From assembly GCA_016779265.1 (NCBI GenBank), contig JADHNY010000030.1:1-37285 (forward strand): a stretch of 37,285 nucleotides of DNA, given 5' to 3'. Positions 1 through 37,285 of the stretch are shown one piece after another. Position 1 is the first letter of the stretch. The number at the start of each line of letters is the position of its first letter. The stretch comes from Pirellulales bacterium (GTDB lineage: Bacteria > Planctomycetota > Planctomycetia > Pirellulales > UBA1268). The notes beneath the pieces are model-generated. The model ran no database searches, was not told where the DNA came from, and worked only from the letters and a program-made list of their open reading frames with translations. The translations under genes and the position numbers were made by a program.

Positions 1-10
1 GAACCCATTT

Positions 11-58
11 CTCGCACTGTTCTCCGTGAGGATGCTCGCACTGTTCTCCGTGAGGATG
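11..58. repeat. Perfect 24-bp tandem duplication
   Basis: Two identical, directly adjacent 24-bp units occupy 11-34 and 35-58. Each begins CTCGCACTG and ends GTGAGGATG. The unit length is a multiple of three, so the copy number could change without shifting a reading frame. One forward frame is open from the window edge to a stop near 172, and it would encode an 8-residue repeat. No protein family is recognisable there, so I call only the repeat. Confidence 0.85.
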
Positions 59-138
59 ACCGTGCTCTGCATTTGGCACTTCGCCGCCTCCAGGTCGCAC
101 CCGTCAAAGCCTCTACTACGAGGGGAAACCAATGCACC

Positions 139-170
139 ACTGGGACACGTCTTTCCTGACGTGTCCCAGT
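139..170. terminator. Strong hairpin, possible 3'-end element
   Basis: ACTGGGACACGTC at 139-151 and GACGTGTCCCAGT at 158-170 form a perfect 13-bp stem around the 6-nt loop TTTCCT. Neither strand has a clear U-tract directly after the stem. It may be an unconventional terminator or an RNA-stabilising structure for a gene to the left, or a protein-binding palindrome upstream of the ankyrin gene. The symmetry is certain; the role is inferred. Confidence 0.45.
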
Positions 171-287
171 GAATAGTCGGTTCTCCCTCGAGCCTCCCTG
201 GCGCAAGGTAACGGCTTCCTCCAGCCACCAACATCAACTCGTCATCCATCACGAACACACTTTCTTCCAATCACTCGGAGTGCCTTC

Positions 288-1364
288 ATGCCTCGCCTCC
301 CTGCTCTCGCTGTATTCTTCATCGCAACAGGCCTTGCCTCCTTCAACTGCGATAAGCCCGCACAGGCTGCCGACACCAGCACACACAGCAACGCCGAAAC
401 AAAGGCGACCTGGAAAGAGTTTTCTGGAACATGGATTCGCTACAACGGCAACGCAATAATTGAAAAAATAATCAGCGAAGGACACGAAACACACAACATC
501 CACAGCCTCTACGGCCAACTCTGGAACACATTTTCAAACCCAATGGTTATCGAACAAGAGGGAAAGGTTAGGTATTACCAAAAGATAAACACAGAGACGG
601 GCGAACGATTCGACCGCTATGCGTTTAAGTTAATCAACGGCTATTACTTTGAGTACAACCGCCAAGCCACAGAAGAGTGGATTGCCGCAAACACCGACTC
701 CTGGGAAACAGACTGGCAGTTCAGGCGGGCCAGTCACCCGGTCAACCGCCTCATTTCCGCAGCCCGAAGTGGCGATGTCGACAGCATTAAAGAACTGCTC
801 GATTCAGGAGTCGACGTCGACTCTCAGGTGCAAAACTCCTACACGCCGTTGGCGTACGCCGCAGCAGCAGGTCATGTCAACGCGGTGAAAACACTCATTG
901 CAAGCGGCGCTGACGTCAACCGTCCAGGCCCTTTCCTCAAGACACCCCTCCTTATTGCTATGGGCGGCGACAATATCGAAGTGATTGACGTCCTCCTCGC
1001 TGCGGGAGCAGACTTTCACTGGAGAATGGGGCACGGAGGCGGCATGCTAAACGAGGCAGTTTTCTGGGGGCACCCCAAGGTTGTCTTTTATTGCCTCGAG
1101 AAGGGGGCGAAGGTTGGCAGCAAACTCTACAACGGCTCGACGCCACTTCACGCGGCAGCGTTCCAAGCAGCACAAAACAAAGAAGACCAAAAGACGTACC
1201 TTGAAATAATCAAACTGCTCGTTGAGCACGGGGGTGACCTCAATGCCGAGTCTGATGATGGCCATTCAGCTAGAAAGTTTTTAGAAGACTCGGGAGAGCC
1301 CGAGCTTATCAAGTTTATTGAGGCCGAATCCCAGGTGACTGAAAACCCGCAGCAGACGCGTTGA
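288..1364 (+). CDS. Exported ankyrin-repeat protein
   Basis: The 358-residue product has a hydrophobic N-terminal signal sequence of about 28 residues, ending around AQA-AD. A Cys at residue 21 makes a lipoprotein conceivable, but the lipobox is poor. Residues of about 40-145 form an unrecognised, aromatic-rich domain. From about 150 to 345 there are roughly five ankyrin repeats, seen as recurring TPL..AA..GH, LL..GAD and PLHAAA patterns. A GGAG lies eight bases before the ATG. Ankyrin repeats mediate protein-protein contacts, so this is probably a periplasmic or surface binding protein with an unknown partner. The DNA is visibly AT-richer than its neighbours, and its last 50 bases overlap the 3' end of the opposing LptC/A-like gene, which suggests later acquisition or read-through of an older stop codon. 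Confidence 0.85.
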   Translation: MPRLPALAVFFIATGLASFNCDKPAQAADTSTHSNAETKATWKEFSGTWIRYNGNAIIEKIISEGHETHNIHSLYGQLWNTFSNPMVIEQEGKVRYYQKINTETGERFDRYAFKLINGYYFEYNRQATEEWIAANTDSWETDWQFRRASHPVNRLISAARSGDVDSIKELLDSGVDVDSQVQNSYTPLAYAAAAGHVNAVKTLIASGADVNRPGPFLKTPLLIAMGGDNIEVIDVLLAAGADFHWRMGHGGGMLNEAVFWGHPKVVFYCLEKGAKVGSKLYNGSTPLHAAAFQAAQNKEDQKTYLEIIKLLVEHGGDLNAESDDGHSARKFLEDSGEPELIKFIEAESQVTENPQQTR

Positions 1365-4300
1365 TCTGGTCGAGATCGAGGTAGCGAGCATCGTGGACGT
1401 CAACACGATTGAGGCTTCGCCAATAGGAGATTTTGCCGGCCGACGCGGTTGATGTGGGAGCGCCCACGCGCTCCTGCCGGTAGAGCTCTGCGTCGCTGCG
1501 GCCGTCACCTTCAAACACGATCAGGTCTTTGGCCTCACTCCAGCTCAGCCGTGAACTGCGGCCAGTGAAGGTATCCCCTTCGACAAGAATGTTGCCAAGC
1601 GCAGACATTTCCAGGCTCGCCTGACGCACACCAGGCAGTGGTGGCGTCTGCCCCACACTGAGGACGTCGCTGGAGATGCGGACCGTCCGCGGGGGCAGTC
1701 CTCGGGCGTCGTGAACATCAAGCGTCTGATCCCAGCTGGTCACCGGCCCAAAGATGGCCTCAACGCGTTGCTGAAACTCAAGCGTCCGCTGACCGAGATT
1801 GCCGGCGAGCCCACGCTGAAAGTCAACCGAGAGGTAGGTCAGTTCGTCCGGACGAGGAGAGGGCGGGACGCTGGCAGTGGCTGTGAGTTCAGACGGTGTC
1901 GCAAACCCGGGAGCCTGACCAAGCCTCACGTTCTCCAGACGTCCAGGGCCATTGCCCACCACCTGCCCGGTCGTGCGGTCGATGAGCAGATCACGCACGT
2001 AGAGGCGTTCCACCGACCTCGAGCCTGTATCGGTGTGGCTGACATTGTGGATCTTGACGCCACTGCCACAGGCGATGCGAGCCACATCCGCCTCTCCCGT
2101 GCTGCCCCCAGCAGTCATCGCGGCAAAGTCAAAAGGCCGGTTGAGCACAACATCGAGCGAGCCTGCCTCCAGCGTGCCTTCGCCACTGGAGGTCACCACG
2201 CGATCGATGAAGCGAGCCGTCAGCCCATCGAAGTCCATCCGCCCCTGCCAGGTCACGTCAAGCGACTGAGCTCCCACCCCTGGCGGAACTGCTGCGGCAG
2301 AAGCCGGCACGCTTCCCGCGGCCAACGCTTCCAGCCCAAGCCCGCCGTCTGCCACTGGCAGTCGCATCCGCCCTGCCCCATCAACCGTCATCCGATTTCG
2401 GCCGCGGTCGACCTCAACCAGCGGTCCCTCAAGCTCCATTCCCTGGCCGGTAATTCGGGCAGGCCGTCCAGCAACAGTCGCTCGTGCGTCAAAGCCGGTC
2501 GGACGGACCACCTGCAGCTGATCTCCCACAATCACCAGCGGCGGCTCCGACTCACCGTGCAGCGGCTCCTCGATCAGCTGAACGGCGTCCTCGAGTGAGA
2601 TCTCGGCAACCTCCGGCCCGGAGGGTTTCATGTCGACAAGCCCTCGCATCAGCGCTCCGGTGGCGACAATCCGGCCACGGTCTGGGCTCACTTCGGCAGC
2701 CGCAGCGAGAGGTGCCGCCGGGGGCGGCTGGAGAGGAGCCTGCGGTGGAGGCGGCTGGCGTGGGGCCGCTGCCGCTGCTGCATTGGCCGGGGTGGCAGGA
2801 CGAACAGGAGCGACAGGCTCTGGATACCGAAACCAGATCTCCAGCCGATCACTGCGTGCTGCCAGCTGTGAGGCATCGGTCTCCACGATGCCCCGAGCGA
2901 GCATTCGTGACGGCTTCACGCCGGCCAGGCTCACTCCACCAGGACCAGCAGGCACTGGCGGTGCAGACGCGTTCTGATCCATCTCCAGCCAGAGGTGGAT
3001 CTCCGAGGCTGCCAGACTCCCCTGGCCATCAAAACTCGCCTTCGCGTCCCCTGCCACCGAGGCCACATGGCCATCACCATCCGGCCGAACCCGCAGCCAC
3101 TTCTTCCAGGCCACCCGCACCGGGCCGTGCGCTGCCGTCGGCTTCGATTCAAACCAGCCTGGTCCCACAGCCATCAGCGCGCCCGGCGAACCAGGTGGCC
3201 CCGGCACATAGTCGACTGACCGGGCCTCGAGCTCTGCATCGGAGCTGAGCAAGAGCACAGGCTGTTCGCCATCGAGGAGAATCCGACGACTCGCCATCTC
3301 ATAGCCGAGTCGTTCAGCTCGTGCCTCAAGTCCGCCTGAGGTGCTGCGAGCTACCACGGGAGTCCCGCGGGCCTCAAGCTCGACCGGTTGCAGGCCTCCT
3401 GTGTTGACGCCTTCAGCATCTTCAGAGCTCCCCTCACCTGCCAGTAGAATCGAGAGCCGATCACACGCCAGCTGTTCGATGCTGCCGTCCTGTAGGGTTC
3501 GCGACACATCGACGCTATCGGTGAGCGTGATCAGGCGGCTCACCATCGCGAACTCCAGGCTCCCGCGACTGCGGACCATCACCGGTGATTCAGAACTGGC
3601 ATCGGCCGGATCACTCCCCGGCAGAAAACCACCCGCCAGACCTTCGAGGCGAATCTGAACGTCTCGCTCAAGACGCATCGACTCCACACCGTCGAGCGCT
3701 GGCCCGCGTTCGTTCACCTCTCCCGGCTTGGCAAGCAGGCGTGCAATGAAGCCCCGGCCACTCCCGCGGCTGCGACCGTAGCGAAACTGCACCGCCTCGA
3801 TCGTCTGCAGACGGTTGTCGGCAAGTTCGAGATCACGGGTGAGGATCTCAATCTCATCTTCACCATCAGCTGCCGTCGCGGTGCCACGCACGCTCACCTC
3901 GCCCCGCAGGTTGCCACCAACCAGCTTGGCAAGCCGTCCCTGGCGAAGATCGATCGGCTCGTCAAACTCAAGCACCGCCCCCTGGGGTGCCCGCACGATC
4001 ACCGTGCGGCCAGCCGGCTCGTCAGCCATCGGAGGCTCGGGAAGCAGCACGAGCGTGCAGGGGACGAGATTTACTCGACCATCCGGCAGGGAGTGATACT
4101 CCTTGAACAGCAGCCGCATCCGACTGCTCTCCAACACGATCGGCTCATCCCGCTCCCACGAACCCTCGGGGAAAATGTTGCCAAGGCTTGCCAGCCGGCT
4201 CATCGCGCGGGCACGGATGGCAGCCGCCTCTTCGGCAGTCGGCTCGAGCGCCACCTCGGTTGCTGTCGAATGCTCCACCAGTGGCACTATCGTCAGCCGA

Positions 4301-4365
4301 TAGAACCCGGTCGCAGCCAGCGCGATCAGGAACACGCGGAGCGTACGTCCGACTCTGTGTTCCAT
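1315..4365 (-). CDS. Giant LptC/LptA (OstA)-like LPS transport protein
   Basis: The 1016-residue protein begins with one membrane anchor (residues about 9-30) and continues as a long, probably periplasmic, beta-rich chain. Short repeated elements such as GRLENVRL, ARGIVETDASQLAARSD and LEARSVDYVPG resemble the OstA/LptA jelly-roll pattern. An Ala/Pro-rich linker at residues of about 515-555 splits it into two halves. In E. coli the order kdsD-kdsC-lptC-lptA is conserved. Here the gene follows kdsD and kdsC on the same strand, so it probably replaces LptC and LptA as the bridge carrying LPS across the periplasm. LptC is about 190 residues and LptA about 185, so this is about five times larger than either. 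The open frame extends to 4554, but that would overlap kdsC; the ATG at 4365 starts directly before the membrane segment. Family placement is inference from context and pattern. No lptB lies inside the window. Confidence 0.65.
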   Translation of the reverse strand: MEHRVGRTLRVFLIALAATGFYRLTIVPLVEHSTATEVALEPTAEEAAAIRARAMSRLASLGNIFPEGSWERDEPIVLESSRMRLLFKEYHSLPDGRVNLVPCTLVLLPEPPMADEPAGRTVIVRAPQGAVLEFDEPIDLRQGRLAKLVGGNLRGEVSVRGTATAADGEDEIEILTRDLELADNRLQTIEAVQFRYGRSRGSGRGFIARLLAKPGEVNERGPALDGVESMRLERDVQIRLEGLAGGFLPGSDPADASSESPVMVRSRGSLEFAMVSRLITLTDSVDVSRTLQDGSIEQLACDRLSILLAGEGSSEDAEGVNTGGLQPVELEARGTPVVARSTSGGLEARAERLGYEMASRRILLDGEQPVLLLSSDAELEARSVDYVPGPPGSPGALMAVGPGWFESKPTAAHGPVRVAWKKWLRVRPDGDGHVASVAGDAKASFDGQGSLAASEIHLWLEMDQNASAPPVPAGPGGVSLAGVKPSRMLARGIVETDASQLAARSDRLEIWFRYPEPVAPVRPATPANAAAAAAPRQPPPPQAPLQPPPAAPLAAAAEVSPDRGRIVATGALMRGLVDMKPSGPEVAEISLEDAVQLIEEPLHGESEPPLVIVGDQLQVVRPTGFDARATVAGRPARITGQGMELEGPLVEVDRGRNRMTVDGAGRMRLPVADGGLGLEALAAGSVPASAAAVPPGVGAQSLDVTWQGRMDFDGLTARFIDRVVTSSGEGTLEAGSLDVVLNRPFDFAAMTAGGSTGEADVARIACGSGVKIHNVSHTDTGSRSVERLYVRDLLIDRTTGQVVGNGPGRLENVRLGQAPGFATPSELTATASVPPSPRPDELTYLSVDFQRGLAGNLGQRTLEFQQRVEAIFGPVTSWDQTLDVHDARGLPPRTVRISSDVLSVGQTPPLPGVRQASLEMSALGNILVEGDTFTGRSSRLSWSEAKDLIVFEGDGRSDAELYRQERVGAPTSTASAGKISYWRSLNRVDVHDARYLDLDQINASAAGFQSPGIRPQ

Positions 4366-4450
4366 GATGGCCAATCCCGGGTGGCAGACGCGTGTGGTGA
4401 ATGAAACGTAAGTGACGTGCGATGGAAACCGGCCTCGACTGCCAACGCTC

Positions 4451-5038
4451 CTACGATGCCTGTCCTGTCTGGAAACGACGCACTGCTGACTCCCAGACTC
4501 CCTGGGCCCGCAGCAGCTGCTCCACGAGTTCGCGAACGGCACCACGGCCGCCACGCGTGTTTGTCACGATATCCGCTGCTTCACGCAGATCATCGCAGGC
4601 ATCCGCCACGGCCACGCCGACACCACACGACATCACACAGGCAAGATCGGGCAAATCGTCACCCACAAACGCCGCCTCGTGCCAACCGAGCCCGTACTCC
4701 TGAAGAATCGCTTCCACCGCGGCTCGCTTGTCACCAACACCCTGCCGAACGATGCCGACACCCAGCTCACCCGCACGCACAGCCACCACGTGACTCGACC
4801 GGCCGGTGACAATCCCTACGAGGCCGCCACTCTTGGCCCAGAGCTTGATGCCGAGGCCATCACGGATGTGAAAGGACTTCTGCTCAATGCCGTTGTTATC
4901 CCACGTCACCATGCCGTCGGTGAGCACACCATCCACATCGAGCAGCAGGATGCGAACCGCCCGCAGCCGCTCTTCGAGTTGATCCAGCTGCGTGGTGGAG
5001 GAGAGGTCGTCTGGCACAGCCGTCGTTGATGAAGTCAT
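4451..5038 (-). CDS. kdsC: 3-deoxy-D-manno-octulosonate 8-phosphate phosphatase
   Basis: The 195-residue HAD-superfamily phosphatase removes phosphate from Kdo-8-phosphate, giving Kdo for the LPS inner core in the cytosol. Motif I is LLLDVDGVLTDG, with nucleophile D34 and acid/base D36. Motif II is VTGRSS near 77-82, the conserved Lys is K104, and motif III is GDDLPDL at 126-132. It lacks a large cap domain, as expected for the C0-type tetrameric KdsC. The first 20 residues form a Ser/Thr-rich extension. The gene lies 33 bases after kdsD and 85 bases before the LptC/A-like gene, forming an LPS operon. Its start has no clear Shine-Dalgarno. Confusion with another HAD phosphatase is unlikely given kdsD beside it. 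Confidence 0.93.
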   Translation of the reverse strand: MTSSTTAVPDDLSSTTQLDQLEERLRAVRILLLDVDGVLTDGMVTWDNNGIEQKSFHIRDGLGIKLWAKSGGLVGIVTGRSSHVVAVRAGELGVGIVRQGVGDKRAAVEAILQEYGLGWHEAAFVGDDLPDLACVMSCGVGVAVADACDDLREAADIVTNTRGGRGAVRELVEQLLRAQGVWESAVRRFQTGQAS

Positions 5039-5071
5039 TGCTGAGCGTTGTGTTTCTGCAGTGGCACGCGG

Positions 5072-6142
5072 TTAGGCCGCCCGGCGGACCTGGCGGTCGC
5101 CGAGGCTTTCAGGGAGCAGCTCCGGCGGAACGAGACCGACGAGATCGACAATGTCGAGCAGACCGAGGGGACGACCCTCGGCATCGACCACCGGCAGTTC
5201 ACTCAGCCGATACTGTTCAAGCAGGGTGACCGCGTCGGACAACCGCAGGCCCGCAGCCGCCGTGCGAGGCTGTCGCGTCATCACCTCTTCGATAGGGCTA
5301 TCGAGAGCGGCATCGTTTCGCCGCTCAAAGAGCCGAGCCAGATCACTGTCGGTGAAGATGCCGGCCAGGCTTCCAGAGTCGTCAAGAATCATCACCGCTC
5401 CGGTGCGTCGTGCAGGAAGCGTTCTGCCAAACACATCGCGGACGGTCTCTCCCAGCCTGGCCACGCGACAGCCGTCGAGAGGCTGCATCACCTCATCAAC
5501 GGTGGCCAGTTTCCGCCCCAGGCTGCCGCCAGGATGCCGTTGGGCAAAGTCATCGCTGGTGAACTGACGCAGTGAACTGGCTGCCAGAGCGAGCGCATCT
5601 CCGAGAGCGAGCATCACAGCCGTGCTGGTGCTCGGCGCCAGCCCCAGGGTGCAGGCTTCGCGAACCTTGCCGCTGGACACCACCACGCGTGCCGCCTTGC
5701 CAAGACTGCTCGAGGGGTTTCCGGTGATGGCCACAATCGGCACATCGAGAGCCGCCAGATGGGGCAGCAGCCGCGTGATCTCTTCGCTCTCTCCCGACTG
5801 CGAGAGAGCCAGCACAAGATCGTCACCACGGAGCATGCCAAGATCACCATGCATCGCTTCGGCTGGGTGAAGAAAGTGCGAGGGAGATCCCGTAGAGGCG
5901 AGCGTGGCAGTGATCTTGCGTGCGATCAGCCCTGCCTTGCCGATCCCCGTCACAACCACCGATCCACTGCACTCATAAATCAGTCGCACCGCCTTGCAGA
6001 ACGAAATACCCAACGATTCCGAAGCTGCCAGCACCGCCTGCCCCTCAGCTTCGAGAATCGCCCGGCCTTGGGCGAGCAGTTCCCGATCCCCGAGGGCAGC
6101 CACGCTCTCACCGCTCTTGGAAACCCGTTTCGGCATCTGCAT
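5072..6142 (-). CDS. kdsD: D-arabinose 5-phosphate isomerase (KdsD/KpsF family)
   Basis: This enzyme interconverts ribulose 5-phosphate and arabinose 5-phosphate, the first committed step toward Kdo. The 356-residue product has an SIS sugar-isomerase domain at about 45-185, with GIGKAGLIARK (66-76), SQSGESEE (114-121) and the KdsD signature FAQRHPGGSLGR (199-210). Two CBS domains follow, at about 215-275 and 283-335. The length is slightly above the usual 320-330, mainly from a 20-residue N-terminal extension. An in-frame ATG two codons downstream is an alternative start, and neither has a clear ribosome-binding site. It is followed by kdsC on the same strand, which supports a Kdo pathway operon. 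The CBS pair may bind a nucleotide or product for allosteric control. Confidence 0.93.
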   Translation of the reverse strand: MQMPKRVSKSGESVAALGDRELLAQGRAILEAEGQAVLAASESLGISFCKAVRLIYECSGSVVVTGIGKAGLIARKITATLASTGSPSHFLHPAEAMHGDLGMLRGDDLVLALSQSGESEEITRLLPHLAALDVPIVAITGNPSSSLGKAARVVVSSGKVREACTLGLAPSTSTAVMLALGDALALAASSLRQFTSDDFAQRHPGGSLGRKLATVDEVMQPLDGCRVARLGETVRDVFGRTLPARRTGAVMILDDSGSLAGIFTDSDLARLFERRNDAALDSPIEEVMTRQPRTAAAGLRLSDAVTLLEQYRLSELPVVDAEGRPLGLLDIVDLVGLVPPELLPESLGDRQVRRAA

Positions 6143-6287
6143 CGATCAATCCACCAGACAATGTCGCCACCAGACGATGTCGCTGCCATCACATGCGCAG
6201 CATCTTCCACAGTCCTGCATGGGGTCGGGGGACGATAGGACGCCCCGCCAGTACACGCAACGCGAGTTTCCCGGGAGATCGCCTGGC

Positions 6288-8975
6288 TTACCCGGCCACC
6301 GACGCCTCAACCAGCTTCCGCAGACTGACATAGTCGGTCTTGCCTGTGCCGAGCACGGGGATCGCGTCGAGGCGCTGCACGGCATCCAGCCGCATCACCC
6401 CCCGCAGACCATCTGCGAGCAGCATTTCCGAGGCCTCTCTGAGAGACAGGTCAAAGGTCGTGAACAGCACCACCTGTCGTCCGTCGGGGGTCTCGATCCC
6501 CTCCACCGCCACGCGTGGTCCGTTCTCATCGGCCGGATACCGCTTTTGGAAGGGTGCCTCGAGTGCCGGAAGTGAGATCATCTCACCGCCAGCCTTGAGG
6601 AATCGCTTGAGCCGGCCTCGGAAGTGCAGGTAGCCGTCCTCATCGACAGCGACCAGATCACCGGTGCGATACCACGACTGTCCCTCAAACTCCACAAACG
6701 GACTTGGGCCCTCGTAGCGGTGATAGCCAGCGAAGATCGACGGGCCACGCACCAACAGCATGCCCGTCTCCCCCTCATCAACGGGTTCATGGGTCTCGTG
6801 ATGTACGATCCGCGACTCGACATTCCGCACAGGCAGGCCGATCGTGCCCTGTTTGATCTTCGCCAGCCGGTTGGCGGCCACCACAGGAGAACACTCTGTG
6901 ATCCCGTAGCCTTCGAGAATCAATGCATCCGATGCCTTCTGCTGGCAGGTCTCATACACCGATTCCGGACAGGCCTCGGCCCCCGTAATGATCTTTCTCA
7001 GGCTCACCAGTTCATCGCCAGCCGATGCCGCCATGATGTAACTGAGAAAGGTTGGCGTGGTGAACACCATCGTTGGCTTGTAGTCCCGGATCACCTGCAC
7101 GAGCCCACGAGCATCGGTCGGGTCAGCATGCCGCACACAGCGAATGCCGGTGAGTGCGGGTAACAGCACATTGCCCGTCAGCCCAAACGAATGAAACGGC
7201 GGCAGGAAGCCGAGCAGCGTGTCGTCGGCATCTGGCCTGAGGACATCGATGCCATCGAGAATGTTGGTGAGCAGGTTGCGATGCGTGAGCGGCACCGTCT
7301 TCGGCGCACTCTCTGACCCCGAGGTGAAGAGAAACACCGCTGGGTCGTCTTCCTGCTGCTGGGGCATGGTGCGGAGCAGCCGCTGCGGGGCGAAGCGGGC
7401 GACAAGCATCGTCGTTACTGCTTCCACCTTGCCGATCTCACCTCGGAGGTCCTCGAGAAAGAGATATTCCCCTCCCTCCACCTCGATCCCAAGCCGATCA
7501 ACGAGTCGCTTCGACGTGATGATGCGGCGGGTATCGGTCGACTCAATCGCATGTGCCAGATTCGCCGGACCGGTGGTCCAGTTGAGCATCACGGGTGTCT
7601 TGCCTGCGAGGTGCAAGGCGAAGAAGACGATGTCCGCCGCCACCGTGGCCGGCATCATCACCCCCACGTGCTCCTGAGGCAGCCTGGCGAATCGCCGTGC
7701 CATCAAGACTGCCCCGACGAGCATCCGTCTGTAGGTGATCGCGCCCGACACGCCATCTGCCGCAACCACCTCGTCTGGTCGCTCAAGCGCCCTTCTGACA
7801 AACGCCTCCGCAACGGTGGACGCGAGTAGCCAGCGACTCTCAGGGGAGGACGGGTCTGCAGAAACCGGCTGCCGGGCGGCCGCAAACCAGGAGGACGGAA
7901 TGTCGAGCGGCGGCAGCCCTCCCTCGCCATCGGAGAGCTTCCCATCAGCAAGCGCCCAGAGCTCTCCGAGCGTGCTCACCACCGTACTGCTGTGGAAGCC
8001 AAACTGCTGCTCGATCCGCAGCGCGAGTTCCATACGGTCGAGGCTATCGAGCCCGAGCTGCTCAAGCGTGGTGTCGACCGTGTTCTCACTCGCCTCAAGG
8101 TCTCGCTTGAGGAACGATGCCACCAGTTCGTTGACCTGCCCGATGGTCTTTTCGCTGAGTGCGTCGGCATCGATTCGCGGCGTGGCAGCCGGCCGGTAGT
8201 GTCCCTCGCTCGGCCCAAAGAACGCGTTGTAACGGACGAAGATTGGCTCCTGACCGCCGTCGGAGTCGTACCAGTTCTCAAGAAAGCGATTAAACGCCTC
8301 CCGTGACTCCAGGGGCATCTGCTCTCGCGGCATCACCTCAGCATGCAGGTGCACCTTTCGCTTCGGCAGAAAGAAGAACAGTCCTGCGAGCACCCAGGCG
8401 GCAGCCTGCAGTCCACACCGCACAAGATCGGGTGGCTTTCCTTCCGCCGCGCAACTAAACAGGCTGCCCCACAGCCCGCGTGTACGAACCAGCACGACCG
8501 TCAGTTCTGGGCAGCGGCTGACGAGCTCATGCACCAAGCGAGCTGACCCCACCACCTCATGATTGCCGCGTTGCAGGCGGCCCGAGGGGTAGATCACAAA
8601 GCTCTCGCCCGCTTGCACCCGCTCAACCACCGCGTCGATCAGCTGCGTGGTCCGCGAGGCAGCCTCACGGCTCGCAGAGCTGAGGTCTGGCACCTCAAAC
8701 GCGCGCACCAACTTCATCAGAGGCAGGAGTGGAGCCACCCGGTAAGTGCCCGAGAACACCAATGGCCGCAACGGCTGTCGGAGCCCCTTCTGGAAGAGGC
8801 CCGACGCGGTGTGTGAGAGGACCGTCGGCGGATCGATATAAGCCGGATGGTTGGGCAGCACGAGAACTGGCCCGCGGAGGCCCTCGAGCTGCTCACAACC
8901 ATCAGTCGTCACCCGATACCGCAGCCGAAGCAACAGCCGAACGACTACCCAGAAGATCCTGCGAACACCATTCAC
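6288..8975 (-). CDS. PlsC acyltransferase-ACP-acyl-activating enzyme fusion (Aas-like)
   Basis: The 895-residue protein fuses three activities. Residues of about 1-235 are a lysophospholipid acyltransferase (PlsC) domain with the HX4D motif NHPAYID (H43/D48). Residues of about 262-345 are an acyl carrier domain with LGLDSLDRMEL, where S311 would carry phosphopantetheine. Residues of about 385-895 are an AMP-forming acyl-activating enzyme, with P-loop TSGSESAPKT (551-560), GYGITECSP (689-697), YRTGD (769-773) and catalytic K879 in GTGKTDY. E. coli Aas joins PlsC and the ligase to re-acylate lysophosphatidylethanolamine, but as I recall lacks a built-in carrier domain. Here the ligase could load a fatty acid onto the internal carrier and the PlsC domain could transfer it to a lysolipid or lipid A precursor. 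It lies 145 bases upstream of kdsD on the same strand. The acceptor is unknown. Confidence 0.88.
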   Translation of the reverse strand: MNGVRRIFWVVVRLLLRLRYRVTTDGCEQLEGLRGPVLVLPNHPAYIDPPTVLSHTASGLFQKGLRQPLRPLVFSGTYRVAPLLPLMKLVRAFEVPDLSSASREAASRTTQLIDAVVERVQAGESFVIYPSGRLQRGNHEVVGSARLVHELVSRCPELTVVLVRTRGLWGSLFSCAAEGKPPDLVRCGLQAAAWVLAGLFFFLPKRKVHLHAEVMPREQMPLESREAFNRFLENWYDSDGGQEPIFVRYNAFFGPSEGHYRPAATPRIDADALSEKTIGQVNELVASFLKRDLEASENTVDTTLEQLGLDSLDRMELALRIEQQFGFHSSTVVSTLGELWALADGKLSDGEGGLPPLDIPSSWFAAARQPVSADPSSPESRWLLASTVAEAFVRRALERPDEVVAADGVSGAITYRRMLVGAVLMARRFARLPQEHVGVMMPATVAADIVFFALHLAGKTPVMLNWTTGPANLAHAIESTDTRRIITSKRLVDRLGIEVEGGEYLFLEDLRGEIGKVEAVTTMLVARFAPQRLLRTMPQQQEDDPAVFLFTSGSESAPKTVPLTHRNLLTNILDGIDVLRPDADDTLLGFLPPFHSFGLTGNVLLPALTGIRCVRHADPTDARGLVQVIRDYKPTMVFTTPTFLSYIMAASAGDELVSLRKIITGAEACPESVYETCQQKASDALILEGYGITECSPVVAANRLAKIKQGTIGLPVRNVESRIVHHETHEPVDEGETGMLLVRGPSIFAGYHRYEGPSPFVEFEGQSWYRTGDLVAVDEDGYLHFRGRLKRFLKAGGEMISLPALEAPFQKRYPADENGPRVAVEGIETPDGRQVVLFTTFDLSLREASEMLLADGLRGVMRLDAVQRLDAIPVLGTGKTDYVSLRKLVEASVAG

Positions 8976-9023
8976 ATCGTTGCCATCACGACGCTACCGT
9001 CACTGGCGGGTGCCAACCCCCGC

Positions 9024-10070
9024 TCAGTTTCCGGCTTTGTACCGAGCTGCCATCTCTTCGAGCGTGACCACGGGCACCTTGCGAGCGTTGCCCGCCTGGC
9101 CAAACTGCACCATCCGCTCGGCACAGACCTTCTGCATCGCTTCACGAGCGGGCTTGAGGTAGTCACGAGGGTCAAACTTCTCCGGATGCTGGCTGAGCAC
9201 CTTTCGAATCGCACCGGTGATCGCCATCCGGTTGTCGGTGTCGACGTTGATCTTGCGAACACCATGCTTGATGCCCCGCTGAATCTCCTCAACCGGCACG
9301 CCCCAGGTCTGCGGCATCTGGCCACCGAACTCGTTGATGATGTCCTGCAGTTCCTGTGGCACGCTCGAGGAGCCGTGCATCACAAGGTGGCAGTTGGGCA
9401 GCCGCTTGTGGATCTCCTCAATCCGTCCCATGGCGAGCACTTCGCCGTCAGGCTTGCGGGTGAACTTGTAGGCACCGTGACTGGTTCCGATCGCCACCGC
9501 GAGTGCGTCGACACCCGTGGCTTCGACGAAGCGGGCCGCTTCATCAGGATCCGTCAGCAGCTGGTCGTGCGACAGGGTGCCGGTGGCACCGTGGCCGTCT
9601 TCCGCTTCGCCGGTGCCGCTCTCGAGAGAACCGAGGCAGCCCAGCTCACCCTCAACCGACACGCCCTGAGCGTGGGCGCTGTCGACCACCTGCTTGGTGA
9701 CGCGAGCGTTGTATTCAAAGTCAGCAGGCGTCTTGCCATCTTCCTGCAGTGATCCGTCCATCATCACGCTGGTGAAGCCGTTGTCGATCGCACTCTGGCA
9801 GGTGTCAGGTGAGTTGCCATGGTCCTGGTGCATGGCGATCGGAATCCACGGGTAGAGTTCGGCAGCGGCGAGCATCAGGTGCCGCAGGTAGGCATCCTGG
9901 CTGAACTTCCGCGCGCCTCGAGAGGCCTGCACGATGACCGGGCTTTCAGTCTCCTTGGCAGCTTCCATGATCGCCTGGATCTGCTCCATGTCGTTCACGT
10001 TGAAGGCAGCAATGCCGTAGCCATTCTCGGCAGCGTGATCGAGCAGGGTTCGCATCGGGACCAGGGGCAT
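9024..10070 (-). CDS. fba: Class II fructose-bisphosphate aldolase
   Basis: This zinc-dependent enzyme splits fructose 1,6-bisphosphate into dihydroxyacetone phosphate and glyceraldehyde 3-phosphate in glycolysis, and runs in reverse in gluconeogenesis. At 348 residues it matches the class IIB/Calvin-cycle subtype. HQDHG (81-85) supplies the catalytic Asp and a zinc His, E141 lies in GELG, and H198 and H232 lie in [10 protein letters not shown] and [17 protein letters not shown] near 274-281 contributes to phosphate binding. GGAGAAG about eight bases before the ATG is a plausible ribosome-binding site. It appears to be a single-gene unit diverging from the DUF454 gene, with a 193-bp intergenic space. 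No other Calvin-cycle gene is visible, so the subtype name does not imply carbon fixation. Confidence 0.95.
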
Positions 10071-10263
10071 GGATTTCTTCTCCGAAGGGGTGGGGATCGT
10101 GGTTCTTTGAAAATGCCGTTTCGTGCGGGAGCATACGCTTTTTCAGGCGTCTGGGGAACCGCCTGAGCCACAGGCTGACCGCGACGTGGCGAAAGCGGAA
10201 ACGTATGCTCTTGGTACGCCGCAGTTCGCATGCCTCGCAGGGCCCCTTGGGCCGGCACCTCAC

Positions 10264-10689
10264 ATGGATTTCAAGCCCACGACCGAACCGATCAAGAGTT
10301 TTTTCTTCGTTGTCGGCGGCTGGTGCTGCGTCGCCCTCGCCGTAGTGGGGGCCGTTCTACCTCTACTGCCCACCACCCCGTTCCTGCTGCTGGCCAGCTA
10401 CTGCTTCTACAAAGGCTCTCCTCGGCTCCACGCCTGGCTGCACCGCTCCAAGTCGTTTGGACCGACGCTCGACGACTGGCACCACTACCGTGGCATCCGC
10501 AAGTCGCTGAAGTATCGAGCTGTGGCCATGGTGGCTGCCGTGGTCACGGTGAGCTTCGTGCTCAGCAGCCTGCCTGACTGGCTCCGGCTCGTACTGCTGG
10601 TGCTCGTCAGCATTGGCCTGGTGGTGATCTGGCGGATTCCAACGCTGCCAGACGACGCCCCCAGGGCCCCGCGGATGACCGCCGGCTGA
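10264..10689 (+). CDS. DUF454 (YbaN-like) inner-membrane protein
   Basis: The 141-residue product matches the small YbaN/DUF454 family. An N-terminal membrane hairpin contains the family-typical GAVLPLLPTTPFLLLASYCF stretch. A cytoplasmic loop with SPRLHAWLH and W..YRGI follows, and then two C-terminal hydrophobic segments. The open frame runs upstream to 10123, but the earlier part is non-conserved and hydrophilic, so I use the ATG at 10264 that begins MDFKPTTEP. No good Shine-Dalgarno precedes it. The function of the family is unknown. It sits alone between the divergent aldolase and the TRAP transporter genes. Confidence 0.85.
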   Translation: MDFKPTTEPIKSFFFVVGGWCCVALAVVGAVLPLLPTTPFLLLASYCFYKGSPRLHAWLHRSKSFGPTLDDWHHYRGIRKSLKYRAVAMVAAVVTVSFVLSSLPDWLRLVLLVLVSIGLVVIWRIPTLPDDAPRAPRMTAG

Positions 10690-10818
10690 GAGCCGCAACC
10701 GCAGCCGTATCGCCATGCGGAAGGGGCACCGTGGCGAATCCGATCGGCGGGACGTAGGCTGTGGACCACATTTCAGTGATTCCCCACCACCGGGATCGGC
10801 ATCCACGGGAGATCTTCC

Positions 10819-11832
10819 ATGCCTGCAGTCGCCCCCCTCGCTCGTGCTTTCTCTCCGTTGTCATGGCCCGCGTGTTCCTGGCTCGCCGTCATGGCGGTGT
10901 GCCTGGTCTCGCTGACTGGCTGCAACGGTGGTGAAGGCAAGCGGGAGTTCATCAGCGTAGGAACGGCACCGATCGGTGGCGTCTTCTACACGGTGGGCAG
11001 CGCGGTTAGCGATGTGGTGAATGAGGCCCAGGGCGACCTCGGCTGGCGGGTGACAGCAGAGAGCACCGGCGGCTCGATGGAGAACATCCGCCTCCTCTCC
11101 CAAGGCAAACTGCAGTTTGCAATGTCCAACTCGTCAATCACTTATTTCGCGGTTCGTGGCGAGGAGGGCTGGGAAGAGAAGCATGCCACGCAGAGCGTGA
11201 TGACCTTGTTCCCCAACGTAGCCCAGTTTGTGGTGCCGGCCACGTCCGACATCCAGTCGATCGCCGACCTCAAGGGCAAGCGTGTCTACCTCGGCCCAGA
11301 AGGCGCCGGCTTTGAATACTTCGTGAGGCCGATCCTGGCTGCCCACGGCCTGTCGCTCGACGATGTGGATGCCCGCTACGGAAGCCAGCAGGCAGCAGTT
11401 GACCTCCTTGGCGACGGCTCGGTCGATGCCGCGATGGTCGGTGGAGGCATCCCCAGCCCTGCCCTTTCGCAGATTGCCCAGGCGAATCCTGTGCGGCTGG
11501 TGCCTTTCGAAGAGGCCGCCCACGCGGCGCTGATTGCTGACTATCCGTTCTTCGAGGCCGCAACGGTTCCCGGCGGCACCTACGACGGGCTCGATGAAGA
11601 CTTCACCGGCCTCAACGTCGGCTCGGCCCATCTGGTCACTGACGAGAGTGTCGACGAAGACCTTGTCTACCAGTTCACGAAGCTCGTCTGGGAGAACCGG
11701 GCGAAGATCGCCGAGCGTCATCGTGCAGCCCGGGCGATCAACGAGAAGAATGCTGTCCGCAACAACGGCACACCGTTCCATCCTGGCGCGATCCGCTTCT
11801 ACAAGGAAGCTGGCCTCTGGCCTGCGGAGTGA
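10819..11832 (+). CDS. TAXI-family TRAP transporter substrate-binding lipoprotein
   Basis: The 337-residue product is a TAXI-type solute receptor. A signal peptide is followed by a lipobox LTGC with the Cys near residue 35. The mature protein starts with the family hallmark SVGTAPIGGVFYTVGSA and continues with ESTGGSMENIRLL, SDIQSIADLKGKRVYLGPEGAGFE and MVGGGIPSPAL. It would bind a small organic anion in the periplasm; substrates of TAXI systems are poorly known, glutamate or 2-oxoglutarate-like acids being examples. Lipid anchoring is unusual, since most TRAP receptors are soluble. GGGAGA lies six bases before the ATG. The permease begins six bases after the stop, so the two are co-transcribed. 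Confidence 0.92.
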   Translation: MPAVAPLARAFSPLSWPACSWLAVMAVCLVSLTGCNGGEGKREFISVGTAPIGGVFYTVGSAVSDVVNEAQGDLGWRVTAESTGGSMENIRLLSQGKLQFAMSNSSITYFAVRGEEGWEEKHATQSVMTLFPNVAQFVVPATSDIQSIADLKGKRVYLGPEGAGFEYFVRPILAAHGLSLDDVDARYGSQQAAVDLLGDGSVDAAMVGGGIPSPALSQIAQANPVRLVPFEEAAHAALIADYPFFEAATVPGGTYDGLDEDFTGLNVGSAHLVTDESVDEDLVYQFTKLVWENRAKIAERHRAARAINEKNAVRNNGTPFHPGAIRFYKEAGLWPAE

Positions 11833-11838
11833 TCATCG

Positions 11839-14001
11839 ATGACAGAGGGCACCGGTCCTGAGGCCGCTGGCCATAAAGCCACGAAGCCCCTTGGCCCCCA
11901 TCAGCTCAGCAGGCTGCTGATCGCGACGGCGTTGGCGGTGTACGTCCTCGTGGAGGTGAGCATTCCGATGCTCCCGCCACTGGGCGAGCTTGCCGTGTTT
12001 GGCGGGTTCGGACTTGTACTCTGCTTTCTTGGCGCCGCGGTACCGGCAGGTCGCGTCGCTGCTGCGGTGAACATCGTGCTGGCAGTCCTGTCGGCCCTCT
12101 GCTGCGGCTATCTCGTTCTGCAGTCAGAGACGCTTGGTCAGCGAGCGGCGCTCTACACCACACCAGACCTCATCGTCGGCGGCCTTGGCATGCTGCTCGT
12201 GCTCGAGGCAGCGCGCCGTTCGGTTGGCTGGTCTCTGCCGATCCTGGCGATGCTGTTCCTGCTTTACGCCCACGAGAGTGTGGCGAGGAGCCTGCCAGAC
12301 TGGCTCTTCCCGCACCGTGGACAAGACCTCCAAGCGATCATCGGCCAGAGCTGGCTGCGTAGCGAAGGCGTGTTTGGCACCGCGATGGGCGTCATGTTTC
12401 GCTACGTGTTTCTGTTTGTGCTCTTCGGTGCGGTGCTCGAAGCCGCCGGTGCCACAGGCTGGGTGATCGGGGTGGCTCAGCGACTGTTTGGCAAACGAGC
12501 CGGCGGGCCGGCCAAGGTCGCCGTGCTAGCCAGCGGCCTGATGGGTTCCCTCTCCGGAAGTGCTGTGGCCAATGCAGCCACCACCGGCACGTTTACGATT
12601 CCCCTGATGCGGGGCATCGGCTTCTCACCCGCGATCGCTGCAGGAATCGAGGCGGCGGCCTCGTCTGGCGGAGCATTGGTGCCGCCGGTCATGGGAGCCG
12701 GGGCCTACATGATGCTCGAGATCATTAACCGCGACCCACCGGTGCGGTTTCTCGAGATTGTGCAGGCCGCGATCGTGCCCGCGATCCTCTACTACCTCTC
12801 GATCTTTTTACTGGTGCACTTCTACGCGCGTCGGATTGACGAGGCCTCCAGCTCTTCGACCGACAGCACTGCCACCGATGCGGTCGAGCGAGACACCGCC
12901 GTAGCAGACGCGTTCCCGGCCGAGCAGGCAGCCGTGTTCAGCCTCGAAGGGCTGACATTCGTGGGCGCTCTTGGCGGCCTGATGGTGCTGCTGTTCATGG
13001 GCTTCTCGCCGTTTCGCGCAGTGAGCATGGCGACCTGCTTTGCGATGCTGATGATCCTCATCAACCCGCGGACTGGTGGCTCGTGGCTCTCACGAGTGGC
13101 TGCCGCGGCAACGTGGGCAGGCCTCTCAGCATTGGCGGCATTTCTTTGGCCCAACCAGGTGGGCTGGGGAGAGGCTCCAATCGCGGGTCTCGCAGGCCTC
13201 CTCGTTGTGTTGATGGTGGTCAGCCTGTGCGTACCGCTGTGGGGCGGCCGGATCATCACGCTCGTGAAGACGACGGCCATTGGTGGCGTGCCACTGGTGG
13301 CTGCGGCAGCCTGCGTGGGAATCATCATTGGCCTGGTGTCCCGCACCGGCATCGGCACAGGCGTGCCCGCAGCCATCATTCCGCTGGCTGGCAACAGCCT
13401 GTTTCTGGCGTTGCTGGCGATCATGGGCTGCTCGCTTGTGCTCGGGATGGGACTGCCGAGCGCGGTCTCCTACCTGCTGTTGGCGACCATCATCGGACCG
13501 GTCTTTACGGATCCCGCGCTCGGCGTGCCGATCCTGGCCGCCCACCTATTCATCTTCTATTTCGGCATGATGGCGATGGTCACCCCGCCGGTTGCCTTGG
13601 CCGCTTACGCCACCGCGTCGATCGCGGGAGCCGACGTAATGCGAGCCAGCCTGGCAGCATTCCGGTTCGCGTTGGTCGGCTTCACGCTGCCGTATATGTT
13701 CGTCTACCGCCCAGCGCTCTGCCTGATGAATCACGACGGTGGTACGGCGGCTCCGATTCAGGTGCTCGGCGCCGTCGCGGCGGCGGTGATCGGCATCGTG
13801 GCGTTGGCCGCTGGGATGGCTGGCTACCTGAATGCCCGCCTCACATGGCCTCTGCGTCTGGTCTGCTTCGCAGCGGCTGCCTGTGCACTTGCGCCCGACA
13901 GCCTGAGCATTGCGGGCACAGGCTTCTCGTTTGTCGACCTGGCTGGCCTCGGCATGCTCGTCGGCGTCGCGATCGTTGGTCGCCGGCAGGCCTCGAGCTA
14001 G
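11839..14001 (+). CDS. TRAP transporter fused permease (DctQM, 4TM/12TM type)
   Basis: The 720-residue polytopic membrane protein fuses the small DctQ-like and large DctM-like TRAP subunits, as is usual for TAXI systems. The first four or so hydrophobic segments (about residues 20-150) form the Q part. The M part starts with VFGTAMGVMFRYVFLFVLFGAVLEAAGA and contains the family signatures GSLSGSAVANAATTGTFTIPLM, EAAASSGGALVPPVMGAGAY and LGMGLPSAVSYLL. A charged Ser/Thr/Asp/Glu-rich loop at about 330-365 separates the two inverted halves. Transport is driven by a cation gradient and depends on the receptor encoded immediately upstream. The substrate cannot be read from the sequence. Confidence 0.93.
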   Translation: MTEGTGPEAAGHKATKPLGPHQLSRLLIATALAVYVLVEVSIPMLPPLGELAVFGGFGLVLCFLGAAVPAGRVAAAVNIVLAVLSALCCGYLVLQSETLGQRAALYTTPDLIVGGLGMLLVLEAARRSVGWSLPILAMLFLLYAHESVARSLPDWLFPHRGQDLQAIIGQSWLRSEGVFGTAMGVMFRYVFLFVLFGAVLEAAGATGWVIGVAQRLFGKRAGGPAKVAVLASGLMGSLSGSAVANAATTGTFTIPLMRGIGFSPAIAAGIEAAASSGGALVPPVMGAGAYMMLEIINRDPPVRFLEIVQAAIVPAILYYLSIFLLVHFYARRIDEASSSSTDSTATDAVERDTAVADAFPAEQAAVFSLEGLTFVGALGGLMVLLFMGFSPFRAVSMATCFAMLMILINPRTGGSWLSRVAAAATWAGLSALAAFLWPNQVGWGEAPIAGLAGLLVVLMVVSLCVPLWGGRIITLVKTTAIGGVPLVAAAACVGIIIGLVSRTGIGTGVPAAIIPLAGNSLFLALLAIMGCSLVLGMGLPSAVSYLLLATIIGPVFTDPALGVPILAAHLFIFYFGMMAMVTPPVALAAYATASIAGADVMRASLAAFRFALVGFTLPYMFVYRPALCLMNHDGGTAAPIQVLGAVAAAVIGIVALAAGMAGYLNARLTWPLRLVCFAAAACALAPDSLSIAGTGFSFVDLAGLGMLVGVAIVGRRQASS

Positions 14002-14039
14002 CGAAGCCTTCGCTTTGGGACCCACCCATGAAACGAAAA

Positions 14040-14067
14040 CAGCCGGCACACTTTCGTGCGCCGGCTG
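14040..14067 (-). terminator. Intrinsic terminator of the Cys-rich lipoprotein gene
   Basis: Arms 14040-14050 and 14057-14067 form an 11-bp stem with one mismatch around the loop CTTTCG. Read on the minus strand, the stem is followed by TTTTCGTTTC, a good U-rich tail. It begins 26 bases after the lipoprotein stop codon. On the plus strand no U-tract follows, so it would act only weakly for the TRAP permease gene, which ends at 14001. Confidence 0.75.
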
Positions 14068-14092
14068 CAAAAAATCGTTCATCTTGTGTGGC

Positions 14093-14671
14093 TCAGGGTC
14101 CGATCGACGGTGGGCACTTCGCCAGGAAGTCGCGAGGACCGCGGGTCGTGTAGTACGGGTAGGCCACAGCGCCAGTCGGAGGACCGGCTGGTCCCATCTG
14201 CTGACAGCCACCGTGGGCACACCGTTCACCAGGCGTGAGCCGATGCCGAGCCAGCCCGCCGTAGCGGCCGCAGTGCTGACGGCATGCCTGGCATGAGCCA
14301 TCGTGGCACGCCCGACCGTAGCAGCCACCATGCACGCAGATCCCGTTGCGACAGCCCATGTTGCCACAGGCTCCATCACGGCAGGCCATGCCACCATCGC
14401 CGAAGTAGCCGGCAATGCCACCGCCATTGTTCCGGCACGCGCCATCACGGCAGCCGCCATCTGCACAGTCATCCGTGCAGCTCTGCAAGTACCCCACCTG
14501 CTGAACGCCGGTGTCCCCGCTTTCAGCCTCCGCCATTACGGCGTGCGGGCCGCCCGGCTGGGACGCATAGGGGCCGTCTGCGTTGAGCAGGAACAACCGA
14601 TCGATCAGCGAACAGCCGCTTCCCGTCGCGAGGACCACGGCAGCGAGGCTCAAAGTGAGCATGTGTTTCAT
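14093..14671 (-). CDS. Cys-rich pentapeptide-repeat lipoprotein
   Basis: The 192-residue product has a signal peptide with lipobox GSGC (Cys20), so it should be a lipid-anchored envelope protein. Sixteen further Cys follow. The core has strict five-residue spacing: C97, C102, C107, C112, C117, C122 and C127, with units such as CRDGA, CGNMG, CRNGI, CVHGG and CHDGS. Shorter runs occur at C69/C74/C79 and C151/C156. Gly, His and Asp fill the spacers. No known domain is recognised; metal binding or a disulfide ladder are both possible. The C-terminal YYTTRGPRDFL..CPPSIGP resembles, from memory, tails of other planctomycete secreted proteins. A full AGGAGG Shine-Dalgarno and a dedicated terminator suggest a separately, perhaps strongly, expressed gene. 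Confidence 0.8.
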   Translation of the reverse strand: MKHMLTLSLAAVVLATGSGCSLIDRLFLLNADGPYASQPGGPHAVMAEAESGDTGVQQVGYLQSCTDDCADGGCRDGACRNNGGGIAGYFGDGGMACRDGACGNMGCRNGICVHGGCYGRACHDGSCQACRQHCGRYGGLARHRLTPGERCAHGGCQQMGPAGPPTGAVAYPYYTTRGPRDFLAKCPPSIGP

Positions 14672-15008
14672 AGTGAGATCCCCTCCTGACGGAAGCGGCG
14701 ACCGGCAGCAATGGGCCGTCGGACCAGTTCTTCCGAGACCACCGGTGGTATCGGTCGTGCCGCCCCTGCGGGTTGAGAAAACCGGTGGGGATTGCAGAAC
14801 TGGCGGAGTGAGGAGCGGGGTATGCCCCGCCTGCGGGGCGGCAGATGTCGCGTCGCTGTGATTTTTTCGCCACGCACTCCTGCGGCATCACGCAATCAAC
14901 ACAGGGCGAAAAACTCAAACGCTCCTCGAGCACCCGCCGACCCCTCCGCCTCCACGTATTCCGCCTCACGTCGTGGTGCTGCGGTGGATCAACGAGCATG
15001 CGGCTTGC
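14672..15008. other. Intergenic region, lipoprotein upstream and fabF downstream
   Basis: This 337-bp stretch has no convincing gene. It holds the ribosome-binding site and presumably the promoter of the lipoprotein gene, plus a GC-rich hairpin at 14824-14839 (7-bp stem, 2-nt loop). That hairpin lies about 170 bases beyond the fabF stop and has no adjacent U-tract on the minus strand, so its role is unclear. Confidence 0.5.
14682..14687 (-). promoter_or_regulatory. Strong Shine-Dalgarno for the Cys-rich lipoprotein
   Basis: AGGAGG on the minus strand lies ten bases before the ATG at 14671. It is one of the few full-consensus ribosome-binding sites in a window where most starts have weak or no Shine-Dalgarno. 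It fixes the start at the signal peptide and suggests efficient translation. Confidence 0.75.
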
Positions 15009-16316
15009 CTAGCCGTCGTAGCGGCCAACAATCAGCGAGATATTCTGGCCACCGAACCCGAAGCTGTTGGAGAGGGCCCGCTGACAAGGTGCCTCGCGGG
15101 ACGCATTGGGGATGTAGTCGAGGTCGCAGTCAGGATCGGGTGTCTCGTAGTTGATCGTTGGCGGCAGGATCTGATCGCGGATCGCGAGCAGGCAGACGAT
15201 CAGTTCGGTAGCGCCAGCGGCTGCGATCAGATGCCCCATCATGCTCTTCGTGCTGGAGACAGGGATCTTGTAGGCCTGCGGGCCAAAGACCTGCTTGATG
15301 GCCAACGATTCCACCCGGTCGTTCACGCTCGTGCTTGTGCCGTGGGCGTTGACGTAGTGGATATCACCGAGACCAAGGCCTGCATCTTCCAACGCCATGC
15401 GGATGCAGGCGGAAGCACCTCGCCCCTCAGGATGCGTGTCGGTGATCCTGTAAGCGTCAGCTGTTGAGCCGTAGCCGAGGAGCTCGCCGTAGATCGTGGC
15501 TCCACGCTTGCGGGCATGCTCAAGCTCTTCAAGCACGACCATTGCGGAGCCTTCGCCGAGCACGAAGCCATCCCGGTCGCGGTCGAAAGGCCGACTCGCT
15601 CGGGCCGGCTCATCGTTTCGTGTCGACAGGGCAGTGAGCAGATTGAAGCCCGTCACTCCAAACGGGTGGATCATGCTGTGCGTGCCACCGGAGAGCATCA
15701 CATCCGTTTCGCCACGACGGATCAGTTCTGTGGCTTCTCCGATCGCCTGGCTCGATGCGGCACAGGCAGTTAAGCAGTTGACATTCGGGCCTTGCGCGTT
15801 GAACACCCCCGCAAGATGCCCGGCAGGCATGTTTGGTTCTTGCTCAATCTCAGCAAGCGGATGCAGTCTCTCCAGGCCGAGCTTGGTGAAGCGGCCGATG
15901 TCGAGCGTCTCCCCGTCGATCGCCTCCATCATCATGGCGGTGAACGAGTTGAAGTCTTGCTGCCCTTCACCACTGCCCAGGTAGACGCCGAGCCGAGTGG
16001 GGTCCTCAAGGCCGTCTGCGAGCCCGGCGTCGGTCATCGCCCGCATCGCCGCGCCCGCGGCAAACTTGGTGTGGCGACCGCAGTATTTCCAGTCTTCTGC
16101 GTTGTAGCCCTCGTCCGTGATATCCCAGTCGCGAACCTCGGCTGCGATTTTCGTGGGAAAGTTCGAGGCGTCGAAGATGGTGGTGTGGCCCACACCGGAA
16201 TCGCCCTTCTTAAGGTGATCCCAGAGCGTGTCTACCCGCGTGCCCAGGGGCGTGATGCAGCCCATGCCCGTCACCACGACACGTCGTCTGCTGCTGCCCA
16301 TTGTCAATCCATCCAT
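15009..16316 (-). CDS. fabF: Beta-ketoacyl-ACP synthase II (FabF-type)
   Basis: This condensing enzyme adds malonyl-ACP units to an acyl-ACP chain. The 435-residue protein has the full thiolase-fold pattern: VVVTGMGCITPLG at the N-terminus, nucleophile C185 in TACAASS, H325 in NAHGTSTSVND, the KSMMGH motif with H362, and the C-terminal NSFGFGGQN loop. It is slightly longer than E. coli FabF (about 413). ATG codons at residues 1 and 6 are both possible starts, with no clear Shine-Dalgarno at either. It is the last gene of the same-strand order dehydratase, ACP, dehydratase, ketosynthase. That context suggests a condensing enzyme devoted to the special ACP in the cluster rather than bulk fatty acid synthesis. 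This specialisation is inference. Confidence 0.93.
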   Translation of the reverse strand: MDGLTMGSSRRRVVVTGMGCITPLGTRVDTLWDHLKKGDSGVGHTTIFDASNFPTKIAAEVRDWDITDEGYNAEDWKYCGRHTKFAAGAAMRAMTDAGLADGLEDPTRLGVYLGSGEGQQDFNSFTAMMMEAIDGETLDIGRFTKLGLERLHPLAEIEQEPNMPAGHLAGVFNAQGPNVNCLTACAASSQAIGEATELIRRGETDVMLSGGTHSMIHPFGVTGFNLLTALSTRNDEPARASRPFDRDRDGFVLGEGSAMVVLEELEHARKRGATIYGELLGYGSTADAYRITDTHPEGRGASACIRMALEDAGLGLGDIHYVNAHGTSTSVNDRVESLAIKQVFGPQAYKIPVSSTKSMMGHLIAAAGATELIVCLLAIRDQILPPTINYETPDPDCDLDYIPNASREAPCQRALSNSFGFGGQNISLIVGRYDG

Positions 16317-16466
16317 CCCACTGGAGTGCCGTTACGCGGAGCCTCGTTGACTCCGTCTCGTCTTCCCCACCAGCGGAACGGCCTCTGCAGCGGTGGGATG
16401 GCAGCCGGATCGCTGCCTCGTTCATCTTGCCCAAATGCCGTCAGCTCAGCCAGTCGGCAACCGCTG

Positions 16467-16967
16467 CTACCAGTCACGGCGTTGCAGCGGCTTCCCTTCC
16501 TGATCCTTTCCCACTTCAAAGATCTTGAGGTGGTCCAGCCAGGTGAGCAGTTCTTCCGGCGAGAAGAGCGTGGGCACACCCTCCCCAGGCTCCAGGTGCG
16601 CGAAGAAGAGTTCCGCCTCGCCTTGCACCTGATCGCCGATCCTGCTGGTCACTTTTGTCAGCGAACCGGCTGGCTTCAGATCGAGCACCCCCGCCTCAAA
16701 CCGCAGGGTGTCACCTGGCTCGGCGTCGAAATGAAAGGTGGCGGCCGCCACCTTCGCCAGCACAACGCGTCGATTAAAGTCAATCGCATCCGCCACCAGC
16801 AGACCCGCGGTCTGAGCCATGCCCTCAACAACAAGTGAGTTGGGCATCAGCGGCAGACCGGGGAAGTGGTCGTGCAGATGCTCCTCGGCGAGCGATACGT
16901 TCTTGATCGCGACCGCCTGGGTTCCTCGGACAAACTCTTCAAAGCGGTCGATCCAGAACCAGCGCAT
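16467..16967 (-). CDS. FabZ-like 3-hydroxyacyl-ACP dehydratase, copy 1
   Basis: The 166-residue hotdog-fold protein should dehydrate 3-hydroxyacyl-ACP. The catalytic dyad is visible as H34 in HDHFPGLPLMP and E48 in VVEGMAQTAG. The usual MPG turn is MPN here. An AGGAG lies five bases before the ATG, which fixes the start. The C-terminus extends about 20 residues beyond a typical FabZ (about 145-150). It lies 42 bases after the ACP gene and 150 bases before fabF on the same strand. The paralogue at 17534-18100 is clearly diverged, so the two may act on different chain lengths, or one may be a non-catalytic partner. Confidence 0.88.
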   Translation of the reverse strand: MRWFWIDRFEEFVRGTQAVAIKNVSLAEEHLHDHFPGLPLMPNSLVVEGMAQTAGLLVADAIDFNRRVVLAKVAAATFHFDAEPGDTLRFEAGVLDLKPAGSLTKVTSRIGDQVQGEAELFFAHLEPGEGVPTLFSPEELLTWLDHLKIFEVGKDQEGKPLQRRDW

Positions 16968-17009
16968 GCAAACTCCTGCTGTGGGCGGTTGCTCTCACGC
17001 CAGCCTGAC

Positions 17010-17396
17010 TCAGCCGGCGACCTTTGACTCGACGTATCGCACCATGTCTTCGACCGTCAGCGTGTTGGCAAAGTTCTGCACGCTGGGATTCGCCTCAAAC
17101 TTCGAGAGATCGGCGAACGGCATCCGTGACTTCAGCTCGGCAATGCCGGCCTCATTCACCTTGCCATCGGCGACGAACTCGCTGCTCGAGAGCACGTCCT
17201 CTGGGAACAGCTCACCACGAGGAATCTTGATGCTGAAGGCCTTCTCAAGGCGGAACACGATGTCCAGGAAGTCGATCGACTCGGCGCCCAGGTCTCCCAC
17301 CATGGTGGCCTCAGGCGTCACGTCCTCATCGTCGACGCCGAGGGCGTCCACGAGAGCGGCTCTGACCTTTTCGAAGATTTCATCACGCGACGGCAT
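17010..17396 (-). CDS. AcpXL-like specialised acyl carrier protein
   Basis: The 128-residue carrier is far longer than housekeeping AcpP (about 78). The phosphopantetheine site is GAESIDFLDIVF with S40, an unusual replacement of the normal G-D-S-L core. Helix I is near 4-20, and the final helix is LTVEDMVRYVESKV at 113-126. About 45 extra residues (roughly 60-108) are inserted before the last helix. SIDFLDIVF, IKIP and DGKV match, from memory, rhizobial AcpXL, which carries very-long-chain hydroxy acids to lipid A. The AcpXL gene cluster also contains a dehydratase and ketosynthases, as here. AAGGTG upstream supports the start. The AcpXL assignment rests on remembered motifs and gene order. 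Confidence 0.85.
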   Translation of the reverse strand: MPSRDEIFEKVRAALVDALGVDDEDVTPEATMVGDLGAESIDFLDIVFRLEKAFSIKIPRGELFPEDVLSSSEFVADGKVNEAGIAELKSRMPFADLSKFEANPSVQNFANTLTVEDMVRYVESKVAG

Positions 17397-17493
17397 CGAA
17401 TGGCACCTTACAGAGGAAGGGAAAACAGTACGGGTTTGGTAAACCCTGAAGGCCGATTTATAGGGTCGATCTGCGGAGAATGAAACCCGAAAA

Positions 17494-17522
17494 GACCCCC
17501 AAATCCGCAGATTTCGGGGGTC
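17494..17522 (-). terminator. Hairpin terminator or attenuator between dehydratase 2 and ACP
   Basis: The outer arms GACCCCC (17494-17500) and GGGGGTC (17516-17522) pair, and AAATC/GATTT continues the stem around the loop CGCA with one bulged base. On the minus strand it is followed by TTTTCGGGTTTC. It lies 11 bases after the upstream dehydratase stop and 97 bases before the ACP ATG. It should end or attenuate the upstream transcript, letting ACP, dehydratase 1 and FabF be expressed separately. Confidence 0.75.
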
Positions 17523-17533
17523 TCACCTGCATC

Positions 17534-18100
17534 TCAGTCGGCCGTTGGCATGGTCGCCGAGGCCGACGCGTGCCCATTTGTTGAGGACACATAGCGAGCC
17601 GGAACTGGCTGCTGACGGTCACCCCGCCGCACCGGTGGTGCCAGCAGGCTCCACAAACGACGCATTTTCGCACGCACGCGGGCATCGATCGCATCACCGT
17701 GGCTGGTACGGTCAGCCATGTTGTATCGCTCCAACACCAGGCGTGCCTTAAGGCTTGGCTGCCCCCCCACGAGTCCCGACGCTTTGATCTTGGTGTACTT
17801 TTCGTCCTGCGAGGTCACCTCAGCGGTCACCGTCAGCATGCTGCCTGGCTGGGCAAAATCGCCATACTTCACATTTCGTGCCTCTCTGAGCACGACCACG
17901 GAGTGGGCGAAATCCTCTCCTAGACGAATCGTCCACGCAGAGGCCTGAGTCATCGCCTCGAGCATGAGCACGCCTGGCAAAACCGGGAATCTGGGGAAAT
18001 GATCCGCCAGATACTCCTCGGAAAGCGACACACCCTTCACGGCCGTGATGCTCTTGCCGGGCTCGATAGCGGTGACGCGGTCGATGAGGGAGAAACGCAT
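17534..18100 (-). CDS. FabZ-like 3-hydroxyacyl-ACP dehydratase, copy 2
   Basis: The 188-residue hotdog-fold protein carries the dehydratase dyad H34 (DHFPRFPVLPG) and E48 (MLEAMTQAS). A Pro/Arg/Ser-rich tail of about 45 residues after the hotdog domain is atypical. The open frame extends to 18157, but the upstream residues are Cys-rich and non-conserved, so the ATG at 18100 beginning MRFSLIDRV is chosen; it aligns with copy 1 (MRWFWIDRF). It is first in the lipid gene order and separated from the ACP gene by a terminator-like hairpin. It may form a heteromeric dehydratase with copy 1 or serve another acyl length; both are inference. Confidence 0.86.
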   Translation of the reverse strand: MRFSLIDRVTAIEPGKSITAVKGVSLSEEYLADHFPRFPVLPGVLMLEAMTQASAWTIRLGEDFAHSVVVLREARNVKYGDFAQPGSMLTVTAEVTSQDEKYTKIKASGLVGGQPSLKARLVLERYNMADRTSHGDAIDARVRAKMRRLWSLLAPPVRRGDRQQPVPARYVSSTNGHASASATMPTAD

Positions 18101-18507
18101 GGCGGCTCGCAGCAGGAACTCAATACACGAACACAGGCCGCACGCTTTCACGACCACACCGATGCATATCGGTCCGCTTCCCGGTTCGACGGCAGAGAAA
18201 ACACTGGTGAAAAGCAGCCACGGTCATCAGCGGTACCGACTGTTCCCTACGACACACGCGACCTGCCCAACCGGTCCCAGCCGACTGCCAAGCTGACAGG
18301 CCTGCATCGCTGGATTTAATCGCTTCCTCACACGTTTTTGGTCGCAAAACCTGTGTTCCCAGGGCGTTTCGTGATCATGCGGCTGCTCTCAGGCCCCACG
18401 TCCGCAGACTCACGAGGTTTCGGCACAGACTTTGCACATCTGTTCACTCACACAGGCCTTCGGTGGCCGGTGACGTGTTTTCAGACCGAATCCGAAAGGA
18501 GCGACTC
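18101..18507. other. Divergent intergenic region, fabZ-like gene / small heat-shock genes
   Basis: No convincing gene lies in these 407 bp. The region must hold the minus-strand promoter for the lipid genes and the plus-strand promoter for the heat-shock pair. I found no CIRCE inverted repeat and no clear sigma-32 or sigma-A promoter. An AAAGGAG just before 18508 is the ribosome-binding site of the first heat-shock gene. Confidence 0.5.
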
Positions 18508-18981
18508 ATGCATCCATTACAAGCGACCCTCCGTCGTGGATTCGCTCGCCCACTCGGCGAGCTCCGCGAAGAACTCGATCGTCTCTGGGCACCTCTCACG
18601 GCTGCCCCTCCTCTCCACGGCTGGGGCAGTGCCGAACGCAGCAGCCGGTTTCCAGCCCTCAACCTCAGTGAGACGGAAGACGCGCTGATCGTGGAGGCAG
18701 AACTTCCCGGCATCTCGTCTGAACAGGTCGAGGTCACAGTTCATGGCGACGAGTTGCAGATCAGCGGCAGCCGCCCGCACCGTCGAGCCCCCGCAGAAGG
18801 TGAGACGGCCGTCTGGCATCGTCAGGAGCGAGGCACTGGCAGTTTCGAACGAAGCCTGTCACTGCCGGTGAGCGTCGATTCAACACTGGTCGAGGCCCAT
18901 CTGGCCAACGGTGTGCTCCGGGTGACATGCCCCAAGGCGGCTGCAGCCAAGCCCCAAAAGATCCGTGTCACCGCATCCTAA
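18508..18981 (+). CDS. Small heat-shock protein (Hsp20), copy 1
   Basis: The 157-residue ATP-independent chaperone would hold unfolding proteins for refolding by Hsp70/Hsp100. The alpha-crystallin domain spans about 50-150, with FPALNLSETEDALIVEAELPG, the middle ISG..R and the hallmark LANGVLRVTCPK near the end. A C-terminal KIRV can serve as the I-x-I/V oligomer anchor. AAAGGAG seven bases before the ATG fixes the start, although the frame is open to 18463. It is followed 72 bases later by a second Hsp20 on the same strand, probably an operon. Confidence 0.92.
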   Translation: MHPLQATLRRGFARPLGELREELDRLWAPLTAAPPLHGWGSAERSSRFPALNLSETEDALIVEAELPGISSEQVEVTVHGDELQISGSRPHRRAPAEGETAVWHRQERGTGSFERSLSLPVSVDSTLVEAHLANGVLRVTCPKAAAAKPQKIRVTAS

Positions 18982-19053
18982 GTGGCACGGGTTTGTGTAC
19001 GAAGCATCCCCGACATAGCAGAGAACCCGACGCAGCCAAGGAGAAGAAACCTG

Positions 19054-19446
19054 ATGAACACACCCCACCAGCAACAGCCATCGCCACGTGCAGTCGAGCA
19101 GTCGTCAGAGACAACACGGCTGCACTACTCACCCAATGTCGATATCTGCGACGCCGGTCGTGAGGTCACCCTCGTGGCCGATCTCCCAGGTGCGAAGCCA
19201 GAGGAGATCGACATCCGTTACGACGACGGAATCTTGACGCTCCATGCACCAGTCGCAAGTCGACCACTGCCAGGGCGGATGCTGCGGCACGAATATGGAG
19301 TGGGAGACTATCGTCGTAGTTTCCAGCTTGGCGAAGGATTCGATCCCGTGCAGATTACGGCCGAAGCCCGCGATGGCGTGCTCACAATCCACGTCCCTCG
19401 TACGGCTGCGGCGCAACCTCGAAAGATCGCTGTGACCTCGGCCTGA
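19054..19446 (+). CDS. Small heat-shock protein (Hsp20), copy 2
   Basis: The 130-residue product has an alpha-crystallin domain at about 25-125: SPNVDICDAGREVTLVADLPG, the DDGILTLHAPV strand and the terminal ARDGVLTIHVPR. The C-terminal KIAV is an I-x-V anchor. AAGGAG seven bases before the ATG supports this start over an upstream GTG at 18982 that directly abuts the first gene's stop. The two copies are clearly diverged, which resembles class A/class B small-Hsp pairs that co-assemble or divide labour (known for other bacteria, inferred here). Confidence 0.92.
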   Translation: MNTPHQQQPSPRAVEQSSETTRLHYSPNVDICDAGREVTLVADLPGAKPEEIDIRYDDGILTLHAPVASRPLPGRMLRHEYGVGDYRRSFQLGEGFDPVQITAEARDGVLTIHVPRTAAAQPRKIAVTSA

Positions 19447-19495
19447 GGGCGACGCGACGGAAGGGGAGAGGTTCGGCATTTACTCTGGCGAGGCG

Positions 19496-19501
19496 TATGA
19501 T
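19496..19501 (+). promoter_or_regulatory. Candidate -10 element for fhcC
   Basis: TATGAT lies 40 bases before the fhcC ATG and matches the sigma-70 -10 consensus at five of six positions. TTCGGC 18 bases upstream is a weak -35. AAAGGA closer to the ATG is the ribosome-binding site. The promoter call is tentative. Confidence 0.3.
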
Positions 19502-19541
19502 CGGGGCCGTTGTGCCAACGTGAGCCCCGAAAGGACACCGC

Positions 19542-20435
19542 ATGCCACTGCTGCTGACCGCCCGCGAGGACGTGCTGGGCAGCGGCTGCCTTGAGGCAGA
19601 CATCGCCGGACTTCTCCCTTCCGCGGTCGCCAACGCACCTGCCGTCGAGGTCGCACGATACCCAATCCAACTGGGGCCAGCCCACCTGGCGAAGCAGGCA
19701 TGTGCGCTGGGAGAGCTGTTCTCGGTTGCGGGCTGCTGTGACGACGGTCGAATCCTCTTTCGTGGCGACACCCGCCGCGTCCACCGGATTGCCGCAGGCA
19801 TGACTGTCGGTGTCATCGAGACTGAAGGAGACGTCGGTCGCCATGCAGGGGAAGCCATGCAGGGGGGCCGCCTGAACATCGGTGGCTCGGCAGGCGACTG
19901 GCTCGCCTCCGGCATACGGGGGGGGGTTGTGCACCTGCTCGGCTCGGCAGGTGACCATGCTGCAGCTGCTCTGCCCCGCTGCGACCAGGGGGTCAATGGG
20001 GGCACGGTGCTGACCGGGGGCACGGTGCTGACCGGGGGCACAGTGCTGACCGGGGGCACAGTGCTGATCGAAGGCTCTGTCGGCCTGCTGGCAGGCTCTC
20101 GCATGCGACGCGGTATGCTCGCCATCGGCGGAGACTGCGGAGAAGCGGCTGCCTATCAGCTTCGGGCCGGCACCGTCGTGGTGGCAGGCCGCGTGGGCAG
20201 GCGTGCTGGTGCCGGGATGCGTCGGGGCTCCCTCGTCGCTCTTGGCCCAAGTCCGGACATCTGGCCAGCGTTTGCCCGCGGGACTGTCTGGAACGCACCA
20301 GTTGTGTCGATGATGCTGAAATGGCTCGCGAGCCAGGGATGGAAATCAGCGGCGGCGAGCGTTCGGGGCCCCTGGCAACAGTGGCATGGCGACCTGACAA
20401 CTGGCGGAAAAGGCGAACTTTTCTGCCGCGTCTGA
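19542..20435 (+). CDS. fhcC: Formyltransferase/hydrolase complex subunit C (FwdC/FmdC-like)
   Basis: The 297-residue product resembles subunit C of formylmethanofuran dehydrogenase and of the bacterial formyltransferase/hydrolase complex, which handles formyl transfer in the tetrahydromethanopterin C1 pathway. The central 90-240 region is a Gly-rich right-handed beta-helix like the glutamate synthase C-terminal domain, with [35 protein letters not shown] and [15 protein letters not shown]. The C-terminus [16 protein letters not shown] is non-repetitive. Residues 153-176 are four copies of GGTVLT (last copy GGTVLI), encoded by an 18-bp repeat. Other Fhc subunits are not in the window, which fits scattered C1 genes in planctomycetes. 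GltB-like family members are the alternative, but the size fits a stand-alone subunit C. Confidence 0.8.
19998..20069 (+). repeat. In-frame 4 x 18 bp tandem repeat inside fhcC
   Basis: Four adjacent 18-bp units, GGGGGCACGGTGCTGACC with minor changes, encode GGTVLT three times and GGTVLI once. Units 1 and 2 are identical; 3 and 4 differ by one and two bases. The near-identity implies recent slippage. The unit adds six residues without a frameshift. Confidence 0.92.
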
Positions 20436-20695
20436 CGCTGTGGCCGGTGTTGGCGGTGCCTTATGCATTCCCAAGAGTTTTTAACGGGCTGGGGCTTCCG
20501 TCGACCGCTTTGCTGGGGTATTCTTCGAGGCTCGCGCGTTGCGGCGGAAAGTCGGCGAAGAGACAAGAGGATAGTTGTGCGGCGTTTACTGCACGACTGA
20601 ACTCTTTGCACGACAAACGCCCGTGCAACGCGAGCCAGACAGATAACGCAACCCACGAAACGACGCAAAGAACACGTACGGAATCGATTGCGACT

Positions 20696-21064
20696 ATGCC
20701 AACCGTCAACCAGCTGATCCGCACCGGACGCCATCCGAAGCGGAAGTTTTCCAAGTCACCAGTGCTGGAACGCTGCCCTCAGAAGCGGGGCGTCTGCCTT
20801 CAGGTCCGTACGATGACGCCAAAGAAGCCAAACTCGGCTCTGCGGAAGATCGCTCGAGTGCGGCTTTCGAATCAGAAGGAAGTGACGGTCTACATTCCTG
20901 GTGAAGGTCACAACCTGCAGGAACACTCGATCGTCCTGATCCGCGGCGGCCGTGTTCGAGACCTTCCTGGTGTGCGTTACCACGTGATCCGCGGTGCCCT
21001 CGACACACTTGGTGTCTCGGATCGCAAGCAGTCCCGCAGTCTCTACGGTGCCAAGCGAGGCTAG
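20696..21064 (+). CDS. rpsL: 30S ribosomal protein S12
   Basis: The 122-residue protein is a near-canonical S12 at the decoding centre of the small subunit. It begins MPTVNQLIR and contains CPQKRGVC, the conserved KKPNSALRK region around the streptomycin-sensitivity Lys, and [12 protein letters not shown]. The frame is open far upstream (to 20321), but the S12 start is unambiguous by homology. The 260-bp gap from fhcC probably holds the ribosomal promoter; no strong consensus was found. rpsG follows after 89 bases. There is no obvious Shine-Dalgarno. Confidence 0.98.
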
Positions 21065-21153
21065 TCCTCGTGAAACTGCCCGTGGGATCCTGCTGATTCC
21101 TCAACATTTTCACTTCACAACTTCCAGACAACAGTCCTGAGACCAGACCGACG

Positions 21154-21624
21154 ATGGGAAAAATCACCGCCAGCCGCGAGTCCCTTAGCCCGGATCCCAA
21201 GTTTGGATCCTTGCTCGCAAGCAAGTTCATCAACTGCCTGATGCTCGATGGCAAGAAGAGCATCGCGCAGCGAGTCTTCTACGACGCGATGGACATTGTG
21301 GCGGAGAAGATCACCGACGCTGAGCCGATTGAGGTCTTCAATCGCGCCATCGACAACGTGAAGCCAGCTGTCGAGGTGCGAAGCAAGCGAGTTGGTGGTG
21401 CTGCTTATCAGGTGCCGATGCAGGTCAATCGCAACCGTCAGCAGTCACTCGGCATTCGCTGGGTGCTGCAGGCAGTTCGTGAAAAGAAGGGCCGCCCGAC
21501 ACATCAGAAACTCGCCGAAGAGATCATCGCCGCCTACAAGCGTGAAGGTGCGGCAGTGACTCGGCGGGACAACGTCCATCGCATGGCTGACGCGAATAAG
21601 GCGTTTGCTCACTTTGCTTGGTAG
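21154..21624 (+). CDS. rpsG: 30S ribosomal protein S7
   Basis: The 156-residue S7 nucleates assembly of the 16S rRNA 3' domain (head). The conserved features are [48 protein letters not shown] and a C-terminal [18 protein letters not shown]. The length equals the bacterial norm. The usual next genes of a str operon (fusA, tuf) are absent here; a convergent yjbQ gene follows instead, so the operon is either split or ends at rpsG. Confidence 0.98.
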
Positions 21625-21663
21625 TTGACTGGGCCTGCTCGTTGACTGGGCGGTCGTTGACTG
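21625..21663. repeat. Three spaced TTGACTG copies after rpsG
   Basis: TTGACTGGGC occurs at 21625-21634 and 21642-21651, and TTGACTG again at 21657-21663, immediately after the rpsG stop. The spacings are 17 and 15 bp. They lie in the 71-bp gap between rpsG and the convergent yjbQ gene. No function is evident; slippage-derived copies are the simplest explanation. Confidence 0.6.
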
Positions 21664-21695
21664 CCACCCCCGCAGGCTGAACGATCAACGAACCA

Positions 21696-22112
21696 TCATT
21701 CTCCGTGGAGCGTTGCCAGCAGCCGGCGTCGGCCTCCTCGATCACGGTGTTCGCAGAGATAGATTCCCTGCCAGGTTCCGAGCACCAGCCGGCCATCGCG
21801 AATCGGCAGCGTGAGCGACACGCCCACCAGTGAGGCCTTGAGGTGCGCCGGGCTGTCATCTGGACCTTCGAGCGTGTGCACATACGGCAACGACTCTGGC
21901 ACCACATGATTCAGTGCCATCTCAAGGTCGACCGGCACATCAGGATCCGCATTCTCATTGATCGAGAGGCTCGCGGACGTGTGGCAAAGAAACAGATGCA
22001 ACAGGCCAACCCGCAGGTCAGCAAGCTCAGGTATGGACTCCACAACCTCTCGCGTGATCAGATGAAAGCCCCGACTTCGGGCAGCAAGCTGAATCTGATG
22101 CTGAACCCACAT
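21696..22112 (-). CDS. YjbQ/UPF0047 family protein
   Basis: The 138-residue product is a member of the small YjbQ family. Conserved pieces are FLCHTSASLSINENADPDV, the metal-site-like H at SPAHLKAS, and the terminal GTWQGIYLCEHRD-GGRRR motif. The family has been linked to thiamin phosphate synthase-like activity, but its physiological role is unclear. The frame opens at 22256; the ATG at 22112 is chosen because AAGGAG lies nine bases before it and the length then matches the family. It lies 59 bases after mutM on the same strand, likely co-transcribed. Confidence 0.92.
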   Translation of the reverse strand: MWVQHQIQLAARSRGFHLITREVVESIPELADLRVGLLHLFLCHTSASLSINENADPDVPVDLEMALNHVVPESLPYVHTLEGPDDSPAHLKASLVGVSLTLPIRDGRLVLGTWQGIYLCEHRDRGGRRRLLATLHGE

Positions 22113-22171
22113 GACACAACACTCCTTATTCATCACCACCGAATACGTGAACTCGAGCGGGCAACAACCTG

Positions 22172-23035
22172 TTAGCGGCGCTGGCACTTCGGGCAGAAAA
22201 AAGTGGACCTCTGAGCCTGCACGATTCGCCGCACGACGGTGCCGCACTGCTGGCACGGCTGCCCGTTTCGAGCGTACACCCTGTGGCGGGCCTGGTATCG
22301 CCCTGGCTCGTTGAGTGCCGTGCGGTACGTCGCATCCGAAAGCGTTGAGCCCTCGAGCTCTATCGCCTCATGCAGCACAGCCTGCATCACCTCATGCAGT
22401 CGCTTCCAACGGGGCCGGCTGATCTGCTGACACCGCACACGCGGATCAATACCGGCAAGAAAGAGCATCTCGGCCGCGTACAGATTGCCAATCCCAGCGA
22501 CCGCATGCTGATCGAGCAGGGCCACCTTCACCGCTCGCGCAGAACCACACAGTCGCTCGCGAAAACACTCACAACTGATCATCAAAGCATCTGGCCCAAG
22601 ACGTGCCTCACCGCAGATCTCCTCGAGCCCCTTGGCATTGACGAGGCGGAGCGTGCCGAGTCCGCGTCGATCCCAGAAGAGCAGCTCGTGAGATGTGATC
22701 GCCGGCGTCGGGCCAGAGAGCCGCAGCCGAACATGCTCCTGCGTGGGCGGCACGGACACAAGTAACAAACCCGTCATTCGCGGCTCGATAACAAGCCAGC
22801 GGTCTTCCTTCTGTCGATCGCCAGCCGACATCGACAATCGCAGTGCGATGCGTTTTCCATACCGCTCGGTGCCCTCGATCACACACCCGCGAAGCTGCTT
22901 GGCGAGCAAACCAGGAGATGGTGTTGTCGACAACGGCCGCAACCGCCCTTGCGGAAGCACCGCCTGGTCGATCCGCATTCCGACCGCGGAGGCGATGCCG
23001 CGTCGCATCGTTTCCACTTCGGGCAACTCCGGCAC
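22172..23035 (-). CDS. mutM: Formamidopyrimidine-DNA glycosylase (Fpg)
   Basis: This base-excision repair enzyme removes 8-oxoguanine and formamidopyrimidines and cleaves the abasic site by beta/delta elimination. The start is set at the GTG at 23035 because the mature enzyme needs an N-terminal Pro: the product then reads MPELPEVET with catalytic P2 and E3. K61 in RYGKR corresponds to the conserved Lys57 of E. coli Fpg. The C-terminal zinc finger is C-x2-C...C-x2-C (CQQC and CPKC). The 287-residue length is slightly above the norm (about 270). GGGAGAG precedes the GTG. It diverges from lexA, 167 bp away, and may share its control region. Confidence 0.96.
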   Translation of the reverse strand: MPELPEVETMRRGIASAVGMRIDQAVLPQGRLRPLSTTPSPGLLAKQLRGCVIEGTERYGKRIALRLSMSAGDRQKEDRWLVIEPRMTGLLLVSVPPTQEHVRLRLSGPTPAITSHELLFWDRRGLGTLRLVNAKGLEEICGEARLGPDALMISCECFRERLCGSARAVKVALLDQHAVAGIGNLYAAEMLFLAGIDPRVRCQQISRPRWKRLHEVMQAVLHEAIELEGSTLSDATYRTALNEPGRYQARHRVYARNGQPCQQCGTVVRRIVQAQRSTFFCPKCQRR

Positions 23036-23120
23036 ACCACTCTCCCACCTGCGCGTCGGACACATCGAGGCAACGGTCTCCCCCGAGCGTCACGCATAGC
23101 TCGTGCAACAGGACCCAGCC

Positions 23121-23150
23121 TTGACAATGAACAGCAGTATAGTAGGATAC
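23121..23150 (+). promoter_or_regulatory. lexA promoter with candidate LexA operator
   Basis: TTGACA at 23121-23126 is a perfect -35 and TAGGAT at 23143-23148 is a plausible -10, 16 bases apart. GTAT (23137-23140) and ATAC (23147-23150) form the palindrome GTAT-N6-ATAC over the -10, where a repressor would block RNA polymerase. LexA usually represses its own gene, but operator sequences differ widely between phyla and I cannot confirm the planctomycete consensus. Confidence 0.5.
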
Positions 23151-23202
23151 CGTCGTTCACAACTTCGGCCGCACCCCTTCGGGAGGCGAATCCTTTCGCA
23201 TC

Positions 23203-24006
23203 ATGCCAGCCATGGCCAAAAAATCTACCACCCGCTCTGCCTTGTCGTCCGCCACCGACGCCAGCCCCAGCCCATCCTCGACGATGAGCCGGAAGCCACG
23301 CGGAAAGTCGAAAAGCCCTCGCCGTGGATCGAGTGAGCCCGCGACGGACAGGGGTGACGAGCCTCTCGCGGAGCTATTTGGCACCTCTTCTCCACAACGG
23401 CATACCGATGGGGAAGGCAGTCCTACGAGTCGCCAGATGGCGATCTATGAGTTCATTCGTGACAAGATCCGTTCACGAGGCTTCGGTCCGACGGTCCGCG
23501 AGATCGGCACGGCCTTCAAAATTCGCTCACCAAACGGCGTGGTCTGCCATCTCAAGGCACTGGAGCGGAAAGGCTACATCACCCGCGGCCGGAACATGTC
23601 GCGAGCGATCGAACTGGTCACGGAGCCCGCTCACCTCAGTGGGCTGCCGATGGCGGGTCTCGTGGCGGCCGGCACGCTGAGACCAGCAGAAGAACAGACA
23701 GAACGGATCGACTTCGCCGAACTGTTTAATAAAGACAACCACTTTGTCCTTAAGGTAACGGGCGACTCGATGATCGACGCTCAGATCGCTGACGGCGACT
23801 GGGTTGTGATCCGTAAAGGGCGAACGGCCCACAGCGGCGACATCGTTGTCGCTCAGACCGAAGAAGGAGATGCCACGCTCAAACAATGGTTTCCAGAGCG
23901 TGATCGTGTTCGCTTGCAGCCGGCCAACGCGGAGATGAAGCCGATGTACGTGAAGAACCCACGGGTGCTTGGCATCTTGGTGGGCGTCGTCCGTAAAACC
24001 GGCTGA
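23203..24006 (+). CDS. lexA: LexA SOS repressor with long N-terminal extension
   Basis: LexA represses DNA-damage genes and cleaves itself when RecA filaments form. The winged-helix domain is at about 75-140 (SRQMAIYEFIRDKIRSRGFG, PTVREIGTAFKIRS). The cleavage site is A156-G157 in LVAAGTL, and the Ser/Lys dyad is S189 (GDSM) and K227 (ATLKQW). About 75 extra residues, basic and Ser/Pro-rich, precede the DNA-binding domain; typical LexA (about 200 residues) starts there directly. The first ATG at 23203 is used; ATGs at residues 4 and 28 are alternatives, but any start still leaves an extension. A good promoter and palindrome lie upstream. Confidence 0.95.
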   Translation: MPAMAKKSTTRSALSSATDASPSPSSTMSRKPRGKSKSPRRGSSEPATDRGDEPLAELFGTSSPQRHTDGEGSPTSRQMAIYEFIRDKIRSRGFGPTVREIGTAFKIRSPNGVVCHLKALERKGYITRGRNMSRAIELVTEPAHLSGLPMAGLVAAGTLRPAEEQTERIDFAELFNKDNHFVLKVTGDSMIDAQIADGDWVVIRKGRTAHSGDIVVAQTEEGDATLKQWFPERDRVRLQPANAEMKPMYVKNPRVLGILVGVVRKTG

Positions 24007-24073
24007 ACGGCCCGGGATCACGACTCCAGTTGTGACTCTGTGTCGATGTTCCAACGGCAAACGCGACGATGCA

Positions 24074-24089
24074 GGTATCAGCAGTGATA
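24074..24089. other. Small hairpin between lexA and the response regulator
   Basis: GTATCA-GCAG-TGATAC is a perfect 6-bp stem with a 4-nt loop in the 140-bp gap between two convergent genes. It lacks a U-tract, so a terminator role on either strand is weak. The rest of the gap is rich in GGCAG repeats. Confidence 0.3.
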
Positions 24090-24146
24090 CAGGCAGCGGC
24101 AGTGAGGCCGGTGAAGGCAGCGTTCGTGAAGGCAGTGCCTTGGCAG

Positions 24147-25802
24147 CTATGAGGCCGTCGGGGTGGACGTGGTTTCTGAGTACTGGTTGAGTTTGTTGTA
24201 GAGCGTCTTAATGCTGATCCCGAGCTCTTCCGCAGTGCGGGCTTTATTCCCCTCATTGCGGTCGAGTCCTTCGAAGATCGCCTGCATTTCCATCTCACGA
24301 AGAGAGAGCGGCCTGCCGGTGTCGACAGGTCGACTGGCCTGATCTACGGCTGCCTGCCCTATCGGGGCGGGATGCTGGGCCGCAGGCTGTTGGCTGCCCC
24401 TGTCTGCCATACCAGGGAATGTCGTTGCCCCGCCGGCTCCCAGGCGAACGCCCGCACCACCGACCTCCGGGAGGCCAACGACGGCAGACGATGATGGCTG
24501 GCTGCTGTGCGCCGGATGCACACTATGTGACGGATGCACACTGTGTGGCGAACGCACCAGGAAGAGCCGTTCTGGAAGATGGTCGCGTGTCAGTGGTAAG
24601 CCTTCGCTAACGACGAGGGCATACTCAATCACGTTTGCGAGCTCGCGGACATTGCCTCGCCACGGGCAGCCGGCAAACGTTGAGAGGACTTCGTCGGTGA
24701 CCACCTGCTGGGCCTCCGGAAGCTGCGGTCTCAGTCTTCGCACCAGATGGTCAACAAGCTGAGGGAGATCCTCAAGCCGTTCGCGAAGCGACGGCAGGCG
24801 GATTTCGAACGTGTTGATGCGAAAGAAGAGATCCTCACGAAACGCCCCGTCGGTGATCATCTCTTCAAGCGGCCGGTGTGTCGCACAGACCACCCGACAG
24901 TTCACGCGGATCGGTGTGTTTTCTCCAACCCTGCGAATCTCGCCACTCTCCAGAACCCTCAGGAGCCGGGGCTGCAGCGAACGCGGCAGCTCACCGATCT
25001 CATCCAAGAACAACGTGCCGCCATCGGCAACCTCAAACAGACCAGCGCGGTGTTCACTCGCGCCCGTAAAGGCTCCTTTGCGATGGCCGAAGAGTTCGCT
25101 CTCGACCAGCTGCTCGGGCAGCGCGCCACAGTTCACCGCCACCAACGGACCGCTCGCCCGCTCGCTCGCGTCATGAATCCCGCGAGCCACAAGCTCTTTG
25201 CCTGTGCCTGTTTCACCGCGAACGAGGACCGCCGCTTCGGTTGGCCCCACCTTGGCAATCAGTTTTCGTACCCGTTCGATCCCCGTAGAACTGCCGACCA
25301 GCCTGGCATCCCCCTCGGCTCGCCGGACACGGGTTTCCAGGGCACGGAGCCGAGCAGTGAGTTCCCGCTTCTTTCGTACTCTCTCCAGCACGGACCGAAT
25401 CTCGGCCAGCTTGCAGGGCTTTGTCAGGTAGTCGAACACACCTTCCCGAATGGCAGCGACCGCGGTCTCATGCGACGACTTCCCTGTGATCACCACGGTC
25501 TCGGTATCGGGTGACACCTCACGAACACGACGGATCACATCGAGCCCGCCGACGCGTGGCATGTCGAGGTCGACAATCACGCAGTCATATGAGGTTTCTT
25601 CGAGGGCTTCGAGAGCCTCCTGGCCATCACTGCAGACGGTGGCCTCATGACCGAGCCTCGGCAGCTCGATCCTCATCAGTTCCTGAAGCGACGTTTCATC
25701 GTCGGCAAACAGCACCCGGAGCTGTTTAAGCGGCCTTTCCGAGATAATCCACCTCCTGGTGACGCTGACCGGCTGCCGCTGCATCAGCGGGACGACTCGC
25801 AT
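24147..25802 (-). CDS. NtrC-family sigma-54 response regulator
   Basis: The product of about 551 residues has three domains in order. The receiver domain has FADDE and phospho-acceptor Asp in VIVDLDMP. The AAA+ sigma-54 activator domain has Walker A GETGTGKE, the sigma-54-contacting loop GAFTGA and Walker B GGTLFLDEIGE. A Fis-type helix-turn-helix lies near the end (GNKARTAEELGISIKTLYNKL). A His/Ser/Pro-rich linker with repeated SVHP precedes the HTH. The start is uncertain: the ATG at 25802 follows GGAGA, while ATG 25784 and GTG 25715 are alternatives. The first two overlap the kinase gene by 59-77 bases; GTG 25715 would begin just after the kinase stop. The kinase is its likely partner. The target promoters are unknown. 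Confidence 0.94.
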   Translation of the reverse strand: MRVVPLMQRQPVSVTRRWIISERPLKQLRVLFADDETSLQELMRIELPRLGHEATVCSDGQEALEALEETSYDCVIVDLDMPRVGGLDVIRRVREVSPDTETVVITGKSSHETAVAAIREGVFDYLTKPCKLAEIRSVLERVRKKRELTARLRALETRVRRAEGDARLVGSSTGIERVRKLIAKVGPTEAAVLVRGETGTGKELVARGIHDASERASGPLVAVNCGALPEQLVESELFGHRKGAFTGASEHRAGLFEVADGGTLFLDEIGELPRSLQPRLLRVLESGEIRRVGENTPIRVNCRVVCATHRPLEEMITDGAFREDLFFRINTFEIRLPSLRERLEDLPQLVDHLVRRLRPQLPEAQQVVTDEVLSTFAGCPWRGNVRELANVIEYALVVSEGLPLTRDHLPERLFLVRSPHSVHPSHSVHPAHSSQPSSSAVVGLPEVGGAGVRLGAGGATTFPGMADRGSQQPAAQHPAPIGQAAVDQASRPVDTGRPLSLREMEMQAIFEGLDRNEGNKARTAEELGISIKTLYNKLNQYSETTSTPTAS

Positions 25803-27348
25803 TCTCTCCGACAACTGCCAATGGGAGGGTCAGCGTGAACGTCGCCCCCTTGCCTGGCCCGTCGCTGACCGCCTCAATACGACCACCGTGGTCAACGACA
25901 ATCCGATGCACGATCGAAAGTCCAAGCCCCGTGCCCTGCTGGCCGTTCTTACGACGGGTGAAGAAGGGCTCAAAGAGATGCGATAGCACCTCGTCGGTCA
26001 TCCCGCAGCCATCATCGACGAACACCACCTCTGCCTCGCGGCCATTGCGTGCCACTCGGACACTGATGCAACCTGATGGCTCGATACAGTCCAAGGCGTT
26101 GACCAACAGGTTCAGCACCACCTGCTTGATCTCCTGGGGATTGACGAACACCAACAGGTCCGGCCCGTCAGCGATCTCAATCGACCGGCCGGCAAAGCGG
26201 CCGACATGCCGCAGCATCTCCGCGACATCACTCACAATCGCCTTGATCGCCGTTGCCTGTCGCTTTACTTCCCCCAGCCGGGAGAAGTCGAGCAGTTTCT
26301 CGGTGATCTCTTTACAGCGGAAGGCCTCGCTCTGAATCAGCTGGAGGTAGCGGAGGGTGAGCTGCTTCTCGCCGGGGTCATCAACCGTATCGGCGACACG
26401 GCTCTCCAGCGACTCTGCACACATCGCGATCGATGCAAGTGGATTATTGATTTCATGAGCAACACCGGCAGCCAGGAAGCCAACACTCGCCAGCTGTTCG
26501 CTGCGAATCACTTCGCGTGTCCGGAGCTCAACCTGCCGATCAAGATCATCACGGATGTCTTGAAAGCGTGCGGTCATGCCATTGAAGGCTTCGGCTAGCT
26601 CTGCCATCTCATCATCGGTGTCGAGCTGGATCCGGTAGTCGAAGTCTCCTGTTGCCACACGTCTCGAACCATGTCCCAGATGCCGCAGCGGTCGAAACAC
26701 CCACCGATAAATCAACACGCCCAGTGCCACCAGCAATGCCGTCGCGGCAACGGCCGCGGCCCAGGTGACGATGATCAGTGTTCGGTACCCCGTGCGAACC
26801 TCATGCGAGAGATCGTGCAATCGTTCCTGGAGAAAACTCGGGAGAGCTGCCGTCAGCGTGGCGAGTCGGTCGAGCTCTCGGCCTGTTGCAAGATGCCGTG
26901 CCACCGGATCATCGAGCCGGCGGTCTCCACTCCAGCGCTGCAAGGCAGTGAGGCTACCAGCGATGGCGGAGGCGGTTGCTCGCTCACGACTTCGGTCTGC
27001 AATGGGCACACCATCAAGGTCCCAACGATCGAGCTGCTCTCGATAGAGTTCGAGTGCCCGCTCCACCTGCACGAGCCGTCCGGTAAATGTCTCGTTCGCA
27101 AGATCGCCGCTGGTGGTGCCGGTGTCGGTATCCACGAAGGTGCGAGCGTGGAAGAGACGCAGATCATCAACCCGTTGGCCAAGCTCGCTCGCCAACGGCA
27201 TCTCTGCGGCTCGGTTTGACAACGCCCGCACAAGTCGCCGATAGGAAGACACCCCCACAAGGCTGCTGGCAAACAGCGTGGTCACCGCCACGCCGGCAAG
27301 CAGCCCGCAGAGCAGCAGTTTGTTGCGAATCGGCCTGCGTCGTGGCAT
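25726..27348 (-). CDS. Membrane-bound sensor histidine kinase
   Basis: The 540-residue kinase has two membrane segments (about 10-32 and 190-216) flanking a helical periplasmic sensor domain. A HAMP linker follows (about 217-270), then the HisKA dimerisation helix with H298 in AAGVAHEINNPLASI. The ATPase domain has the N-box Asn in NLLVNALD, DDGCGM (445-450) and GTGLGLSI (472-479). It belongs to the NtrB/AtoS/ZraS group that signals to sigma-54 activators, which fits the overlapping downstream regulator. The periplasmic domain has no recognised ligand-binding fold. The gene lies 106 bases after the VWA operon on the same strand. Confidence 0.94.
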   Translation of the reverse strand: MPRRRPIRNKLLLCGLLAGVAVTTLFASSLVGVSSYRRLVRALSNRAAEMPLASELGQRVDDLRLFHARTFVDTDTGTTSGDLANETFTGRLVQVERALELYREQLDRWDLDGVPIADRSRERATASAIAGSLTALQRWSGDRRLDDPVARHLATGRELDRLATLTAALPSFLQERLHDLSHEVRTGYRTLIIVTWAAAVAATALLVALGVLIYRWVFRPLRHLGHGSRRVATGDFDYRIQLDTDDEMAELAEAFNGMTARFQDIRDDLDRQVELRTREVIRSEQLASVGFLAAGVAHEINNPLASIAMCAESLESRVADTVDDPGEKQLTLRYLQLIQSEAFRCKEITEKLLDFSRLGEVKRQATAIKAIVSDVAEMLRHVGRFAGRSIEIADGPDLLVFVNPQEIKQVVLNLLVNALDCIEPSGCISVRVARNGREAEVVFVDDGCGMTDEVLSHLFEPFFTRRKNGQQGTGLGLSIVHRIVVDHGGRIEAVSDGPGKGATFTLTLPLAVVGENASRPADAAAAGQRHQEVDYLGKAA

Positions 27349-27454
27349 CGCCCGGGCCTCAGCTGAGGAGAACCATGTCGCCTCGTGCGAAATGGCGGGC
27401 CAGAGCGTAGCAGCCGCCAGAAAACCGGAACACCGCGTTTCCGATGCAAATGCC

Positions 27455-29767
27455 TCAGGCGAGGCCCCAGCGTTTTCGCAGAAACCACTCGAGCGACATC
27501 ACGGCCACGGTCAGCAGCAGCATCGGCCAGGTATCCCAAAGGCTCCAGTTCCAGTCCGCCTCATTTGCGTAGACCGCCGGTCTTTCCAGCAGTTCTTCAA
27601 AGATCCCTGCAATCTCTTCAGCGGCCTGAGGTTCGCGGCCAGTCTCTTCAGCGAGTTGTCGCATCAACAGACCGTTTGCCACAGGATTCGCCATCTCCAG
27701 ATCCTGACGAAACACGGTGAATCGAGATTCGCGAGCAGCCACCTGCTGCCCGTTGCGACTCGCTGTGGCCGCGATCGTCCAATCACCCGGTGTCGAGCAC
27801 TCGCTTACCTGCCCAGCCCAGCTCTCACCATCCCGCACAAGCCGCAGAGGACGCTTGGTTCCATCGGGGGCCACGACCTCCGCCTCGACCACAGCCTCCT
27901 GGATCGGCTCACCATCCGCCCGTCGGAGTCCGGTATTGAAGGTGAGTGGCGTACCGGCAGAAACCCGCCGCTGCGCGGGCCGCACCCACAACGCGTCGTC
28001 GCCGATATCGTCACGGCTGGCGAGCCAGAAAATGAACTGACGCCAGAACCGTCGATAGGAGTCGTCTGCCCCCTGCATCACCCATCGCCAGGTCGAGTCG
28101 ACGGCAAGAGCGGCAACACGGCCCGTTCCGTAGTTCTTGGCGATCAGCAGGGGATCACCGGCCTCTGACACGGCCACCGGCTGGGCAGCGGGAGCCAGCT
28201 GCCCAAACACATTGCCACCGTCGAGCGTTGGAAGCTGCTGCCAGGCAGCGAGATTCTCCGCTGGTGTATCTGCAAGACGAAGAATGGAAATCCCACCAAA
28301 CCGTGGATGCGGCAGCATCTGCAGCGGGCCGGGAAGGTGAAGACTCTCTCGCACGGGCTCATCAAAGGGCTGTCGCGACAAGGGATCCCGCTCAAACGGA
28401 AGAGCTGGTCTCAACGGTGTTGCTCCCCAGCCTCCCGCTTCGAATGCGTGCAGCCCCCCAAGCAGTCCAAGGCCAGCACCCTGCCCAACGCGGTCGTTGA
28501 GAATCGCATGAGTTTCCGGTGAGAGGGCGGTTGCATCGAGATCGCCTATCAGGAACACATCAACGTTCTCGTCGAGCATGCCAGAGATATCGACGGGCCA
28601 GTCCCCACGCTTCGACGCATCGATCCAGCGGAAATCGACCTGCATGTCTGGACTCGCGGAGAGTGTCCGCCGCAAAAACCGCTGCTCCACACGCAGCGCT
28701 CCCTCGAGGTAGACCACCTGCAGCCCACCATCGATCACATTCACAAAGCTGCTCACTTCGTTGTTCGTGATCACGGTCTCACCATCGAATGGGTCGATGG
28801 CCAGCACCAGCTTGCGTTCTCCCGGAGTCTCTGGACGCCATGTGAGCCGCACGAGTTCTTCAGCACGCGAACCCGTACTTTGAACGAGTGTTTGCGACAC
28901 CTCTTCCAGCTCACCTGTGTCGTCCTCCACCAGCAGTCGCACCACCACGTCACGGTCCGCCAAACCAGAAAGACGCACCCGACCGGTCACCTCCACGCTG
29001 GTCTTCACAAACACATCATCCGCAACAGAGAGCTGCACCACTTCAGCGTCACGCCCCTGGCTTCCTGAACGCTGCTGACCAAAGAGCACACTCCAGAGGG
29101 GAATGCCACTCTCCCCGAGACGACGGGCAACCGTTTGGGGCGGAAGATCGCGTGGAGGATAGGCATGCTGAGCTCCGTCGCTGAGCACGACCACTCCCGC
29201 CAGATTCTCAAAGTCGGCCGTCTGCACCGCCTCATCGATCGCTGCCCCAAGGGCGGTTTCCTCTGATCCTTCTCCCTTTTCCCAGGTGGGGTCGAGAGGA
29301 AAGAGCGTCTCCTCACGTGCGGGCACACTCTCAAGCCCTCGGTCAAACCGCCACAGTCTCAGCCGCACACCCCCATCCTCGAGTAGTTCGCGGGCCTGCG
29401 GCTCAGCTGCCTCCAGCGAAGCGACCAGATGCTCCCACCGGGTTTGGCCAGCCGGGGCATCTGCCACCGTCATGCTTTCCGATGCATCGGCAAGCACGAG
29501 CAGATCCCCTTCCTGCAGCAACCGTCGCTGAGCGACCACCGTCGGACGCAGCATGCAAAACACGATCGCGAGAAACGCGGCGATGCGGAGTCCGACAAGC
29601 CACCGCAATCGCCAGCCATCAATTCGCGAGCGATCCGGTGTCACCAGCAGCAAAACCGCAGCGAGCCCTGCGGCAACCAACACGACCAGCCACCACGAGC
29701 CGACAGGCTCGAAGAGAAGAGTGAGGGCGGTGGCCCCAGCGGAGGAAGTGTCGGCGTCAGGTGGCAT
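27455..29767 (-). CDS. Membrane VWA-domain protein
   Basis: The 770-residue protein has two N-terminal membrane segments (about 20-42 and 57-75), then a von Willebrand A domain starting LLVLADASESM with an intact MIDAS (D-A-S-E-S). A beta-rich part and a region of about 350-600 with a class I glutamine-amidotransferase-like fold character follow (VVYLEGALRVEQRFLRR, GAGLGLLGGLHAFEAGGWG). It ends with a Trp-rich C-terminal membrane helix and a basic tail. Such proteins occur in planctomycete MoxR/DUF58 operons; the function is unknown, with metal-dependent protein contact likely. It starts 17 bases after the BatA-like gene, so the two are translationally close. The amidotransferase comparison is weak and catalytic residues were not identified. 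Confidence 0.82.
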   Translation of the reverse strand: MPPDADTSSAGATALTLLFEPVGSWWLVVLVAAGLAAVLLLVTPDRSRIDGWRLRWLVGLRIAAFLAIVFCMLRPTVVAQRRLLQEGDLLVLADASESMTVADAPAGQTRWEHLVASLEAAEPQARELLEDGGVRLRLWRFDRGLESVPAREETLFPLDPTWEKGEGSEETALGAAIDEAVQTADFENLAGVVVLSDGAQHAYPPRDLPPQTVARRLGESGIPLWSVLFGQQRSGSQGRDAEVVQLSVADDVFVKTSVEVTGRVRLSGLADRDVVVRLLVEDDTGELEEVSQTLVQSTGSRAEELVRLTWRPETPGERKLVLAIDPFDGETVITNNEVSSFVNVIDGGLQVVYLEGALRVEQRFLRRTLSASPDMQVDFRWIDASKRGDWPVDISGMLDENVDVFLIGDLDATALSPETHAILNDRVGQGAGLGLLGGLHAFEAGGWGATPLRPALPFERDPLSRQPFDEPVRESLHLPGPLQMLPHPRFGGISILRLADTPAENLAAWQQLPTLDGGNVFGQLAPAAQPVAVSEAGDPLLIAKNYGTGRVAALAVDSTWRWVMQGADDSYRRFWRQFIFWLASRDDIGDDALWVRPAQRRVSAGTPLTFNTGLRRADGEPIQEAVVEAEVVAPDGTKRPLRLVRDGESWAGQVSECSTPGDWTIAATASRNGQQVAARESRFTVFRQDLEMANPVANGLLMRQLAEETGREPQAAEEIAGIFEELLERPAVYANEADWNWSLWDTWPMLLLTVAVMSLEWFLRKRWGLA

Positions 29768-29784
29768 CAGAACGTGTCAAGCGA

Positions 29785-32103
29785 TCAGTCATCCAGATCG
29801 GTCCAGTCTTCGGGACCAGAGGCGTCATCATCGAGTGGGTGTGCCGAACTCTTGGCAACAGGTGGAGGCATCTCACTTCGGCCCAGTTCAAAGTCTTCTG
29901 AGGGGCGTGCGGGAGGATCGCTGTCATTGCGGGGTGCGTAGAACCTGTTCGCCACCATCCAGTCGCCAGCCATCACCACCGCGACTAGCAGAATCAGCCA
30001 GCCTGCGAGCTCCGTGCCGACCCGCTCAAGGTAGACCTCACGGACAATGTCATCCGCGGTGCGAGCAACGGGGGTGTCGGGGCCAAACAGTTCCGCAGTT
30101 TCATCCACATCGAGCCGCCTGCAGTCCGTCGCAGCGGGAGGTAGGTTGGCGCTAAACCCTCCCCGGAAGCCTCCAACCTGCCCACCTGCGAGCACCTGAT
30201 AGTTACCCGGTTCTCGTGTCGACGAGACGGTCACTGTCCGCTGCTGCGGATCAACAGCAGCCGGAAACTCATCCTCCGTTGGCGTCTGCACGACCACCGC
30301 CGCGTCGAGGTCTGCCGGCACCCGCAGCACAGCCGGCTGTCCCGTGGCCACATTGTGTTCCTCGCGGGTGTTCATGGCGTAAAGCAGCGACTCGTTTGCC
30401 AGCACCACGAAGGGCCACGGCTCGAAGCCGGTCGCCAAGAGGTTCCAGGTGTTGGGGTCGCTCGCAGGCTGCGACACCGGGGTTGTGACCACCACCACCG
30501 TTCCCTGTCCGAGGGTGTGTTCGAGCACGGCAGGCGTGCCATCACGATAGGCGACCAGCGGCAATGCACTCGATGCCTCACCGCGGCCTGCAGGTCTCTC
30601 TCCGCCCGCCTCTTCTACCGGGTTGCCAGCAAACTCCCAGTGACGAAAGACAGGAAAGTCTTGCCACGGCACCGTGTCGGCCACACGCCGAAAAACAGCA
30701 AGCATCGGATGGTCAAGCCGCTGTGGTGCGACATAGTTTTCACCACTCTCGTCCCGCCAGATCCGGGTCAGGCTTCCACCGAGCGTACGTCGGCTTTCAG
30801 GGGTGTTAAACGCTTCCGGAGTGGTGGCCTGCGGCCCGAGCCAGACCACAAGTCCCCGCCCAAAACGAACCCAATCACCAAGCTGCGCCCAGGTGCGGTC
30901 ATCGAGGGGCGGTGGGTCCACCAGCACGATCCCGTCGTAGTCATCCCACAGCTGTTCACGAAACTCATCAACGCTCACAACCGCAACATCGAGCCGTCCA
31001 CGCCCATCTCGAGCCAAGGCGGCTGGCGCGATCGCTTCACCGATATAGCGACCTGTACGAGCGGCGGGGCTCGGTGCCACCACCAGCACCTTCGGTGTCG
31101 CGTCAACCGACACACTGAAGTACCGCACGTTGTCGGCGTCGAGATCATCAGAACCGACAATCACCACCCGTCCCTGACGGGTCCCCTTCTCCAGCCCAGC
31201 AATGGTGAAGGTCAGCGGCTCGCAGCCCGCCTCATCCCATTCCACAGGCTGAACTGCCCGGCGAGCATACTCGCCGTTGGGCTGTCGGATTTCAACCGCC
31301 ACCGATCGCTGCTCGGCTGCCCCTTGCCGGCTCCGCTCAACCGTCAACGCTAGTGGAGCGGTCGCCGACACTCGCTCAGCAGGCAGGCGAACAGAGTCGA
31401 GCGAAAAGTTTGACGGCTCTTCCACACCGACATCGACCACCACCGCCGAGAGCTCTGAATGGCGAGCAAGTATCGCTGCGGCAGGCTCCCCGGTCTCCCA
31501 CGCCGCAAGCGACAGATCGGTAAACAGATAGAGTTCCCGTCGCCCACGCTCTGACTCGGTGAGCAGACCAGCGGCGGCATCAACTGCTGTTGGCAGAGGG
31601 ATCACCTGTGGTCCTGCCCCAAGCCGGTCGAGCGAAGACACAGCAGCATTCTTGCTGGCAGCAAAGGCCACCGGCCTTCCTGAGGTGTCGACCACCGCGA
31701 CATCGCTTCCCTTTGGCAGCTTGTCGATCAGCTCTCGCGCAATGGCGACGGCATCCTCCAGCCGGCTCCGGTTCGCCTTCCGCAACAGCATCCGCGGGGC
31801 GGTGTCGAACACAAAAGCCACCGCAACCGGACCTTCGGTCTCACCAAGCCAGCCCGCCGCACGCAGTGTTGGCCTGGCCAGTGCAAGGGCCAGGAGCACA
31901 ATTGCGGCCATCCGCAGGAGCAGAAGGAGGAGATGGTTCAGACGCAGCCGTCGCCGGTTTGCCACCCGCTTCTCCTGCAGAAACCTCAAGGCAGGAAAGC
32001 TGTGAGGCACTGGCTTCCGACGCATCGCGAGATGCAACACGATCGGCACCGCCACGAGGGCAGCTCCACCGAGAAGCAACGGGGTCAGAAAGGAGAGGCC
32101 CAT
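29785..32103 (-). CDS. BatA-like membrane protein with degenerate VWA domain
   Basis: The 772-residue protein begins with the BatA N-terminal domain: membrane helix about 5-25, the basic AMRRKPVPHSFPALRFL region, then a long Leu-rich helix (about 58-79). A VWA-like domain follows, whose MIDAS start reads DTAPRM instead of DxSxS, so metal binding is probably lost. A long beta-rich region follows. A C-terminal helix near 715-735 is followed by an acidic cytoplasmic tail rich in Asp, Glu and Pro. BatA-type proteins accompany MoxR ATPases and are linked to stress tolerance in Bacteroides; the role here is inferred. It lies 37 bases after the DUF58 gene and 17 before the VWA gene. Confidence 0.83.
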   Translation of the reverse strand: MGLSFLTPLLLGGAALVAVPIVLHLAMRRKPVPHSFPALRFLQEKRVANRRRLRLNHLLLLLLRMAAIVLLALALARPTLRAAGWLGETEGPVAVAFVFDTAPRMLLRKANRSRLEDAVAIARELIDKLPKGSDVAVVDTSGRPVAFAASKNAAVSSLDRLGAGPQVIPLPTAVDAAAGLLTESERGRRELYLFTDLSLAAWETGEPAAAILARHSELSAVVVDVGVEEPSNFSLDSVRLPAERVSATAPLALTVERSRQGAAEQRSVAVEIRQPNGEYARRAVQPVEWDEAGCEPLTFTIAGLEKGTRQGRVVIVGSDDLDADNVRYFSVSVDATPKVLVVAPSPAARTGRYIGEAIAPAALARDGRGRLDVAVVSVDEFREQLWDDYDGIVLVDPPPLDDRTWAQLGDWVRFGRGLVVWLGPQATTPEAFNTPESRRTLGGSLTRIWRDESGENYVAPQRLDHPMLAVFRRVADTVPWQDFPVFRHWEFAGNPVEEAGGERPAGRGEASSALPLVAYRDGTPAVLEHTLGQGTVVVVTTPVSQPASDPNTWNLLATGFEPWPFVVLANESLLYAMNTREEHNVATGQPAVLRVPADLDAAVVVQTPTEDEFPAAVDPQQRTVTVSSTREPGNYQVLAGGQVGGFRGGFSANLPPAATDCRRLDVDETAELFGPDTPVARTADDIVREVYLERVGTELAGWLILLVAVVMAGDWMVANRFYAPRNDSDPPARPSEDFELGRSEMPPPVAKSSAHPLDDDASGPEDWTDLDD

Positions 32104-32140
32104 GAAATGGTTGCGAGACAGCCTGCTGAGGCTCGGGTCA

Positions 32141-33040
32141 CTAGAAACGTGTGCGGCGGCTGGAAAGATATCCGGTCAAGGCACGGTCAAACTGCATGCT
32201 CGTGTCGATCGGCACATAGTCGATGCCGGCCTGGAAGCAGTGTCGTCGATAGCCTTCGCGAAACTCTCGAACACTCTCGAGATAGGCCTCCCGCGCTGCA
32301 TCAGCATCAACCACCAGTTTTGAGTCGGCCTCCGGGTCGGTGAGTTCCACCATTCCGTCATAGGGAAACCGTTCTTCTGCCTCATCGAGCACGTGAAACA
32401 GGATCACGTCGTGGCCTCGATGCCGCAGTCGGTTCAGCGCGTCTCGGATCGGCTCTGGGTCGGCCAAGAGATCGCTAAAGATCATCAGCAACGACCGGTG
32501 ACGCAGCATCGCTCCGGCCTGGATCAGGCTCTTGGCGATGTCCGTCTCACCCGACGGCTCAACTCGGGTGAGCAGGGAAAGCACCTCCGCAATCTGCGAA
32601 CGCTTTGAGCGAGCGGGCAGGCTCAGCCGAATGCGGTCATCAAACGCCAACAGGCCACACGGATCCTGTTGGTGCACCATCAGCCAGCAGAGGGCAGCTG
32701 CGAGAGAAATCGAGTAGTCGAGCTTGGTGAACTGCTGGCGATAGGTGAAGTCCATCGACCGGCTAGTATCGATCATCAGGTAGCCGGTGATGTTGGTCTC
32801 TGCTTCAAACTTTTTGACGTACGGCTTATCCGTTTTTGCGTAGACCAGCCAATCGATGTCTTTGGGATCATCCCCTGGGGTGTACTTGCGGTGTTCACTG
32901 AACTCGACTGAAAAGCCGTGGAAGGGGCTGGCGTGGAGTCCTTGGAGAAACCCCTGCACGATAAACTTCGCGCGAAGATCGAGCCGGGCAATCTGCCGCA
33001 CAACATCCGGCTTCAGGTATTCCTCAACAGCACGCACCAT
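32141..33040 (-). CDS. DUF58 domain protein
   Basis: The 299-residue product matches the DUF58 family throughout: FHGFSVEFSEHRKYTPGDDPKDIDW at about 41-65, then a VWA-like fold with MIDAS DTSRSMDF near 92-99 and GLLAFDDR near 149. DUF58 proteins are soluble or membrane partners of MoxR AAA+ ATPases and are thought to help mature or activate metalloproteins or stress complexes. The start MVRAVEEYLKP suits the family. The next gene upstream is moxR (70-bp gap), and the BatA-like gene follows, a standard order for this cluster. Confidence 0.92.
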   Translation of the reverse strand: MVRAVEEYLKPDVVRQIARLDLRAKFIVQGFLQGLHASPFHGFSVEFSEHRKYTPGDDPKDIDWLVYAKTDKPYVKKFEAETNITGYLMIDTSRSMDFTYRQQFTKLDYSISLAAALCWLMVHQQDPCGLLAFDDRIRLSLPARSKRSQIAEVLSLLTRVEPSGETDIAKSLIQAGAMLRHRSLLMIFSDLLADPEPIRDALNRLRHRGHDVILFHVLDEAEERFPYDGMVELTDPEADSKLVVDADAAREAYLESVREFREGYRRHCFQAGIDYVPIDTSMQFDRALTGYLSSRRTRF

Positions 33041-33110
33041 AACCCGCCCTCTCCAGGCTGCCTTGCAGTCACCACAACCACCCCCACGCGGGCGGCCACC
33101 AGCCTGCTGC

Positions 33111-34136
33111 TCACTTCACGAGCTTCGGAATCTCGGGTTCGGGTATCTCAGCGACGAGTCGCGCCACCACGTCTTCACTGGTGAGCCCGTCGGCCTGGGC
33201 CTGGAAGTTGGTGGCGATGCGATGCCGAAGAACCGGCACCGCGATCCGGCGGATATCGTTGAGCGACACGCTGAAACGGCCATCCATCGCCGCGAGCGCC
33301 TTGCCTCCCTGAATCAGAAACTGCCCCGCACGAGGCCCAGCCCCCCAGTCGACAAGTTCGGCAACATACTTCGGTGACTCCGGATCTTTCGGCCGCGTCG
33401 CTCGCACCAGCCTGGCGACGTATTTCACGACGTACTCGCTCACCGCCACGCTCGCGACCAGTTTTTGAATATTCACGATGGCTCGACCCGAGAGCACCTT
33501 CCGCACCTCCGGCTTCTCCGAGCGGGTCGTCGCCAGCAGGATCTGTTCCTCTTCGGGAGCGGTCGGGTAGCCGACCTTGATGTTGAACATAAACCGGTCG
33601 AGCTGGGCTTCTGGAAGCGGATACGTGCCTTCTTGCTCAATCGGATTCTGCGTCGCAATCGTGAAGAAGGGCTCCGGCAGCTGGTATGTCTCCTGACCGA
33701 CAGACACCTCCCGCTCTTGCATGGCCTGCAGCAACGCCGCCTGTGTCTTCGGAGGCGTTCGGTTGATCTCGTCGGCGAGGAGGATGTTCGTGAAAATCGG
33801 CCCTTCCACGAAGCGAAAATGCCTACGCCCGTTCTCGTCTTCATCGAGCACGTTGGTGCCGGTGATGTCGGAAGGCATCAGGTCGGGCGTGAACTGCACC
33901 CGCTTAAAGCCAACATCGAGGATTCGGGCAACCGTCGACACCATCAAGGTCTTTGCCAGTCCGGGCACGCCCTCAAGCAGGCAGTGGCCGCGGGTAAAAA
34001 TTGCCGCAAAGAGCTGTTCGATAACGTCTGTCTGCCCGATGATCACCTTCTGCAGTTCTTCCTGCATCAGCTGCCGATGCTGGGAAAACTCCTGCAGAAT
34101 GTCATCAAGTGTTTTAGAGCGGGGTGCTGTCGACAC
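33111..34136 (-). CDS. MoxR-family AAA+ ATPase
   Basis: The 341-residue ATPase has Walker A GVPGLAKT (56-63), Walker B ILLADEINRTPPK (118-130) and the sensor-1 ATQNP motif (161-165). The MoxR-typical PEAQLDRFMF follows near 175-184. MoxR ATPases act as chaperones that remodel or insert cofactors into target complexes, often with VWA partners. The frame begins at a GTG (34136) preceded by AGGTGA. It is the first gene of the operon moxR, DUF58, BatA-like, VWA and diverges from the DUF4159 gene across 167 bp holding a 23-bp palindrome. Confidence 0.95.
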   Translation of the reverse strand: MSTAPRSKTLDDILQEFSQHRQLMQEELQKVIIGQTDVIEQLFAAIFTRGHCLLEGVPGLAKTLMVSTVARILDVGFKRVQFTPDLMPSDITGTNVLDEDENGRRHFRFVEGPIFTNILLADEINRTPPKTQAALLQAMQEREVSVGQETYQLPEPFFTIATQNPIEQEGTYPLPEAQLDRFMFNIKVGYPTAPEEEQILLATTRSEKPEVRKVLSGRAIVNIQKLVASVAVSEYVVKYVARLVRATRPKDPESPKYVAELVDWGAGPRAGQFLIQGGKALAAMDGRFSVSLNDIRRIAVPVLRHRIATNFQAQADGLTSEDVVARLVAEIPEPEIPKLVK

Positions 34137-34205
34137 GCTGTTTCACCTAACGGGGAATCGCCGCGGGAGGCACATCACCCCGCAGGTTTCTCAGTATCGG
34201 ACTTC

Positions 34206-34228
34206 ACCGCGATTGCGGCAATCGCGGT
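34206..34228. promoter_or_regulatory. Perfect 23-bp palindrome in the moxR/DUF4159 divergent promoter
   Basis: ACCGCGATTGC (34206-34216), a central G, and GCAATCGCGGT (34218-34228) form an exact palindrome with 11-bp arms. It lies 70 bp from moxR and 76 bp from the DUF4159 gene, roughly central. This fits an operator for a dimeric regulator controlling both directions; a tight cruciform or hairpin is the alternative. No regulator is encoded adjacent. Confidence 0.5.
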
Positions 34229-34292
34229 CGCTCTCGCGGTGGCTCTGCGGTTTCCCCGGGGGCTCATCCGCGTCTGTACCAGCCCTCCCGCT

Positions 34293-34298
34293 AGAATG
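34293..34298 (+). promoter_or_regulatory. Candidate -10 giving a leaderless DUF4159 transcript
   Basis: TAGAAT matches the -10 consensus at five of six positions and ends five bases before the ATG at 34304. If used, transcription would begin at or next to the start codon, producing a leaderless mRNA. There is no Shine-Dalgarno and no convincing -35, so confidence is low. Confidence 0.3.
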
Positions 34299-34303
34299 CG
34301 TCC

Positions 34304-36694
34304 ATGTTGCACACATTCTCTCTTCGGCTGTTGGCACGTTCTGCCGCTATTCTCGTAGCGGTCGCTGCGTGCCTGCTCGTCTCATCGCCTGCCCATGCCC
34401 AGCGTCCGGGCATCACGACGCTGCAGATTGAAGAGGCCATCGACAAAGCCCGTGATTGGCTGGTCCGGCAGCAGAATGCCAACGGCTCGTGGGACTGCTC
34501 CATGCGGCCCAACGAGACCCGCGTTGGCGCCACCTCATTGGTCACGCTTTCACTCCTCAACGCTGGTCTCCCGCCAGAACACCCCACGCTCGTGAAGGCA
34601 CTCGACTACCTGCGGAGTCAGACACCGGATGAGACCTATTCGGTGTCGCTGCAGACGATGGTCTTGGCGTTGGTCACCCCGGATGCGGATCGACTGCAGC
34701 TTGCCCGCAACGTGAAATGGCTCGAAGACGGCCAGATTCGCCAGGGTCCGACAGCCGGCTCATGGAGCTATCACCACAACCGTGGCAATGGTGACAACTC
34801 AAACTCCCAGTACGCGATGCTGGCCCTACACGAGGCGAGTGAGGTGGGTGTTCGCGTCGATCGAACGGTCTGGGAGCTCGCGCAGAAATACTGGATCTCG
34901 TGCCAAGTCGGCGACGGCTCCTGGGGCTACACGCTCGGCAACGCAGGTGGCTCTGGCAGCATGACCTGTGCTGGCATCACCAGTCTTTGGATTACCAGTC
35001 AGCATCTGATGGCGGCCGATGCCCGTGCCGCCGGCGACAGCGTGACCTGCTGTGGCGGTGGCCGCTCGCCACAGCAACTCGAGCGGGGCCTCGCCTGGCT
35101 GGGCAGCCGCTTTAGCGTTGTTGAGAATCCGGGAACGCGTGGCCAGACCTGGCTTTACTACTACCTCTACGGTCTTGAACGTGTCGGCCGCTTTACCGCC
35201 CGCCGTTACATCGGCAACGCGGACTGGTATCTCGAGGGGGCCAAGATGTTTGTCGCCTCCCAAGACCCGCTCGACGGCACGTTCAAAGGCAGCCACGAAG
35301 ACAAGGTCGTCGCCACCAGCTTCGCCTTGCTGTTCTTGGCAAAGGGACGACGGCCGGTGATTGTTGGCAAGAGTCGCCACCTACCCGATCCTGACTGGAA
35401 CCGGCACGGTCATGAGATCGCCCACCTCGTTCGCCATGTCGAGAAACGATGGAAGCGTGACTATCCAGCAGGCCTGTCGTGGCATGTGGTCGACACGCCC
35501 TCTGCCGATCTCGACGATCTCTTGCAGTCACCGGTGCTCTGGCTCTCCGGAAGCCGTGGGCTCGACCTGGGACCTGGCGCAGGCAAAAAGATTCGAGACT
35601 ATCTCGACGACGGTGGGTTCGTATTTGCTGAAGCCTGCTGTCCTCAGAGCGGTCCGTTTGACGCCGATCTCCGCAGGCTGATGGAAGAAGCCTTCCCCGA
35701 ACCGGAGTTTCGCTTCAACCTGCTCCCACCGGAGCATCCCGCCTGGAATGCGGAAGAGATCGTGCCCGCCAATCTCCAGCGGCCCCTGCTCGGCATCGAC
35801 TACGGCTGCCGCACGTCGGTCATCTACGCACCGCCCACTGACGACCTGCCCGGCGGCGCCATGCCCAGCCTCGGATGTCTCTGGGAGCTTGGTGGAAGTT
35901 CCAAAGACGCACTCGCTGACAATATCGAACGCGAGGTCGACGCAGCACTTGCCATCGGCACGAACGTGATCGCCTACGCCACCAATCGGCAACTGAAAGC
36001 GAAAGACGAACTCTTTGCACTGCCCAAGCGGCCGACCGATCCTGCCGACGACCCGGCCGCACGAGGCCGGCTGGCGATCGGCAAACTGCGGCATGCTGGC
36101 ATGTGCAACGCAGCGCCGGCAGCCCTTGCAAATGTGCTGAGAGCGGCGGCTCGTGAACTGGGGGCGGCAGTCGACGATCGCCCGCAGATGATCGACCCTG
36201 CTGACGAAGCGATCTTTGGCTACCACCTGCTCTTCATGCACGGTCGCAGTGGCTTTGCCTTCGATGCCGACGGCCGCAAAAACCTTGCGACCTTCCTCGA
36301 CCGCGGCGGACTGCTGATTGCCGATAGCATCTGCGGTTCGAAGGAGTTTGGCGACGCGTTTCGCGCTGAGGTCGACGCCTTCCTGCCGAATGCCTCACTG
36401 GAAGAGATTCCAGCAGACGACCCGTTGTTCACCGCAGCCTATGGAGGCTTTGATATCCGTCGCGTCACGCTGCGACAGCCACTGGCTGGCAACGGCCGTC
36501 TCGATGCCCGGGAACAGGTCGTGACGCCGAAACTTGAGGGAATCCGCGTTGGAGATCGCTGGGCGGTGATTTTCTCCCCCTACGACCTCTCCTGCGCCCT
36601 TGAGAAGCAGAACTCGCTGCAGTGCACCGGCTACGGCAGCGACGATGCCCAGCGGATTGCCCTCAATCTCCTTCTCTATTCGCTCAACCACTAA
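34304..36694 (+). CDS. Secreted cyclase-fold plus DUF4159 protein
   Basis: The 796-residue protein has a signal peptide (cut near AHA-Q, residue 32). Residues of about 40-350 form an alpha/alpha toroid like squalene-cyclase/prenyltransferase proteins, with QNANGSWD, VGATSLVTLSLLNAGL, QYAMLALHEA and GDGSWGY repeats. The C-terminal half contains two DUF4159-type modules, at about 405-560 (VLWLSGSRGLDLG..IRDYLDDGGFVFAEACC) and about 625-796 (HLLFMHGRSGFAFD..LATFLDRGGLLIADSICG). No canonical cyclase Asp-rich catalytic motif was seen, so it may be a binding scaffold rather than an enzyme. Its divergent pairing with the MoxR/VWA operon suggests shared function. Confidence 0.85.
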   Translation: MLHTFSLRLLARSAAILVAVAACLLVSSPAHAQRPGITTLQIEEAIDKARDWLVRQQNANGSWDCSMRPNETRVGATSLVTLSLLNAGLPPEHPTLVKALDYLRSQTPDETYSVSLQTMVLALVTPDADRLQLARNVKWLEDGQIRQGPTAGSWSYHHNRGNGDNSNSQYAMLALHEASEVGVRVDRTVWELAQKYWISCQVGDGSWGYTLGNAGGSGSMTCAGITSLWITSQHLMAADARAAGDSVTCCGGGRSPQQLERGLAWLGSRFSVVENPGTRGQTWLYYYLYGLERVGRFTARRYIGNADWYLEGAKMFVASQDPLDGTFKGSHEDKVVATSFALLFLAKGRRPVIVGKSRHLPDPDWNRHGHEIAHLVRHVEKRWKRDYPAGLSWHVVDTPSADLDDLLQSPVLWLSGSRGLDLGPGAGKKIRDYLDDGGFVFAEACCPQSGPFDADLRRLMEEAFPEPEFRFNLLPPEHPAWNAEEIVPANLQRPLLGIDYGCRTSVIYAPPTDDLPGGAMPSLGCLWELGGSSKDALADNIEREVDAALAIGTNVIAYATNRQLKAKDELFALPKRPTDPADDPAARGRLAIGKLRHAGMCNAAPAALANVLRAAARELGAAVDDRPQMIDPADEAIFGYHLLFMHGRSGFAFDADGRKNLATFLDRGGLLIADSICGSKEFGDAFRAEVDAFLPNASLEEIPADDPLFTAAYGGFDIRRVTLRQPLAGNGRLDAREQVVTPKLEGIRVGDRWAVIFSPYDLSCALEKQNSLQCTGYGSDDAQRIALNLLLYSLNH

Positions 36695-36760
36695 AGCAAC
36701 AGGTCGTTCCAGCGTCTGCTGAGGCCACCTATCCCAGCCAGCACTGCTCTTCCAGCAAAC

Positions 36761-37285
36761 TCAGTCGGAATCACCGCCTGTCAGGAAGCTTGCGTAGTAG
36801 AGCAGCGTCAGAATGCTCTGCAGGGTGGCCGCCACATACGTCAATGCAGCCGCATTGAGGACGTTGTTCACCGCTCGCATTTCCGACTGGGGCACAATCC
36901 CCAGGCTCACCAGCTGAGCCTTGGCCCGGTTGCTTGCATCAAACTCCACCGGCAGGTTGACCAGCTGAAAAAATACGGTGCCACCGAAGAGCAGAATGCC
37001 CAGCCAGGCAATCTGCGCAAGCCCAATGCCGAGGCCCACCAGCAACAGAATCACCCCCAGACCACTGCCAAGATTGGCCACTCCAACCGCCGCATTGCGA
37101 ATCGACATCAGGGCATAGCCTTGAGCATCCTGGAGGGCATGGCCCGCCTCATGAGCGGCGATACCGACGGCAGCCAGTGACCGCTGGTGATAGACGTCTG
37201 GTGAGAGACGCAACACCTTCGAACGCGGGTCGTAGTGGTCAGAGAGCCGACCCGGCACCTGTTCGATCGTCACATCGACCGCACC
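36761..37285 (-). CDS. YugP-like zinc metallopeptidase (5' end missing)
   Basis: The C-terminal part (about 174 residues) of a YugP-family membrane metallopeptidase is visible; the reading frame stays open to the window edge, so the N-terminus lies outside. VPGRLSDHYDPRSKVLRLS leads into AAHEAGHALQ, whose HEAGH is the zinc site. Three hydrophobic segments follow (about residues 67-90, 90-107 and 145-165 of the visible part), with the family motif LPVEFDASNRAKAQL between. The substrate is unknown; membrane-protein turnover is likely. It is convergent with the DUF4159 gene. Confidence 0.93.
   Translation of the reverse strand, partial: GAVDVTIEQVPGRLSDHYDPRSKVLRLSPDVYHQRSLAAVGIAAHEAGHALQDAQGYALMSIRNAAVGVANLGSGLGVILLLVGLGIGLAQIAWLGILLFGGTVFFQLVNLPVEFDASNRAKAQLVSLGIVPQSEMRAVNNVLNAAALTYVAATLQSILTLLYYASFLTGGDSD

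Follow-up and report, generated by a model that had tools for sequence, protein, structure and literature searches.

A cysteine-rich Pirellulales lipoprotein with a variable spacer and a conserved C-terminal tail peptide

The lipoprotein gene and its surroundings

The DNA analysed here (the window, a stretch of 37,285 nt from a Pirellulales bacterium) carries a gene for a Cys-rich lipoprotein of 192 amino acids, for which the following gene-level features are noted:

14093..14671 (stop codon included), minus strand: open reading frame of the Cys-rich lipoprotein, 192 aa
14680..14687 (read 14687-14680), minus strand: Shine-Dalgarno sequence AGGAGGGG, from the sequence, ending 8 nt 5' of the ATG
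14612..14671, minus strand: signal peptide and lipobox GSGC with the putatively lipidated Cys20, judged by pattern from the sequence
14570..14614, minus strand: mature N-terminus CSLIDRLFLLNADGP, conserved in the close family
14039..14068, minus strand: intrinsic terminator of the lipoprotein gene, 3' of the stop codon
15009..18157, minus strand: FabA-like / ACP / FabA-like / beta-ketoacyl synthase (KS) cluster, the upstream neighbour

The reading frame, given in the initial annotation with no strand, is real and lies on the minus strand; orthologues in L003 (77%) and L004 (70%) share its start. Its description there as a lipoprotein also holds, with the lipobox ending at Cys20. The N-terminus (MKHMLTLSLAAVVLATGSGC20) has the n-region, h-region and lipobox cysteine of a signal peptidase II substrate, an assignment made by pattern and not by SignalP or LipoP. 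Gly19-Cys20 is nearly invariant among the 47 aligned members, and, of 35 Pirellulales members, 34 have a site that a simple pattern marks as resembling a lipobox. Of the mature N-terminus, the element (I/L)xDRLF is recognisable in some other Pirellulales families; in the Planctomycetales members L174-L179, the sequence close to the start of the mature protein holds another conserved element, [IV][VIM]RGQSP or a slight variation of it.

The terminator consists of a 13-bp stem, a GAAA loop and a T-rich tail (-27.4 kcal/mol, z -4.3). This terminator and the gene's own Shine-Dalgarno sequence, from which the earlier view of the protein as an independent, perhaps abundant product was drawn, are both real; a search of positions 13950-15050 around the gene found no sigma-70-like promoter and, thus, an independent promoter is not established.

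The start of the lipoprotein gene lies ~340 bp past the 3' end of the beta-ketoacyl synthase gene, which has the same orientation. The lipoprotein gene adjoins the cluster in the window's family, where it follows the synthase codirectionally, and at eight other large Pirellulales loci, in several families of the order; elsewhere the arrangement is convergent. The FabA-like / ACP / FabA-like / KS order is itself constant from one Pirellulales family to another, with the cluster inverted against the lipoprotein gene. At several other loci, an ABC transporter lies divergently upstream of the tail-protein gene. The short flanks of loci outside Pirellulales showed neither the KS cluster nor the ABC transporter, and these conserved neighbours do not point to a partner. 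As a functional lead the KS cluster was set aside, its adjacency being limited to part of Pirellulales and its orientation inverted between families.

Elsewhere in the window, on the plus strand, are a TAXI-type TRAP system (10819-14001; an NMT1-like binding protein and, after it, a DctM permease of 720 aa), which is convergent with the lipoprotein gene, and a GXGXG-motif protein (19542-20435; PF01493) with a near-perfect six-residue tandem repeat. On the minus strand, a HAD phosphatase lies beside a SIS-CBS protein (4451-6142) and resembles with it the KdsC/KdsD pair of LPS-core synthesis; the adjoining 1079-aa ORF (1315-4554) has no Pfam match.

The C-terminal tail and its distribution

The part of the protein that is truly conserved, judging by the alignment of relatives, is a C-terminal peptide overlooked in the initial annotation:

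14096..14161, minus strand: invariant C-terminal tail YPYYTTRGPRDFLAKCPPSIGP, residues 171-192

The tail (peptide YPYYTTRGPRDFLAKNPPSIGP) follows the pattern YPYYTxRGPRDFL...P..IGP in Pirellulales and the more general motif YPYYTxx[G/A/S]PxDF. The YPYYT...P.DF core is identical in 41 of 41 members at large loci, a set gathered by that same motif. The distance from the start of the motif to the C-terminus is likewise fixed, being 22-23 aa in all but one of the 35 Pirellulales members and 15-16 aa in each of the six Planctomycetales members. Relatives gathered by profile, with no pattern used, have only slight changes in the tail (YPYYS, DY for DF, YPYFT). At the codon level, silent sites vary freely and the residues are fixed (pS 0.41-0.55, pN <=0.017). 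The octet DFLAKCPP served as a retrieval pattern, which inflates its invariance in L003-L031; profile-found relatives in the close family have AKNP or ATCP in place of AKCP. Tail position 186 is Asn in most Pirellulales families and mostly Cys in the window's family (NPPSIGP to CPPSIGP), such that Cys186 of the close family is a cysteine gained within the conserved tail. The Pirellulales tail ends in IG[P/Y/R/N], and some Planctomycetales members end in Lys.

The degenerate DNA pattern YxYYTxxxPxDF, in which the second residue is left free, matches 206 of 398 Planctomycetia genomes (107 of 124 in the window's order). All 206 have exactly one match, and the free position is a Pro codon in each of the matches listed. 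The reversed control pattern gave no match, nor did the pattern itself outside Planctomycetia (294 phylum genomes searched). When 12 pattern-negative genomes of the window's order were searched again with the tail profile A2, the tail was present in 11, slightly altered (e.g., YPYYS or PRDY). Within the window's GTDB family, profile searches detect the protein in 66 of 72 genomes, including all 34 of good quality. Relatives are encoded at 30 loci in public genomes, the closest (77% identity) in a Pirellulales MAG.

The initial annotation knew of no family with such a pattern, and database searches agree: (i) Pfam has no match to the window protein alone at E up to 10, pentapeptide-repeat and other repeat solenoids included, or to the 47 aligned relatives at E up to 0.01, (ii) no NCBIfam model matches the window protein or any of these 47, and (iii) a profile search of the PDB gave no matching chain. 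The full-length search of the protein's own genome for a paralogue gave a single other match, a weak one (E 0.37), and none of the papers in the collection searched mentions RGPRDF or SPRDFF.

Sub-threshold profile matches in other Planctomycetia families are secreted proteins that end in ...RSPRDF[F/Y/W]... Profile A3, built from the tail profile and six such RSPRDF-type sequences, was run on 45 genomes of the class and 25 from outside it. With the six training genomes excluded, 34 of 39 class genomes match at E <0.01 compared to none of the 25 controls (best 0.0395). Among the best 30 matches, the set that was read (24 independent), all lie within 10-25 residues of the end of a protein whose N-terminus resembles a signal peptide; of these proteins, some are Cys-rich and others are without any cysteine. 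The shorter [R/K][G/S]PRDF core is, on this sequence evidence, likely homologous to the Pirellulales tail. The anchor differs between lineages: most members from Pirellulales, and most of those sampled from Planctomycetales, have a lipoprotein signal, and other lineages have ordinary signal peptides. The tail marks an undescribed, essentially single-copy protein family restricted to Planctomycetia, to which the window protein, being secreted, single copy and furnished with YPYYTxx[GAS]PxDF near its C-terminus, belongs.

The tail is proposed to act as a linear peptide by which the protein docks onto a single conserved partner in the envelope. An unlikely alternative, which the near-invariant sequence and fixed distance from the C-terminus would suit, is that the tail directs sorting or processing, being recognised and perhaps cut by machinery dedicated to it. 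PEP-CTERM or type IX signals, however, occur on many proteins per genome, whereas only one tail is found per genome here, and this tail has neither a hydrophobic segment nor a basic cluster; the protein is, thus, not grouped with the PEP-CTERM-like sorted proteins.

The cysteine array and the spacer

Between the lipobox and the tail is a Gly- and Cys-rich middle with three arrays of cysteines:

14435..14479, minus strand: first short Cys array, C65, C69, C74, C79
14291..14383, minus strand: main C-x4 array, seven Cys from C97 to C127, in a spacer region that varies in relatives
14204..14221, minus strand: second short array, C151, C156

The 192 residues include 7 His and 17 Cys (20, 65, 69, 74, 79, 97, 102, 107, 112, 117, 122, 127, 130, 134, 151, 156 and 186). 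The translated sequence confirms the exact spacing of five from C97 to C127 that had been described earlier, and the two shorter arrays mentioned with it correspond to 69-74-79 and 151-156. Chance was rejected as a source of the periodicity: when the mature sequence was shuffled 20,000 times, a C-x4 run of seven was reached once and a run of seven at any period from 2 to 12 also once, and the corresponding counts were 0 and 8 when the Cys-rich segment 65-134 was shuffled as often.

The initial annotation held that loss of the spacing in orthologues would count against the array, and this is in part what is found. Among 28 close relatives, counting the window protein, gaps of five account for 56% of all Cys-Cys gaps, with uninterrupted C-x4 arrays of 11 Cys in L005 and 10 in L027; in the subgroup L012-L023 the array is broken into mixed gaps of 3, 4, 5 and 6. 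Among 36 members from other families, gaps of five make up only 17%, and some of these relatives are down to 1-5 Cys with the tail unchanged. The stretch from lipobox to tail spans 32-158 residues in Pirellulales members and has 1-23 Cys, the lipid Cys included, which in L164 is the sole cysteine. The array is, therefore, neither a product of chance nor a defining architecture: as far as the relatives' sequences indicate, it is one of several ways to fill the spacer and not the conserved feature of the family. Runs of seven Cys at pitch five are also present in two Pirellulales families other than the window's, in L145 (6641-7012, minus strand; units CGLGG/CADGG) and L161 (5819-6580, plus strand; units CGMGD), which suggests that pitch five was gained repeatedly.

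AlphaFold2 models have a mean pLDDT of 45 (24 aligned sequences) and 54 (47 aligned sequences); the only confident helix covers the signal peptide and the residues right after it, and values reach ~67 over part of the tail. The spacer between lipobox and tail is, thus, predicted to be unfolded. The repeating disulfide ladder or solenoid offered in the initial annotation, in which the C-x4 stretch folds as a rigid rod with cysteines paired along its axis, is absent from these models; pLDDT is mostly <50 in the array, although AlphaFold2 is a poor judge of low-complexity Cys-rich sequence. Such a rod would fit the strict pitch of five over as many as 11 Cys and its presence in two further families, but the loss of spacing in many relatives and the existence of Cys-poor ones render it improbable.

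A metal-binding role, in which the array with its His and Asp residues chelates a soft metal at the envelope in the manner of a periplasmic metallothionein or metal sink, is slightly harder still to sustain. The number of Cys and His residues, their regular spacing and the protein-level selection on the array are consistent with it. By contrast, several relatives with 1-5 Cys retain an unchanged tail, no metal-transport or metal-regulation gene is among the conserved neighbours named, no Pfam metal-binding family is matched, and thiols are not usually free in an oxidising envelope.

Copy number of the perfect CQDGA repeats differs between close relatives, and replication slippage of a 15-bp unit may be the origin of the C-x4 array; that the periodicity is a functionless by-product of such slippage is very improbable and, as a cause of its persistence, slippage is largely refuted by synonymous divergence, as the 17 amino-acid-identical pairs of neighbouring units include none that is DNA-identical and differ at 45 nucleotides in total. 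Since identical residues are encoded by DNA that is never identical, with a pooled pN/pS of 0.39 between neighbouring units, the array is old and kept by selection on the protein in the window's family.

Proposed function and relation to known envelope proteins

The reading favoured here, though tentatively, is that of an adaptor anchored in the envelope, with a variable spacer that can be oxidised and a docking peptide at its C-terminus. The protein would be the Pirellulales version of a secreted protein that occurs throughout Planctomycetia in essentially a single copy. The lipid on Cys20, from the lipoprotein signal seen in the sequence, would anchor the protein in the envelope. From this anchor would extend the low-complexity spacer of variable length, with cysteines at a five-residue pitch in the window protein, and these cysteines may form disulfides in the oxidising envelope, either within the molecule or with Cys-rich proteins next to it in the envelope. 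Some relatives (e.g., L004 and L008) have an odd number of Cys, which does not fit purely intramolecular pairing. Cys-poor members exist and, thus, disulfides cannot be the common function; the C-x4 array is instead proposed to tune the stiffness or cross-linking of the spacer and not to be an essential element. The five-fold variation in spacer length argues against a tether of fixed length.

The candidate disulfide partners are the YTV-domain wall proteins (PF07639), which are found in 40 of 40 Planctomycetia genomes tested, the window's included, compared to 0 of 10 outside the class. The window's genome encodes L116, with 29 Cys in 349 residues, and L118, with 7 Cys in 615, both on other contigs than the window. 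Cys-rich YTV proteins have been found in planctomycete wall preparations (PMC8567305). As L118 is Cys-poor and YTV proteins are class-wide in any case, the partnership is an argument from co-distribution. The YTV proteins resemble the lipoprotein in being class-restricted, secreted, of the envelope and, in some cases, Cys-rich, and they co-occur with it in the same genomes. They differ in that they are long, contain YTV repeats and occur as several copies in a genome; the YTV domain has no match in the window protein or its 47 aligned relatives, which are, thus, not counted as members.

Other systems offer likenesses to single parts of the protein. The phylum of the chlamydial protein OmcA is related to Planctomycetes (PVC group). 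OmcA, likewise a small secreted Cys-rich lipoprotein, is the closest functional analogue on the cysteine side and is thought to stiffen the envelope jointly with other Cys-rich proteins (PMC2811131). The window protein and 47 members are set apart from OmcA by their lack of a Pfam match and not by residue-by-residue alignment. Tethers of the Braun lipoprotein (Lpp) type have an analogous layout of lipid anchor, spacer and functional C-terminus. Lpp is a helical coiled coil that ends in a Lys linked to peptidoglycan; by contrast, the spacer of the window protein is predicted to be unfolded and the Pirellulales tail closes on a different terminus. On the side of the tail, the closest functional analogues are proteins such as the cytosolic SSB and FtsZ, which pair a linker variable in length and composition with an invariant terminal docking peptide. 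The window protein differs from these in being secreted and, by its signal, lipid-anchored, so that the shared terminal-peptide layout is an analogy.

The adaptor reading has a wider form, which is possible but less probable than not by some distance. All Planctomycetia would carry one envelope protein whose sole common part is the C-terminal [R/K][G/S]PRDF peptide, docking onto a wall layer or an envelope machine specific to planctomycetes, with the anchor (lipid or none) and the spacer (Cys-rich, C-x4, His- or Gly-rich) rebuilt lineage by lineage.

The make-up of the planctomycete envelope has long been debated, as a protein wall or peptidoglycan. The near-invariant tail of a class-restricted, essentially single-copy protein that is absent from Pfam and NCBIfam provides a handle on this envelope, for example as bait for a partner, and the gene is amenable to deletion in cultured planctomycetes, which would offer a further handle on envelope make-up. 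The protein also serves as an example of a spacer that is free in length and Cys content around a fixed terminal peptide.
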